Positions 1-57,539 of a stretch of 57,539 bases of DNA are shown one piece after another. Every line of letters starts with the position of its first letter. Within the stretch, counting starts at the first letter, position 1. Below the pieces are notes generated by a model. That model saw only the letters and a list, made by a program, of their open reading frames with translations, was not told the DNA's origin and made no database searches. Where the stretch lies: positions 1-57,539 of the forward strand of contig JACNJL010000049.1 in assembly GCA_014382585.1 (NCBI GenBank). Reading direction: 5' to 3'. The translations under genes were made by a program, and so were the position numbers. The DNA is from Limisphaerales bacterium. Lineage in GTDB: Bacteria; Verrucomicrobiota; Verrucomicrobiia; Limisphaerales; UBA1100.

Positions 1-751
1 CGGCGGTGTTGAATGAGGGAAGGCGTTTGCTCCAGCCATTGGCAATCGTGTCGCGCCCGCCCACGGTGTACAGAAAATATTCGCCAAGGGCTTCTTTGGC
101 GACGCCACCGTTGCGTTCATTTTCGTTGCGGTCGCGGTTTTTTTCGGTGCGGCTGAATAGCTCCTTATAGGCATAGTGATCTTTCGCGGCATCGCGTTTG
201 GGTTGGTTAGCGCCGCCTTGTTGGGCGAGATTGATGATGCTCTCGACAAGTCGAATGACGCCGACGACCAATCGGATTTGTGCTTTCGGATAATCTTCGC
301 CGGAGTTGTTGGTGACGCGGACGTTGCCGGCGAAGGTCATTTGGTTTTCGTTGGCGTTGGCTTCGCAAACGTAATCGGCGCTCCACGTGATGCCGCTGGT
401 GAAGTAACGAATCTCCACTTCCACTTCGCCGGCGACTTCGCTGCGGATGTTCCACTCGAGCGTATTCGTGACCCGCGGAGGAAATCGCACGTCGAGGATG
501 TCAATTTGATCGGCCTTTTGCAGCGGACGAAACTCGACGCTCGTGGGATCAATCAACGTGCCGGCCCAGGAAAACTCCAGCCGGTTGGCGCCTTTCTTGA
601 AGGTGAGCATGCGTGTTTCTTTAACCAGCGTGAGGTCGGCGCTGTTGTAAATAGTCAGCTGCACCGAGTCCCGGCCCGGAAGGCTGGTGACGTTGATGCG
701 GGCGGAAGCCCACGTGGCGGTCATCAATCCCACATAAAGCAAACTACGCAT
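1..751 (-). CDS. DUF4139 domain protein, N-terminal part (cut by window edge)
   Basis: I translated this from the ATG at 751 to the window edge: about 250 codons without a stop. It opens with a short hydrophobic leader (MRSLLYVGLMTATWASA), so it is probably exported. The body is beta-rich, with a stretch on receptor-like 'SGITWSADYVCEANANEN' followed by 'NNSGEDYPKAQIRLVVG', the pattern seen in DUF4139/mucoidy-inhibitor-like proteins. The segment EYFLYTVGGRDTIANG also matches the usual DUF4139 'EYHLYTL' region. It lies 28 bp downstream of the macroglobulin-like gene on the same strand and is probably co-transcribed with it. The C-terminus is outside the window. The family assignment is by recognised pattern, and the biochemical function of DUF4139 proteins is not established. 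Confidence 0.7.
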   Translation of the reverse strand, partial: MRSLLYVGLMTATWASARINVTSLPGRDSVQLTIYNSADLTLVKETRMLTFKKGANRLEFSWAGTLIDPTSVEFRPLQKADQIDILDVRFPPRVTNTLEWNIRSEVAGEVEVEIRYFTSGITWSADYVCEANANENQMTFAGNVRVTNNSGEDYPKAQIRLVVGVIRLVESIINLAQQGGANQPKRDAAKDHYAYKELFSRTEKNRDRNENERNGGVAKEALGEYFLYTVGGRDTIANGWSKRLPSFNTA

Positions 752-779
752 GCCGTGTTGGACGGGGTTTTGTGCCACT

Positions 780-3700
780 TTACTTCACTTGTTGAATTTG
801 GACGCCCCGGTTGCTGCCGCGGCGGAAGGTGTCGTAGCCTTGCCAGTTTCCGCGCTGGATGATGCCGTTTTGGTTTTGCAGATTTTGCTGGTAGTTGAGG
901 CCCTTTGTTTTGGTGGCGGGTTTGGGCCGGGGTTGGCCGCCGGTGGCCCGTGCGTTGCCGAGAGGTTTTTTGCCGCGATAAAAAGCGTAGCGATTTTGGT
1001 CGTCGCGGGCGATGACGGTGGCAGTACCGTTGAGGCCATCGCCGACGAAGATGCCGCGCAGATCGGTTTCGCCATCCTTGAAGATGCTGTCGCTGCTGCC
1101 AATGGCTTTGACGTGCACACCGGCAACGTATTTTTTGGCAACCATATCGCGGACGTTGGCGCGAATGCGACCACTGACGACATCCTCCTGCACTTCGACT
1201 TTCAGTGGCGTGACGAGCACGAGCGCGCTGGTGAAGAGATCGTCACCGCGACAAATAACCAAATACGCGCCGTCTTTTTTTACGGCGAGTTTGGCGGCCT
1301 TTTCTTTGTCGATGTAATCCTTGCCGTCGCCGAGAATCACGGTGGTTTCGAGCAGCGGCGCGATGCCGGCGAGGCTTACCTGGGTGATTTTGGAGAGATT
1401 CTTTTCGCGCAAATAAAGTTTCATCAAATCCACGCGGTACACCTGCAAATAGGCTTCCTTGATGTTGCGATATTTTAGCGTGAGTTCGACCGGCTTGCCG
1501 GGGCGGAAGATGTTGACCTCTTCGAGCTGAATGCGTTTTTCTTCGAAATAATCGATGGCCTGTTTGGCGTCGGGATACTGCGCCTTCACCTTGGCGTACC
1601 ACTCGATCGCCTTGGCGGCGTCGCCTTCGGCGTGGTGGATTTGGCCAATAATATATTCTGCAAAACTCTTGTCCTTGCTTTTGCCGATGGCCACAGGCTC
1701 GGCGGCTTTGAGGGCATTGGCGTGGTTGTGTTTCCAAAAATGACCGAGCGCGATCATATATTGATAGCCGCTGGAGAATTCGCTCTCGGGGAAACGCTCG
1801 GTGAATTGCCCGCAGGTTTTGATGACGAGATCGTATTGCTTCAAATCCAGTAACGCGTTGGCCATTGAAAATGCGGCGTCATCGGCCAATGGGTTTTCCG
1901 GATGCAACGTCATAAAACTCTGCAACAACCGAATCGTCTCGCGCAGCATCGCGATGCGTTCGGGCTTGCGCTCAGCTTGGCGCACCGGTTTGCCGCCGCG
2001 CATAATGGCGACGTTGCGTTCCTGCGCGGCGAGCTGATGCGCGGTGGGCGCTTTGAGATAGAGCGCTTGGCTGATGGAAAAAAACATGCTTCCGGCCTCG
2101 GCGGTATCCGGGTATTCGCGCCAGAGATCTTCCTGATAATCGATGGAGCCGAGAAACTGCCCTTCATCCTCGAGCACGGCGCTGACGTTGACGTCATTGA
2201 TGAAGCTCGCATTGATGGTGGCGCGGAAGACGAGATACGCGCGCTCGAATTCGCCCAAGTCGCGATAGGCGCGGCCGACGATCAGGATTTTATCAAACGG
2301 AATTTCCAGTGACGGATACCGCTCGCGCAGCACCTCGAAGACTTCGATCACTTGCGCGGCGTCGTAGCGGTCTTTGCTCGTGTAAATCCACAGCAACATC
2401 CGGCACACATTCTGTTCGGAGTAGCCGCGGTTTTTCTTTCGCAATGCGGCGAGATGATTCAATGCCTCGGCGTAGTTGCCATCCGCGAAATTCAAACTGC
2501 CGAGCTTGAGGTGCTCCGCGTCGTTGAGCGTGTACACATCGTCGGAAGCTTCACCCGGCGCGAGCACCGTGAGCGTGGCCGCGCTGCCGATGCGCATCCG
2601 GCTGGTGTTCACCGCATCGCGAATCACCGTGGGCAAGGCGCGATATTCGCCGCTCGCGTAGCCGATGAGTTGATAACTAAAATCATTCGCCGTGTGGCCG
2701 GTTGGGAAATACATTGTGATTTTGTTCCCATCAATTTCATGGTGCTTATGACTGCCGCTTATTGAACCGTCCACAAGCATCATCCCGGCCGGCAGATATT
2801 CTTCCACCACTTTGTAGCCGCGAAAATCGCGTGAGGATGAGTAGTGCGTGAGATCCACATTCACGCGCACGCGCTGGCCGATTTCGATGTGCTTCACCTG
2901 CGTGCTGCTGTTTACGCCGATGGATTTGCCGCGATACTCCAGCGGCATATGATAAAACCGACGCGAGCCGACAGCCGGATACGTCCACGATTTGGGGTCC
3001 ACCAGATTTTTGGAAAAGCCGCGCAGCGAAACTGCGTAGGCAAATTCGCCGCGGCCGTTCAGGCGGAAGTCCACCGAATTTTCGCCATCGGCCAATAGTT
3101 CCGTGGGCACCGCAAGCGAGATGCTTTGGCTGTTACCCTTTACTTTGAGCGTTTCAAATTTTTTGCCGTTCACCAAAATTGTCAGCTCATAATCGTCCTC
3201 GGCGAATTTCCCTTTTGCGTAAAATTCAGCCAACGCGGCCACCGCAGTGCCGCGCGCTTTGGCGGCGGCAAAGCCGTATGCGCCCCGACGATTGAGCAGA
3301 TAATCGATGAGCCCCTGAATTTCATTGGCCGCCGGACGCGCCCGCATAAATGCCAGCGCGGCGAGCGCGGTGGTTTCGGTTTCCTCGCTGGTCCACGTGT
3401 TGTTGCGTACGCCGATGCAGTTGAGCAGCGTTTTGTTACCGACCTTGGTTGACGCCAGTTTTTGGGCCAACACATCGAGCAATTCACCGGCAAATTCTTT
3501 GCGATCCAAATTCACAAACGCCAGCGCCGTGTACGCCAGTGCGGGGGCGCTCAGCGTATTCCGCTCGCGGTGAAGCCGATTGGCGTGCGCGAATTCCGCC
3601 GCTTTGTTGACCGATAACGCGTGGAGCAAAACCGCCTTCGCATCGTTATCGCGCGCGCCGAGTCGCGTGAATTGCGTGCGCAAAAAATTCTGTGCCTTGT

Positions 3701-6700
3701 TGATGGTATCCGCATGCACGGGAATGCCTGCATTACGTGCGGCGCACAGGGCCCAGAAGGAAGTGGCCGTGACGCCCCAGTGCGAGCCGGCACCGCGCGC
3801 GCGCCACACCCAGCCACCGTCGCGTTCTTGGCTCACCACCAGTGAACCGGTCAACGTGCGGATGCGATTGCCCAGTCGGTTCAACTCTGTGGGACTGGCC
3901 TTGGCTTTGCGCGCAAATTCCAGCGCGCTCACCGCGGCTAACAAATCGCTGCCTGTAAACCCGCCAATGCGCTGCGGTTCGGTGATCCAATAACGCCGAT
4001 TGCCGCCGCCCTTGGCCCACGGCGTAATGGCGTTGCCGAGCGCCATATCGATCACCGATTGTTTCATACTCGGTCCCACCGTGATGGTCATCCACTGTGA
4101 ACCATCGCGGCGGTTGGCCGGCAGTGCTACCTTTGCCGTGGCATCGCCCTTGGCAACGCCGCCCTGTTGCGCGGTAAACTCTAGCCCCCACGGGCGCACG
4201 GGATACGTGCGTGCCAATGTGTCCGCGTGGTCTTCGCCGCCGGTGGCGGTGAGTTCCAATCGCACTGTGGCGCTCATTGGAATTTTGATGGCTTCGAGTA
4301 GGACTTCCGCACCGTTTTGTTTGGTGACCTTCACCGCGGCCTCGCGCGTGGCCAGCACTTGGTCAAACTTTTCGCCACCCAACAACCGCAGCGTGAGCGT
4401 CACGTCGCCTTCGTAGTCGGTGAGATTATGCACGCGCCCGAGCACGCGCAGCGAGTCACCCTCCTGCAACCGTGCGGGCGCTTTGAGGCTCACGAAAAAA
4501 TCCTGCCGCGTCACCACATTGGCCGTGGCTTGACCGACAAGTGTTTGCACCGTGACCCCGCGCGCGGTGAGCCGCCAATCGCTGGCGCTGCTTGGCAGCG
4601 TGAATTTCACGGTGGCATGGCCTTTGGCATCCGTCACCACCGCCGGCAGCCAATGCCCCGCACCGGCCATCTCGCGTCGGATGACGGGATCTACTGCCTC
4701 GCCGCCCCCATCGCCATCCCCATTTAAATCTCCCAAACGGCCGGCAAAAAAAATGTTGTTTTTTATGCCGTCCGAATTGAATGAGAGACTGTGCCGCCCC
4801 GCGGCAACAGCATTGGGAAATGGAAAGAAGCCGGAAGGATTGTTCCCTTTTTCGCCGCCCTTACCGGCCATCCCGCCTAGACCATTTCCAAATCCGCCGC
4901 TTGCGAAGCCGCCTGCGACGGGGGTGGGCATAGACGCCGGTCCGGAAGATAATTTATTGCCTCCGGTTATTGGCATTGTCGGCTGGGGCCTCTGTTGGCC
5001 TTCCTGTGCTTTTTTTAATGACTCGCCCATTTCGTTGCTGAGCTGCGGGCGACCGAGGGCCAGTTGTTGTTCCTGCAGTCGCTTGGTGGCGATGGTGAGT
5101 TGTCTGCGCTCTTTGTCTTTGCGCTCGAGGCGTGCGGCTTCGTCGAGGAGTTCCTTGAGCACTTTGCGGGTGATGGCAGTGTACTTAAAGCCGTTGGAGC
5201 TGTGGATGTGAAAATCCGATTTGCGTGTGGCATCTTTTTGGAAAAAATCGCGGATGGCCGGCGTGCCGTCGCCGTAGAGCGCGTAGAGCGCCTCATCCAC
5301 CAACGCAAGGCTCAGCTCGCCTACGACGGGTTTGCCGAGTTGATCGGTGACCGTAATTACCACCTCGGCTTCGGCGGCGGGATCGTAGGTTTTTTGTTTG
5401 GGTTTCACCGTCACATTGAGTTGGCGTTCCACGCGGAAGCCGCGCTGGGCCACGCGCAGTTTGCGGTCGTCCATGGCGGTGACGCACGCGGTGAAGTTCG
5501 GGAAGTGCACGTGATCCACATCGAGATCGAGATTGTTGAAGCCTTTTTTCAACGCCACCACGCGATGTTCAATAATGGAATCGCCTTCAAAGGTAAGCAG
5601 CGCCAGGCTGCCCTCGAGGCGCGAGTGCAGCCGCAGCTTGGCGGCGGCGCCGACTTGCAGCGTGTCGGTATCGGCAAAGAAGCGCAGCTTGGTGGCGTCT
5701 TCCTCATCGGAAATGCGCACGATGCCTTCAGCGGTGACGGTCTGTTCAAAGCGATCCTCGCCCGCCACGCGGAGTACATAGGAGCCGCCTTTCTTGAGCG
5801 TGAGCCGCACGGTGCCTTTGCCGGTCTTGGGATCCGTGGTGATGTTGTATTCCTCGATAGTGGTTTCTTCTACGCGTTGTACGATGGCCGGTCGGCTGGG
5901 CAGCGCGTTGAGGATGGGATTGGGCTTGGCAAGTTGGCGTTGCAACACGAGCAGCGTGAGTTCTTTGCCGACCGGTTTGCCGTCGGGCGTTTTGGTGGTG
6001 ACGCTGACATCGAAAGGCTCGCCCGCGAGCATCAGCGGTTGGCTCGGTGCGACGGTGGCGGTAAAGCCTTCGCGTGCCAAAAAAGCGTTGTGGACGGACT
6101 GCACATTTTCGCCATCGATGGAAACGGTGAAGCGCAGCGTCGTGCCGGCTTGGCCGCCGGAGGTGTCGTACTTCACTTTGAGTTCGCCGGTGGCATCGGT
6201 CTTGGCGATGAGATGCCGACCATCGGGGAGGTAGTAGCTGATGGTTTTGTCCGCTACGGGTTGGCCCCAATAATATTCGGCTTTGATGGTGAGTTCCACG
6301 GTTTCGCCCCGGAAATAAACGGAGCGATCGGTCTCGAGTTTGAGGCGGATTTTTTCCAGTTGAAATTTCTGCACGACAAAGGTGCTGGAATAGGCGATGG
6401 CCGGATCTGCTTTTTCGCGTGCGGTGAGGGTGTAGTTGCCAAGCGCGGCGCGGTCATCGAGTCGCAGTTGCGAGTGGAACGTGCCGAACTTGCCGAGCTT
6501 CTGTTCCGTTTCCCAAATCAAACGGCCCGCCGCATCCTTGACGGATACAAGATAGACTTTGCCCTCGGGCGCGGTGTACGCGCCGTCCTTCACATCGCGA
6601 ATGATGCCGCGCAGTTTGATGGCCTCGCCGGGCTGATACGCCGGGCGATCGGTATACAGATACCCCTTCGCCGCGAGGCTGGTGCCAAACTGCAGCCCCG

Positions 6701-7298
6701 TGAGGCCGACGAGATTCGCCGCCACGTGGCCGTCGGCAATCGCAAACGCGCGCAGGTTGCCGTCGGTTTTGAGCTCTTTGTATTTGCCGCGAAACACACC
6801 GTCCTTTTCGGTGGTGCCGGTGGCGAACACTTTTTTGCCGTCGCTGAACAGCACTTTCACATCAGCGGCCGGCTTGCCAGTGCGGCGGTTTTCCACAAAC
6901 ACCAACGCCTCGCTGCGGGAGCTTTTGAGAATGAGGTCGAGGTCGCTGCGGATGACCAGCGTGGTGGCTTCAAAATCATGGTTGCTGACATTAATCAAAC
7001 ACACTCCCGCCTTGCCTTTTTCATTCGCGAAGGGCACGTCAATCGTCTGCTGACTTGGCCGGTAATCGGCGTAGTCGTCGATCTCCACTTCCCACGTTTT
7101 ATCCGGCTCGATGAGCGCGATGTCGAGGTGATCGATATTGCCGATGGCGTGCGTCTTGCGGAAGTACGCTTCGAGGTCGAGGAAGTATTGCTTCACCGTC
7201 ACCTTTTTGATATTGCGCGAACTGAGCTTCACCGTTGCCGCTTCGCTCGTGCGAAACTTGCTCTCAGTTTGCAACACCAACGAAGGCTTGGTCATCAT
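780..7298 (-). CDS. Giant alpha-2-macroglobulin-like protein with MG, TPR and duplicated beta modules (probable 3' part of a split gene)
   Basis: This is a 2172-residue macroglobulin-family protein. Residues 1-650 hold MG/MG2-type domains (for example GYLYTDRPAYQPGEAIKLRG near 220). Residues about 700-740 are a charged helical linker, and about 780-820 are Gly/Asn-rich where family members carry a bait region. An MG7-like segment with WLPAVVTDAKG lies near 883. A helical TED-like domain spans about 1096-1366 but shows no CGEQ thioester motif. TPR-like helices at about 1600-1900 are followed by a second copy of the RNIK beta module at about 1930-2100, and the tail is Asn/Gln-rich. The listed ATG at 7298 has no Shine-Dalgarno sequence and no signal peptide. 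It lies just 3' of a GC tract where the TPR frame upstream ends. I infer that the true product begins in the upstream TPR gene. The likely location is the periplasm or outer surface. Thioester-less family members are thought to act as non-covalent or structural macroglobulins. Confidence 0.85.
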   Translation of the reverse strand: MMTKPSLVLQTESKFRTSEAATVKLSSRNIKKVTVKQYFLDLEAYFRKTHAIGNIDHLDIALIEPDKTWEVEIDDYADYRPSQQTIDVPFANEKGKAGVCLINVSNHDFEATTLVIRSDLDLILKSSRSEALVFVENRRTGKPAADVKVLFSDGKKVFATGTTEKDGVFRGKYKELKTDGNLRAFAIADGHVAANLVGLTGLQFGTSLAAKGYLYTDRPAYQPGEAIKLRGIIRDVKDGAYTAPEGKVYLVSVKDAAGRLIWETEQKLGKFGTFHSQLRLDDRAALGNYTLTAREKADPAIAYSSTFVVQKFQLEKIRLKLETDRSVYFRGETVELTIKAEYYWGQPVADKTISYYLPDGRHLIAKTDATGELKVKYDTSGGQAGTTLRFTVSIDGENVQSVHNAFLAREGFTATVAPSQPLMLAGEPFDVSVTTKTPDGKPVGKELTLLVLQRQLAKPNPILNALPSRPAIVQRVEETTIEEYNITTDPKTGKGTVRLTLKKGGSYVLRVAGEDRFEQTVTAEGIVRISDEEDATKLRFFADTDTLQVGAAAKLRLHSRLEGSLALLTFEGDSIIEHRVVALKKGFNNLDLDVDHVHFPNFTACVTAMDDRKLRVAQRGFRVERQLNVTVKPKQKTYDPAAEAEVVITVTDQLGKPVVGELSLALVDEALYALYGDGTPAIRDFFQKDATRKSDFHIHSSNGFKYTAITRKVLKELLDEAARLERKDKERRQLTIATKRLQEQQLALGRPQLSNEMGESLKKAQEGQQRPQPTMPITGGNKLSSGPASMPTPVAGGFASGGFGNGLGGMAGKGGEKGNNPSGFFPFPNAVAAGRHSLSFNSDGIKNNIFFAGRLGDLNGDGDGGGEAVDPVIRREMAGAGHWLPAVVTDAKGHATVKFTLPSSASDWRLTARGVTVQTLVGQATANVVTRQDFFVSLKAPARLQEGDSLRVLGRVHNLTDYEGDVTLTLRLLGGEKFDQVLATREAAVKVTKQNGAEVLLEAIKIPMSATVRLELTATGGEDHADTLARTYPVRPWGLEFTAQQGGVAKGDATAKVALPANRRDGSQWMTITVGPSMKQSVIDMALGNAITPWAKGGGNRRYWITEPQRIGGFTGSDLLAAVSALEFARKAKASPTELNRLGNRIRTLTGSLVVSQERDGGWVWRARGAGSHWGVTATSFWALCAARNAGIPVHADTINKAQNFLRTQFTRLGARDNDAKAVLLHALSVNKAAEFAHANRLHRERNTLSAPALAYTALAFVNLDRKEFAGELLDVLAQKLASTKVGNKTLLNCIGVRNNTWTSEETETTALAALAFMRARPAANEIQGLIDYLLNRRGAYGFAAAKARGTAVAALAEFYAKGKFAEDDYELTILVNGKKFETLKVKGNSQSISLAVPTELLADGENSVDFRLNGRGEFAYAVSLRGFSKNLVDPKSWTYPAVGSRRFYHMPLEYRGKSIGVNSSTQVKHIEIGQRVRVNVDLTHYSSSRDFRGYKVVEEYLPAGMMLVDGSISGSHKHHEIDGNKITMYFPTGHTANDFSYQLIGYASGEYRALPTVIRDAVNTSRMRIGSAATLTVLAPGEASDDVYTLNDAEHLKLGSLNFADGNYAEALNHLAALRKKNRGYSEQNVCRMLLWIYTSKDRYDAAQVIEVFEVLRERYPSLEIPFDKILIVGRAYRDLGEFERAYLVFRATINASFINDVNVSAVLEDEGQFLGSIDYQEDLWREYPDTAEAGSMFFSISQALYLKAPTAHQLAAQERNVAIMRGGKPVRQAERKPERIAMLRETIRLLQSFMTLHPENPLADDAAFSMANALLDLKQYDLVIKTCGQFTERFPESEFSSGYQYMIALGHFWKHNHANALKAAEPVAIGKSKDKSFAEYIIGQIHHAEGDAAKAIEWYAKVKAQYPDAKQAIDYFEEKRIQLEEVNIFRPGKPVELTLKYRNIKEAYLQVYRVDLMKLYLREKNLSKITQVSLAGIAPLLETTVILGDGKDYIDKEKAAKLAVKKDGAYLVICRGDDLFTSALVLVTPLKVEVQEDVVSGRIRANVRDMVAKKYVAGVHVKAIGSSDSIFKDGETDLRGIFVGDGLNGTATVIARDDQNRYAFYRGKKPLGNARATGGQPRPKPATKTKGLNYQQNLQNQNGIIQRGNWQGYDTFRRGSNRGVQIQQVK

Positions 7299-9006
7299 CG
7301 CTACGCGCGCGCGCGCTGCCGGCTTTGCTGCCCCAGGTGAGCTTGCGGTAGGCCTCCAGCGCGGCGGTGAGGTCGCCCTGTTTTTCCTCGTAAATCAACC
7401 CGATGCGATAGAGCGCTACTGAGCTTTCTTCCGTGCCCGGATATTTGCTCACCAGCCGCTGCCACTCAGCGATCGCTTTGCCGTAGGCCTCCGCCACGGC
7501 CTTGTCCGCGCCGTCGGCTTCTTCCAAATCCACGGCAGTTTGAAACGTGATTTGGCCAAACAGAAACAGAATCCGCGCCGCGCGACTGTCCAACGGATTA
7601 GCCGTCAAAAACGCCTCAAACAATTTACGCGCCTTCGCATATTCCTTTGCCTCCACCGCATCCATCGCCACCTGATATTGGCCGTTGATAATGCCGCGCT
7701 GGCAGTTGGCCCACTGCGGGCCGTCCGGATATTTGTTGATATAACTTTGGAACGTCGCCGAGGCTTCAGTGTATTTCTTTTGGCCAAACCGAATTTGCGC
7801 CACCTGATGCAGCGCTTCTTTTTCCCACGTATCCTGTAGCTTGGCCGGCGTGCCGCCATTGACGGGGATCGTCGCCGTCAACGCATCGCCCGCGGGGAGC
7901 TTGTGATTTTTCTTGGCGATAAAATCATTGTACGCCGCGATCGCATCATCCGAACGCCCCACGCGATGGTAAGCCTGCGCGATCCACCACGCAGCGTACA
8001 CCGCGCGCGGGTCGTCCGTGTGCTGTTTAAGGAAATTGCGCGCCGCCTTGATGCCTGGCTCCAGTTCGTGCGCGGTTGCGTTCGGCATTCGATATGTGTT
8101 GATGATCGACCACCGCGAATCGGCCACCAACTTTGCCTGCGCGTCGTCGGCCTTTTGTGCGGTGATGAGCTTCAGTAAATCCTCCAGATTCACGCGGCCC
8201 TGCGGCAATTGATTCGCCTTCAACTGCGCCTCGGCCAAATGATACCGCGCCGCCAGCGGATGTTTTCCGGCCGCGGCGGGATTTTCTTTTTTCATTCCAC
8301 TCGCCCGCGCTGCGCTGCCCACCGGCCCCATCCAGTCCGGATCGAACTCCACAAGGTATGCGCGGAAATCTGTGATCGCCTGCGTTGGATTATTTGCCTG
8401 TTGAATCGCCCGCGCTTTTTTGAACATCACTGCATCACGCAGGTCGCGTCCGATCTCCATCGCCAGCGCTTTGTTGTATAAATTGTACGCCTTGGCAAAA
8501 TTCGGCGGCGGCGCTTTCAAGTCATCCTTCGCCGGTTTCTTCGCCAGCGCGTCGGCAAAGTGAATGATCACCCCCGCGACATCCTGCTTACGCGCCGCCG
8601 AAAGCAGCCGCGTGGCCTCCGCGTTGTACACCGCCTCGGCGCTCTTGTAATCGCGCTTCTGCACAAACGCGTTGGCCTTGAGGAACCGCCCCTTGTGGAG
8701 CCACACTGATTTTGGATGATGCGCCGCCAACCGCCCCAACGTGCCAATGCAATCGTCGTAAAGTTTCCCGTGATACTGCGCCAACGCCTTCAAATAAACC
8801 GCCTCATCCGCGCGCTTGCCCTTCGCGGCCACGGCCTTATCCAGCGCCGCCACCGCCGCCGGATAATCCTTCGCCCGCAACGCCGCTTGGCCTGCTTGCA
8901 GATTGGGATCCACCTTGGGTGCTTTGGCCGCTTTCGGAGCCGCCCCCGCAGACGCAAACCACGCGGAACAAATGAGAGAGAGGGAAACTAGATGCAATGT
9001 TTTCAT
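7264..9006 (-). CDS. Exported TPR protein (probable 5' part of the macroglobulin gene)
   Basis: The start is the ATG at 9006, giving MKTLHLVSLSLICSAWFASA, a clear Sec signal peptide. The longer frame to 9102 adds unrelated residues before it and was rejected. The rest is about 550 residues of tetratricopeptide-type helical pairs (for example YPAAVAALDKAVAAKG, FPESEF-like spacings, LTAALEAYRKLTWGSKAG). The frame passes through a 13-bp GC tract (7304-7316) and ends 12 codons later, overlapping the macroglobulin frame by 35 bp. One additional GC unit would join the two frames directly. The internal TPR-to-beta-module boundary of the macroglobulin protein has the same arrangement and almost the same spacing, so I infer one original protein of about 2740 residues. 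If the two products are really separate, this one would be a periplasmic TPR scaffold. Confidence 0.8.
   Translation of the reverse strand: MKTLHLVSLSLICSAWFASAGAAPKAAKAPKVDPNLQAGQAALRAKDYPAAVAALDKAVAAKGKRADEAVYLKALAQYHGKLYDDCIGTLGRLAAHHPKSVWLHKGRFLKANAFVQKRDYKSAEAVYNAEATRLLSAARKQDVAGVIIHFADALAKKPAKDDLKAPPPNFAKAYNLYNKALAMEIGRDLRDAVMFKKARAIQQANNPTQAITDFRAYLVEFDPDWMGPVGSAARASGMKKENPAAAGKHPLAARYHLAEAQLKANQLPQGRVNLEDLLKLITAQKADDAQAKLVADSRWSIINTYRMPNATAHELEPGIKAARNFLKQHTDDPRAVYAAWWIAQAYHRVGRSDDAIAAYNDFIAKKNHKLPAGDALTATIPVNGGTPAKLQDTWEKEALHQVAQIRFGQKKYTEASATFQSYINKYPDGPQWANCQRGIINGQYQVAMDAVEAKEYAKARKLFEAFLTANPLDSRAARILFLFGQITFQTAVDLEEADGADKAVAEAYGKAIAEWQRLVSKYPGTEESSVALYRIGLIYEEKQGDLTAALEAYRKLTWGSKAGSARARSDDDQAFVGVAN
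7304..7316. repeat. GC dinucleotide tract at a frame boundary
   Basis: A 13-bp alternating CG tract (6.5 units) sits exactly where the TPR reading frame and the macroglobulin frame would have to be joined. In the coding direction the TPR frame reads through it as Ala-Arg-Ala-Arg and ends 12 codons later. Inserting two bases (one more GC unit) gives a continuous fused frame. The tract is therefore either a slippage site, a real mutation or an assembly error. Confidence 0.85.
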
Positions 9007-9148
9007 AAATTGAATGTGTCTGTGATGGCGTTGATCGGGAACGTCCGTCCACACTCCGCCCGAAACCCGCCCGTGGCAATCATTTGATATCAACGGGCCC
9101 AATGGAAAACCCGTACAAATTGGACGGAATCAAGCCACCAATGCCCCC

Positions 9149-9174
9149 GAGGGTTTCGGAGAAACCGCCCTACC
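9149..9174. repeat. REP-like palindrome, family 1, half element
   Basis: A single palindrome with core GGTTTCGGAGAAACC followed by GCCCTACC. It matches the second half of the 54-bp element at 9644-9697 over 23 bases. It lies at the 3' end of the RAYT gene and supplies that gene's TAG stop (inside GGTAGGG on the minus strand). Confidence 0.85.
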
Positions 9175-9613
9175 CACCGCGGTGAATCCATTTCCAATCC
9201 TCAGGCTGATCACACAGTTTTTTCCGAACCGGATTCATCAAAATGTATGTCGCCTTTGTTTCCAATTCATCGGTATTGCGAAGCCGGTGATCAAAGAAAT
9301 CCCGTTGCCATTTTAGGCCGACCTGTTGAGCAAGGTATCGTTTCCAATTGCCGATGATCTGCTTTATCCCCGTTTCACGCGAAAAAGAAAAAATGCCGTG
9401 CAAATGATCGGGCATCAGCAACAAAAGATGGCAAATCCATTGATGGGATTGCTGATAATGATCGGCCGAGGAGAAAATGATTTTTCCAATCTCGTCGTGG
9501 CATAATTGATTCGTGCCCCGTTGCTGGCAGCAGATGGTGATGAAATACTTTTCGCCATCCGGAACCCACCCGGGAACTTGATGGGGAAGTTGTTTGCGAG
9601 CAGTAAACGACAT
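9170..9613 (-). CDS. REP-associated tyrosine transposase (RAYT, Y1_Tnp family)
   Basis: A protein of about 147 residues of the IS200-like Y1 transposase superfamily. The catalytic HUH motif is seen as MPDHLHGIF, preceded by the strand YFITICCQQRG, and the typical C-terminal segment KATYILMNPVRKKLCDQPEDWKW is present. Chosen start: ATG at 9613 (MSFTARKQ). An alternative TTG at 9634 would add seven residues. RAYTs are single-copy domesticated transposases that cut and move REP palindromes as single-stranded DNA. Here REP-like palindromes flank the gene on both sides (9149-9174 and 9644-9697), and the stop codon lies inside the downstream copy, which is the classic RAYT arrangement. The usual catalytic Tyr should fall in the C-terminal helix, and KATYILMNPVRK contains the candidate. 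Confidence 0.9.
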   Translation of the reverse strand: MSFTARKQLPHQVPGWVPDGEKYFITICCQQRGTNQLCHDEIGKIIFSSADHYQQSHQWICHLLLLMPDHLHGIFSFSRETGIKQIIGNWKRYLAQQVGLKWQRDFFDHRLRNTDELETKATYILMNPVRKKLCDQPEDWKWIHRGG

Positions 9614-9643
9614 TGGCAATTCCCATTCCCGCAAGGCGCCTAA

Positions 9644-9697
9644 GGTAGGGCGTGCTCTCCGAGCGCGCCGTGGCGGTTTCGGAGAAACCGCCCTACC
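9644..9697. repeat. Paired REP element (BIME-like), family 1
   Basis: A 54-bp element of two head-to-head palindromes: GGTAGGGCGTGCTCTCCGAG followed by the GGCGGTTTCGGAGAAACCGC half, ending CCCTACC. Both outer ends are GGTAGGG/CCCTACC inverted repeats. It separates the RAYT gene from the 3' end of the Sel1-repeat gene. Confidence 0.9.
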
Positions 9698-9698
9698 A

Positions 9699-10958
9699 TC
9701 ATTTCAGTAGTCGCGGATTCTTTTCAATCATCTCCTTGACCATGGCTTCGGCTTTGGCGAGTTGTTCGGGGGTTAAGCGCTTCATGAGGAATTCTTTGCC
9801 CTGCTTGGATTTCTTATCTCCGTTGGTTGCGGCAATGACATTCCACGCATAGGATTTCAAGAAATCTTTCTCAATACCAAATTGGCCCGAATAATAAATA
9901 TTCGCAAGAAGTCCCTGTGCGTCGGGGTTTCCATTTTCCGCTGCTTGTTGCAGCAATTTAAATCCTTTGCCTACGTCCTTGCCTATTCCAAAAAGCCCAG
10001 CCAGATATGATTGCGCAAGCATAAATTGAGCAATGGGGTCCCTTTGCACGGCTGCGGTGCGAATCAGGCTAATTCCGCTTTCAATGTCTTTCTCTACACC
10101 CTCTTGACCTGTCAACAATACTACACCAAGCATGGATCGCGCCATCGCAGGTCCTTGTTTTGCTGAGGCGCGCATCAGTGCAAGGCCCTTATCTATGTCC
10201 TTTTCCACACCAGAAGCTAATGACAATTCCTCGAATAAATAAGCAGTTCCAAGAACAAACATTCCGAGGGGGCTTCCTTGTATAACGGATTCCTTTAAAT
10301 GCTGCATCCCTTTTGCCACGTTTTTCTCCAAGCCCAGCTCGCCCTCTTTCTGCAACGCTCCAATTACCGCCTTGGCATTTGGCAAGTTTTGGTTCGCGGC
10401 TTTGCGAAGCCACTTCAGCGCCTCCTTTTCATCTTTCTTCACTCCCCTTCCACTATGGTACATGTCGCCAATCGCACTCTGTGCTTCAGGCAAATCCTGC
10501 TTTGCTGCTTTCAGCTTCCATTGAAATGCCTCACTGTAGTTTCTGTTAACGCCTCTTCCGTATCCATACATTTGGCCTAAACAGTATTGGGCATAGGCAT
10601 TTCCCTGTTTGGCCAAGGCGCGCAATCCGGGCGCGGCTTCCTTGTACAGCACTTCAGCTTTTTCCGTGTCTTGCGGGATGCCCACTCCGGCGAAGTGGGC
10701 AGAAGCAACGTGATATTTAGCGATGAGGTTGCCTTGTTTGGCTGAACGGGATGCCCACTTATAGGATTCGATTCTGTCCACCTTCACCCCTTTTCCCCAG
10801 TAGTAGAAATTGGCCAGTCGAGCCTGAGCCTCGGCATCGCCCTTTTCCGCCAAGGCCAAGAGTGATTTGAAATCCTTTGGCAAGGGGGTGGCCTTGTCCG
10901 CGCCAAGTGCGGGCATGACCAGAATGAGGCTTAGTAGATAAAGGGAGAATTGCTTCAT
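9699..10958 (-). CDS. Exported Sel1-like repeat protein
   Basis: The ATG at 10958 gives MKQFSLYLLSLILVMPALGAD, a signal peptide. Frame-open codons upstream to 11102 run back through the REP element and are not coding. The mature protein of about 400 residues is almost entirely Sel1-like repeats, alpha-solenoid units of about 36 residues recognised by A-x-x-x-L-G/A-x-x-Y-x-x-G-x-G-V-x-x-D patterns. Examples are ANFYYWGKGVKVDRIESYKW, GQMYGYGRGVNRNYSEAFQW, GDMYHSGRGVKKDEKEALKW and ANIYYSGQFGIEKDFLKSYA. Sel1 solenoids are usually protein-interaction scaffolds, and no enzymatic domain is seen. The gene is bracketed by inverted copies of the same 54-bp REP pair. Its AT content is somewhat higher than that of its neighbours. 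Likely periplasmic; partner unknown. Confidence 0.85.
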   Translation of the reverse strand: MKQFSLYLLSLILVMPALGADKATPLPKDFKSLLALAEKGDAEAQARLANFYYWGKGVKVDRIESYKWASRSAKQGNLIAKYHVASAHFAGVGIPQDTEKAEVLYKEAAPGLRALAKQGNAYAQYCLGQMYGYGRGVNRNYSEAFQWKLKAAKQDLPEAQSAIGDMYHSGRGVKKDEKEALKWLRKAANQNLPNAKAVIGALQKEGELGLEKNVAKGMQHLKESVIQGSPLGMFVLGTAYLFEELSLASGVEKDIDKGLALMRASAKQGPAMARSMLGVVLLTGQEGVEKDIESGISLIRTAAVQRDPIAQFMLAQSYLAGLFGIGKDVGKGFKLLQQAAENGNPDAQGLLANIYYSGQFGIEKDFLKSYAWNVIAATNGDKKSKQGKEFLMKRLTPEQLAKAEAMVKEMIEKNPRLLK

Positions 10959-11022
10959 GCCCAAATTAAAGCGCACCCATTGCAGGGTGTAAATTATTTT
11001 CCTAATTGAATACCGCTGTTGA

Positions 11023-11076
11023 GGTAGGGCGGTTTCTCCGAAACCGCCTTGGCGCGCTCGGAGAGCACGCCCTACC
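11023..11076. repeat. Paired REP element (BIME-like), family 1, inverted copy
   Basis: A 54-bp element identical at 52 of 54 positions to the reverse complement of the copy at 9644-9697. Only the two central bases differ. It lies upstream of the Sel1-repeat gene and downstream of the aldolase/dehydrogenase gene. Confidence 0.9.
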
Positions 11077-11122
11077 TTGGGCCCGGCGTGTTCGGGAACC
11101 AATTATGTTATGGTGGGTTTGT

Positions 11123-13351
11123 TTACCGCAAAAACGCCTCGTGCAATCCGCCGTCGACGCTGATGACTTGGCCGCAGGTTTTGTTGAGGCGTTTTGTTAG
11201 TAGAAGATAAAACGCTTCGGCCTGGTCTTCGGGGGTGATCGGGTCGTTGGTCAAGGTGCGGCTGGCATAGAATTTGGCCAGCTTGCGGCGCAGGGAATCG
11301 TCGCTTTCTTTTTCGGTGTACTTGATTCCGTATTTGGCGAGGGAGCCAATGACGCGGTCGCGCGGGAACATGCTGCTGCCCTGCACCACGGTGGCCGGAG
11401 CCACGGCGTTGACGCGCACGGTGGGGGCCAGTTCGATGGCCAGTTCACGGACGAGATGGTTCGCGGCGGCCTTGGAGGTGTCGTAGGCGACGCTTCCTTT
11501 CTTGGCGACGACGGCGTTGGCGCTGGTGGTGAGGATAAGATTGCCGTTGAGGCCCTGCTCGCGCCAGGTGTTGGCGGCTTCGTCGCCGACGATGTAGCTG
11601 CCTTTGACGTTGACGCCGAAGGTGAAGTCCCATTTGTCATCCGGAATGTGGCCGGTGGTGTCGCTGGGCCAGAAAACGCCGGCGGTGACACAGATGCTGT
11701 CGAACCCGCCGTAGGCGAGGGCGACGTCATCGAGCATGGCGCGCACGCTGGCGCGGTCGGTGATGTTGCAGGCGAGGCCGATGGCGGGTCCGCAGTTGCT
11801 AATGCCGCTGCCGGCGATGCCGATGCCCACGCCGTATTGGTCGGTGATTTCCTTGGCGGTGGCTTGGGCGGCGGCGAGGTTCATGTCCACGCACACAACA
11901 TGCGCGCCATCGCGCACTACGCGATGGGCCACCTCGCGGCCGATGCCGCTGCCGGCGCCGATGACCACGATGACCTGACGAGCGAGTTCCTTCTCGGCGG
12001 GCATGCGCTGCAGCTTGGCTTCTTCGAGCGCCCAGTATTCGATGTCGAAGGCTTCCTGTTGTGGGAGGGCGATGTATTTGTCAATCGCCTCGGCGCCGCG
12101 CATGACTTCCACGGCACAGTTGTAAAACTCCGCGGTCACGCGGCTTTCGCTTTTGTTTTTGCCCCACGCAATCATCCCGCAACCGGGGATGAGCATCACC
12201 GTGGGGTTCGCATCGCGCATCGCGGGCGAGCCGGGGCGCTTGCAGTTTTTGTAGTAGGTCGCGTAATCCTTGCGGTACTGCTTGAGGCCGGCAGTCAGCT
12301 CGGCTTTCAAAGTCTCGACGTATTGATCCACAAAGGCGTCGTCGAGCTTCTTGTTTTTCACAGCCTTGAGCGGCACGTAGAGCGGCTTGATTTTGGTGCG
12401 CAGGAAATGGTCCGGGCAGCTGGTGCCCAGTTCGGCCAGTCGTCCGGCGTCTTTGCTGTTCACAAAACGCAGAATGGTGTCGTCGTCCTGGATGGTGCCG
12501 ATGAAGCGCTTCTGTTGGCTCACTTGGCCGCGCAGCCACGGGAGCAGCTTGGCGAACACTTTGCGGCGGACCTTCTCGGGCAGCGTGGCGTGTTTCTGGC
12601 CGCCGAAGGCTTTCTTGTCGCCGCCCTTTTTCTTGTAGGCCTTTTCGATGTAGGCGGAGGCTTTCTCGATGAGATCGAGCGAGAGATAGTAGCAATCCTT
12701 CTCGTCATCGGCCCAGTTAATCAGGCCGTGCTGGCCAAGCATCACACCCTTGGCCTTCGGATTCTTGGCGGAGACCTCCTGCAAGGCGAGGCCCAGCTCG
12801 AAGCCCGGGCGAAGCCATGGTGTCCAGACAATGTCGTTGCCGTACACTTCCTTGGTGATCTTCTTGGAATTCTTGGACGCACAAATCGCGATGGGCGCGT
12901 TCGGGTGCGTGTGGTCCACGTGTGTGCCGGGCACAAACGAGTGCAGCGGCGTGTCGATGGACGATGCGCGCGGGTTGAGGTTAAACGTGCAGTGTGGATA
13001 CATCCCCACCATTTCGTCCTCGGCCGGCGTCTTAGGGCCGCGCTTTTTCTTGTTCGCGTAGACATTTTGCAGCGCGATCAGTTTCTCCTGATAGAGCGAG
13101 GCGAAATTCTCTTTCTTGGACGTGCGCAAATCGCCGCCCGACCCCTTCACCCAAAGCACTTCGACCGACTCGCCCGTCAGCGGATCAGTCTCCATGAGCT
13201 TGCTGGAGGTATTGCCGCCGCCGGTGTTGGTGATGCGCTGATCGCTGCCCAGCTTGTTGGAGCGATAGATGAGCCGATTGGCCGGATCCAGTTTCTTGAC
13301 CTCGCTATCCTTCCAGAGGTCGTTCACGTATTTATATTGCTTCTTCGCCAT
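11123..13351 (-). CDS. Bifunctional rhamnulose-1-phosphate aldolase/short-chain dehydrogenase type protein
   Basis: A 742-residue fusion. Residues about 1-430 form a class II aldolase (adducin-like) domain: an N-terminal TNTGGGNTSSK phosphate-binding loop, then the metal-binding HVDHTHPNAP near residue 147, and GQHGLINW further on. Residues about 455-742 are a short-chain dehydrogenase: GAGSGIGREVA near 460, the catalytic Tyr-Lys in VAYDTSKAAANHLV near 620, and the C-terminal GQVISVDGG. This is the known RhaD-aldolase/ADH architecture, in which the aldolase cleaves L-rhamnulose-1-phosphate to DHAP and L-lactaldehyde and the dehydrogenase oxidises or reduces the aldehyde. The start ATG at 13351 is preceded by an AAGG-type ribosome-binding site. 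No rhamnose isomerase or kinase is adjacent, so the exact sugar is inferred from the family only. Confidence 0.85.
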   Translation of the reverse strand: MAKKQYKYVNDLWKDSEVKKLDPANRLIYRSNKLGSDQRITNTGGGNTSSKLMETDPLTGESVEVLWVKGSGGDLRTSKKENFASLYQEKLIALQNVYANKKKRGPKTPAEDEMVGMYPHCTFNLNPRASSIDTPLHSFVPGTHVDHTHPNAPIAICASKNSKKITKEVYGNDIVWTPWLRPGFELGLALQEVSAKNPKAKGVMLGQHGLINWADDEKDCYYLSLDLIEKASAYIEKAYKKKGGDKKAFGGQKHATLPEKVRRKVFAKLLPWLRGQVSQQKRFIGTIQDDDTILRFVNSKDAGRLAELGTSCPDHFLRTKIKPLYVPLKAVKNKKLDDAFVDQYVETLKAELTAGLKQYRKDYATYYKNCKRPGSPAMRDANPTVMLIPGCGMIAWGKNKSESRVTAEFYNCAVEVMRGAEAIDKYIALPQQEAFDIEYWALEEAKLQRMPAEKELARQVIVVIGAGSGIGREVAHRVVRDGAHVVCVDMNLAAAQATAKEITDQYGVGIGIAGSGISNCGPAIGLACNITDRASVRAMLDDVALAYGGFDSICVTAGVFWPSDTTGHIPDDKWDFTFGVNVKGSYIVGDEAANTWREQGLNGNLILTTSANAVVAKKGSVAYDTSKAAANHLVRELAIELAPTVRVNAVAPATVVQGSSMFPRDRVIGSLAKYGIKYTEKESDDSLRRKLAKFYASRTLTNDPITPEDQAEAFYLLLTKRLNKTCGQVISVDGGLHEAFLR

Positions 13352-13658
13352 AAAAATTTACCTTCACAAAAATTCGGGGCGCCCTTTCTCGGCCAAAACC
13401 GCCGTCAATTCAAGATTATTGCTGGGGGCTGGGCAACTGCAACCAACGTCACAACCCGGCTCCCGCACTGATGGGAATCGTATTCACGCTGGCCGGCGAC
13501 AGTCCGGCCGAACGACTTCCGCCTGCGTTTTTCTCTCGGTACGGTTGGTAGTGCCGTTGCGGCGAAGAGGAAACATCGACACGAAATAACCCGCTCCCTC
13601 CGCCTCTTCTCCCTGAACAACATTTACACCGGTGCCGCTGAAGCGTACGGTAGCAGGC
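13352..13658. other. Divergent intergenic region with one GC-rich hairpin
   Basis: This 307-bp stretch lies between the divergent aldolase/dehydrogenase and DUF2726 genes. The only structure I see is a perfect 6-bp stem at 13491-13509 (GGCCGG, 7-nt loop, CCGGCC) without a U tract. It presumably holds the promoters of both genes, but no convincing -35/-10 pair stands out, and I see no tRNA or other RNA gene. Confidence 0.4.
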
Positions 13659-14168
13659 ATGTTTAATAGCATGACAATCATCCTGGTTGGAGTTTTACTG
13701 GTGCTGGTCATTGCGGCCTTCATTTTTTTAAAAATCCAGGGCAAAGAGGAACCGGCGCAGGGGGCATATGTGTCCAGAGGCGCTTTGATGACTCCGGCCG
13801 AACAGGAGTTTTTTCGTGTCTTGAGGAGTTCGCTCCCCATTGAACATTACCAGATATTCTCAAAGGTACGGATGGCGGATATTGTGGACGTCAAAAAAGG
13901 CATGGAAAAAAAGTCTCGAACCCGTGCGCTCAACAGAATTATTTCAAAGCATGTAGACTTTCTGCTGTGCAATCCGATCGACTCCTCAATCTATGCGGTG
14001 GTGGAACTCGATGACTCTTCTCACAACAGGCAATCACAGAAGCGCAATGATGCATTCAAAAATGAGACGTTTGCCGCATGCGCTATCCCGTTGGTGCGGT
14101 TTCCTGTAAAGGCTTCGTACAGCCCAGAAGAAATTGCCGCGCAAATAAACTCGGCCTTTGGCAGGTGA
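13659..14168 (+). CDS. Membrane-anchored DUF2726 protein
   Basis: The chosen ATG at 13659 gives [25 protein letters not shown], one N-terminal transmembrane helix. GTG 13632 and ATG 13671 are alternatives. The cytoplasmic domain of about 140 residues matches DUF2726: [23 protein letters not shown], then HVDFLLCN, then [13 protein letters not shown]2726 is a restriction-endonuclease-like fold, and the acidic VVELDDSSH segment corresponds to its core. The domain is found fused to topoisomerase zinc fingers or helicases elsewhere, but its activity is not established. The stop is 4 bp before the ATG of the release-factor-like gene, so the two are probably translationally coupled. Confidence 0.75.
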
Positions 14169-14172
14169 TGGA

Positions 14173-14520
14173 ATGATTTCCATTCCCGATTCCAATGCAG
14201 ATCTCTCAAAGCAATGCGAGGTCCAGACCTATCGCGCATCGGCAAAAGGCGGCCAGCACGTCAATAAAACCGAGAGCGCGGTGCGGATCACCCACCGGGA
14301 AACGAAAATCGTTGTGATCTGTCAGGACGAGCGCAGTCAGTATCGCAATAAGCAAATTGCATTTTCCCGGTTACGGAAAAAGCTGGAAGCATTAAACAAC
14401 AAACGAAAAAAGCGAATCCCCACCCGGGCCACCAAAGGTTCCAAAGAAAGACGGCTTAAGGCCAAAAAGAATCAATCCACAAAAAAGGACTTTCGCAAAA
14501 GGCCCCTTGGGGAGGAATAA
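14173..14520 (+). CDS. Small GGQ class I release-factor-like protein (ArfB-like)
   Basis: A 115-residue protein with the peptidyl-tRNA hydrolysis motif of class I release factors: [19 protein letters not shown], with Gly26-Gly27-Gln28. It lacks the codon-recognition domains 2 and 4 of RF1/RF2. The C-terminus is a strongly basic tail ([18 protein letters not shown] and on), as in ArfB/ICT1, where such a tail enters the empty mRNA channel of stalled ribosomes. I therefore infer a ribosome-rescue hydrolase. A generic 'peptide chain release factor-like protein' of unknown target is the alternative. The start at 14173 is preceded by GGTGATGGA. It is in an apparent operon with the upstream DUF2726 gene. 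Confidence 0.8.
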
Positions 14521-14636
14521 ACCAATTGGCAGGCAGCAAAGAAGGGGGCTTATGAAGGGACGAATTTTGTATGCCCCTTGATGATGCCTTTCATTGGCTC
14601 GGAGTCAGGATTTTTTGGGAAAATCAGTTGTTCCCC

Positions 14637-15461
14637 ATGAAACGGCCGATTACAATTTTTCGCATGAGAATTTACTTCTGCGTCCTGCTACTTGGCCTGA
14701 ATTCAATAACAGCCACCTCGGCTGAGAAATGGAAACTAGTGTGGTCCGATGAATTCAATGGCAAGCAACTCGATTACTCGAAATGGGGCGTGGAAGAAAA
14801 TGCATTCGGAGGCGGCAATCAAGAATTGCAAATTTACACCGACCGCAAAAAAAATATTCGCGTGGAAAACGGGCGGCTGATCATTGAGGCACACAAAGAC
14901 AACGCGCAGATTGCCGGGACCCAACGGCAGTTTTCTTCGGGGCGCATTCGCACCAAGCACCGCGGCGATTGGTGCTATGGCAAATTCGAAATCCGCGCCA
15001 AGCTGCCCGCCGGCCAAGGCCTTTGGCCCGCGATTTGGATGCTGCCCACCAACGACAAATTTGGTTCTTGGGCGGCCAGTGGCGAGATTGATATTATGGA
15101 ATTTCGTGGCCACGAACCCAATACCTATCACGGCACACTTCATTTCGGTGGCTTGTGGCCGAATAACCGGCAATCCACCGGCAAGCTTAAGTTGGCGGAA
15201 GGAAACTTCACAGATGTCTTTCGCACCTTCGGTATCGAGTGGGAAGCCGGAGAAATTCGCTGGTATCTGGACGGCAAGCTCTGGCAAACAAAAAAGAAGT
15301 GGGACACCGTGGGCGGTAAGTTTCCCGCGCCCTTTACTGAGCCATTTCACCTCGTGTTGAATCTTGCAGTAGGGGGGGGATTCCCAGGGAATCCAAATGC
15401 TCAGACGTCATTTCCATCTAAAATGGAAGTGGATTGGGTACGCGTGTATCAGCGGAAATAG
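14637..15461 (+). CDS. Secreted GH16 glycoside hydrolase (beta-glucanase/laminarinase type)
   Basis: The protein has about 274 residues. The leader MRIYFCVLLLGLNSITATSA is a signal peptide. The ATG at 14637 adds nine residues before it and ATG 14664 is equally possible. The catalytic GH16 motif EIDIME is present, with nucleophile Glu150, Asp152 and acid/base Glu155 when counted from 14637. It is surrounded by typical family sequence: WSDEFNG, GRLIIEAHKD, SSGRIRTKH, GLWPAIWMLP, and a C-terminal MEVDWVRVYQ. GH16 enzymes with this motif hydrolyse internal beta-1,3 or beta-1,3/1,4 glucans, or sulfated galactans such as agar and carrageenan. The loops do not let me choose, although the WPAIWMLP/EIDIME combination is most common in laminarinases. 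A sulfatase follows on the same strand. Confidence 0.9.
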   Translation: MKRPITIFRMRIYFCVLLLGLNSITATSAEKWKLVWSDEFNGKQLDYSKWGVEENAFGGGNQELQIYTDRKKNIRVENGRLIIEAHKDNAQIAGTQRQFSSGRIRTKHRGDWCYGKFEIRAKLPAGQGLWPAIWMLPTNDKFGSWAASGEIDIMEFRGHEPNTYHGTLHFGGLWPNNRQSTGKLKLAEGNFTDVFRTFGIEWEAGEIRWYLDGKLWQTKKKWDTVGGKFPAPFTEPFHLVLNLAVGGGFPGNPNAQTSFPSKMEVDWVRVYQRK

Positions 15462-15590
15462 TTTAATATTCCCGATGGATCGAAGCTGGGAACTTCAACC
15501 TCACCGATGCTCGTACGGGGCTGATTGGGTAGGCGATTCAAAATAAAACTTATCTTGATGGCGGTGGGTTTGGCTGGGAGGCTCTCCCGC

Positions 15591-18263
15591 GTGAAACGGA
15601 TTATTTGTATACTTGTTTTGGCCGGGTTGACTCTGGAAAGCGCCGCGCAGATTCGGCGGCCGAATATTGTGTTTGTGCTGGCGGATGATCTCGGTTGGGC
15701 GGAGCTGGGGTGTTACGGGAATGGGTTTAACGAGACGCCGAATCTGGATCGGTTGGCGAAGGAGGGGATGCGGTTTACGCAGGCGTATGCGGCGGCACCG
15801 GTGTGTTCGCCGTATCGGGCGGCGCTGCTTACGGGGCAACATCCGGCGCGCGTGGGCATCACGGATTATCTGCGTCCGAATTCCTCCAATGGTCTGCCGG
15901 TGAGTCAGGTGGCGTTGCCGGAAATTTTGGCGAAGCACGAGTACACGACGGGCATGGTGGGTAAGTGGCATCTGACGGGCTACAAACATCACGAGGCGGA
16001 GTTTGAACTGCGGCCGACGGACCATGGGTTTGGCTGGAACACGGGCAGCGAGGTGAAGGGCGTGGGCAACGGAGCGAATTTTTTCCCGTACGTGTTTCGC
16101 ACGCAGCCGATCTCGTGGATTGATCTGCCGAAGAGCAAGCTGGGCAAGGGCGAGTATTTGACCGACCGACTGAACCACGAGGCGGTGGAGTTTATTGAGC
16201 GGAACAAGGACCAGTCGTTTTTTCTCTACCTCAGCCATTACGCGCCGCACACGATCCTGAACGGCCGGCCGGATCTCGTGGAAAAATACCGCCGCAAACA
16301 CAAGCCGGGGGCGAGCACGCGCGCCCGCGAACGGTGCTATCTTTGTCAGGATTCCGGTCTCAAGGGGGATGCCTGTCATCACTGGGCCGGTTCGCATAAT
16401 CCGCATTTGGCGGCGATGCTGGAGAGCATTGATGACGGGATTGGAATGATCGATCGCAAGCTGCGCGAGCTGGGGATTGATCGGGATACGATTTTTATTT
16501 TTAGCAGCGACAATGGCGGCGAGACCAACGTGACCTCGAACGCGCCGTTGCGCGGCGGCAAAAGCCAGCTCTATGAGGGCGGCATTCGTGTGCCGTTGAT
16601 CGTGCGCTGGCCGAATGGCAAGGTGCCAGCGGGGAGCACAACATCGCGGCCGGTGGTGAATCATGATTTTTACCCGACCTTTATGGAGGCGGCGGACATC
16701 GATCCTGATCCGGGCCAAAAGCTGGATGGCGTGTCGATGCTACCCACACTGCGTTACCCGAATCGGGCGTCCAAGCGTGAGGCGTTGCATTGGCATTATC
16801 CGTTGGATAAACCGCATTTCCTCGGCGGCGTTTCTGGCGGCGCGATTCGCGTGGGCGACTGGAAGTTGATCGAGTTTTTTGATCCGGCAACCAAAGAAAA
16901 GCACGCGCTCTTTAATCTCGCGAAAGATCCCTCGGAGAAAACCAACCTCGCGGCGGCGGAGCCCCAGCGCGTGGCGGAGCTGCAGGGCCGGTTGGTCAAG
17001 TGGCGGACACAGGTGGGCGCGCGCATTCCCTCGCGACCGTTGCTGACTTCCCCTCGCGATTTGAAATTCGGCGATCATTTTTCCGAAGGGCAGGTAAGTG
17101 GCGGCTGGTTCTTCCAGAAGGAATGGCAGGTGGAACAGGGCGTGCTGCGGCGCAATGAAATCGCCGGCGAGAATAAGCGGATCTTTTACAAGAATCCGAA
17201 TTTCAAGGACGCGATGGTGCGGTTTGATTTTCAGTTTGATGGGGCGACTGATCTCCGGCTCGTGACCGGAGCCTCGGGTAACTACAACACGGTGATCCAC
17301 ATTCGGCGCGATCATTTTTATCTGCAAACGGCGATGGACGATCGCGGCCCGTGGTTCTCCATGCGGCACGGCGAATGCGCGTATGACTTTGTGCCGGGCC
17401 AATGGTACACGATGACCGTGGAGTTTCTCGGCGATGAAGCAGTGGCGCATCTCGATGCCGAACATCTCGTGTACGCCAAGCATCCGATCATTGACCAGGA
17501 GCGCACCTACTTCGCGCTGCAGGTCGATCGCGCCGGGGCGGCGTTTGATAATCTGCAGGTGTTCACCGCCGGCCGGCATCGCGATCACGAGATCAATCGC
17601 GCGCGGATTGCGAAATTGTCCGGGAAATTTCCGGTGAAGCAATCGCCGCAAGACGCCTACGAGATTCGAAAACGCAACACGCACGCGCAACTGCATCTCC
17701 ACGATGCCAAATACCGCAAGCTGATGACGGCGGTGGATACGTTGGACGCGGAAAAGAAAAAGCGTTTCCCGGCTGTATTCAGCACGAACAAAACCTTCCG
17801 GAAAAAGATCGCGGAGCAACGCAAGAAACTGCACGCGGAAGATCCCGTTTATAAGGAGACCCTCTTCGCGACCCACCGCGCCAACCGCGCGATGGAGGCG
17901 TATCTCAAGGAACAGAATCCGGCGATCGAGTCGGGCCCGGAGGCCAGCCGCAAGGCGGTGTTGGAACGGACGCGCCTGAAACACCGGAACGATCCGGCTT
18001 ATCAGAAGCTCGCCGCGGCCGCCGCCGCCGCGCAACGCAAGCTGGAGGCGGGTTACCCACAGTTGTTTGTGTCCGACGACGCGATCAAAGCCAAACGCGA
18101 CGCCGCGCGGGAGGCAATCAAGGCCCTGCCGGATTACAAGGAGCTGACGGCGAAACGCGCCGCGGCTTATCGTGAGCAGCAGGATTATTTGCACGGGAGC
18201 GATTCGCAACTTGCGGCGCTGCAGCAGCAGGTACAGAAACTAAACGATCAGGAGAAAAAATAA
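15591..18263 (+). CDS. Secreted sulfatase with C-terminal beta-sandwich and coiled-coil extension
   Basis: The GTG start at 15591 is preceded by GGGAGG at good spacing and gives a signal peptide (VKRIICILVLAGLTLESAAQ). Residues about 22-490 are a type I sulfatase: DDLGWAELGC metal site, CSPYRAALLTG with the formylglycine precursor Cys72, GKWHLTG, and FSSDNGGE. A CSPxR-type cysteine needs a formylglycine-generating enzyme, which is not in the window. An unusual Cys/His insertion (CYLCQDSGLKGDACHHW) lies near residue 248, before the common HNPHLAAMLESIDDGIG. Residues about 500-680 look like a concanavalin/DUF1080-type beta-sandwich (FSEGQVSGGWFFQKEWQVE to FDNLQVFTAG). The last 200 residues are charged, helical and repetitive. 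The gene ends 10 bp before the GH127 gene. The substrate is unknown. Confidence 0.9.
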   Translation: MKRIICILVLAGLTLESAAQIRRPNIVFVLADDLGWAELGCYGNGFNETPNLDRLAKEGMRFTQAYAAAPVCSPYRAALLTGQHPARVGITDYLRPNSSNGLPVSQVALPEILAKHEYTTGMVGKWHLTGYKHHEAEFELRPTDHGFGWNTGSEVKGVGNGANFFPYVFRTQPISWIDLPKSKLGKGEYLTDRLNHEAVEFIERNKDQSFFLYLSHYAPHTILNGRPDLVEKYRRKHKPGASTRARERCYLCQDSGLKGDACHHWAGSHNPHLAAMLESIDDGIGMIDRKLRELGIDRDTIFIFSSDNGGETNVTSNAPLRGGKSQLYEGGIRVPLIVRWPNGKVPAGSTTSRPVVNHDFYPTFMEAADIDPDPGQKLDGVSMLPTLRYPNRASKREALHWHYPLDKPHFLGGVSGGAIRVGDWKLIEFFDPATKEKHALFNLAKDPSEKTNLAAAEPQRVAELQGRLVKWRTQVGARIPSRPLLTSPRDLKFGDHFSEGQVSGGWFFQKEWQVEQGVLRRNEIAGENKRIFYKNPNFKDAMVRFDFQFDGATDLRLVTGASGNYNTVIHIRRDHFYLQTAMDDRGPWFSMRHGECAYDFVPGQWYTMTVEFLGDEAVAHLDAEHLVYAKHPIIDQERTYFALQVDRAGAAFDNLQVFTAGRHRDHEINRARIAKLSGKFPVKQSPQDAYEIRKRNTHAQLHLHDAKYRKLMTAVDTLDAEKKKRFPAVFSTNKTFRKKIAEQRKKLHAEDPVYKETLFATHRANRAMEAYLKEQNPAIESGPEASRKAVLERTRLKHRNDPAYQKLAAAAAAAQRKLEAGYPQLFVSDDAIKAKRDAAREAIKALPDYKELTAKRAAAYREQQDYLHGSDSQLAALQQQVQKLNDQEKK

Positions 18264-18273
18264 TTTACCCATC

Positions 18274-20739
18274 ATGAGAGCGATCACTTGGACTTGTTTA
18301 TTGGCTTCAACCCTCGTGGCGACCGCGGCGGATTATCCGCTCAAGCCGGTGCCGTTTCACGAGGTGGACATGACCAGCGCCTTCTGGCGGCCGCGCTTGG
18401 AGACCCAGCGCACGGTGCTGGTGCCGTTTGCCTTTGGCAAAACCGAGCCCGGCGTGGCGCACTTGCAGGCGGCGGCGGATGCCTTGACGGGCAAAAAGAC
18501 CGACGACCATCGACCGCATCGGTTCATTGATTCGGATCTCTACAAGGTGATGGAAGGCGCGGCGTATCTGGTGAAACTGCGCGATGATCCCAAGCTCGAG
18601 GCAAAGTTTGACGCGATTGTGGACGTCATCGCCGGGGCACAGGAACCCAACGGGTATTTGTATCCCTCGCACACCACCGGCGTGGGCGCGAAGAAACACA
18701 TGATGGGCGACAAACCGTACGAGTTCGTGGTGCACAGTCATGAGCTGTACAACATGGGCCACATGTATGAGGCGGCGATCGCGTATTATCAGGCGACCGG
18801 CAAGGACAAGCTGCTGAAGGTGGCGGAGAAAAACGCGCAGCACGTCAACAAGGTCTTCTTCGAGGGCGATCCGAAATACAACGGAGGCAAACCCATCCGG
18901 CAGGCACCGGGGCATCAGGAGATGGAGCTGGCGTTGGTGAAACTGTACCGGGTGACGGGCAAGCAACTGTACCTCGACATGGCGCGGAAGTTTCTGGAAA
19001 TCCGCGGCATCACCTACGTGCCCGATGGCGAAGGCGTGATGTCGCCGACTTACGCCCAGCAACATCGGCCGGTGGCCAAGCAGACCAAAGCGGTCGGCCA
19101 CGCCGTGCGCGCCACGTACCTGTATTCCGGCATGGCGGATGTGGGCGTGCTCGCCGGCAAGACTGCGTACGCCAAAGCACTCGATCAAATATGGGCGAAC
19201 ATCACCGACACACGCATGCACATCACCGGCGGTCTGGGCGCCGTGCACGGCATCGAGGGGTTTGGCCCGGAATACGAGCTGCCCAATGCTGATGCCTTCA
19301 ACGAAACCTGTGCGGCGGTGGGCAATGTGCTGTTCAACTACCGCATGTTTCTGCTGCATAAAGACGCGAAGTATCTCGATGTGGCCGAGGTGGCGCTGCT
19401 CAACAACGTGCTTGCCGCGGTGAACCTCGCCGGCAACCGCTTCTTTTACGTCAACCCGCTGGCGGCCGATGGTAAGTATCCCTTCAATCACGGCACCGCC
19501 GGACGCGCGCCGTGGTTTGGTACGGCCTGTTGCCCGAGCAACATGGCGCGCCTGCTGCCGCAGGTGCAGGGCATGACCTACGCGCATGACGGCGAAAATT
19601 TGTACGTCACCTTTTTCGCGGAATCCGCCACCACGGTGAAGATCGGCAACGCGGAAGTGGCGATCCGGCAGGCGACGGCTTATCCGAATGACGGCAAGAT
19701 CCGCATTAATCTCGATCCCACAAAACCGGTCGACTTCGCCCTGCGCTTGCGCATCCCCACATGGACAGGCAAGCAGTTTGTGCCCGGCAAACTGTACCAA
19801 TACGCGAACGCCGAGCCGGCCGCCTGGACGCTCAAAGTGAACGGCAAGCCGGTGGAAGCGAAGGTGGAGAAAGGGTTCGCGGTGATCGACCGCACGTGGA
19901 AGCGCGGCGATCGCGTGGAGCTAAACCTGCCCATGCCCGTCCGTCTCAACACCTGTCACCCGAACGTGGAGGCCAATCACGACCGCGTCGCTCTGACGCG
20001 CGGGCCGTTTGTGTTATGCGCTGAGGGCGTGGATAACGGTGGGGTGACCGAACGCTATTTCTTCGAAAAATTGCCGAAGCTCGCGGGTGCCCCGGTGAAG
20101 ACCCGGTCCATTGAATCGGGCAGCTTCATCCAAACCACCGTGCCGGCCAGCGCGCTTACGGCCACGGGTGGTACGAAGTCGCAGCCGCTGGTGCTAACGC
20201 CGTATTACGCTTGGAACAATCGTGGCCCCAGCTCAATGACCGTTTGGTTCCCGCGCAACAAGGCGATGGCCGTGTATGATCCGTTGGCCCTGCCCAAGGA
20301 GAGCGTGTTCAAGGCCATCACCGCCACGCATACCTCGCCGCTCGACACCGTGAACGCCATCGGCGACGGCCTCGAGCCGCGCTGGTCCAGCGGCAATAAG
20401 GTCCCACGTTGGACCAGTCGCGGGCAGGAAGGCAAACCGCAGACAGTGACCGCCTCCTTCCACGGCCCAAAAAAGATCCGCAGCATTGGCGTCTATTGGA
20501 TGGATCACTATCAGCATCCGGTGAAGTTCCCGAAAGAATGGAAGATCGAGACCTTGCACGGCGGCCAATGGAAGCCCTTCGAGCTTTATACTACCGACCG
20601 CTACGACACGCGTGCCAACCAATTCAACGTCGTCCACCCCGCCGCGCCGCTCACCTGCGACGCCATCCGTATCCACATGACCCCCCGCGACCAAACCGCG
20701 ATGGGAATTCTGGAAATGAAAGTGGTGTTTGAGAAATAG
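18274..20739 (+). CDS. Secreted GH127 beta-L-arabinofuranosidase family protein
   Basis: An 821-residue protein with signal peptide MRAITWTCLLASTLVATAAD. The main (alpha/alpha)6-type domain matches GH127 (former DUF1680). The zinc-site residues known from HypBA1 (Glu338, Cys340, Cys417, Cys418) have counterparts here at Glu344, Cys346 (NETCAAVG) and Cys419-Cys420 (ACCPSN), with nearly the same numbering. Glu328 in HGIEGFG sits 16 residues before Glu344, as the HypBA1 acid/base Glu322 does. The cysteine nucleophile would be Cys419. The C-terminal 140 residues resemble a discoidin-like carbohydrate-binding sandwich (ATHTSPLDTVNAIGDG to MGILEMKVVFE). The enzyme probably removes beta-L-arabinofuranose or a related sugar from glycans. 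It follows the sulfatase by 10 bp, probably in one transcript. Confidence 0.9.
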   Translation: MRAITWTCLLASTLVATAADYPLKPVPFHEVDMTSAFWRPRLETQRTVLVPFAFGKTEPGVAHLQAAADALTGKKTDDHRPHRFIDSDLYKVMEGAAYLVKLRDDPKLEAKFDAIVDVIAGAQEPNGYLYPSHTTGVGAKKHMMGDKPYEFVVHSHELYNMGHMYEAAIAYYQATGKDKLLKVAEKNAQHVNKVFFEGDPKYNGGKPIRQAPGHQEMELALVKLYRVTGKQLYLDMARKFLEIRGITYVPDGEGVMSPTYAQQHRPVAKQTKAVGHAVRATYLYSGMADVGVLAGKTAYAKALDQIWANITDTRMHITGGLGAVHGIEGFGPEYELPNADAFNETCAAVGNVLFNYRMFLLHKDAKYLDVAEVALLNNVLAAVNLAGNRFFYVNPLAADGKYPFNHGTAGRAPWFGTACCPSNMARLLPQVQGMTYAHDGENLYVTFFAESATTVKIGNAEVAIRQATAYPNDGKIRINLDPTKPVDFALRLRIPTWTGKQFVPGKLYQYANAEPAAWTLKVNGKPVEAKVEKGFAVIDRTWKRGDRVELNLPMPVRLNTCHPNVEANHDRVALTRGPFVLCAEGVDNGGVTERYFFEKLPKLAGAPVKTRSIESGSFIQTTVPASALTATGGTKSQPLVLTPYYAWNNRGPSSMTVWFPRNKAMAVYDPLALPKESVFKAITATHTSPLDTVNAIGDGLEPRWSSGNKVPRWTSRGQEGKPQTVTASFHGPKKIRSIGVYWMDHYQHPVKFPKEWKIETLHGGQWKPFELYTTDRYDTRANQFNVVHPAAPLTCDAIRIHMTPRDQTAMGILEMKVVFEK

Positions 20740-20792
20740 CCGGTGCGCTCTGGAAAGCTTGAAGAAGCGCGGCCGGGAGCTACACTTTTGGC

Positions 20793-21206
20793 GTGAAGCG
20801 AATTGGATTCATGGTCGCGCTGATGCTGTGCCTGCCGGTGGCGGCTTGGGCGGATGCGAAGGCGGATTTTTTTGAGGCGAAGATTCGGCCGGTGTTGGCG
20901 ACGCATTGTTTCGAATGTCACGGGCACAAGGAGAAGGGCGGTCTGAAGCTGGACAGTCGCACGGCGATTCTTCAGGGCGGCGACAGCGGGCCGGCGATGG
21001 TTCCCGGTAACCCCCAGAAAAGCCTGCTGATGACGGCGGTGCAGCACACGGATCCCGAGCTGGAGATGCCGCCGAAGAAGAAACTGCCGCCGGAGGTCAT
21101 TGCCGATTTATCTCAATGGATTCGCGCGGGCGCCGTGTGGCCAGAGGGTACGCCCTGCCTGCTTGGCGTCTTCGTGGCTTGGCGGTCAAACTCATTCTTG
21201 CTTTGA
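20793..21206 (+). CDS. Short PSCyt1 (planctomycete cytochrome c) domain protein, possibly truncated
   Basis: A 137-residue exported protein (GTG start at 20793, signal MKRIGFMVALMLCLPVAAWA; ATG 20811 is an alternative). It consists of a single PSCyt1 domain with heme motif CFECH, followed by KGGLKLDSRTAILQGGDSGPA and ending LSQWIRAGAVWPEG. In Planctomycetota/Verrucomicrobiota this domain usually begins 800-1100-residue proteins that continue with DUF1549 and DUF1553. Here the domain ends abruptly and 18 unrelated residues (TPCLLGVFVAWRSNSFLL) run to a stop just 30 bp before fabD. It could be a stand-alone cytochrome or the 5' remnant of a deleted long gene. It may belong to the preceding polysaccharide locus. 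Confidence 0.7.
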   Translation: MKRIGFMVALMLCLPVAAWADAKADFFEAKIRPVLATHCFECHGHKEKGGLKLDSRTAILQGGDSGPAMVPGNPQKSLLMTAVQHTDPELEMPPKKKLPPEVIADLSQWIRAGAVWPEGTPCLLGVFVAWRSNSFLL

Positions 21207-21235
21207 CGGTGGCTTTGCGTGTACTGCCTTGCGCG

Positions 21236-22165
21236 ATGGCGAAGACGGCGATTTTGTTTGCGGGGCAAGGGGCTCAGACGGTGGGCATGGGGCGTGACCT
21301 TGCAGAGGTGTTTCCGGTTGCGCGGGATTTATTTGCGCGCGCGGATGAGGCGTTGGGATATGAGCTTTCGCAGATTTGTTTCGAAGGGCCGGAGGAGGCG
21401 CTCACGCAAACGGAAAATGCGCAGCCGGGGATTTTTCTGGTGAGCTGGGTGGCGTTGGAAGTGCTGAAGGCTCAAGTTCCCGGTTTTAAATTCGAGGCGG
21501 CGGCGGGTTTGTCGTTGGGGGAATTTACGGCGTTGACGGCGGCGGGGGTGATGTCATTCGAAGATGGCCTGCGCGTGGTGCGGCAGCGCGGACGGTTTAT
21601 GCAGGAAGCGTGCGACGCAACGGAAGGCGGAATGGCGGCGGTGATTGGGCTGGATGAGGACGCAACACGCGAAGTGTGCGCGGCAGCGGAGGTGGAATTA
21701 GCGAATTTAAATTGTCCGGGTCAACTGGTCATTTCCGGCACAGCAGCGGGCATCGAAAAAGCCTGCGCGTTGGCCAAGGAACGCGGGGCCAAGCGCGCGC
21801 TACCTTTGCCGGTGGCCGGCGCGTATCATTCGCGCCTGATGGAAAGCGCGTGCCCGAAACTGGAGGCGGCATTGCGCGAGGTTGATTTGAATCTGCCGGG
21901 CGTGCCGGTGATTTCCAATGTGACGGCTCAGCCCCACGCAACAGCCGGCGAAATTCTGCAGCGCCTCGTGGAGCAAGTGACTTCCTCCGTGCGTTGGGAG
22001 GCGTCCATTCGGCACCTGATCGATGACGGCTTCACACGCTTCATCGAGCTTGGCCCGGGCAGCGCGCTTACTGGTTTTATGCGTCGCATCGATCGTGGGC
22101 TGGAAGTGCACAACGTGGCCGATGTGCCGAGTTTAGAAAAAACGGTTGCGGCTTTAAACGATTGA
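21236..22165 (+). CDS. fabD: Malonyl-CoA:ACP transacylase
   Basis: About 309 residues from the ATG at 21236 (MAKTAILFAGQGAQ). The in-frame extension upstream to 21116 overlaps the cytochrome gene and was rejected. The enzyme loads malonate onto ACP for fatty-acid chain extension. Visible motifs are the oxyanion loop GQGAQ, the nucleophile serine in GLSLGEF (Leu replaces the more common His of GHSLG), the conserved Arg in VVRQRGRFMQ and the catalytic His in VAGAYHSRLM. The length is normal for the family. It is followed by fabG, acpP and fabF on the same strand. No strong Shine-Dalgarno is present, and TTGACG lies at 21203-21208, 33 bp before the start. Confidence 0.95.
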   Translation: MAKTAILFAGQGAQTVGMGRDLAEVFPVARDLFARADEALGYELSQICFEGPEEALTQTENAQPGIFLVSWVALEVLKAQVPGFKFEAAAGLSLGEFTALTAAGVMSFEDGLRVVRQRGRFMQEACDATEGGMAAVIGLDEDATREVCAAAEVELANLNCPGQLVISGTAAGIEKACALAKERGAKRALPLPVAGAYHSRLMESACPKLEAALREVDLNLPGVPVISNVTAQPHATAGEILQRLVEQVTSSVRWEASIRHLIDDGFTRFIELGPGSALTGFMRRIDRGLEVHNVADVPSLEKTVAALND

Positions 22166-22176
22166 TTTTAGAAACC

Positions 22177-22241
22177 GCGGACTCGCAGGCTCGTCCCTCC
22201 AATGGAACTGCGGCGATGGAGGGACGAGCCTGCGAGTCCGC
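22177..22241. repeat. Palindromic repeat, family 2 (perfect 25-bp inverted repeat)
   Basis: Arms at 22177-22201 (starting GCGGACTCGCAGGCTCGTCC) and 22217-22241 are perfect reverse complements, separated by 15 nt. The element fills the fabD-fabG gap and ends 17 bp before the fabG start codon. There is no U tract, so it is not a typical intrinsic terminator. A degenerate copy lies at 24718-24792. Confidence 0.9.
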
Positions 22242-22258
22242 AAACCGAACTGAAAAAT

Positions 22259-22999
22259 ATGACTTTAGAAAATCAAACAGCAGTAGTCACCGGCGCAGGC
22301 CGTGGCATTGGGCGAGCGATTGCTTTAGCGTTTGCTGAGGCGGGCGCGGATGTGGTGTGCGTTTCGCGCACGGAAGCCAATTCCCAAAAAGTGGCGGATG
22401 AAATCGCCGCACTTGGCCGCAAGAGCTGGGCGGTGGCGGTGGATGTGGGCGACACGGCGGCAGTGGAGGTGGCAGTGGCGAAAATTTTGGAGGACACCGG
22501 CGGCATCAACATTTTGGTGAACAACGCCGGCGTCACGCGCGATGGCCTGTTGATGCGAATGAGCGAGGCGGATTGGGACACGGTTTTGGATACCAATCTC
22601 AAAGGCGCATTCACGCTGACCAAAGCCTTTGCGCGGCCGTTGCGGAAAGCGGACAACGCGCGCATCATTAACATCGCGTCGGTCGTCGGCCTCGTGGGTA
22701 ACGCGGGTCAGGCGAATTACGCGGCGAGCAAGGCGGGGCTGATCGGCTTTACCAAAAGTTGCGCCAAGGAACTGGCCAAGAGCGGCATCACGGTGAACGC
22801 CATCGCGCCGGGTTTCATCGCCACGGATATGACCGATGAGCTCAGCGACAAGGTGAAGGACGCCGTAAAGGCGAGCGTCCCGATGGGAGAATTTGGCGCG
22901 GTGGAGGATATCGCGGGCGCGGCATTGTACCTCGCCAGCCCCGCCGCGCGGTACATCACAGGGCAAGTGCTGGCAGTGGACGGTGGGATGGTGATGTGA
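22259..22999 (+). CDS. fabG: 3-oxoacyl-ACP reductase
   Basis: A 246-residue short-chain dehydrogenase starting at ATG 22259 (MTLENQTAVVTGAGRGIGRA). The upstream ATG at 22202 lies in the loop of the palindromic repeat and is not used here. Motifs: NADPH-binding TGAGRGIG, NNAG near residue 85-90, the catalytic Ser-Tyr-Lys region in NIASVVGLVGNAGQANYAAS followed by KAG, and GFIATDMT plus the terminal TGQVLAVDGGMVM typical of FabG. It reduces 3-oxoacyl-ACP in each elongation round. It sits between fabD and acpP. Confidence 0.95.
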   Translation: MTLENQTAVVTGAGRGIGRAIALAFAEAGADVVCVSRTEANSQKVADEIAALGRKSWAVAVDVGDTAAVEVAVAKILEDTGGINILVNNAGVTRDGLLMRMSEADWDTVLDTNLKGAFTLTKAFARPLRKADNARIINIASVVGLVGNAGQANYAASKAGLIGFTKSCAKELAKSGITVNAIAPGFIATDMTDELSDKVKDAVKASVPMGEFGAVEDIAGAALYLASPAARYITGQVLAVDGGMVM

Positions 23000-23104
23000 T
23001 CGTCGAAATGCCGGTGCATTTTGTGAATAAAAAAAACCGACTCGGGGCTTGACGCTTGGCTTGAATTGGCTGACAAGCAACGCACCTTTTAGGAACAAAT
23101 ATAT

Positions 23105-23350
23105 ATGTCTGAAGAAAAAAGCATTGAGGCACGGGTTCAAGCAATCGTGGTGGAACAACTGGGCGTGAAGCCTGAACAAATTACGCCGGAGGCGACATTC
23201 CTTGAGGATCTCGGTGCCGATTCACTGGACACCGTGGAGCTTGTGATGGGCCTCGAAGAGGAATTCGGCAACGAAATCCCCGATGAAGAAGCCGAGAAGC
23301 TTCTCACGGTGGGCGATGTGATCCGGTACATCGAGGAATCACAGGGCTAA
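23105..23350 (+). CDS. acpP: Acyl carrier protein
   Basis: An 81-residue acidic ACP with the phosphopantetheine site Ser40 in [19 protein letters not shown]. It has normal length and the usual C-terminal GDVIRYIEE helix. AGGA at 23091-23094 is the ribosome-binding site. It lies between fabG and fabF. A hairpin followed by eight T residues lies 17 bp after the stop, suggesting that many transcripts end here and that ACP is made in excess of FabF, as its stoichiometry requires. Confidence 0.97.
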
Positions 23351-23366
23351 ACCGCCGCAACCATTT

Positions 23367-23407
23367 TGGGCAGCTGGCCAACAGGGTTCCGGCTGCCCAT
23401 TTTTTTT
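23367..23407 (+). terminator. Intrinsic terminator/attenuator between acpP and fabF
   Basis: The stem TGGGCAGC (23367-23374) pairs with GCTGCCCA (23392-23399) around a 17-nt loop. It is followed directly by a run of eight T (23400-23407). It lies after acpP and 22 bp before the fabF start. Confidence 0.75.
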
Positions 23408-23428
23408 GGCAAACTTGGACTGGTAACA

Positions 23429-24703
23429 ATGGGTAGTGAAACGGGTATGCGCGTAGTAGTCACCGGTATGGGCGTCGCCTCGTCGCTCGGCTGTGAGGTG
23501 GAGGAGCTTTGGCAAAACGTCATCGACGGCCAATGCGGCATCGACCGCGTCACGTCGTTTGATATCAGCGATTACACCTGCCAAATCGCCGCGGAGGTGA
23601 AGGACTTCGATCCCGCCCCCGCCTTTCCTAATGCCAAAGAAGTACGCCGTGCCGATCGCTTTACGCAGCTGGGCATCTACGCCGGCTGGAAGGCGCTTGA
23701 GGATTCCGGCATGAATCTTGAGGAACTCGACCGCGACCAAATCGGCAGCTTCATCGGCAGCGGCATCGGCGGGCTCGGCACGCAGGAAGCGCAGCACACC
23801 GTCCTCACCAGCCGCGGTCCGGGCAAGATGTCGCCCTTTACCATTCCGATGCTCATCCTCAATATGGCCTCGGGCGTGTTCTCAATTTACAACGGACTGC
23901 GCGGGCCAAATATGGCCACCTGCAGCGCCTGCGCCACCAGCACCCACGCGCTCGGTGAAGCGTGGCGCACGATTAAAATGGGCGACGCCAAAGCCATCTT
24001 TGCCGGTGGCGCGGAAGCCGCCGTGGTGCCCATGGGCATGGGCGGGTTCGCCGCGATGAAAGCGATGAGCACCCGCAACGACGAACCCAAAACCGCATCG
24101 CGGCCGTTCGATATCGGGCGCGATGGCTTTGTGATGGGTGAAGGCGCGGGCGTGCTCGTGCTCGAAGAGCTGGAACACGCCAGGGCGCGCGGCGCAAAAA
24201 TTTATTGCGAGATCGTCGGGTACGGCAACACCGCCGATGCCAATCATCTCACCGCCCCCGCGCCCGATGGCGAAGGCGCGGCGCGTTGTATGAAGATGGC
24301 CCTCCGCAGCGGCGGCCTCGATACCGAAAACATCGACTACATCAACGCCCACGGCACCAGCACGCCGCAGGGCGATATTTGCGAAACCAAAGCCATCCGC
24401 AGCGTGTTCAAGGATCACGCCGACAAGCTCGCCGTCAGCTCCACCAAAGGCGCCACCGGTCATATGCTCGGCGCGGCTGGCGGCGTGGAAATGATTCTTG
24501 TGGCCAAGGCATTGCAAACCAACATCGCCCCGCCCACCATCAATTTGCACAACCCCGATCCAGAGTGCGACCTCGACTACGTGCCCAACGAGGCCCGCGA
24601 GATGGAGATCAGCGCGGCCCTCAGCAACTCCTTTGGTTTCGGCGGCCATAACGCCACCATTGCCGCCACCAAGTTCACCGGCTACGCTACGCGCGTGGAC
24701 TGA
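23429..24703 (+). CDS. fabF: Beta-ketoacyl-ACP synthase II
   Basis: About 424 residues. The chosen ATG at 23429 (MGSETGMRVVVTGMGVASSLG) comes after the terminator hairpin, and ATG 23447 is an alternative. The longer frame beginning at 23366 would include the hairpin and was rejected. It has the Cys-His-His triad of KAS II: active Cys in CSACATSTHALGEAW, His in INAHGTSTPQGD and His in GATGHMLGAAGG, plus the C-terminal NSFGFGGHNA. It condenses malonyl-ACP with acyl-ACP. It completes the fabD-fabG-acpP-fabF cluster. Confidence 0.95.
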   Translation: MGSETGMRVVVTGMGVASSLGCEVEELWQNVIDGQCGIDRVTSFDISDYTCQIAAEVKDFDPAPAFPNAKEVRRADRFTQLGIYAGWKALEDSGMNLEELDRDQIGSFIGSGIGGLGTQEAQHTVLTSRGPGKMSPFTIPMLILNMASGVFSIYNGLRGPNMATCSACATSTHALGEAWRTIKMGDAKAIFAGGAEAAVVPMGMGGFAAMKAMSTRNDEPKTASRPFDIGRDGFVMGEGAGVLVLEELEHARARGAKIYCEIVGYGNTADANHLTAPAPDGEGAARCMKMALRSGGLDTENIDYINAHGTSTPQGDICETKAIRSVFKDHADKLAVSSTKGATGHMLGAAGGVEMILVAKALQTNIAPPTINLHNPDPECDLDYVPNEAREMEISAALSNSFGFGGHNATIAATKFTGYATRVD

Positions 24704-24717
24704 GGCTGCAGAAACCA

Positions 24718-24792
24718 ACGAACTGGCAAGCTCATCCCTCCAGCGCAAAGTCGCGGGCCGTTCTCCATTGGAGGGAGAGGCCTGCGAGTCCG
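24718..24792. repeat. Degenerate palindromic repeat, family 2
   Basis: Imperfect inverted repeat. The right arm (ending GGCCTGCGAGTCCG at 24792) is close to the perfect element at 22177-22241, and the left arm (GGCAAGCTCATCCCTCCA) is diverged. The loop is longer, about 27 nt. It fills the fabF-deoA gap and ends 6 bp before the deoA start codon. Confidence 0.75.
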
Positions 24793-24798
24793 TGAGCT

Positions 24799-26079
24799 AT
24801 GAACTTTCTAAAACTCATCGAGCAAAAACGCGATGGGGGCGAACTTTCGCCAGAAGCCATCGCCGATGTGGTGGCCGCCTTCGCCGCTGGTTCCATGCCG
24901 GATTACCAAATGGCGGCGTTTCTGATGGCCGTCCAATTTCAGGGAATGACTCTGGCCGAAACGCGCGCCCTCACCTTGGCGATGCGCGACAGCGGCGAGG
25001 TGCTGGAATTCCCCGAGGATGACCGCCCGCTGGTCGACAAACATTCCACCGGCGGCGTGGGCGATAAAGTATCGCTGCCCCTCGCGCCACTGCTTGCGTG
25101 CCTCGGCTATCGCGTGCCGATGATTTCCGGCCGCGGCCTCGGCATCACCGGCGGCACGCTGGACAAGCTCGAGAGCATTCCCGGCTTTACCACTCAACTT
25201 TCAGCGGAACAATTAATTGGCCAAGTGCAACAAATCGGCGTGGCCCTCGGCGGCCAAACCTCCGAAATCGCCCCCGCCGATAAAGCACTCTACGCGCTAC
25301 GTGATGTCACCGGCACGGTGCCGTCGGTGCCGCTCATCACTGCCAGCATCCTTTCCAAAAAACTCGCCGAGAATTTGGATGCGTTGGTGATGGACGTGAA
25401 GTTTGGCGCGGCTGCTTTTATGCGCACCCGCGACGACGCGCGCGCGTTGGCGAAATCCATCGTAACCCTCGCCACCGAATGCGGCGTGCAAACCACCGCA
25501 TTGATTACAAATATGGACGCCCCGCTCGGCCGCGCCGCGGGCAATTGGCTGGAGGTCAAAGAATCCATCGCGTGCCTCGAAGGCAATGGCCCGAACGATT
25601 TGGAGGAATTGGTCATCGCCTGCGCCGCCCAACTTCCCGACTGCGATGCGGATCGTGCACGCGCCGAACTTGCCAGTGGCCGTCCGCGCGAAAAATTTAA
25701 TGAACTCCTCACCGCCCAAGGCGCGGACCGGGCCGCGTTTGAAACTAAATTAAAACAGGCCACCCCCGCGCCCACCGCACCAATCGTGCGCGATTTCCCC
25801 GCGAGCGGGAAAGGTTTTCTTGCGCGGTGCGACGCGCGGATCATTGGCGAAGTGGTGCGCGATCTCGGCGGTGGACGGCAGACGAAGGATTCGGAAATCC
25901 AACCCGACGTCGGCCTCGACCAAATGCTCAAGCCCGGCGAAGCCATTGACCGCCCGTTGTGCCGAATCCACGCCACCACCGAGGCCGCCGCGGATGCAGC
26001 AGCGGAACAATTGGCGGGGGCATTTGAGATTTCCGGTGAACGACCCGATCTTGAGCCATTGATTTGTGGAATGTTGTGA
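24799..26079 (+). CDS. deoA: Thymidine/pyrimidine-nucleoside phosphorylase
   Basis: 426 residues, the usual family length. It phosphorolyses thymidine (and perhaps uridine) to the base and (deoxy)ribose-1-phosphate in nucleoside salvage. Visible: the helical N-terminal domain, the phosphate-binding DKHSTGGVGDKVSLPLAP and the family signature SGRGLGITGGTLDKLE. Further on are DVKFGAAAFM and the C-terminal domain beginning near GKGFLARCDA. The choice between DeoA and Pdp is not safe from sequence alone. The gene starts 6 bp after a palindromic repeat, leaving little space for its own ribosome-binding site. Confidence 0.85.
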   Translation: MNFLKLIEQKRDGGELSPEAIADVVAAFAAGSMPDYQMAAFLMAVQFQGMTLAETRALTLAMRDSGEVLEFPEDDRPLVDKHSTGGVGDKVSLPLAPLLACLGYRVPMISGRGLGITGGTLDKLESIPGFTTQLSAEQLIGQVQQIGVALGGQTSEIAPADKALYALRDVTGTVPSVPLITASILSKKLAENLDALVMDVKFGAAAFMRTRDDARALAKSIVTLATECGVQTTALITNMDAPLGRAAGNWLEVKESIACLEGNGPNDLEELVIACAAQLPDCDADRARAELASGRPREKFNELLTAQGADRAAFETKLKQATPAPTAPIVRDFPASGKGFLARCDARIIGEVVRDLGGGRQTKDSEIQPDVGLDQMLKPGEAIDRPLCRIHATTEAAADAAAEQLAGAFEISGERPDLEPLICGML

Positions 26080-26102
26080 GGGTAAGGACGCGCTTTGCCC
26101 TC

Positions 26103-26131
26103 TTGACAGGGCTGAATAATACTGGCAATCT
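26103..26131 (+). promoter_or_regulatory. Candidate promoter of the rpmH operon
   Basis: A perfect -35 hexamer TTGACA at 26103-26108 is followed after 17 bp by a weak -10-like CAATCT (26126-26131). An alternative -10, TATAAA, lies nearer the gene at about 26154. The position, 92 bp upstream of rpmH, suits the cluster promoter. Confidence 0.45.
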
Positions 26132-26194
26132 CCGCCGTTCCCCGATGTTTTCTGGGTATAAAGCGACATTTTTGACTGAATTTAGGCTGATTTC

Positions 26195-26335
26195 ATGAAA
26201 CGAACATTTCAACCCTCGAATTTGAAACGAGCGCGCCGTCACGGTTTTCGCTCGCGTATGGCTACTAAAGCGGGCCGCGGCATCATCAAGCGTCGCCGAC
26301 AAAAGGGCCGCTCCCGACTCACCCCGGAACTCTGA
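26195..26335 (+). CDS. rpmH: 50S ribosomal protein L34
   Basis: A 46-residue, very basic protein: [20 protein letters not shown], then [20 protein letters not shown]. This is the near-invariant L34 sequence of the large ribosomal subunit. Its TGA stop overlaps the ATG of rnpA (TGATG at 26333-26337), so the two are translationally coupled, as in most bacteria. An AGG-type ribosome-binding site lies about ten bases upstream. Confidence 0.97.
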
Positions 26336-26709
26336 TGACCTCTGGGGCGCCGGCTCGGCTGCGGCTGACCCGTGCGATGCGCATCCGACAAGGACGCGAC
26401 TTTGCGCGGCTCAAAAGCCAAGGCCGTCGGCTAGCACAGGGCGGGCTGGTACTCAACTGGCTCGAGCTTCCCGAAGGCGCCCCCTCCCGATTCGCTGTGA
26501 TCACCACCCGCAAACTTGGCAACGCCGTTATCCGCAACCGCGCGCGACGGCTGCTGCGCGAATGCTTTCGCCTGCACCAACACGCTTTGCGCGTGCCGGT
26601 GGAGATGGTGCTCATCGCCCGGCGTTCCTTGGTGGGGAAATCCTTCGCGGGCACGGAAGTAGATTATTTGGCCATCCTGCATTCGGCAAAATTAATCTCA
26701 AACTCTTGA
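26335..26709 (+). CDS. rnpA: Ribonuclease P protein component
   Basis: 124 residues. It is the protein subunit that helps the RNase P RNA cleave the 5' leader of pre-tRNAs. The family motif is clear in [20 protein letters not shown] (the RNR motif), with [17 protein letters not shown] at the N-terminus. The start overlaps the rpmH stop. The N-terminal 14 residues before MRIRQG are not conserved, so translation from 26377 is a minor alternative. Confidence 0.93.
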
Positions 26710-26963
26710 ACCTACTGCAACACATTCTGCTCGCATTGCTGCGATTTTATCGCTGGGCCATTTCGCCGTTGCTGACCGCATTGGCGGGCGGCTCCATTTG
26801 CCGCTTTGATCCGAGTTGTTCGGAGTACGCGATGGAGGCGGTGAAAACGCATGGCGCGATTCGCGGCAGTTGGCTTACGTTACGGCGATTGGGCCGGTGC
26901 CACCCGTGGGGCGGTTGCGGGCATGACCCGGTGCCCCAAGTGCAGTTAAAAGCAAAGATTTAA
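26706..26963 (+). CDS. yidD: Membrane protein insertion efficiency factor YidD
   Basis: About 85 residues from a TTG start at 26706 that overlaps the rnpA stop. The longer frame from 26562 lies within rnpA and was rejected. The family core is intact: an amphipathic [20 protein letters not shown], then [20 protein letters not shown] and [18 protein letters not shown]. YidD is a small membrane-associated protein that assists YidC/Sec insertion. It lies directly before yidC. Confidence 0.9.
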
Positions 26964-26966
26964 TCA

Positions 26967-28856
26967 ATGGATCGTACCGGAAAAATTATTCTCGTTGTTT
27001 CAGTGTTGGCGATGATCTTTGGCATGCCGCTGGCGATGCGGCTGGGGCTGATCAAAATGAGCCCTGCGGTGGAGGATGTAAATGCCACGAGTACCCATTC
27101 GGTCACGCAAGCGGGAACCAACACGTTGGGCACCAATCAAGTGGTGCAAGCGGGCACCAACACGCCCGGGGTGGCCCCGACAAATTCGCCCACTATTTCG
27201 ACCAACACGCCGGTTGCGACCAATCAGCCCACCCCGCCGGTGGTGGAGGTTCCGGCCGTGGAAGAATCGACGCTCACACTTTCCAGTGGCAAAGCAAAGT
27301 TTACCTTCACCTCGCTGGGCGGCGGCGTGAAACAGGTGGATTTGTTGAGCTATCCAAAGGAGATCGGCGAAGATGCTGCATCTGCTCCGGTGGCACTCAA
27401 GAATACCGGAAAACTGCTGCCCTTGCTGGCGTTGCAACCGAATATCGGCGAGCTGGGGCATGAGCCGGGTTCGCCGCGCCCTTATCAAACCAATTCGATC
27501 CCGCATGAGTTGGAACTGGTGGATGATCAGACCGTGCGCGCTACGGCCAATTTCCCCGGGGGCATGCAGGTGGTCAAAACATTCCGCCTCAAGGAAGATT
27601 ATCAGTTGGAAGCCGAGGTGGTGCTGCGCAATGCCTCCGGCGCTTTCATGAAGGAGAGTGGTTTTTATTTGGTATCCGGTTCCGTGGAAGAGCCTGAAAG
27701 CACTTCGCACATGATGGGGATGAATTTCGGCCTTATGTGGTTTGATGGTGAGGAAGCGATTTCGGTTGGCCCCGGTTGGTTCCAAAATTATCGCATGGGC
27801 TGCATGTGTTTTGGCAGCAAGGGTGAACGCAATAATTACACCCACGGGCAGGGGAACGTGGCATGGGCGGGGGCGTACAGCCGGTTCTTTGCGCAGGTAA
27901 CGATGCCGGAAAAACCGGGCCAAATGCTCGTGGCGCATCAGCTGCTTGTCCCCACGCAGGAGAAGCCCAATCGCAAAGCCTTTGAGACAGCCATTGTGTG
28001 GGATACCCCTTCGCTTGGGGTTGGTGAGTCGGTGACCAACCGTTTCACTCTGTATTCCGGCCCGCGCGAGTTTGATCGATTGGAATCCATTGGCTTGGAA
28101 CACGGCAATCAGCTCGAAGGCATTATGGATTTCGGCGGCTGGTTTGGCTGGGTGGCCAAAGGGCTGCTGTTGCTCATGACCTGGTTCCACGGCGTCGGCC
28201 TTTCCTACGCGCTTTCCATCATCGCCATCACCGTGCTCATCAAACTCGTCTTCTGGCCCCTCACTGCGCGCAGCACGCGGTCCATGAAAAAAATGGCCGC
28301 CGTCAATGCCAAGATGATGCCGGAAATCAAAACCATCCGCGAACGCTACAAGGATGATTACCAGAAGATGAACATGAAGATGATGGAGATTTACAAAAAG
28401 TATGGCGTAAATCCCCTCAGCCAAATGGGCGGTTGTTTGCCCATGCTCATCCAAATCCCGATTTTCTTCGGCTTCTTCACTATGCTTCGCACGGCCATCG
28501 AGCTGCGCGGCGCGGAATTCCTTTGGGTGGCCGACCTTTCTTCGCCCGACACGGTGATGGAAATCGCCGGTTTCCCGATCAACATCATGCCGCTCCTGAT
28601 GACGGCCACGATGTTTTTGCAAATGCGGCTGCAGCCGCCTTCTCCCGGCATGGATCCGGCCCAACAGGCCATTATGAAATACATGCCGTTGATGTTTGTG
28701 TTTATCCTTTACTCCGCCTCCGCCGGACTCTGCCTTTACTGGACTGTACAAAACGTGCTGACCATTGTGCAGACCAAGATGACCAAAGTGGAACCGGAGG
28801 ATGAAAACGTGGTGGAAGTCATCCAACCCACGAAAAACAAAAAACGAAAAACCTAA
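26967..28856 (+). CDS. yidC: Membrane protein insertase YidC
   Basis: 629 residues, the long Gram-negative form. A first transmembrane helix (ILVVSVLAMIFGMPLAM) is followed by a Thr/Pro/Asn-rich linker (residues about 40-95). Next comes a large periplasmic beta domain, then the conserved Oxa1-like membrane core starting near residue 390 (GWVAKGLLLLMTWF). The core includes TARSTRSMKKMAAVNAKMM and GVNPLSQMGGCLPMLIQIP. The C-terminal basic tail (PTKNKKRKT) may contact the ribosome. It inserts inner-membrane proteins with or without SecYEG. It is followed at 2 bp by the jag/khpB gene. Confidence 0.95.
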   Translation: MDRTGKIILVVSVLAMIFGMPLAMRLGLIKMSPAVEDVNATSTHSVTQAGTNTLGTNQVVQAGTNTPGVAPTNSPTISTNTPVATNQPTPPVVEVPAVEESTLTLSSGKAKFTFTSLGGGVKQVDLLSYPKEIGEDAASAPVALKNTGKLLPLLALQPNIGELGHEPGSPRPYQTNSIPHELELVDDQTVRATANFPGGMQVVKTFRLKEDYQLEAEVVLRNASGAFMKESGFYLVSGSVEEPESTSHMMGMNFGLMWFDGEEAISVGPGWFQNYRMGCMCFGSKGERNNYTHGQGNVAWAGAYSRFFAQVTMPEKPGQMLVAHQLLVPTQEKPNRKAFETAIVWDTPSLGVGESVTNRFTLYSGPREFDRLESIGLEHGNQLEGIMDFGGWFGWVAKGLLLLMTWFHGVGLSYALSIIAITVLIKLVFWPLTARSTRSMKKMAAVNAKMMPEIKTIRERYKDDYQKMNMKMMEIYKKYGVNPLSQMGGCLPMLIQIPIFFGFFTMLRTAIELRGAEFLWVADLSSPDTVMEIAGFPINIMPLLMTATMFLQMRLQPPSPGMDPAQQAIMKYMPLMFVFILYSASAGLCLYWTVQNVLTIVQTKMTKVEPEDENVVEVIQPTKNKKRKT

Positions 28857-28858
28857 TT

Positions 28859-29317
28859 ATGACCATGTCAACTGTACCCAAAAGTATTCTCGAAAACCTG
28901 CTCAACCGCCTTGGCTTTGATGCCACCGTGGAGGAAACGCCGATGGACAACGGCAGCCTGCTCAACGTGAACACCGAGGACGACCCCGGCCGCCTCATCG
29001 GCCGCCAAGGCCGCACGTTGAGCGATCTGCAATACCTCACCAACCGCCTGCTCATTGTGCAGGACAAGGAAGCCCCGAAAGTCACCGTGGACGTCGGCAA
29101 CTACCGCACCGAAAACCGCGAACAACTCGTAAAGCAAGCCAACGATGCCGCCGACAAAGCCCGTCGTTGGGGCGAGGTGGTGGAGATGGATCCAATGACT
29201 GCGTTCGACCGCCGCACCGTGCACCAAACCCTCGCCGAAGCGGATGACATTACCACCGAATCCATCGAAGTGGATGGCACCGCCAACAAAGTTATTTTGG
29301 TTCGGCCTAAAAAATAG
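28859..29317 (+). CDS. Jag/KhpB RNA-binding protein (KH and R3H domains)
   Basis: 152 residues. The KH-type domain contains DDPGRLIGRQGRTLSDLQYL (the GxxG loop is GRQG). The R3H domain (the RxxxH core is RRTVH) follows in DPMTAFDRRTVHQTLAE. It lacks the N-terminal Jag domain found in Firmicutes. Members bind RNA and influence cell-envelope growth, and the location after yidC is conserved. A terminator follows at 29337-29364. Confidence 0.9.
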   Translation: MTMSTVPKSILENLLNRLGFDATVEETPMDNGSLLNVNTEDDPGRLIGRQGRTLSDLQYLTNRLLIVQDKEAPKVTVDVGNYRTENREQLVKQANDAADKARRWGEVVEMDPMTAFDRRTVHQTLAEADDITTESIEVDGTANKVILVRPKK

Positions 29318-29336
29318 TGAGTTAGTGTGAAATTTC

Positions 29337-29364
29337 AACCCGGGCCGATGGGGTCCGGGTTTTT
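29337..29364 (+). terminator. Intrinsic terminator after the rpmH-jag cluster
   Basis: A perfect 7-bp stem AACCCGG (29337-29343) with CCGGGTT (29355-29361), an 11-nt loop and a T run to 29364. It starts 20 bp after the jag stop. Confidence 0.8.
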
Positions 29365-29408
29365 CAAACGCCTGCGGTTGGCCAGCAGGAAGGAGTGCCC
29401 TTTTCAAT

Positions 29409-29426
29409 CCACCGCTTCGGCGGTGG
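29409..29426. other. UUCG-capped hairpin between convergent genes
   Basis: A perfect 7-bp stem CCACCGC-TTCG-GCGGTGG, followed by a GTC-rich run to about 29450 and a G/C-rich stretch. It lies in the 190-bp gap between jag (+) and the deacetylase gene (-). It has no U tract on either strand, so termination is uncertain. Nothing else is seen in this gap. Confidence 0.55.
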
Positions 29427-29510
29427 GCGTCGTCGTCGTCATCGTCGTCTTATTAAAGGCGGAGGGGGCGGCGGCGGCGAATATCCGCTTTCCCCCAACG
29501 CATAGAGTGC

Positions 29511-30368
29511 TCAGACGAGACCTTTCAGGTAAGCAAGGATGAGCTTGGGCAAGTCGCTGCTGTAACCGCCCTCGAGGAGGTTGGCTTGAGGTTTATTAAG
29601 TTGCCGGAGTTGTCGGGCGATCCAAGTGAAATCTTCCACCTCGAGTTGTTGCTGGCAAAGCGGGTCACGCTTGTAGGCGTCGAAACCGGCTGAGACGCAA
29701 ATGAGGTCGGGATTAAATTTTTTAAGGTCGGCCAGAGCCGTGCTGGTGATTTTGCGCCAGCCATCATTGGGGGTGTCGGGCGGGACGGTGTAGTTGTGGC
29801 AATGATCAAAACTCTTCTGACCGGTACCGGGGTAGGCGGGGTGTTGGTGGATAGAAAAAAACGCGGTGCCCTCCACAGTGCGCAGGATGTCCTCAGTGCC
29901 GTTGCCGTGGTGCACATCGAAATCAAATACAGCCACTTTCTTGAGGCCGGCGGCGCGCGCGGCCAGCGCGGTGATGGCAATGCTGTTAAAATAACAAAAG
30001 CCCATCGCCTGCTCCCGCGTGGCGTGATGGCCGGGCGGGCGGAGAAGGGAGAAGTTGGGTTTGCCTTCGCGAGCGAGTTCCAGCGCGCGCAGTCCGCCGC
30101 CGATAGAGCGCCGTGCGTGGGCATCGATGTCTGTATAATCCGGCGTGTCGGCATCAAACGGCCCGGAAGGGCTGGCGACATTCTGGATGTGGGCCGGCAA
30201 ATGCGCGCGGGCAATATCCGCGTCGGAAACGGGCGCGGGTTGCTCCCAGGTGATGGGGATTTCATTCTGCGCGCGCAGCAGCGCCAGCGTGCCGGCCACG
30301 CGTTGAGGGCGTTCGGGATGGCCGGGTGCGGAGTAGTTAACGCAGCGTTCGTCGGTGATGACGTGCAT
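29511..30368 (-). CDS. Histone deacetylase/acetoin utilisation family deacetylase
   Basis: 285 residues of the arginase-deacetylase fold. The conserved motifs are all present: HPERPQRV, LLRPPGHHAT (tandem His of the charge relay), FDFDVHHGNGT (zinc-binding Asp and His), SAGFDAYKRDPL (second zinc Asp) and LLEGGYSS. Bacterial members remove acetyl groups from acetyl-lysine or from small acetylated amines. The substrate cannot be told from sequence. It is transcribed away from scpA, with 93 bp between start codons. Confidence 0.92.
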   Translation of the reverse strand: MHVITDERCVNYSAPGHPERPQRVAGTLALLRAQNEIPITWEQPAPVSDADIARAHLPAHIQNVASPSGPFDADTPDYTDIDAHARRSIGGGLRALELAREGKPNFSLLRPPGHHATREQAMGFCYFNSIAITALAARAAGLKKVAVFDFDVHHGNGTEDILRTVEGTAFFSIHQHPAYPGTGQKSFDHCHNYTVPPDTPNDGWRKITSTALADLKKFNPDLICVSAGFDAYKRDPLCQQQLEVEDFTWIARQLRQLNKPQANLLEGGYSSDLPKLILAYLKGLV

Positions 30369-30461
30369 GGCCGAGTTTGGCGCGTCGTGGAAGTGGCGTC
30401 TACTGTTAACACCTTCGGTTTGCCAAGGGCGCGGCTGCCCCGTATGCTGTGGGCAGCTTTT

Positions 30462-31253
30462 ATGGCCGATTACAAAGTCAAATTCGAGGTGTTCGAGGGG
30501 CCGATGGATCTCCTTCTTTATTTGGTAAAGAAGGAGGAGGTGGATATCTATGAGGTAAACCTCACCAAGATCGCGCGCGAATTCATTGAATACGTCGACT
30601 TAATGCGCGAATTTGACATCGAAATTGCCGGCGAATTTCTCGTGATGGCCAGCACGTTGGTTTATATCAAAAGCAAGGAACTGCTGCCGGTGGATCAGCA
30701 AGTGATCGCCGAGGATGACGATGAAGGTGAGGATCCGCGCTGGGAACTCATCCGCAAACTGGTCGAGTACAAGAAATTTAAAGATGCCGCCGACAAACTC
30801 GAAACACTCGAGCATCGGCAGGAGGACATCTACCCGCGCCTACCCGCGAAGCAGGAATTTGAAATGCCCGAGGATCGCGGCCCACGCGTGGAGGTGAGCA
30901 TCTTCGACCTCATCAACGCCGTGAACGACGTCATCAAACGCGTCGAGGAACGCAACGCCGAGGGCCGCGAAATTTTCGACGAACAATTCACTGTGGCGGA
31001 AAAAATCACCGCCATTCGCGAACGCATCCACGCGGAGCCCTCGTTCAACTTCGCCGAACTCTTCGCCGAAGCCGCCAGTCGCAACGAAGTGGTGGCGACG
31101 TTTTTGGCGATGCTGGAATTGATCCGGTTGCGACAAATTAAAATCACACAAGGCGATGCCTTCGGCGAAATTATCATCACCGAAGGCAAAGGCGACAACG
31201 GCTTGGAGGCCACCGAGCCTTTGACCGAATTCCCAGAAACTATTTCAGAATAA
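30462..31253 (+). CDS. scpA: Segregation and condensation protein A
   Basis: 263 residues from the ATG at 30462 (MADYKVKFEVFEGPMDLLLYLVKKEEVDIYEV). The frame open to 29796 runs antisense through the deacetylase gene and was rejected. It is the kleisin of the bacterial SMC-ScpAB condensin. The N-terminal helical domain binds the SMC neck, the middle linker is charged, and the C-terminal winged helix (ALLEL-like LAMLELIRLRQIKITQGDAFGEIII) binds the SMC head. It is followed 2 bp later by scpB. Confidence 0.95.
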   Translation: MADYKVKFEVFEGPMDLLLYLVKKEEVDIYEVNLTKIAREFIEYVDLMREFDIEIAGEFLVMASTLVYIKSKELLPVDQQVIAEDDDEGEDPRWELIRKLVEYKKFKDAADKLETLEHRQEDIYPRLPAKQEFEMPEDRGPRVEVSIFDLINAVNDVIKRVEERNAEGREIFDEQFTVAEKITAIRERIHAEPSFNFAELFAEAASRNEVVATFLAMLELIRLRQIKITQGDAFGEIIITEGKGDNGLEATEPLTEFPETISE

Positions 31254-31255
31254 CG

Positions 31256-32044
31256 ATGGAACTTAAGGACACACTCGAGGCAATTCTATTTTCCTCGCAA
31301 AAACCGCTCAGCGCCAAGGAGCTGCAGGATATTCTGCGCCAAGCCGGCGAGGAAGCCGACGGCAAAGAACACGTCAACGCAAAGGCCAACGCAAAAGCCA
31401 AAGGCATCACCGCCGCGCTGGAAATTTTGGCCGGCGAAGTGGAAACCCTCGACCGCAGCTACCGCCTCGTGTGCGTGGCTGGCGCGTGGCAATTTATCAC
31501 CCAACCCGAACACGCGCCGTGGGTGCGTGCATTAGTCGGCGTGAAGAATCGTCCCACGCGCCTCTCCAAACCCGCGCTGGAAACGCTCGCCATCATCGCT
31601 TATCGCCAGCCGCTCACACGCGCGCAGATGGAAGAGATTCGCGGCGTATCAGTCGATGGCGTCATCGGCACGCTCACCGAGCGCGAGCTCGTGGAAGTGA
31701 CCGGCCGTGCCGATGCACCTGGCCGCCCGCAAACTTACGGAACCACCCAGTTGTTCCTCGAATACTTCGGCCTGCGCGGGCTTGAGGAATTGCCCGACGC
31801 TGAAGAACTGCGCCAAGTCCCCATCACCAAACCCGAAGCGCCCGTGACCACCGGTGACGACGACGACGTGCCTGAACAAATGAGCCTCGAAGAAGTCACC
31901 GCCGCCAAAGACAGCGACGCCGGCGAGCTGGCCACTGAAGCTGCCGAAGCTGAAGAAGATTATGACGACGACGAATTCGAGGATGATGATGATGGCGATG
32001 ATGAAGAAGACGAAGTAGTCGAGGAGGCTTCACAATCCAAATGA
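31256..32044 (+). CDS. scpB: Segregation and condensation protein B with acidic tail
   Basis: 262 residues. Two winged-helix domains are recognised by LEAILFSSQKPLSAKEL and RPTRLSKPALETLAIIAYRQ, PLTRAQMEEIRGVSVDGVI, and TYGTTQLFLEYFGLRGLEELP. It dimerises and binds ScpA in the condensin complex. The last 65 residues are an extremely acidic tail (EEDYDDDEFEDDDDGDDEED), longer than in typical ScpB. Its stop overlaps the pheA start (ATGA at 32041-32044). Confidence 0.95.
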   Translation: MELKDTLEAILFSSQKPLSAKELQDILRQAGEEADGKEHVNAKANAKAKGITAALEILAGEVETLDRSYRLVCVAGAWQFITQPEHAPWVRALVGVKNRPTRLSKPALETLAIIAYRQPLTRAQMEEIRGVSVDGVIGTLTERELVEVTGRADAPGRPQTYGTTQLFLEYFGLRGLEELPDAEELRQVPITKPEAPVTTGDDDDVPEQMSLEEVTAAKDSDAGELATEAAEAEEDYDDDEFEDDDDGDDEEDEVVEEASQSK

Positions 32045-33102
32045 GCATCCAAAAACATCGCGCCGCGATTGACAAGCTCGACGCCCAAATCGTGAAGCTG
32101 CTCAACCGCCGCACCAAACACGTGATCGGCATCGGCAAAGCCAAACTCGCCGGCAGCAAATCCACGTACCAACCCGACCGCGAGCAAGCCCTCCTGCGCC
32201 GCATCCGCAAACTCAACGACGGCCCCATCAGCGACGAATCGCTCGGTCACATTTATCGCGAAGTGATGAGCAGCTCGATCGCGCTGCAAAAATCGTTCAA
32301 GATCGCCTTCCTCGGCCCCGAGGCCACGTACACGCACCAAGCCGCCGTGCGCCGCTTCGGCACCAGCCTCGGCTATTCCCCGCAGAAAACGATCGCCGAA
32401 GTCTTTGCCGAGGTGGAAAAAAACCGCGCCGAATATGGCGTGGTGCCCGTCGAGAACACCACCGAAGGCGTCGTCACCCACACGCTGGATATGTTCGTCG
32501 ATAGCCCGTTGAAAATCGTCGCTCAAATCATAATGCCCATCGAACACTGCCTCATCGGCAATGGTGCGCTGAAAGACGTCAAAAAACTTTACTCCCATCC
32601 GCAGGCCTACGCGCAGTGCCGCAATTGGGTGCGCGAGACGATGCCGCGCGTGGAGTTCATAGGCAGCAGCTCCACCACTGCTGCTGCTGCGCTGGCCGCC
32701 AAAAGCAAAACGGCCGCCGCCATTTCCAGCTCACTCGCTGCTGAAAAATATCAGCTCAACATCATCGAAGCCGGCGTGCAGGATCACAGCGGCAACGCCA
32801 CGCGCTTCCTCGTGCTCGGCGGCGAATGCGCTGCATCCTCGGCCAACGATCGCACCAGTTTGATGTTCAGTGTGAACGACCAAGTCGGTGCCCTGCATAA
32901 CGCACTGCAACCCTTCCGCACGCACCGCCTGAATATGACCAAAATCGAATCGCGCCCCAGCAAACGCAAGGCGTGGGAATACATTTTCTTCGTCGACGTC
33001 GACGGCCATTTCGAGGATCCCAAAGTGGCCAAAGCCATCGCCAAGCTCAGCGAAACCTGTAGCTTCGTAAAAATCCTCGGTTCGTATCCCAACTCCGGCT
33101 GA
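32041..33102 (+). CDS. pheA: Bifunctional chorismate mutase/prephenate dehydratase
   Basis: 353 residues in three parts. The first 85 residues are an AroQ-type chorismate mutase (IDKLDAQIVKLLNRRTKHVI). Residues about 88-265 are a prephenate dehydratase (FLGPEATYTHQAA, PVENTTEGVVTHTLDMF, GNATRFLVLG). The C-terminal ACT domain (LMFSVNDQVGALHNAL, IESRPSKRKAWEYIFFVD) carries the ESRP segment that binds phenylalanine for feedback inhibition. It makes phenylpyruvate for phenylalanine synthesis. It is translationally coupled to scpB through an ATGA overlap. Confidence 0.95.
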   Translation: MSIQKHRAAIDKLDAQIVKLLNRRTKHVIGIGKAKLAGSKSTYQPDREQALLRRIRKLNDGPISDESLGHIYREVMSSSIALQKSFKIAFLGPEATYTHQAAVRRFGTSLGYSPQKTIAEVFAEVEKNRAEYGVVPVENTTEGVVTHTLDMFVDSPLKIVAQIIMPIEHCLIGNGALKDVKKLYSHPQAYAQCRNWVRETMPRVEFIGSSSTTAAAALAAKSKTAAAISSSLAAEKYQLNIIEAGVQDHSGNATRFLVLGGECAASSANDRTSLMFSVNDQVGALHNALQPFRTHRLNMTKIESRPSKRKAWEYIFFVDVDGHFEDPKVAKAIAKLSETCSFVKILGSYPNSG

Positions 33103-33113
33103 GCATCCCGACC

Positions 33114-34097
33114 ATGAAATCCAAAACCCCGCTCGCGCTTGCAAAACAGGTGCTCAATATCGAGTTGGCTGGACTCAAAGCCGTGCGGGCGCAGCTCGAT
33201 GCACAATTCACGCGCGCGGTGGAGACGCTGGCCGCGGCGCTTTCGCAGCGTAACAAACTCATCGTCGTGGGCATTGGCAAGAGCGGCAACATCGGCCAAA
33301 AAATGGCCGCCACGTTCAACAGCACCGGCGCCACCAGCGTCTTGCTCGATCCCGCCAACGCGTTGCACGGCGACATCGGTTTGCTGGATGACGGCGACGT
33401 GGTGCTCGCGCTCAGCTACTCCGGCGAGTCCGAGGAACTCATCAACCTCATCGGCGCGGTCAAACGGTTCCCCGTGCAAATCATCGCCCTCACCGGCGCC
33501 CCCAAGTCATCGCTCGCCAAGTTAAGCGACGTGGTGCTAAACGCCCGCGTCCCCAAAGAAGCGTGCCCCTTCAACCTCGCCCCCACCGCCAGCACCACCG
33601 CGATGCTCGCCCTCGGCGATGCGCTCGCGATGGCGCTGCTGCAGGCACGCGGGTTTAAGAAAAAAGATTTCGCCAAGTATCATCCCTCCGGCGCCATCGG
33701 CCGAGCGTTGCTGCTCCACGTGAGCGACATAATGCGCACCGGCAAACGCCTCGCCACCGCCCCGCGCACCGCCACTGTCCGCGAAGCGTTGCTGGTCATG
33801 ACCCGCGCCAAATGCGGCAGCGTGTGCGTGCTCGGCAGCACCGGAAAACTCGTCGGCGTTTTCACCGATGGCGATCTGCGCCGCCATATGGCTAAGGCGG
33901 GCGACGACGTGCTCCATCTTTCCCTCGCCCAAGTGATGACCGCAAAGCCCACCGTCCTCCGCGAAGACGCTCTTGCGGTTGAAGCCCTCAAAATTTTCAA
34001 CACCCGCAAAATAGACGACCTCATCGTCATCAACGCAAAGCGCGAACCGGTGGGGCTCATTGACTCGCAGGACTTGCCTAAGTTGAAACTGGCATAA
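33114..34097 (+). CDS. kdsD: Arabinose-5-phosphate isomerase (KpsF/GutQ family)
   Basis: 327 residues. An N-terminal SIS sugar-isomerase domain (VVGIGKSGNIGQKMAATFNS, LSYSGESEELINLI, FNLAPTASTTAMLALGDALA, KYHPSGAIGRALL) is followed by two CBS domains (from about residue 205). The enzyme interconverts ribulose-5-phosphate and arabinose-5-phosphate, the first step toward Kdo for lipopolysaccharide, which supports a Gram-negative envelope. It follows pheA by 11 bp. Confidence 0.93.
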   Translation: MKSKTPLALAKQVLNIELAGLKAVRAQLDAQFTRAVETLAAALSQRNKLIVVGIGKSGNIGQKMAATFNSTGATSVLLDPANALHGDIGLLDDGDVVLALSYSGESEELINLIGAVKRFPVQIIALTGAPKSSLAKLSDVVLNARVPKEACPFNLAPTASTTAMLALGDALAMALLQARGFKKKDFAKYHPSGAIGRALLLHVSDIMRTGKRLATAPRTATVREALLVMTRAKCGSVCVLGSTGKLVGVFTDGDLRRHMAKAGDDVLHLSLAQVMTAKPTVLREDALAVEALKIFNTRKIDDLIVINAKREPVGLIDSQDLPKLKLA

Positions 34098-34137
34098 GCT
34101 TGGCGTCTCGCCAGTTCTCCGATACGCTTTGGACGTG

Positions 34138-34401
34138 ATGAAAAATATTCGGACTTATTTAATTGGTGCGGCGTTGGCGACCGCAGTGTTAATGGTGATG
34201 GGACAGGTGAAGGCACCCAAGATGCCGGGTTGGGAATACCTCTACGTGGAGCAACGTTGGGTGAAATTTATGCCCATTGATCCTAATGCTGGCGGCCCGC
34301 GGCTGTTGCAGGCGAAGTTGATGAATGATCTGGGCGCGGAAGGCTGGGACCTGGTGCAAACAGGCACCGGCGGCTACATGTTTCGCCGCGCATTGCGTTA
34401 G
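34138..34401 (+). CDS. Small exported or membrane-anchored protein, DUF4177-like
   Basis: About 87 residues from ATG 34138 (MKNIRTYLIGAALATAVLMVMGQ), with one hydrophobic N-terminal segment (signal peptide or anchor). The remainder, WEYLYVEQRWVKFMPIDPNA and then LMNDLGAEGWDLVQTGTGGYMFRRAL, has the 'LN.lG.eGWelV' pattern of DUF4177 small proteins. Function unknown. It stands alone between kdsD and the esterase. Confidence 0.7.
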   Translation: MKNIRTYLIGAALATAVLMVMGQVKAPKMPGWEYLYVEQRWVKFMPIDPNAGGPRLLQAKLMNDLGAEGWDLVQTGTGGYMFRRALR

Positions 34402-34477
34402 CCGGCAAAACAGCCCCCCACAAAAGGCCAACGGAAAACTTGACGCCCCGACGTCCCCGGCAAAAGCTGGGCGCGGC

Positions 34478-35233
34478 ATGAAATATTTTTTTCTTTCCCT
34501 CATTCTGACGATCATTTACGTGGACCCGACTTCGGCTGCTGTGCAAACCAAAAACCAACTCATCGTGAAAACCAAGCGCGAGCTGGATGTGAAGTACCTG
34601 CTGTATTTGCCAAACGATTACGCGGCCCAGCCGGAGAAAAAATGGCCGTTGATTTTTTTCCTGCACGGCGCGGGTGAACGCGGTGACAATCTGGATCTCG
34701 TGAAAGCGCACGGTCCACCCAAGTTTGTGGATCAGGGAAAAGGAAAGGAATTCGAAAATGTTTCCCCGTTCATCATTGTTTCCCCTCAATGCCCGAAGGG
34801 AACGGTTTGGAATGATGAGGTGCTCATCTCGCTGCTGAATCAGATATTGAAACAATATCGCGCCGACGAAACGCGCCTGTACCTCACCGGCCTGAGCATG
34901 GGCGGCTACGGTACTTGGAGTCTGGGGCTGACGCATTGCGATCGCTTCGCGGCGATCGCGCCCATTTGCGGCGGCGGCGATTTTATCAGGGCCTACAACG
35001 CCGGCGGGGTGAAAGGCAAGGCGTTGCGCACCTTGGGAGTGTGGGCATTTCACGGGGGGAAAGATCTTGTGGTGCCGCTGGCGGAGAGCGAGCGGATGGT
35101 GGCGATCCTGAAAAAATTCGGCCATCCGAACCCTAAACTTTCGGTGGATCCCAAGGCCGGGCACAATTCGTGGGAGAAAGCCTACGCTGACCCTGAACTC
35201 TATAAATGGTTTCTGCAGCACCAGCGGAAGTGA
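34478..35233 (+). CDS. Secreted alpha/beta-hydrolase (CE1-like esterase/peptidase)
   Basis: About 251 residues with signal peptide MKYFFLSLILTIIYVDPTSA. The fold is shown by WPLIFFLHGAGERGDN (oxyanion hole), the nucleophile elbow GLSMGGYGTWSL, VWAFHGGKDLVVP (acid) and PKAGHNSWEKAY (catalytic His). This pattern fits carbohydrate esterase family 1/feruloyl esterase-like 'prolyl oligopeptidase family' proteins common in Verrucomicrobiota. TTGACG at 34440-34445 may be its -35 box. Its stop codon abuts the stop of the convergent lipoprotein gene with no gap. Confidence 0.85.
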   Translation: MKYFFLSLILTIIYVDPTSAAVQTKNQLIVKTKRELDVKYLLYLPNDYAAQPEKKWPLIFFLHGAGERGDNLDLVKAHGPPKFVDQGKGKEFENVSPFIIVSPQCPKGTVWNDEVLISLLNQILKQYRADETRLYLTGLSMGGYGTWSLGLTHCDRFAAIAPICGGGDFIRAYNAGGVKGKALRTLGVWAFHGGKDLVVPLAESERMVAILKKFGHPNPKLSVDPKAGHNSWEKAYADPELYKWFLQHQRK

Positions 35234-36367
35234 TTATTTTTCTTCCACCAAAATCACTTTGCCTTTGCTGATGTAAAAGTGAGCGCTAGCCCGAAGCTTT
35301 CGGCCGTTGGCGAGAACAAAATGGAGGTTCCGGTAAATCCACACGTCACCCTGTTTTGCATCGGGCGTGCCGAAGGCGGTTTGCACCACATCGGCGTCCT
35401 TTTCCTTGTACACGCGATTGAGTTGGCCGGCCATCCACGGAGTGCGCCGGCCGGCGGAAAAGGGATCGGGCTTGGGCGGATCCGGTTTGCGCGCGGGCGG
35501 TAGTCCGGCAGTGGCACCTTCGTCCAGTAGCAGCTTGCCCTTGGCATCCCACCTTTTTTGGCTCACCAACGCAGTGCCACGATAGGTGGCCTCCAATGTT
35601 TTTTGCCCGTTTTCGTGCCACTCTGTAAACTGCGAAAGCAGGCCATCTTTGAAAAATTGTTTACGCTTGAGCTTGCCGTTTGGATGCCAGTTTTGATGCA
35701 GGCCTCTTGGCTGTTTGCCGTTCCATTCGGCCATCCACGATCTTTTGCCATCCAAAAACCAGCCCTCGGCCACGCCCTTGGGCTGGCCGCGTTCATACGG
35801 TGTGCGGCTGCTGCGTTGACCGTTTGGATGGTACTCGATCAAATTGCCTTCGATCACGTTGTTGCGATAGGTGGTTTCCCAAATCTTTTGTCCTTCCTCA
35901 TTGAAGCCGGTGGCCACGCCTTCGCGCTGGCCGGCGACGTAACGGGTGGCGCTGAGGCGGCGGCTGCCGGTGTCAAATTCAGTGAGCAATCCGTGCGGTT
36001 GACCTTCGTGCAGCGGCATTTCAAACTGCTTAGCGCCATTGGAATGCCAGCCCAACAACGATCCCGTGGGCGCGCCGTCTTTCAGCGTTACCTCGGTCAT
36101 TTTCTGGCCGTTCTCGTACCACTCAACCGCCGTTCCCTGGGCCACGCCGGCGCGCATTTGCACTTCGTAACTTTTTTGGCCGTTTTCGTGCCAATCCACC
36201 ACCGCACCGGTGTACGGTTCGGTTTCTCCCATGGCAAAAAATTTGCCGTCGCTCAGCAGTAATTCATCGGTGGTAAAGTATTCCACCTTATCCTTATCGC
36301 CCGAGCAACCGACCCCGATTAGCCCCAGGAAGGTTATGATCAGTGCCATCACGCCTCGGCGTCTCAT
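35234..36367 (-). CDS. YwqK/MORN-repeat lipoprotein
   Basis: 377 residues with a lipobox (LIGVGCSGD), so it is predicted to be a lipoprotein. About nine MORN-like/YwqK repeats of about 23 residues follow, each with a 'W/Y-x-x-N-G-Q-K' core (WHENGQKS, WYENGQKM, WHSNGAKQ, FNEEGQKI, YHPNGQRS, WHPNGKLK, WHENGQKT). Then come a Pro-rich linker (PPARKPDPPKPDP) and a C-terminal domain resembling SmpA/OmlA-type folds (VVQTAFGTPDAKQGDVWIY). Databases often call such proteins YwqK-family antitoxins, but nothing here suggests a toxin partner. A surface or periplasmic scaffold is more likely. Confidence 0.82.
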   Translation of the reverse strand: MRRRGVMALIITFLGLIGVGCSGDKDKVEYFTTDELLLSDGKFFAMGETEPYTGAVVDWHENGQKSYEVQMRAGVAQGTAVEWYENGQKMTEVTLKDGAPTGSLLGWHSNGAKQFEMPLHEGQPHGLLTEFDTGSRRLSATRYVAGQREGVATGFNEEGQKIWETTYRNNVIEGNLIEYHPNGQRSSRTPYERGQPKGVAEGWFLDGKRSWMAEWNGKQPRGLHQNWHPNGKLKRKQFFKDGLLSQFTEWHENGQKTLEATYRGTALVSQKRWDAKGKLLLDEGATAGLPPARKPDPPKPDPFSAGRRTPWMAGQLNRVYKEKDADVVQTAFGTPDAKQGDVWIYRNLHFVLANGRKLRASAHFYISKGKVILVEEK

Positions 36368-36404
36368 GCCGCAACCTAATCGCTGAGTGGCGAATTGTCA
36401 ATCC

Positions 36405-36440
36405 AACCCACTTGACGCGCGCGGTGGGTTCGTGAAAATT
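36405..36440 (+). promoter_or_regulatory. Inverted repeat over a candidate -35 box upstream of the FmdB-like gene
   Basis: AACCCAC (36405-36411) and GTGGGTT (36424-36430) are perfect inverted repeats that enclose TTGACG (36412-36417), a -35-like hexamer. A weak -10-like AAAATT follows at 36435-36440 with 17-bp spacing. It lies in the divergent region between the lipoprotein and FmdB genes. A regulator-binding site is possible. Confidence 0.35.
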
Positions 36441-36468
36441 AGGGGCGACGAAACGTCGTTTTATTTCG

Positions 36469-36990
36469 ATGCCAATTTTTGAATATGCCTGTCCCGAGTG
36501 TCGGAGGATTTTTCAATTCCTCTCACGCCGTCTCAAGCCCACGCGCAAACCCGCTTGCCCCAAATGCGGCGGCAAAAAATTGGTCAAAGAAGTCAGCCAA
36601 TTTGCCGCCCTCAAAGGCGCCGCCGAACCCAAAGCGGCCTCGCCCGGTGCCGACGGCGCAGGCGAACCTGATGGCATGCCGGATATGGATGATCCCCGCG
36701 TGCAACACGCGATGCGCGAGATGGAGCGTGATATGGGGCATATGGACGAAAATAACCCCAAACATATGGCGCATATGATGCGCAAAATGCAGGATCTCAT
36801 GCCCGCCGACGCGATGCCCAAGGAAATGAATGACGCCATCAAACGCTTGGAAGCAGGCGAAGACCCTGAAAAAATCGAGGCAGATATGGGCGAAATTTTC
36901 GATGAATTTATGGGGCCGGAAGAAGGCGGCGGTGCGGGCGGATCGGGCGGCGGCGGGTATTCGCGCGACGGGGGGCTTTATGATATGTGA
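36469..36990 (+). CDS. FmdB-type zinc-ribbon protein with Met-rich tail
   Basis: 173 residues. The N-terminal 45 residues are the FmdB/CxxC_CxxC regulatory zinc ribbon: MPIFEYACPECRRIFQF, then KPACPKCGGKKLVKEVSQF. The rest is not typical of the family. It is acidic and methionine/histidine-rich (MPDMDDPRVQHAMREMERDM, GHMDENNPKHMAHMMRKMQD), followed by a Gly-rich end. The zinc ribbon suggests nucleic-acid or protein binding, and the Met/His-rich part could bind metal or simply be a helical extension. The antiporter gene follows 35 bp downstream. Confidence 0.8.
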   Translation: MPIFEYACPECRRIFQFLSRRLKPTRKPACPKCGGKKLVKEVSQFAALKGAAEPKAASPGADGAGEPDGMPDMDDPRVQHAMREMERDMGHMDENNPKHMAHMMRKMQDLMPADAMPKEMNDAIKRLEAGEDPEKIEADMGEIFDEFMGPEEGGGAGGSGGGGYSRDGGLYDM

Positions 36991-37025
36991 GGGAAGAGGT
37001 TTTAGGAGTTAGGAGATAGAATTTT

Positions 37026-38624
37026 ATGGCAATTTCATTTGTTGCAATTTTGGTGGTCGCCTGCGGGATGGCGCTCTTGGCAAAGCGGTTGCGCTTGCCG
37101 TACACGGTGGTGTTGGTGGTGGCGGGGTTGATCGTCAGCGCATTGTCGGCGGGCGGCCAACTGGGGATGAACCTCAAGCTCACGCCGGAATTACTGCTGC
37201 AATTGTTTTTGCCGATCCTGCTGTTTGAGGCGGCGTTTCACGTGGACCTCAAATCGTTTCTGAACAATAAACGCGCCATTCTGTGCCTCGCCATCCCGGG
37301 GGTGATCATTGGGATGGTGCTCACCACCGCGCTCTTCATGGGCGTGGGCGAATTGTTCCGGCTCGGTCTGAGTTGGCAATTGGTGCTGCTGGCCGCAGCA
37401 ATGTTGGCGGCGACCGATCCCATTTCGGTGGTGGCGCTCTTCAAGGAATTTACCGTGTCCAAACGGCTCGGGATTATCATCGAAGGCGAGAGTTTAATTA
37501 ACGACGGCATCGCGGTGGTGGTGTTCGCCGTGGTGGTCAAAATCACCAGCGCGCACCTCGGCCTCACGTTGCCGCATCTGGATTCCACGGAAAGTTTGCA
37601 GGCGCTGCAAGTGGTGCTCGATTTCCTGCGTGAGGTGCTGCTCGGCACCGCCATCGGCCTCGGCATCGGGTTGGGCATTTCGTATCTCACCAGTAAGTTT
37701 GATGATCAACACATCGAGGTGGCCCTAACCGTCATTGCCGCGTACGGCGCGAATGTGGCGGCGATGGAGCTGCACGCTTCGGGCGTCATCGCCGTGGTGG
37801 TGTGCGGCATGATGATCGGCAACGTGGGCGTGAAGCACGGCATGAGCCCCACCACGCGCGAGGAGGTGGTGAGCTTTTGGGAATTCGCCGCGTTCGTCGC
37901 CAACTCATTTGTGTTCATCCTCATCGGGCTGGAAATTAAACTGGCCGGTTTATGGGAACAAGCGGTGCCGATTGTTTTGTTTTTTGTGATCATGATTCTC
38001 GTGCGGGCCATCACTGTGTTCGGCGTGCACGGCCTTGTGCGGCGCGCGGATTTACGGCTCAAACAGGAATGGCTCCCCGTCATCACGTGGGCCGGCGTGC
38101 GCGGGAGTTTGTCGATGGTGCTGGCGATGATGTTGTTGGTGGCCGCAAAAAGCGACGCTGGCACTGCCGCCGAGGCAAATCGATTGGTGTTGTTAAACAT
38201 CGTGTACGGCGTGGTGTTGATGTCCATTTTATTGCAGGGCACCACCATGGCGTGGCTGATGAAACGCGGCGGGCTCATCATCGAAACCACCGAGGAAACC
38301 GAATATGAACTCGCGCTGGCCCGCCGCCAAGCCATCCGCGTGATGCTGGATAATCTGGAATCCTCCGAACGCAAAGGCACTCTCTCGCACGAAACCTTTG
38401 AGACGCTGCACGGCCAACTCCTCGCCCGCCGCCAAGCCAACGACAAACGCATCGCCCAAATGCTCGAGCAAACGCCCACGCTCAACACCATCGAACTGCA
38501 AATCGAATCCGCCCACCTCAGCGCGCTGGAAAAACAAGTCTACCGCGACCTGGAAAAAGCCGGTGATTTGGATTACGATTCGATGGAGTCGTTGGTCCGC
38601 GAAGTAGTGGATCGCAAATTGTAG
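37026..38624 (+). CDS. CPA1-family Na+/H+ antiporter (NhaP type)
   Basis: 532 residues. About 12 transmembrane helices occupy residues 1-410, with the CPA1 hallmarks LPYTVVLVVAGLI, ATDPISVVALFKEF and GESLINDGIAVVVFAV. The last contains the conserved Asp of the ion-binding site. The C-terminal 120 residues are a soluble charged domain. It exchanges Na+ (or K+) for protons across the inner membrane. Its TAG stop codon (38622-38624) lies inside a palindromic repeat copy. Confidence 0.92.
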   Translation: MAISFVAILVVACGMALLAKRLRLPYTVVLVVAGLIVSALSAGGQLGMNLKLTPELLLQLFLPILLFEAAFHVDLKSFLNNKRAILCLAIPGVIIGMVLTTALFMGVGELFRLGLSWQLVLLAAAMLAATDPISVVALFKEFTVSKRLGIIIEGESLINDGIAVVVFAVVVKITSAHLGLTLPHLDSTESLQALQVVLDFLREVLLGTAIGLGIGLGISYLTSKFDDQHIEVALTVIAAYGANVAAMELHASGVIAVVVCGMMIGNVGVKHGMSPTTREEVVSFWEFAAFVANSFVFILIGLEIKLAGLWEQAVPIVLFFVIMILVRAITVFGVHGLVRRADLRLKQEWLPVITWAGVRGSLSMVLAMMLLVAAKSDAGTAAEANRLVLLNIVYGVVLMSILLQGTTMAWLMKRGGLIIETTEETEYELALARRQAIRVMLDNLESSERKGTLSHETFETLHGQLLARRQANDKRIAQMLEQTPTLNTIELQIESAHLSALEKQVYRDLEKAGDLDYDSMESLVREVVDRKL

Positions 38625-38656
38625 CCCGGGCCGTTGGCCCGGGGGGCCGGGCTACA
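38620..38656. repeat. Palindromic repeat, family 3 (left copy)
   Basis: TGTAGCCC (38620-38627) pairs with GGGCTACA (38649-38656), and the interior is GGGCCGTTGGCCC. Its first 25 bases, and three bases before them (AAATTGTAGCCCGGGCC...), match the copy at 41262-41310 in the same orientation. It overlaps the antiporter stop codon. Confidence 0.9.
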
Positions 38657-38698
38657 TTAGTGCGCCAAAGGGGTTGTGTTATAAAATGAAATGTACAG

Positions 38699-38730
38699 TT
38701 GACAGAATGGAATGGGGGGGGGGGTAATAG
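38699..38730 (+). promoter_or_regulatory. Candidate promoter with poly-G spacer
   Basis: A perfect TTGACA (38699-38704) and a weak -10-like TAATAG (38725-38730) are separated by 20 bp that end in an uninterrupted run of 11 G (38714-38724). The start codon of the downstream gene is at 38746. Loss of three G would give the optimal 17-bp spacing. The tract itself is plain; promoter function is inferred. Confidence 0.45.
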
Positions 38731-38745
38731 AGAGCAACCAAAAAC

Positions 38746-40155
38746 ATGATGAAAAAATACTTACCCCCAATTTGGGTTTGTTTGGCGGTATTGCTTTCCT
38801 TTTCATTCTATGCAAGTGCTTCGGATGATCAACTAGGCACGGCTGAATTTCTCATTGAAGAGTATTTGCCCGAACTACCTCCAGAATTGGATGAACAGGT
38901 TGGAAAGGCTCATTATCACATCGATCAGTATTGGGAAGCCAATTGGGAGTTCCCCGAATTAAATCGTGATGAATTTGAAGAAGGCACGTTGGGTTATGAT
39001 TTCCCGCGCGTGGCGCAATTGAACCTTAATGACTATTTGAATTGGTTGGGCGAACGGGAAGAATGGAATGGGCCCAGTTTGGAACTCGAGGAAGCTCGCA
39101 GTTCTGTTTCCACATTAATGGGCGAGATCGAGTGGATGGTGGATCCGCTCGGTGCGTTGACGGCTTGGATGAATTCGGAGGCACTCTTGGAGCAGCCCAA
39201 TACCGAAGCAGTTGTAACATTTCAAGAATTTACAAATGAATTGGCAAGCGTAGAAGGCGTAACAGTGATAGAGCAAATTTATGAAAAGCAGACAACCGAT
39301 TATTCAAATGTTGCTGGGAGGTTAGCTGCACTGAGACTGCAACCGAATAATGAATGGCAAAGAGTTATGGCCACAGTTGACCCGAATGTTGTCGTGCCAG
39401 ATCAAAAACCCAAACAGCTTAATTATAACGATTGTGGAGCTTTTAGATGGGGGGTTGATTTTTCGTTGAAGGAATTGCCTGATGCTGGCGGAATGATGGC
39501 TACAACTGTTCATTTTGACTATCAGATTCAAGATGCAATCGGTCAAAATTTGTACAGTCCCACATGGCGACTTCCGTTTCTGGAAACAAATCCTCGGAGC
39601 AATTTTCAATTCTATATTTTCGATTATATAGATCCTCAAGTAGAAAAGGAGGATAATCCAATTTACAGTTTGAACATGAATTTCATCGATTTTCCATTCG
39701 GTTTCCACAAAACAAAAGGTTTCATTAAGATTGAATTCTCAACACGACTGTTTGAATATGAACAGAACTTGGGATTGAATTTCATTGATGCAAATGGCAA
39801 TTTGCCGGGGGGCGTATTAGATGCATATCGTGCTGAACAATACAATGCAGCAAACCAATTGCATCAACGATTTCGACGATTTCACGGCTTTCCTTACGGA
39901 TCCGCGCTAGGACATCCAAAGTGGGAAAACGGTAGTAGAGCAGAGATTGGGAGTGTGGAGTCAAATTGGAACTGTACAGGTGGAATCCAAAATGAGGGTA
40001 CCGAGCCAGCGACAGTCCCAAAGGCTATACAATCAAATCATTCAAAAACCAGATGGATTTTAAACATTGAAAATGGAAACCCTTTTAGAGGTGTAATATG
40101 GCAAGGAAGAAATACATATCCTCGTGGTATTTCGCCACGATTACCGTTGCCTTGA
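38746..40155 (+). CDS. Secreted protein of unknown function in AT-rich cassette
   Basis: 469 residues. Signal peptide MMKKYLPPIWVCLAVLLSFSFYASA. The N-terminal 130 residues are very acidic and Trp/Tyr-rich (LIEEYLPELPPELDEQ, YWEANWEFPELNRDEFEEG). The centre is helical, and the C-terminal half is Asn- and aromatic-rich with beta character. I do not recognise the family. Codon use is clearly more AT-rich than in the surrounding genes, which suggests a different origin. It overlaps the next gene by 58 bp in another frame, so the pair is probably one transcript. It is preceded by the poly-G promoter candidate. Confidence 0.75.
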   Translation: MMKKYLPPIWVCLAVLLSFSFYASASDDQLGTAEFLIEEYLPELPPELDEQVGKAHYHIDQYWEANWEFPELNRDEFEEGTLGYDFPRVAQLNLNDYLNWLGEREEWNGPSLELEEARSSVSTLMGEIEWMVDPLGALTAWMNSEALLEQPNTEAVVTFQEFTNELASVEGVTVIEQIYEKQTTDYSNVAGRLAALRLQPNNEWQRVMATVDPNVVVPDQKPKQLNYNDCGAFRWGVDFSLKELPDAGGMMATTVHFDYQIQDAIGQNLYSPTWRLPFLETNPRSNFQFYIFDYIDPQVEKEDNPIYSLNMNFIDFPFGFHKTKGFIKIEFSTRLFEYEQNLGLNFIDANGNLPGGVLDAYRAEQYNAANQLHQRFRRFHGFPYGSALGHPKWENGSRAEIGSVESNWNCTGGIQNEGTEPATVPKAIQSNHSKTRWILNIENGNPFRGVIWQGRNTYPRGISPRLPLP

Positions 40156-41348
40156 TGGCTACGGGATCGGCGTTTGGCGAAATTATTAAAGAGCCACTGG
40201 TAATCCAGAATTCTGGCCCGGTGGTGCTGTACGGTCAATTATTTGAAGCCCCGAATCCAAATTATCCTATAAGTGGAGCAGGGGTAAGATCCAATGCTCT
40301 GAATTATTTAGAAAATTACTTTGCCATTGGCCAGCCTGCGCGCCGCACTCAGCCTAGTTTTTTTATCGATTTAAGATTCCGCAAAGTGAAAAAACAACCT
40401 GGCCCCAAGCTCTGGATGCCTAAGGGTTTTGTTGAGGGTTACCTGGCGCCTCGCTTAGTTTATATCATAAATGAGCTGCCGTTAAGCAAATTTGCTGCGG
40501 CGCACCTTTTCTATTATCTTCATCCTTACGGAGACATGACGCCCTGGTTGGTCGAGTTGTTGGAGGATAAAGACGGGCAGATTGTGAATGCGGCAATTCG
40601 CAATTTAACTTATGCATCGTTGGTCCATGGCCGGAAATATCCAAGGGAAAAGGTGATGGAAAAAGTTTTTCAATTTATGGAGGGTGAAAATCCCTACGAT
40701 GGAAATTATCTGCTTTGGCGTATTCATGATATTGGCCCAAATCGGGAAAAACTGATTGCGGTTTTAATACAGAAGCAAAATAAATTTGCTCAAGAAGAAA
40801 AAGAAAAAAAGAGACTTGGTGATCGACATTCGATCGAAAATACCATTCGACTGCTTCAAAATGGTGGATTGCCACGAAAGTTTGTTGTGCTTCCTGAACG
40901 CTTAAAAATTAACCCTGCCCTAACCCCCGGCCCGCATCATCCTAAGCCGAATTGGTTGACCTTGAAACCTGTCAAAGATTTGTTGCCCGGGGAGAATCCG
41001 GTGAAATTTTTGAAGCCCATTCCGCGGTCCCCTGCGAGTACTATTCCTGGGCGCATTCCGCAATCGCGTCAGAATCGGTCGGTTATTCCCGGCACCGTTC
41101 CCCGTTTCATCCGACCGACCAATCCTCGCATCCCCAATCTATTTCTCCCGGGCTATGGCGCCTTCGCGCGTCCCACAAACGAATGGAATCCGGCCAGTAC
41201 TCCCCATTCCCGGATCCGGGTACGGCCCCTCCCGCACGCCAAAACAAAAACGTCCGTAAATTGTAGCCCGGGCCGTTGGCCCGGGTCCCGGCCCACCGGG
41301 CCGGGCTACATTCGCGCGGCCGACCTTTTCGGCTTTTTCTTTTCATAA
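40098..41348 (+). CDS. Secreted HEAT-like protein of unknown function, 3' end inside a repeat
   Basis: 416 residues with an N-terminal export signal (SSWYFATITVALMATGSAFGE). Residues about 125-250 are helical and resemble two or three HEAT-like repeats (AAAHLFYYLHPYGDMTPWLV, ELLEDKDGQIVNAAIRNLTY). The last 140 residues are Pro/Arg/Asn-rich and of low complexity. The final 30 or so residues (CSPGRWPGSRPTGPGYIRAA and on) are simply translation of a family 3 palindromic repeat and the terminator after it. The original stop has probably been lost. I do not recognise the family. Confidence 0.7.
   Translation: MARKKYISSWYFATITVALMATGSAFGEIIKEPLVIQNSGPVVLYGQLFEAPNPNYPISGAGVRSNALNYLENYFAIGQPARRTQPSFFIDLRFRKVKKQPGPKLWMPKGFVEGYLAPRLVYIINELPLSKFAAAHLFYYLHPYGDMTPWLVELLEDKDGQIVNAAIRNLTYASLVHGRKYPREKVMEKVFQFMEGENPYDGNYLLWRIHDIGPNREKLIAVLIQKQNKFAQEEKEKKRLGDRHSIENTIRLLQNGGLPRKFVVLPERLKINPALTPGPHHPKPNWLTLKPVKDLLPGENPVKFLKPIPRSPASTIPGRIPQSRQNRSVIPGTVPRFIRPTNPRIPNLFLPGYGAFARPTNEWNPASTPHSRIRVRPLPHAKTKTSVNCSPGRWPGSRPTGPGYIRAADLFGFFFS
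41262..41310. repeat. Palindromic repeat, family 3 (right copy)
   Basis: TGTAGCCC (41262-41269) pairs with GGGCTACA (41303-41310), with nested GGCC/GGGCC palindromes between. It is a direct repeat of the copy at 38620-38656, carrying 12 extra bases in the loop. Confidence 0.9.
41319..41344 (+). terminator. Intrinsic terminator after the AT-rich cassette
   Basis: The stem GCCGA (41319-41323)/TCGGC (41329-41333) with a 5-nt loop is followed by TTTTTCTTTT. It lies just downstream of the family 3 repeat. Confidence 0.65.
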
Positions 41349-41411
41349 CTGATTTCCTTATGATTACGCGTTGACGCCACGGGGGAATGCTGCTTTGCTT
41401 TCGCGCGTACC

Positions 41412-43136
41412 ATGAGGAATTTATTGGGACTTTTCTTGTTTCCCGCGTTGCTGGCTGCCCAGCAGGTGCCGGTGAAGGAGCATTTTTTGGCTAATGGCAT
41501 GAAGGTGCTGTTGGTGGAACGGCACGATGCGCCAAGCATTTCGGGCGGTTGGGTGGCGCGCGTGGGGAGTGTGAATGAGCGGCCGGGCATCACGGGCATC
41601 GCGCATTTGTTCGAGCATATGATGTTTAAGGGCACGCCCACGCTTGGCACGAAGGATTACAAAAAGGATCTGAAAATTATGGCCGAGCAGGAGCGCGTGC
41701 GGGATCTGATGCGCGCGGAGGAACGCAAGATGCGCGCGATGTGGCGGCGCGGCGAGATTACGGATTTATTTGATCCGGAACAAAAAACCAAACGCTGGCG
41801 CGCGCTGAATGACGAATTCAAAAAACTCGTGGACGATCATCGCAAGGTGATTGTGAAGAATGAGTTCGACCGCATCTACACCTCCAACGGCGGCAGCAAA
41901 ATGAACGCGTACACGACGTACGATCACACGGCGTATTTCATCACCGTGCCTTCGAATAAGCTGGAGCTGTTTATGTGGATGGAAAGCGGGCGGCTGTTGG
42001 AGCCGGTGTTCCGCGAATTTTATGCGGAGCGTGATGTGGTGTTTGAAGAGCGCCGGATGCGTACGGAAAGCACGCCGTTGGGGAAATTTTCTGAGAGCTT
42101 CAACTCGCTCTTTTGGGAATCGCATCCGTACGGCTGGCCGATCATCGGCTGGCCCTCGGATATCCCGGCGATTTCCAAGGCGGATGCGGATGAGTTTTAT
42201 GCGACGTTTTATGTGCCGCAAAATCTGACGCTCGTGTTGGTGGGCGATTTCAAAAGCAAAGAGGCGCTGACGATGGCACAGAATTATTTCGGTCGATTGA
42301 AGCGCGGCAAAAAAACCGTGCCGGACGTGATCACGATGGAGATGCCGCAGAAAGCGGAGAAGCGTTTTTATGCCGAGGCGGAGACGAATCCGAACGTGGA
42401 TATTTACTGGCACACACCGGCCTTCGGTCACAAGGACACGTATGCGCTTTCGGTGATGTCGAAACTTCTCACCGGCAACACCGGCCGTTTGAAAAAGGAA
42501 TTGGTGCTGAAATCCAAGCTGGCCACCGATACCTTCGCGTGGACGCGCGGGATGCATTATGCGGGGCAATTCAATGCCGGCGGCGAGGTGGCGGACGGTC
42601 AAGATCCCGCCGCAGTGGAAGCCGCAATCCACGCGGAAATTGAGAAACTAAAAACCGAGCCGGTTCCGGCCAAGGAATTGCAGAAGGTGAAGAATAATTT
42701 TGCCGCCTCGGAGTATCGGCGGTTGACGTCGAATCACCCCATCCTGATGCAAATCATTCACACCGAAGGCACGGGCAACTGGCGCGAACTCAACGCCTCC
42801 GGCGCGAAACTGCAGGCCGTGACGCCCGCGGATATTCAGCGCGTGGCGAAAAAATATTTCACCAAGGAAAATCGTGCCGTTGCGATTTACACGCGCAAGC
42901 CGGGCACTGGCGGCGGTGATGGCGGTGACCCGTTGCTCGCCGGCCTCAGTGGGCAGCAAAAGGCAATGGCGCGAAAATTCATTTCCTCGGCGAACGCGGA
43001 AAAAGATGTGGCCGCGTTGGAAGGTCGCTTGAAACAAATCGAAGAACAAATTGAAAAAGCCGGTGCAAAAGCGCCGCCGATGATGAAAGTCATCCGCGCG
43101 GCATTACGGAGGCGCATTGGGGAATTGAAGAAGTGA
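41412..43136 (+). CDS. M16 family zinc peptidase, catalytic partner
   Basis: 574 residues with signal peptide MRNLLGLFLFPALLAAQ. The inverted zinc motif HLFEH (His65, Glu68, His69) is in GIAHLFEHMMFKGT. The distal glutamate is in FYAERDVVFEERRMRTES, and the insertion between them is longer than usual (about 60 charged helical residues, KIMAEQERVRDLMRAEERK and on). The C-terminal M16 half (SKADADEFYATFYVPQNLTL and on) follows. Bacterial M16 proteins are periplasmic heterodimers that cleave peptides or process exported proteins. The next gene supplies the motif-less partner. Confidence 0.92.
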   Translation: MRNLLGLFLFPALLAAQQVPVKEHFLANGMKVLLVERHDAPSISGGWVARVGSVNERPGITGIAHLFEHMMFKGTPTLGTKDYKKDLKIMAEQERVRDLMRAEERKMRAMWRRGEITDLFDPEQKTKRWRALNDEFKKLVDDHRKVIVKNEFDRIYTSNGGSKMNAYTTYDHTAYFITVPSNKLELFMWMESGRLLEPVFREFYAERDVVFEERRMRTESTPLGKFSESFNSLFWESHPYGWPIIGWPSDIPAISKADADEFYATFYVPQNLTLVLVGDFKSKEALTMAQNYFGRLKRGKKTVPDVITMEMPQKAEKRFYAEAETNPNVDIYWHTPAFGHKDTYALSVMSKLLTGNTGRLKKELVLKSKLATDTFAWTRGMHYAGQFNAGGEVADGQDPAAVEAAIHAEIEKLKTEPVPAKELQKVKNNFAASEYRRLTSNHPILMQIIHTEGTGNWRELNASGAKLQAVTPADIQRVAKKYFTKENRAVAIYTRKPGTGGGDGGDPLLAGLSGQQKAMARKFISSANAEKDVAALEGRLKQIEEQIEKAGAKAPPMMKVIRAALRRRIGELKK

Positions 43137-43202
43137 ATCAGGTTGGGACGCGCTGTGCGTGTCCCTGCCGGAAAACAAACGAATATTTTGAAATAACCGA
43201 AT

Positions 43203-44678
43203 ATGAAAAAGATTATTTTAAGTTTACCCCTCGCAATGGCGCTCACTGTGAGTGCGGGGGAGATTCCGGATCGGCCGGAGCAATTGAAGTTTCCCAAGCT
43301 GCAATATGAGCCGCCCAGTGGATCGGATTATCGGGTGCAGCTCAAGAGCGGGCCGGTGGCGTTTGTGGTGCCGAATCGCGAGCTGCCGTTGGTGAGTGTG
43401 TCGATTATGGTGCGCACGGGGCAGTACAACGAGCCCAAAGGTAAAGCGGGTGTGGCGGGAATGGCCGGTTATTTGCTCAGCAAAGGCGGCACCAAAACGC
43501 GTACGGCGGAGGCGTTGGAAGAGCGGTTGGCGTTTTTGGCGGCGGGGCTTTCGAGCAGCGTGGGCGATACTTCCGGCAGCGTGGGCGTGAATACGCTTTC
43601 GAAAGATCTCGACGAGGGCCTGGCAATGTTGCGCGAGGTGCTGACGACGCCGGAGTTTCAGCAGAGCCGTTTTGATCTTTATAAACAACAGCAGTTGCAG
43701 GGGATGAAGCAACGCAATGACGACTCGAAAAATATTGAGCGGCGTGAGCTGTTGCGCTTGGCGTACGGGCCGAAGTTTTTCCGCAATGTGATTCCGACCA
43801 AGGCTTCGGTGGAATCGATTACGGTGGCCGATTTACACGCGTTTCATCAGGCGTGGTTTCATCCGGATAATTTTGTGGTGGCGGTGAGCGGAGATTTTGA
43901 TCGCAAGACGATGGTGGCCAAGTTGGAAAAGTTATTTGCTAACTGGCCCTTCAATGGCAAAGCGGCGGTGCCGGTGCCGACAAACAAAGCATTCGCCAAG
44001 CCGGGGATTTATATCGTGGACAAGGATGTGAATCAGGGGCGCGTGGATATTATGCTGCCGGGCATCCATCGCGATCATCCGGATTTTTATGCGGTACAGG
44101 TGATGAACAGTATCCTCGGCGGCGGCGGGTTTACCAGCCGCATCACCAACCGTGTGCGGTCCGATGAGGGGCTGGCGTACAGCGCGTATTCGTATATGCC
44201 CGGCGGCACGTATTATCCGCTGTTATTTGTGGCGGGCTACCAAAGCAAATCAACCACGGTGAAATACGCGGCGCAGATTGTGCTCGAGGAAATGCGCCGC
44301 ATCACGAATGAGGCGGTGACGGATAAGGAAATGGTAACGGCCAAGAGTAGTTATATTCAAACATTTCCGGAGACATTTGAAACCAAAGGCGCAGTCGCGA
44401 GGACCTTTGCCGATGAAGAATTTACTGGTCGCGGCGCGCGCAATCCGGCGCACTTCAAAGAATTTCGTGCCAAGTTTGCGGCGGTCACCAAAGCCGACGT
44501 GCAGCGGGTGGCGAAAAAATATCTCACGCCGGGCAAGGCGGTGATTCTGATTGTGGGCGACAAGGACGCAATTCTCAAAGGCCATCCGGATCATGCAGTG
44601 AACCTCGACAGCCTCACCACCGGCGGGTTGAAAGACGTGCCGTTGCGCGATCCGTTCACGATGGAGCCGATTAAATAG
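43203..44678 (+). CDS. M16 family protein without zinc motif (non-catalytic partner)
   Basis: 491 residues with signal peptide [20 protein letters not shown]. The fold-defining stretches are seen in [20 protein letters not shown] and in [20 protein letters not shown]. At the place of HxxEH it reads [10 protein letters not shown], so zinc cannot be bound. This is the expected pattern of an M16 two-gene pair, in which the inactive subunit helps to bind substrate. It has a conserved R/Y-type C-terminal region ([20 protein letters not shown]). It follows the catalytic gene by 66 bp, including a short hairpin (GGGACGCGC-TGT-GCGTGTCCC at 43145-43165). Confidence 0.9.
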
Positions 44679-44754
44679 TCCGCACACGGGCGGTTGGGAA
44701 TACTCGCCGGTTGCGTTTTGGAGCAAATGCGGGCACATTGTGGGGAGACGCCAT

Positions 44755-45921
44755 ATGGAGATGGTTATTAAATGCCCCGCTTGTTCAATGGATTTGACGG
44801 TCGAAGACACGGCCGCCGGATCCCAACTCAAATGCCCCACGTGCAACACCTTGCTGGTGGTGCCCGCCGTGAGCGAAAGCGCGGCGGCGGCGGAATCCCT
44901 GCCGCGCTCGATGGCCGGCGCGAGCGATGAGCAACTGGCCGAGAAGCTCGCCAGCGCGTACCGCAGTATGACCACCGAGGTGGGCAAAGCCATCGTCGGG
45001 CAAAACGCGGTGATCGAGCAAATCATCATCGCCATTTTTGCGCGCAGCCATTGTCTGCTCGAGGGCGTGCCCGGCCTCGCCAAAACGTATATGGTGAAAA
45101 GCCTTTCCGAGGCACTCAGTCTTTCCTTCCGGCGGGTGCAATTTACTCCCGACCTGATGCCGGCGGACATCACCGGCACGGACGTCATCCAGCAGGACGC
45201 CGAAGGCCGCCGCAGCCTCGTGTTCCTGCGCGGCCCGATTTTTGCCCAAATGGTTTTGGCAGATGAAATCAACCGCTCTCCCCCGAAAACCCAAGCTGCG
45301 TTGCTCGAGGCGATGCAGGAACATTCCGTCACCACCGGCGGCACCACGTACACGCTCGATGAACCGTTCTTCGTGCTGGCCACGCAAAATCCGGTTGAAC
45401 AGGAAGGCACGTATCCACTGCCCGAGGCACAGAAGGATCGTTTTATGTTCCACGTGAAAGTGGATTACCCGGACAAGGCCGAGGAAGCGGAAATCATCAA
45501 GCGCACCACTGGCGCGTTTTCCGCAAGTATTTCGCCGGTGATCTCCGGCGCGGAAATTGTGCAGTGCCAACAGATCGTGCGCAAAGTCCCCGTGCCCGAG
45601 CACGTGAACCAATACGTGCTTGATCTTGTTCGGCGTTGTCGGCCCGATGATGCCGAGGCGTTGCCCTTCACGCGCGAGCTCATCAGCTGGGGCCCCGGCC
45701 CGCGGGCGTGTCAGCAATTGATTCTCGGCGGCAAAGTGCGCGCGATCCTGAAGGGACGCTTTCACGTCACGCCCGAGGACATCGCGGCATTGGCGCATCC
45801 GGTGTTGCGTCATCGCATTGTGCCCACGTTCAGCGCCGAGGCGGAGGGCATCACGGTGAATCATATCATCGACAAGATCCTCCAAGCCGTGCCGCAAATG
45901 CCGGCCGCGGCGGCCTTGTGA
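44755..45921 (+). CDS. MoxR-type AAA+ ATPase with N-terminal zinc ribbon
   Basis: About 388 residues from ATG 44755, preceded by GGGGAG at 7-bp spacing. A GTG at 44740 would add five residues. Residues 1-35 contain a two-CxxC zinc ribbon ([25 protein letters not shown]), unusual at this position. The MoxR AAA core follows: [13 protein letters not shown], Walker A-like [10 protein letters not shown], Walker [21 protein letters not shown], sensor [22 protein letters not shown]. The lid domain is C-terminal. MoxR ATPases act as chaperones or activators for the VWA proteins encoded beside them, as here. Confidence 0.93.
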
Positions 45922-45936
45922 GGCGAATTTCATTAA

Positions 45937-46836
45937 ATGTCGCAAGTCGCTCAACTCCTGCAGCCCGATGAGCTGCAGAGCATCGCAAACTTGAACCTGT
46001 TTGCGCGGCAAGCGGTGGAAGGCGCCATTTCCGGCGCGCATCGTTCGCCGCACAAAGGGTATAGCATCGAGTTTGCGCAGCATCGCGAATACGTGCAGGG
46101 CGACGACACTCGGCGCGTGGACTGGAAGGTGTTCGGCAAAACCGACCGTTATTATATTCGCGAATACGAGGAGGAAACCAGCCTGCGCGCCACGTTGTTA
46201 ATGGATTGCAGTGGCAGTATGGACTACGCGCGCGAGGGTGGCATCAGCAAATGCCAGTACGCGATGAAGCTCGCCGCGTGCATCGCGCAAATCATCATTC
46301 GCCAAAGCGACAGCGTGGGGATGGTGACCTTCGATGATCAAATCCGTAAATTCATTCCGTCGCGTTCCAGCACAAGTCACTTGCGGTTACTTTATCAGAC
46401 GATGATCGAATCGCGTCCCGGCGGCGAAACAGATTTGGCAACTATTTTCCAAAAACTGATGCCGCGGCTGCAACGGCGCGGGATGATTTTTATTTTTACC
46501 GATGGCTTTTCCGATCAACGCGCACTGCTGCAATCGCTCGCACATTTTCGCCAGGCCTCGCACGAGGTGGTGCTCTTTCACATTTTGGATCCGGACGAAA
46601 TGGAATTCCCCTTCAGCGCGTGGACCAAGTTTGAAAACCTGGAAATGTTCGGCCAATTTCGCACACTCGATCCCGCCAGCTTTCGTGTGGCGTATCTCGA
46701 AAACCTTCAGCAATTCCGTGACGCGCTCAAGACCGGTTGCCAACGCCACCGCATCGACCTCGTGCCGATGAACACCGCCGAACCCATCACCGACGCCCTC
46801 GCCCGTTGCCTGCGGCAGCGCCAACTTACCGTATGA
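45937..46836 (+). CDS. DUF58 protein with VWA-like fold
   Basis: 299 residues. The N-terminal signature is SPHKGYSIEFAQHREYVQGD followed by DTRRVDWKVFGKTDRYYIREYEE, typical of DUF58. A MIDAS-like metal site is seen in MDCSGSMDY. DUF58 proteins are partners of MoxR ATPases in envelope stress or cofactor-insertion systems of the Bat type. It follows the MoxR gene by 15 bp, and its TGA overlaps the start of the next gene (ATGA at 46833-46836). Confidence 0.93.
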   Translation: MSQVAQLLQPDELQSIANLNLFARQAVEGAISGAHRSPHKGYSIEFAQHREYVQGDDTRRVDWKVFGKTDRYYIREYEEETSLRATLLMDCSGSMDYAREGGISKCQYAMKLAACIAQIIIRQSDSVGMVTFDDQIRKFIPSRSSTSHLRLLYQTMIESRPGGETDLATIFQKLMPRLQRRGMIFIFTDGFSDQRALLQSLAHFRQASHEVVLFHILDPDEMEFPFSAWTKFENLEMFGQFRTLDPASFRVAYLENLQQFRDALKTGCQRHRIDLVPMNTAEPITDALARCLRQRQLTV

Positions 46837-49004
46837 ATTTCCTAAACATACTTTTGGTGGGCGGCGTGGCGGCGGGCGCCCTCCCCATCATCGTCCACCT
46901 CATTAGCCGCAGTAAACCGCGCGAAGTGCGTTGGGGCGCGATGCATCTCATTGAGTTGACGTTGCAAAAACAACAGCGCCGCCTCCGCATTGAGAATTGG
47001 CTGTTGCTGTTGTTGCGTATTTGCATACCGGTCTTCCTCGCATTGTGTATGGCGCGGCCGGTGCTCACCGGCGCGGCGGCGTTGTGGAGCGATGCAAAAA
47101 CTTCATTGGTTGTGGTGCTCGATAATTCGTACTCACAGGATTTCCGCGTCACCGGAGGTACTAATTTTGAAAACGCCCGCCAACAAGCCGCCGATTTGGT
47201 GGTCGGCCTCCAACGCGGTTCGGATGTGTCTGTGGTGCTGATGAGCGGCACCAATTCGCCTTTGTACGATTCCAGTGTTTTTAATACCAAACGCGTGTCG
47301 GAAGATTTGAAAATGCTTGAGGCCGGCTACGGTAAGGCGGAGGTGCCTTCCGCGCTGGACGTCGCCTCTGCGTTGTCCCGCAATATGAGCCACGCGCAGC
47401 GGGAAATAATCGTCATCAGCGATTTCCAACGCATCAGTTGGTTGCCCGAAGAAGCTAATCTCCGCCAACGCGCCGCCGAGCGATTGGGCGCGACGGAGAT
47501 TGCGCCGCGGCTCACCCTTTTTCATACCGGCGCGGAAGGGCGCGAGAATGTGTGCGTGGAAACCGTGAGTTTTTCCCCACGCGTGTTGGGGATGAATCAA
47601 ACGCTACAAGTCCGCGCCACGCTGCGCAATTACGGCAATCAGGGGCACGACTCGTTGAAGGTGGTGTGCCGCGTGGATGGCAAGGTGGCACACACCACGC
47701 AGATCCCGCTGGAAGCCGGCCAGAAACGGCAGGTTCTGTTTACGCATCAATTTGATTCCGCCGGTTCGCACGTGGTGGAGGTCAGCGCCGATGCCGATAG
47801 TTTGAAAGCGGACAACACCTTTCGCGTGAGCATCCCGGTTTGGGAACGGGTGCCGGTGCTGGTGGTGGATGGCGATCCCAGTGCCGAGCCGTTGGAAAGC
47901 GAAACCGATTTCTTGCAGATCGCGCTGCAGCCTTATCGCGAAGCCGGTGCGCCCGCAAAGCCCGGTGAAAAAAAACTGGCCGACCTGCTCGAAGTGCGCG
48001 TCATTCGCACCGTCGGCTTGAGTGCCGCGGCCATTGGCGATGCGCGGGTGATGGTGCTCGCCAACGTCGCGCGGCTCACGCCCAAGCAATTGGTTGAGGT
48101 GCAAAACTTCGTGCGCGATGGCGGCGGGGTGCTGATTTTTCCCGGCGATCAAATTGACGTGAAATGGTACAATGAAACCCTGCACGCCGCCGGATTGTTG
48201 CCCGCGCCGCTCACGGAATTGGCCGATCTCAGCCGCGAGCCGGAACCGTTCACCCGCATCCGCGCGCAGCGTTTTGAGCACGCGCCGCTCAATCTGTTCA
48301 ATGATCCCCGCAACGGCACGCCCGCCGACGCGGAAATCACGAAGTGGTATCGTACGCTCGCCCAGCCGGATAACCCGTTGGTGCGGATGCACGCGATGCT
48401 CGAAAGCGGCGACCCATTTTTGTTGGAAAAACGCTTCAACGAAGGTCGCGTATTTTTCTGCGCCACCTCATGCGACGAGGCGTGGAATAATTTGCCGGGC
48501 CGGCCGTTTTACGTTCCCTTCGCGCAGCGGCTTTGCACGTACCTCGCGTCCTCACTTTTCCCGCCGCGCAATCTTGGCGTGGGCAGTTCGGCGGTGGCGT
48601 TTTTTCCGCCGGAAGAAATTGGCCAAACCGTCACAATGCGCGACACGCAGAGCAAAATTACCGAGCTCACCATCGAATCGCGCGGCAACAAAGGTGTGGC
48701 GGAATTTTCCGGCACGGGCCGTCCGGGGTTATACACGATGACGGGGCCGGACAAAAAACCGATCCACTTTGTGGTGAACACCAGCCGCGTGGAAAGCAAC
48801 CTGCAACAGCTCGAAGCGGACGAACGCCAACAAGTGGCCGATGAATTGAAGGCCGATCTCGTCAGCAGCGTGGAAGATTACCGGGCGCTGGATCACACCC
48901 GGCGCTTCGGTCAGGAAATTTGGAAACCACTGTTCATTCTCGTTTTGATTTTGTTGTTTGGCGAACTGCTGCTTCAACGCCGAATGGCTCGCCAGCGTAA
49001 TTGA
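46833..49004 (+). CDS. BatA-type membrane protein with VWA-like domain
   Basis: About 723 residues from ATG 46833. The longer frame from 46737 overlaps the DUF58 gene. It opens with the BatA N-terminal membrane unit (FLNILLVGGVAAGALPIIVH, SRSKPREVRWGAMHLIELTL) and a second helix (WLLLLLRICIPVFLALCMA). A VWA-like domain begins VVLDNSYSQDF. The central part has a CARDB-like beta domain (LRNYGNQGHDSLKVVCRVDG) and a GATase-like region. A C-terminal helix (IWKPLFILVLILLFGELLL) anchors it. The large central part is therefore probably periplasmic. It is coupled to DUF58 and lies 1 bp before the next gene. Confidence 0.88.
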   Translation: MNFLNILLVGGVAAGALPIIVHLISRSKPREVRWGAMHLIELTLQKQQRRLRIENWLLLLLRICIPVFLALCMARPVLTGAAALWSDAKTSLVVVLDNSYSQDFRVTGGTNFENARQQAADLVVGLQRGSDVSVVLMSGTNSPLYDSSVFNTKRVSEDLKMLEAGYGKAEVPSALDVASALSRNMSHAQREIIVISDFQRISWLPEEANLRQRAAERLGATEIAPRLTLFHTGAEGRENVCVETVSFSPRVLGMNQTLQVRATLRNYGNQGHDSLKVVCRVDGKVAHTTQIPLEAGQKRQVLFTHQFDSAGSHVVEVSADADSLKADNTFRVSIPVWERVPVLVVDGDPSAEPLESETDFLQIALQPYREAGAPAKPGEKKLADLLEVRVIRTVGLSAAAIGDARVMVLANVARLTPKQLVEVQNFVRDGGGVLIFPGDQIDVKWYNETLHAAGLLPAPLTELADLSREPEPFTRIRAQRFEHAPLNLFNDPRNGTPADAEITKWYRTLAQPDNPLVRMHAMLESGDPFLLEKRFNEGRVFFCATSCDEAWNNLPGRPFYVPFAQRLCTYLASSLFPPRNLGVGSSAVAFFPPEEIGQTVTMRDTQSKITELTIESRGNKGVAEFSGTGRPGLYTMTGPDKKPIHFVVNTSRVESNLQQLEADERQQVADELKADLVSSVEDYRALDHTRRFGQEIWKPLFILVLILLFGELLLQRRMARQRN

Positions 49005-49005
49005 G

Positions 49006-51789
49006 ATGACTCCCGCCGATTCCATAATTGCCGAGCTCCATTTCTCCGGGGAATGGACGTTGTGGCTGGCGTTGCCGGTCGCCATCGCGGCGGCCGGTGC
49101 GGCGTGGGGGTTGTACGCGAGCGAATTGGCGCGGCGCGGCAAAACGGGCCTGTGGTTTCTGCCGCTGTTGCGCGGGTTGGCAGTAATGTTCGTGGTGCTA
49201 ATGCTCACCGGGCCGGTCATCCAAACCCATCGGGAGATTGGCACGCGCGCGCGGCTGCTGATGTACGTGGACAGCTCGGCCTCAATGAAAGCCACCGACG
49301 AGCAAATGGATTTACATCGCAAGCTTCGCATCATGCGGCGCTTGGGCTGGATCAAAGGCGACGCGGCGGACCACCACGCGGCGGCCGCGTTGGAGCGTTT
49401 GGCGAATTTGCGGCGGTTGCTCACCGCGGTGGAGGGCGACACGGAACGCGATGTGCCCGGGCGCGTGCGGATGGCGCAGGAGGTGGGCGGACAGGTGATG
49501 GATCATCTCAACGAACTCAAGCTCCCCGGTTGGGACGTCGCGCAGGCGAAGCAGTTCCGCGATGAAATCAACGATCCATTGCAGTCGGCCAATCCGGATC
49601 AGATGAATGATTCGGCGAAACAACAGTTGCTCAGTTTGCGGCCGGAAGTGGTGCGCTGGGAAGGCGTGCTGGCGGCGTTGATGCCCAAGCAGGATGATGT
49701 TGCGCTGACGAAGCTGGATGCCGAAACGCGCAAGGCGCTGGAGCGATTCAACCGCACGCCGCGCTGGACACGGCTGGAAACGCAACTGCTCGGCGGCGCG
49801 GAAAGTTTGGTGGACCAGCTGGAGACGAAACATCACGTGGAACTTTACGCGCTGAAGGCAAAACGCTTTTTGAATCTGTGGCAAAGCGGTATCGCGGGTG
49901 AAGGCGATAGCGAATTACTCGCCGCACCGCGCACACTGGAAGTGGTGGCCACGAATTTGATCACAGATTTATCCACCGCGCCGATGCACCACATCGCCGC
50001 CAGCACCGAGGGCGGCGCGGAAGGGGAGAAATTGATTGTGGTGATGTTCACCGACGGCCAACACAACGATGGCGAATCGCCGGTGGAAATGGCACGGCTG
50101 TTCAAAGAGCGCGGGGTATCCATTCACGTGGTGGGCTTGGGCACGGCCGAGCCTGCGCGCGATTTGGCAGTGCTCAAAGCCGAAGGCCCCGGCGATATTT
50201 ATCCGGACGCGCGGGTGACCGGCAAAGTGATTTTGCACGACGGAATGCCGTCGGGCAAACCATTTACCGTGCGCATCGAACACGAGGGACAGGTCGTGTG
50301 GGAGCGCGATTATGTGACTGCCCGCAAGCGGCGCGTGTTGCCGTTTGATTTTCCGGTGAAAGATATTGTGGCCGCCGCGCAGGCCGCGCAAAACCGCAAC
50401 CTGCGTCATACGAATTTGCCGCTCACGTTTCAAGTGGTGGTGCCACCTATCGAAGGCGAAATGAAAGACGACAACAACGCCGGCACGCTGCGCGTGAATG
50501 TGGTGACGCAGGAACCGCGCGTGTTGTATGTGGACGGACGGCCGCGCTGGGAGCAGCGGTATTTGAAAAACCTGCTCGAGCGCGATGAGCGATGGAAAGT
50601 GAATATTCTGTTGCCCAAATGGGAACGAAATCGGATGACCCTTGGGTTGCGTGGTAATGCGAAGGGCCAGTTCCCGTCCACCCGCGAATTGTTGTTTCAA
50701 TATCAACTGATTATCATCGGCGATGTCCCGTCGGATTTGTTCACCGCGCGAGAACAGCAATGGATTAAAGACGCGGTGCAGTTCAACGGCGGAGGTTTGA
50801 TTTTTATGGATGGCCGGCAGGAACGCCTTTCGCATTTGGCGGCGGGTACGTTGGAGCCGTTGTTTCCCGTCAAGTTTGCCGGCCCGCGTTTCGTCAGCAA
50901 CATGGAGATGACGTGGCGCTTTCGTGGTGCGGGCGGTTCGCAGGCGCCGCATCAACTTTCCGGCGACACGGCGGGCAACCTCCGCATTTGGAGCGAACTG
51001 CCCGGCCCGCGCTGGATTGCCGTAACCGAAAAACTCCCCGGCTCCGAGGTGTTGCTCGAAGTGATGACCGGCCAGCAACAGGCCGTGCCCGCGCTGGTCT
51101 TCCGCCGGTATGGCGCGGGCCGCGTATTGTATTCCGCCTTCGAGGAATCGTGGCGCTGGCGTTATAATGTCGGTGATTTATACCACCAAAGATTTTGGAA
51201 CCAAATCGCCAAGTGGATTATGGAGCCGCCTTTTGCAGTGCAGGACGCCCACATCGCGCTGGATTCCGGCAACACCACGTATGACCTGGGCGACACCGCC
51301 GAAATCCGCGTCCGCATTCAAGACCCCGTCATCGCCACCAAGCCCGGTCTCAAACCGCAGGCATTGCTCTTCCGCAACGGTAAGCTTTTCGGCACGCTGC
51401 CGCTTAAGGCCGATCCGCAATCCTTCACCTTCCGCGCGGAATCCGCGCCACTGGAGCCGGGCGATTACGAAGTGCGCGTGCGCGTGCCGGGCATTCCGGA
51501 CGATGCCATTCTCGCCCACACCGCCTTCACCGTCGCCGCCAATCCCTTTGGCGAACTCGGCTTGCTCCATTGCGACGAGCTGTTGCTGCGCCAAATGGCC
51601 GGCGATTCCGGAGGCGCCTATTATCGCGAGGAAGACATGCAACGCCTCGTCGAAGCGCTCAGCCCCTACAGCGACGGCCGCACCCTCACCACCGAACTGC
51701 CCCTCTGGCAAAGCTACTGGTGGTTTGTGCCGATTATTTTACTGCTCACGACGGAGTGGATTATTCGTCGGCGTTTGGGATTAGTTTAA
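49006..51789 (+). CDS. Large VWA/GATase-like membrane protein
   Basis: About 927 residues from ATG 49006, one base after the preceding stop. The frame from 48958 was rejected. Two N-terminal membrane helices (LWLALPVAIAAAGAAWGLYA; GLAVMFVVLMLTGPVI) are followed by a MIDAS motif DSSASMKATD. An insertion of about 180 helical residues (LHRKLRIMRR to EGDSELL) interrupts the VWA fold, which resumes with VVMFTDGQHNDGESPVEMAR. A class I GATase-like domain (VLYVDGRPRWEQRYLKNLL, LIFMDGRQER) and beta domains follow. A last helix (WWFVPIILLLTTEWIIRRRL) anchors the C-terminus. It is probably a periplasmic sensor or scaffold of the MoxR operon. Confidence 0.85.
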   Translation: MTPADSIIAELHFSGEWTLWLALPVAIAAAGAAWGLYASELARRGKTGLWFLPLLRGLAVMFVVLMLTGPVIQTHREIGTRARLLMYVDSSASMKATDEQMDLHRKLRIMRRLGWIKGDAADHHAAAALERLANLRRLLTAVEGDTERDVPGRVRMAQEVGGQVMDHLNELKLPGWDVAQAKQFRDEINDPLQSANPDQMNDSAKQQLLSLRPEVVRWEGVLAALMPKQDDVALTKLDAETRKALERFNRTPRWTRLETQLLGGAESLVDQLETKHHVELYALKAKRFLNLWQSGIAGEGDSELLAAPRTLEVVATNLITDLSTAPMHHIAASTEGGAEGEKLIVVMFTDGQHNDGESPVEMARLFKERGVSIHVVGLGTAEPARDLAVLKAEGPGDIYPDARVTGKVILHDGMPSGKPFTVRIEHEGQVVWERDYVTARKRRVLPFDFPVKDIVAAAQAAQNRNLRHTNLPLTFQVVVPPIEGEMKDDNNAGTLRVNVVTQEPRVLYVDGRPRWEQRYLKNLLERDERWKVNILLPKWERNRMTLGLRGNAKGQFPSTRELLFQYQLIIIGDVPSDLFTAREQQWIKDAVQFNGGGLIFMDGRQERLSHLAAGTLEPLFPVKFAGPRFVSNMEMTWRFRGAGGSQAPHQLSGDTAGNLRIWSELPGPRWIAVTEKLPGSEVLLEVMTGQQQAVPALVFRRYGAGRVLYSAFEESWRWRYNVGDLYHQRFWNQIAKWIMEPPFAVQDAHIALDSGNTTYDLGDTAEIRVRIQDPVIATKPGLKPQALLFRNGKLFGTLPLKADPQSFTFRAESAPLEPGDYEVRVRVPGIPDDAILAHTAFTVAANPFGELGLLHCDELLLRQMAGDSGGAYYREEDMQRLVEALSPYSDGRTLTTELPLWQSYWWFVPIILLLTTEWIIRRRLGLV

Positions 51790-51790
51790 A

Positions 51791-54700
51791 ATGTCACAAC
51801 CCATTAACCCCATCATCCACGGTCAGTTGCTCGCGTTTCGCGGGCGGTTTCGTTGGCTGCAATTTTTGCGCGGAGCGAGCGCGGGGTTGATTGTATTTCT
51901 CGGTGGACTGCTGTTGCTGGCGGGCGCGGATTGGTTTTTTGTGATGGAAGATCGCACGCGCTGGATGCTCAGCGGCGGCGTGTATTTTGTGGCGCTCATC
52001 GTGGGGTGGTTTGCCTGCGTGCGGCCACTGTTGCGGGTGCTCAATGAACGCACACTCGCGGCGATGATCGAGGAGGAAGCGCCCGAGCTGCGCAAGGAAT
52101 TGCTCTCCGCCGTGGAACTCGCGGGCGACGATGAAGGGATGGACTCGCCAGTGTTCCGCAAAAAATTACAGGAAAGGGTGGCGGACCGAATCCAACGCGT
52201 GCAAATGGACAGCCTGTTACCGGCCAAACGCGTGCAACGTTGGGTCATCGGCGCGGCGGCCATCTTTGTGGCCGTGGCCGGCTTGGCATCCACCGGATCA
52301 GGGCGGCAATTGCTGCTGCGCGCGTTGGCGCCCACGGCAAATCTCGAGCGAGTGTCGCGCAATCGCATCGCGTTGCTCGAGCCCAATTCATTTGAATCCA
52401 CCGCGCCGGAAGGCGACAACGTGCCCATCCGCGTGCAAATCACCGGGCCGAATCTGGAAGCCGCGCCGCGCCTCATCACTGAGCTGTCCGATGGCGCAAG
52501 GCAGGAGGTGCCGATGGATGCAGCTGCGGAAGATGAATTCACCTCGACCATCGCGATGGCGGCGGATTCCATTCGTTATCAAGTGCACGCGGGCGATGCG
52601 GTTTCACGTTGGTACACCTTGCGTTCGCGCCGCCGGCCGCACGTCACCAGTTTCACAAAAATTTATCATTTCCCAAAATATTCCGGCCGCGCCTCCGCCA
52701 CCTTCCGCGAGGAAGCGGGGGACCTCACCGCGCTCACCGGAACCGAAGTGGAACTCACCGTCCACCTCGATCAACCCGTGGCCGAAGCCGTCCTCCATAT
52801 TCAAACCACCACCAGCACCAACACGTTTACCCTCACCAACAGCGTCTCGCCGCGTGAATGGAGTCGTCGTATCACACTCACCGACAACGGCGCGTACACG
52901 GTGCACGTGAAAACTACCGAGCGTTTGGAAAATAAACACCGCGCCCAATACGCTATCACCGCCCAGCCCGATCTCGTGCCGCAAGTGCGCCTCACCGCTC
53001 CGGCCAAAGACGTGACCGCGCGACCAGAAGATATTTTGCAAATCACCGGCGAAGCCGAAGACGACGTCGGCCTGCGCGAACTGCATCAACTCGTCCGCGT
53101 GAACACCGGCGCGTGGACCACCAACGCCATTCCCATCCCGCAAATGCCCGCCACCAATCAGGCAGTAAAACTCGATTGGGATTTGCTGAAACTAAACGCC
53201 AAGCCCGGCGATACCGTACTCACCAAACTCGTCGCCATCGACCACGCCGGCAACCGCGCCGAAACCCGTGCCGTGACGCTCACTCTCGATTCCGCCCTCT
53301 TCGAAGCCGTTCGTGTGGCGGCGCTAAATGACCAACGCAGTTGGGTGTCCGTGGTTAATGCCGCCGCCGATGCGGTGGCGAAGTTCACCAAAATTTTCCC
53401 CAACGACGTGGACGCGATGCTCCTCCCCGGCAGCGATGTGGAACGCCGCGACAAAGCCACCCAAGCCATCACCGCCCTCGCTGCCGCGCAGAGTACTTGG
53501 GGGTTGGCGGGACGCCGTTTCCCCACCGCGCTGCGCAAAGTACATGCCGGACGCGAGGCGGCGGGGCTCACTTTGCTTGGCCGGGTGGCGGGGCGTCTGG
53601 AACTCGATTGGCTCCCGCGCGCCAAGCTACAGCTTGAGCCTTCGCAAACCGCAATTGTTGTGGATCCCAAAGTGAAAGCCCATAGCGCGGGCCTTGCCGG
53701 TTTGTTGGAGAATATTGACGATGCCAACACCCGATTGCGCGGCGCGGCAAATGCATGGCTCGCTGCTGACGAAGCCGCCGTTGCGCTGGATTTGCTCGAT
53801 TATGTTTCGCGTGCTGCCGTCGCGATGCATCGGCTTGCAGAAAACGAAAACGATCCCAAAGCGTGGGAACGCCTCGCGCGCCGCCAAGCCAGTGTCACCA
53901 AGGAAATTGAAGTGGCCGAAGCCGTGCTCGGTGAATTAGCCAAACGCCTTACCGGCGAGGCGGACAAAGTCATCGCGTTGCAAACCCAATTGAAAACCGC
54001 GCGGGAAAGTCTGGGGGAACAATTAAAAGCCCCGCCCTCCGCCGCGCTGCTTCCCGCCGGCCGCACCCTCGGGCAGGCGGTGATTGTGGCGGCGAAGATC
54101 CTTCGTCCCATTTCTGAAAAATTAGGCAAACAAGCTGCTGTCGCGCGGGCGCAGTTAGAAAAATCAGACCACGGCGCCGCCGGCGCCATTCGCCAAGTTC
54201 GCGCCGCAGTGTTGAAACGCCAACAAACCACCGACGAATTGGAAATGGCCCGGCAAGCCGGCAAATCGCCCCTTCAACCTGCCGCCAACAATGCCTTCGC
54301 GCAGGCGCGGCTGGAGCACGAATGGAACGCTGCGCAATCGCGTTTGCGCCGCCGCGCGCAACTCGAAGAAGCCCGCCGCGAATCGGTCCCCGCATTTGTC
54401 AGCGACACCTCTCGGGCCGCTGCCGCGTTGGGAGCAGTGCGCGCGGGGCTCGACGCCGGTCGGGCTGCCGATGCTGTGGCCAAACAACTCAACACCCTCG
54501 CCGATGCGATGCACACATTGGAGACCGCTCACCAACTCGCCCTCATCGAGGCCGCCATCAAGGCGCTCTCTCATCGCGAGCGTTGGGAGACGAAGTCCAC
54601 GGATGTCAATTCACTGCGTCCGCGCGATTGGCAATGGCTGCGCCAACAACTCAGCGCCACGCCACAGCAACTCCGCGATGCCGGTTTGGAAGGCGCCGCT

Positions 54701-54811
54701 GAACTGGAAGCCGCCGCCCGCGGGGAGGCGGCTGGAAGCATCGGCAAGGAGATGCAAGGCCGGACCAAAAATCCCGGTGTGTTTCTCATTGAGAAATCTC
54801 AGAAAGAGTAG
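51791..54811 (+). CDS. DUF4175-like membrane protein
   Basis: 1006 residues, starting one base after the previous stop. The pattern matches DUF4175-type proteins: two adjacent membrane helices (GLIVFLGGLLLLAGADWFFV; GVYFVALIVGWFACV), then the cytoplasmic RTLAAMIEEEAPELRKELLS, and a third helix (VIGAAAIFVAVAGLAST). A large periplasmic part follows with Ig-like beta domains (YHFPKYSGRASATFREEAGD, LTAPAKDVTARPEDILQITG). The last 450 residues are long, Ala-rich, charged helices, probably coiled coils. It ends 16 bp before the repeat-protein gene. In related operons this protein is followed by a long helical or repeat protein, as here. Biochemical role unknown. Confidence 0.82.
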   Translation: MSQPINPIIHGQLLAFRGRFRWLQFLRGASAGLIVFLGGLLLLAGADWFFVMEDRTRWMLSGGVYFVALIVGWFACVRPLLRVLNERTLAAMIEEEAPELRKELLSAVELAGDDEGMDSPVFRKKLQERVADRIQRVQMDSLLPAKRVQRWVIGAAAIFVAVAGLASTGSGRQLLLRALAPTANLERVSRNRIALLEPNSFESTAPEGDNVPIRVQITGPNLEAAPRLITELSDGARQEVPMDAAAEDEFTSTIAMAADSIRYQVHAGDAVSRWYTLRSRRRPHVTSFTKIYHFPKYSGRASATFREEAGDLTALTGTEVELTVHLDQPVAEAVLHIQTTTSTNTFTLTNSVSPREWSRRITLTDNGAYTVHVKTTERLENKHRAQYAITAQPDLVPQVRLTAPAKDVTARPEDILQITGEAEDDVGLRELHQLVRVNTGAWTTNAIPIPQMPATNQAVKLDWDLLKLNAKPGDTVLTKLVAIDHAGNRAETRAVTLTLDSALFEAVRVAALNDQRSWVSVVNAAADAVAKFTKIFPNDVDAMLLPGSDVERRDKATQAITALAAAQSTWGLAGRRFPTALRKVHAGREAAGLTLLGRVAGRLELDWLPRAKLQLEPSQTAIVVDPKVKAHSAGLAGLLENIDDANTRLRGAANAWLAADEAAVALDLLDYVSRAAVAMHRLAENENDPKAWERLARRQASVTKEIEVAEAVLGELAKRLTGEADKVIALQTQLKTARESLGEQLKAPPSAALLPAGRTLGQAVIVAAKILRPISEKLGKQAAVARAQLEKSDHGAAGAIRQVRAAVLKRQQTTDELEMARQAGKSPLQPAANNAFAQARLEHEWNAAQSRLRRRAQLEEARRESVPAFVSDTSRAAAALGAVRAGLDAGRAADAVAKQLNTLADAMHTLETAHQLALIEAAIKALSHRERWETKSTDVNSLRPRDWQWLRQQLSATPQQLRDAGLEGAAELEAAARGEAAGSIGKEMQGRTKNPGVFLIEKSQKE

Positions 54812-54827
54812 TACATTAAACAAAGCC

Positions 54828-57539
54828 ATGAAACGTATCCTCAACCTACACATGGCCACCATCACGCTGCTCGCCGGCGTCCTGATGGCATCCGCCGCTG
54901 ATCAGCCACGCACGTTGAAATCCGTGGATAAGTCGCTCGACCAAATCCAGGGAACCGTCAGCGGCGCGCGCAAACTTTCCGCCGCCGAGCTGGCCGCCGC
55001 GCGCAAGGCTCTGCTCATCGCCGCGCCCAGCCTCAGCGAAGTGCTCGAAAACCTTGCCAATGAGGCCAAGGGTTTAGAAAAAACCACCGGCAATCTTGCC
55101 GATAAAGTGAAGGAAGATCACAACGCCCAAACCGAAAAAGCCAAAGAGTTGGCGCTCCAACAAGAGAAACTCAACGAGCGCGTCGCCCAAATGCAACAAG
55201 CCCTCCGCCGCGATGCGAATCAGCAGGACCTCGCCCAAAAAAAAGGCCGCGAACGCGCCCGCGATGCCGATGATGCCGTTGCGATGTTGCAGGCCCCCCC
55301 GCGCGACGCCGCGAATGCGCTCGAAGAATCCACCGCCAATCCGAAGCCCAAGGATCAGCAGCAATCGCTTGAGACCGCCGCCAAAGCACAGAAGCAACTC
55401 GCCGCCAATTTATCCCAGCTCGCCGAGCATTACCAAAACCTCGAGGAAGGCCGGCCCGAAACCGCCGACACCCGAGCCATCCTGCGTGCGCAGGAAGAGG
55501 CACTCGGCATCAAGGAAGCGCTCGATCAACAATTCGCAATGCTCGAGCGCCTGATGGAGCTTGCCAACAAGCCGCCCGCCGAAGCCCTTAAAGATCTCGA
55601 AGCCGAGCTGGCCAAAAACCCCGTCATGCGCGAGGAACTCGAAAACATCGCCGAACAATCCCTACAAAACGCCAATCAAGATTTGGAAGCCGCCGCTAAG
55701 GAACAACAAGAACTCGCCGAGGCATTAAAAAATCCGCTTCCCAAAGACCCCGCCGCGCCGTTGAACGCCCAGCAACTCGCCGCCGCCGCTGCGCAATTGG
55801 CGAAGGAAAAAATCCCGGAAATCAAAAAAGACGCCAAGGACGCCCAAGCCGAAGATGCCCAAGCCCCACTCGATGAAGCCGCCAAAGCCCTCAACCAAGC
55901 GGCCACACAAAAGAACGCCGCTGCGATGGAGCAACCCTTAAACGAAGCCGCCGCCCAACTGGAAGCCGCCGCCAAAGAAGCCGCCGAGGCAGTTCAGGCC
56001 GCAAACACCCCGGAAGAAAAACAAGCCGCCAGAGATGCACAACAAGCTGCTGAATCCGCCGCCCAACAAGCCGCCCAGATGGCCGAACAAGCCAAAGGTG
56101 CCGACGCTGCTGAGCAGCAGGAAAAATCCGCCGAAGCCCAAGCCCTCGCTGCCGCCGCAAAAGCAATGGCCGAACAGCAAGTGCCGCCCATCGAGCAACA
56201 AGCCAAACAAGGCAAAGCCAACGCCGAACAGGAATTGGCCGATGCCAAAAAAGCATTGCAAGCTGCCGCCGCCAAAGGCGAGCAAGCCGCCAAGGGAAAC
56301 GATGAATCCAAAATGGCTGAAATGGCCGAGTCATTAAAAAACGCCGCGCAGGATTTGAACGCCGCCGCCGCCAAAGCCAAACGCGCCGCTGAAAATGCCG
56401 CTACTCCCGAGGCCGCACAAGCTGCCAAAGCCGCCCAAAAATCCGCCGCTGACGCCGCGCAAATGGCTCAACAAATGGCCGAACAAGCCGGTGATAATCA
56501 CCCCCCCAACGCCGAACAAAAAGCCGCCAACAAATCCGCCGAACAAGCGCGCCAACTCGCCGAAGCCGCAAAAGCAATGGCCGAGAAAACCATCCCCCCC
56601 ATCCAAGAACAAGCCAAAGCCGGTAAAGCCGAAGGGGCAGAAAAACCATTGGAAAAGGCACAGAACTCTTTTGAGCAAGCTGCTGAAAAAGCCCAAGAGG
56701 CCGCTGGGAATGCCCAAAATGGCGACAAGTCTGAATCCAAAATGGCCGAAGTCGCGCAGGCCTTAGATGAAGCCGCTCGCGAGTTAAACAACGCTGCGCA
56801 GGAAGCCGCCGCTGCCGCGGAGGCATCAGAAAATCCCGCCGAGAAAAAAGCCGCCGAGGCCACTCAAACTGCCGCCGAGGTTGCTGCTCAAAAGGCACAG
56901 CAAATGGCCCAGCAAGCGGCAAACCCAAAATTGCAACAACAGGCCGGGCAAACTGAACAATCCCCACGAGCGGAAGCGGCTGACCAGCAAATGGATCTTG
57001 CCGAACAAGTGCAGGAAGCCGGCACCAACATCGAACGCGCCGGTCGTCACGAGGAACGCCTCAATAGCGAGCGTGCCGAAGAACTGAAAGAGGTCGGCAA
57101 GCAAACACAGGAAATCGCCAACGAACAAGCTGAAGCCGCTAATCAAATCGCTGACCCCGAAGCCCAACCCAAAGCCCAAGCCAACGCTGAAGAAGCTGCT
57201 GAAAATTTGGCCGAGCAACAACAAGAACTCGAAGGCGCACTCGAAAAAGAAGGGCCGGATGAAAGCAACAAACCCGGCGAAGGCAACAAACCCGGCGAAG
57301 GCAACAAACCCGGCGAAGGCAACAAACCCGGCGAAGGCAACAAACCCGGCGAAGGCAACAAACCCGGCGAAGGCAACAAACCGGGCGAAGGCAACAAACC
57401 GGGCGAAGGCAACAAACCGGGCGAAGGCAACAAACCGGGCGAAGGCAACAAACCGGGCGAAGGCAACAAACCGGGCGAAGGCAACAAACCGGGCGAAGGT
57501 GGCAAACCGGGCGAAGGTGGCAAACCGGGCGAAGGTGGC
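54828..57539 (+). CDS. Alanine-rich coiled-coil repeat protein with NKPGEG tandem tail (cut by window edge)
   Basis: A frame of 904 codons without stop from ATG 54828 to the edge. Signal peptide-like start [25 protein letters not shown]. Almost the whole protein is Ala/Glu/Gln/Lys helix, predicted to be coiled coil. A unit of about 135 residues is repeated from 55938 (2.5 copies; starts [36 protein letters not shown]). From 57267 it becomes an 18-bp tandem array encoding NKPGEG (later GKPGEG). Position and strand place it in the MoxR operon after the DUF4175-like gene. It is probably a long periplasmic rod. The family is not recognised, and the C-terminus is missing. Confidence 0.85.
55938..57000 (+). 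repeat. Internal protein-coding repeat of about 135 residues, 2.5 copies
   Basis: Copies start at 55938, 56334 and 56763 (the last partial). Shared landmarks are an LxxAAxxLxAAA start, a TPE(E/A)-x-QAA segment, a (Q/A)QMAEQA segment, AAAKAMAE followed by PPI-x-QQAK/EQAK, and a closing ESKMAE. Units are 132 and 143 residues long. Confidence 0.75.
57267..57539 (+). repeat. 18-bp tandem array encoding NKPGEG
   Basis: Fifteen complete 18-bp units plus 3 bases reach the window edge. Units 1-6 read AACAAACCCGGCGAAGGC and units 7-12 have CCG for CCC. Units 13-15 end in GGT, and units 14-15 begin with GGC, encoding GKPGEG. The blocks of identical variants indicate recent duplication of single units. 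Confidence 0.95.

Follow-up and report, generated by a model that had tools for sequence, protein, structure and literature searches.

A frame break beside a CG dinucleotide tract in a giant TPR-macroglobulin gene of a Limisphaerales assembly

Introduction

On the minus strand of contig JACNJL010000049.1 (assembly GCA_014382585.1, a Limisphaerales bacterium of the Verrucomicrobiota), an open reading frame for an exported protein with tetratricopeptide repeats (TPR) meets a second, much longer frame for a macroglobulin-type protein at a tract of alternating C and G. Are these two genes, or the two halves of one, and, if they are halves, how has the reading frame been broken? We analysed the whole stretch of 57,539 nucleotides that contains the locus, hereafter designated the window, together with homologues from related and distant genomes.

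Results

Layout of the locus and of its joint

The features of the locus are collected in Table 1. The 5' frame opens with MKTLHLVSLSLICSAWFASAG, which by eye is a signal peptide, is matched by the Pfam families TPR_6 (1.4e-21), TPR_16 and YfiO, and ends 12 codons after the CG tract. The 3' frame, matched by MG2 (1.1e-17), A2M (4.2e-15), A2M_BRD (8.4e-14) and bMG3 (1.7e-11) and by TPR at its C-terminus, begins with an ATG lying 5 bases beyond the tract in the coding direction. No Shine-Dalgarno-like sequence was found 5' of this ATG (GCAGCGCGCGCGCGCGTAGCGATG), nor a signal peptide in the frame that starts from it. The length of the tract and its distances to the end of the one frame and to the start of the other, all first given by a sequence-only reading of this DNA, were recovered on direct reading, and its remarks on the missing ribosome-binding site and signal peptide also held. 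The same reading had pointed to a second TPR-to-beta joint within the macroglobulin frame. Counting by hand indeed gave 21 versus 23 residues for the two joints, with the FR...RNIK match present, and the two TPR-beta modules of the gene were detected as duplicates by BLASTP (E 9e-9) and hhalign (probability 98.5%). The joint region occurs as a single DNA copy in the window's genome, and no copies of the gene were found in viral contigs.

Table 1. Coordinates of the features at the locus, as positions of the window.
Feature	Position	Strand	Remarks
5' part of the broken gene	7264..9006	minus	Signal peptide and TPR region; 580 codons, with the final 12 out of frame
3' part of the broken gene	780..7298	minus	MG/A2M region and C-terminal TPR-beta module, no thioester; 2172 codons
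Overlap of TPR and macroglobulin frames	7264..7298	minus	35 bp
CG dinucleotide tract CGCGCGCGCGCGC at the frame break	7304..7316	minus	13 bp, 6.5 units; read directly
Short (CT)n tract in signal-peptide codons	8974..8982	minus	In frame in the window; two bases off in the sister species G004
Second TPR-to-beta module, duplicate of the break-spanning module	1188..1877 (approximate)	minus	BLASTP, hhalign
DUF4139-like gene, truncated at the contig end	2..778	minus	Downstream, conserved neighbour

Homologues carry one continuous frame

Ten homologues span the joint, all of them in one open frame, and those that are complete measure ~2,630–2,790 aa; they come from Verrucomicrobiota, with one Planctomycetota and one Poribacteria MAG. 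The closest, from a member of the same genus (G004; 93% aa identity; contig matched to JAAZZB010000044.1, 'Verrucomicrobiia bacterium isolate bin84o'), is one open frame of 2728 codons, and the TPR part of the window shares 93% aa identity with residues 5–566 of this single 2728-aa frame. In G006 (SZUA-1035) the gene is cut at a contig end, yet it is open through the joint, and single frames were found in G007 (2790 codons), in G011, a Lake Baikal Pedosphaera MAG (2771 codons), and in the Poribacteria and Planctomycetota MAGs (2631 and 2682 codons, respectively). A 388-genome sample of the phylum yielded the gene in five further genomes; four of these homologues (G061, G334, G369 and G243) reach across the joint, each in an open frame, while the sequence of the fifth, G351, begins past the joint and so was not counted. 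None of the ten is split in two at the joint, and hence the fused gene is the ancestral form, from which the window departs. One ancestral TPR-macroglobulin gene, as proposed by the sequence-only reading, is thus strongly supported by the homologous sequences, and the pattern which that reading had set against its own proposal, namely homologues consistently encoded as two genes, did not appear among those spanning the joint. Codon alignments place a Met at or beside the position of ATG 7298 in most homologues, internal to their one frame; judged from these alignments, the apparent start of the macroglobulin frame corresponds to a Met within the fused protein that most homologues conserve.

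The full-length homologues in the Poribacteria and Planctomycetota MAGs (L055 and L057) show 45–52% aa identity. Most of the sampled Verrucomicrobiota are without the gene, which gives it a patchy spread across phyla.

As for the neighbours of the gene, the downstream DUF4139-like gene was matched by Pfam DUF4139 at 6.5e-6, under the curated cut-off; G004, G007 and G011 have a homologue of it on the contig that carries the fused gene, and in G006 one adjoins the 3' part of the giant gene. This neighbour is tandemly repeated in G004 and in G005, and one of the copies in G005 (contig C20, 16095-18140) is split into separate frames. Directly upstream of the broken gene, a small open reading frame (9170-9634, minus strand) resembles a REP-associated (Y1-type) transposase, and the stretch 9155-11023 is unmatched at the corresponding place in G004.

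Two bases are missing at the joint, but tract length does not set the frame

The TPR and macroglobulin frames are offset by two missing bases (or one extra base). The joint reads AGC GCG CGC GCG CGT A GCG ATG ATG in the window, AGC GCG CGC GCG CGT GTG GCG TTG ATG in G004 and AAC GCG CGC GCG CGC GTG GCG TTG ATG in G006. The two bases may have been lost either from the CG run or from the adjoining GT pair, the number of steps being equal in both cases. Thus, of the earlier claim that one GC unit is missing, the shortage of two bases stands, but the GT beside the tract is an equally possible source. The CG tract measures ~14 bp at the joint of G006 and 13 bp at the open joint of G004, so that the length of the tract by itself does not control the frame. 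The tract codes for Ala-Arg repeats and is retained only in the three genus members; the codon alignment shows the joint without it in G007 and G011, which belong to two other genera, and it is likewise absent from all distant homologues. With these absences and the 13-bp tract of the intact G004 joint, the tract was discarded as a candidate for a conserved switch element.

Within the window, (CG)5 is observed 5 times versus 1.6 expected, a count of 5 being reached by 5% of shuffles, and the 3.7-Mb genome holds 7 CG tracts of 13 bp, and each of the six besides the one at the joint is embedded in a long open frame. CG tracts as a general cause of breaks in this genome were rejected on this ground. 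The tract by itself is unremarkable, and the frame break at the tract is what counts.

A second frame change in the same gene of a sister species

The 5' end of the gene in G004 is two bases shorter than in the window and in G006, within the (CT)n run of the signal peptide. Its ATG is therefore out of frame and yields a 55-residue nonsense peptide only; a TTG inside the open frame of G004 could serve as the start, with a predicted product lacking the basic N-region. Frame changes at dinucleotide tracts are thus present in two of the three gene-bearing genus members, at different places. This independent break in a sister species is the most useful new fact of the present analysis, although the CT change of G004 may itself be an error.

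The frequency of such changes was assessed by aligning a 336-kb G004 contig to ~325 kb from the genome of the window; 172.6 kb aligned. A survey of split open reading frames in the two genomes was swamped by antisense shadow frames and was replaced by codon-position mismatches and a tract-by-tract alignment. Counted on the window side, the aligned 172.6 kb contain 22 dinucleotide tracts of at least 9 bp, and counted on the G004 side 28; clean frame changes were found at only two of them, the CG joint and the G004 CT tract, both in the giant gene; a third listed change (contig C45) falls in a poorly aligned stretch and was not counted as clean. The giant gene contains four of the eight dinucleotide tracts of at least 9 bp in the window. 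With 4 of the 22 tracts lying in the gene, the probability that both changes fall there is ~0.03, a post hoc figure for a gene-specific argument that draws on two events only. Moreover, few real genes among the ~128 homologous open reading frames of the window's genome and G004 differ in frame. Together with the six intact CG tracts, this argues against an assembly with errors throughout; it does not count against one isolated error.

One of these few genes that differ in frame is a histidine kinase (PAS-HisKA-HATPase), which the window's genome encodes as a single frame of 799 aa (G000 contig C17, 41307-43703) and G004 as two overlapping frames (L051; contig C17, 288597-290992), with a difference of one base.

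Both halves are under purifying selection

Mismatches between the window and G004 are distributed as 135/72/526 over the three codon positions. With G006 as the outgroup, 38 nonsynonymous and 158 synonymous changes fall on the window branch, and 10 and 87, respectively, on the G004 branch (Fisher p 0.064 between branches). Synonymous changes predominate on both branches, each of which is thus constrained, and purifying selection acts on both halves of the gene. No further stop or frame break was found in ~2,700 codons; the break is accordingly recent or, more fully stated, it is young, reversible or not real. The marks of a pseudogene, relaxed selection and further lesions, were not seen, although a very recent knock-out would look alike. 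The gene is missing from four of the seven genus members, three of which have assemblies >90% complete, and is thus dispensable.

The MG2, bait-region and A2M domains score above the curated cut-offs, placing the protein among the bacterial alpha-2-macroglobulins. The thioester motif C-x-E-Q of type I members was absent from the window and from every homologue, which is compatible with a type II bacterial alpha-2-macroglobulin. The signal peptide and the family suggest a role in the envelope.

Discussion

We infer that the break is real rather than a consensus error, and favour, with a probability of roughly 0.6, a recent slippage-type frameshift that has left an OFF or knocked-out allele, its reversibility being set aside. 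The two open reading frames are parts of a single gene, whose predicted product is an exported giant of ~2,740 residues with a signal peptide, a TPR region, an alpha-2-macroglobulin-type body that lacks the thioester, and a TPR-beta module that is repeated. The sampled population would carry a recent indel that breaks the frame at the (CG)n/GT joint, presumably of the type made by replication strand slippage. Ribosomes that begin at the real start would then make no more than a secreted TPR fragment, ~568 residues long and with a foreign tail of 12, and the macroglobulin body would not be exported. The sequence-only reading had offered an assembly error or a phase-variation switch; both remain candidates, but it omitted a recent, ordinary loss of function, which is an equally good fit for a gene that is often absent.

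A consensus or assembly error would mean that the organism has an intact fused gene and that the record lost two bases at the CG tract. Such an error is a possible, if somewhat doubtful, explanation: every homologue spanning the joint is fused, the gene has no other lesion, the CG tract belongs to the longest class of dinucleotide tracts in the sampled part of the genome, and the genome is in 70 contigs and apparently metagenome-assembled. Against it stand the long open frames around the other six 13-bp CG tracts, the want of a clean frame change at other dinucleotide tracts aligned to G004, the small number of real genes besides the giant gene that differ in frame in the aligned sample, and the need for this gene to have been hit again in G004, at another tract. 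That double occurrence, in two species and two dinucleotide tracts of one gene under purifying selection, would fit repeated loss and is also what speaks for phase variation, in which slippage at the CG tract of the interdomain joint and at the CT tract of the signal peptide would reversibly switch the giant exported TPR-macroglobulin of this uncultured genus, the two species having been sampled in different OFF states. Exported proteins are the usual target of such switching, CT repeats in a signal peptide have a precedent in Helicobacter pylori oipA (PMC10564699), and the 6.5-unit CG tract clears the 6-unit cut-off used for Campylobacter (PMC6321876). However, it falls under the 8-unit cut-off for Neisseria (PMC5953494), the 5-unit CT tract of G004 is under both, each of the two species has shown a single allele, the CG tract is unconserved beyond the genus and encodes merely Ala-Arg repeats, and the absence of the gene from four genus members equally suits ordinary loss. 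Reversible switching is therefore unlikely when taken by itself, and its probability is contained in that of the frameshift reading given above.

Two further readings would keep the frames as they stand. If they were real, translationally coupled genes, ribosomes terminating at the TPR stop, 35 bp inside the macroglobulin frame, would restart at its ATG, which the 35-bp overlap of the frames contains. This is very improbable: the ATG is internal to the fused frame, the second frame is without Shine-Dalgarno sequence or signal peptide though its domain family acts outside the cytoplasm, and the two-gene model was rejected since a split homologue was never found. Programmed ribosomal frameshifting, joining the two frames by the required +1 or -2 shift in a repetitive stretch, hardly deserves credence; no homologue changes frame at the joint, a recognised +1 motif is absent by eye at GCG CGC GCG CGT AGC, and the model was discarded for want of a conserved site.

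If the switch is real, on/off switching by repeats, so far known mainly from host-associated pathogens, would also occur in free-living Verrucomicrobiota and act there on a very large envelope protein, and the annotation of such assemblies would be dividing genes of this sort as a matter of routine. If there is no switch, the secreted TPR protein and the leaderless macroglobulin of this genome should still count as one gene, broken or mis-sequenced, and not as two.

Among known systems, the frameshifted genes that GeneTack catalogued in complete prokaryotic genomes (PMC3711429) resemble the present one in having a tandem repeat beside the frame transition in a gene for a surface or secreted protein; unlike these, the window is a single case whose frame transition is not conserved, and unless polymorphic it would class with the pseudogene or error singletons of that catalogue. 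In oipA of H. pylori, CT repeats in the signal peptide switch the gene, with 5CT and 6CT patterns found in both ON and OFF states (PMC10564699), and the frame of the exported protein in G004 is likewise set by a short CT repeat in signal-peptide codons. The break in the window differs in lying far inside the gene, at a CG/GT joint; the bacteria are environmental Verrucomicrobiota, and no variation within a population was seen in them. As to the protein, MagD of Pseudomonas aeruginosa, a type II alpha-2-macroglobulin, traps protease in the periplasm without a thioester (PMC5764988), and shares with the window protein the MG2, bMG3, bait-region and A2M domains as well as the missing thioester. 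In contrast to MagD, the window protein adds ~560 N-terminal TPR residues and a C-terminal TPR-beta module in one polypeptide, and its gene has a DUF4139 gene next door.
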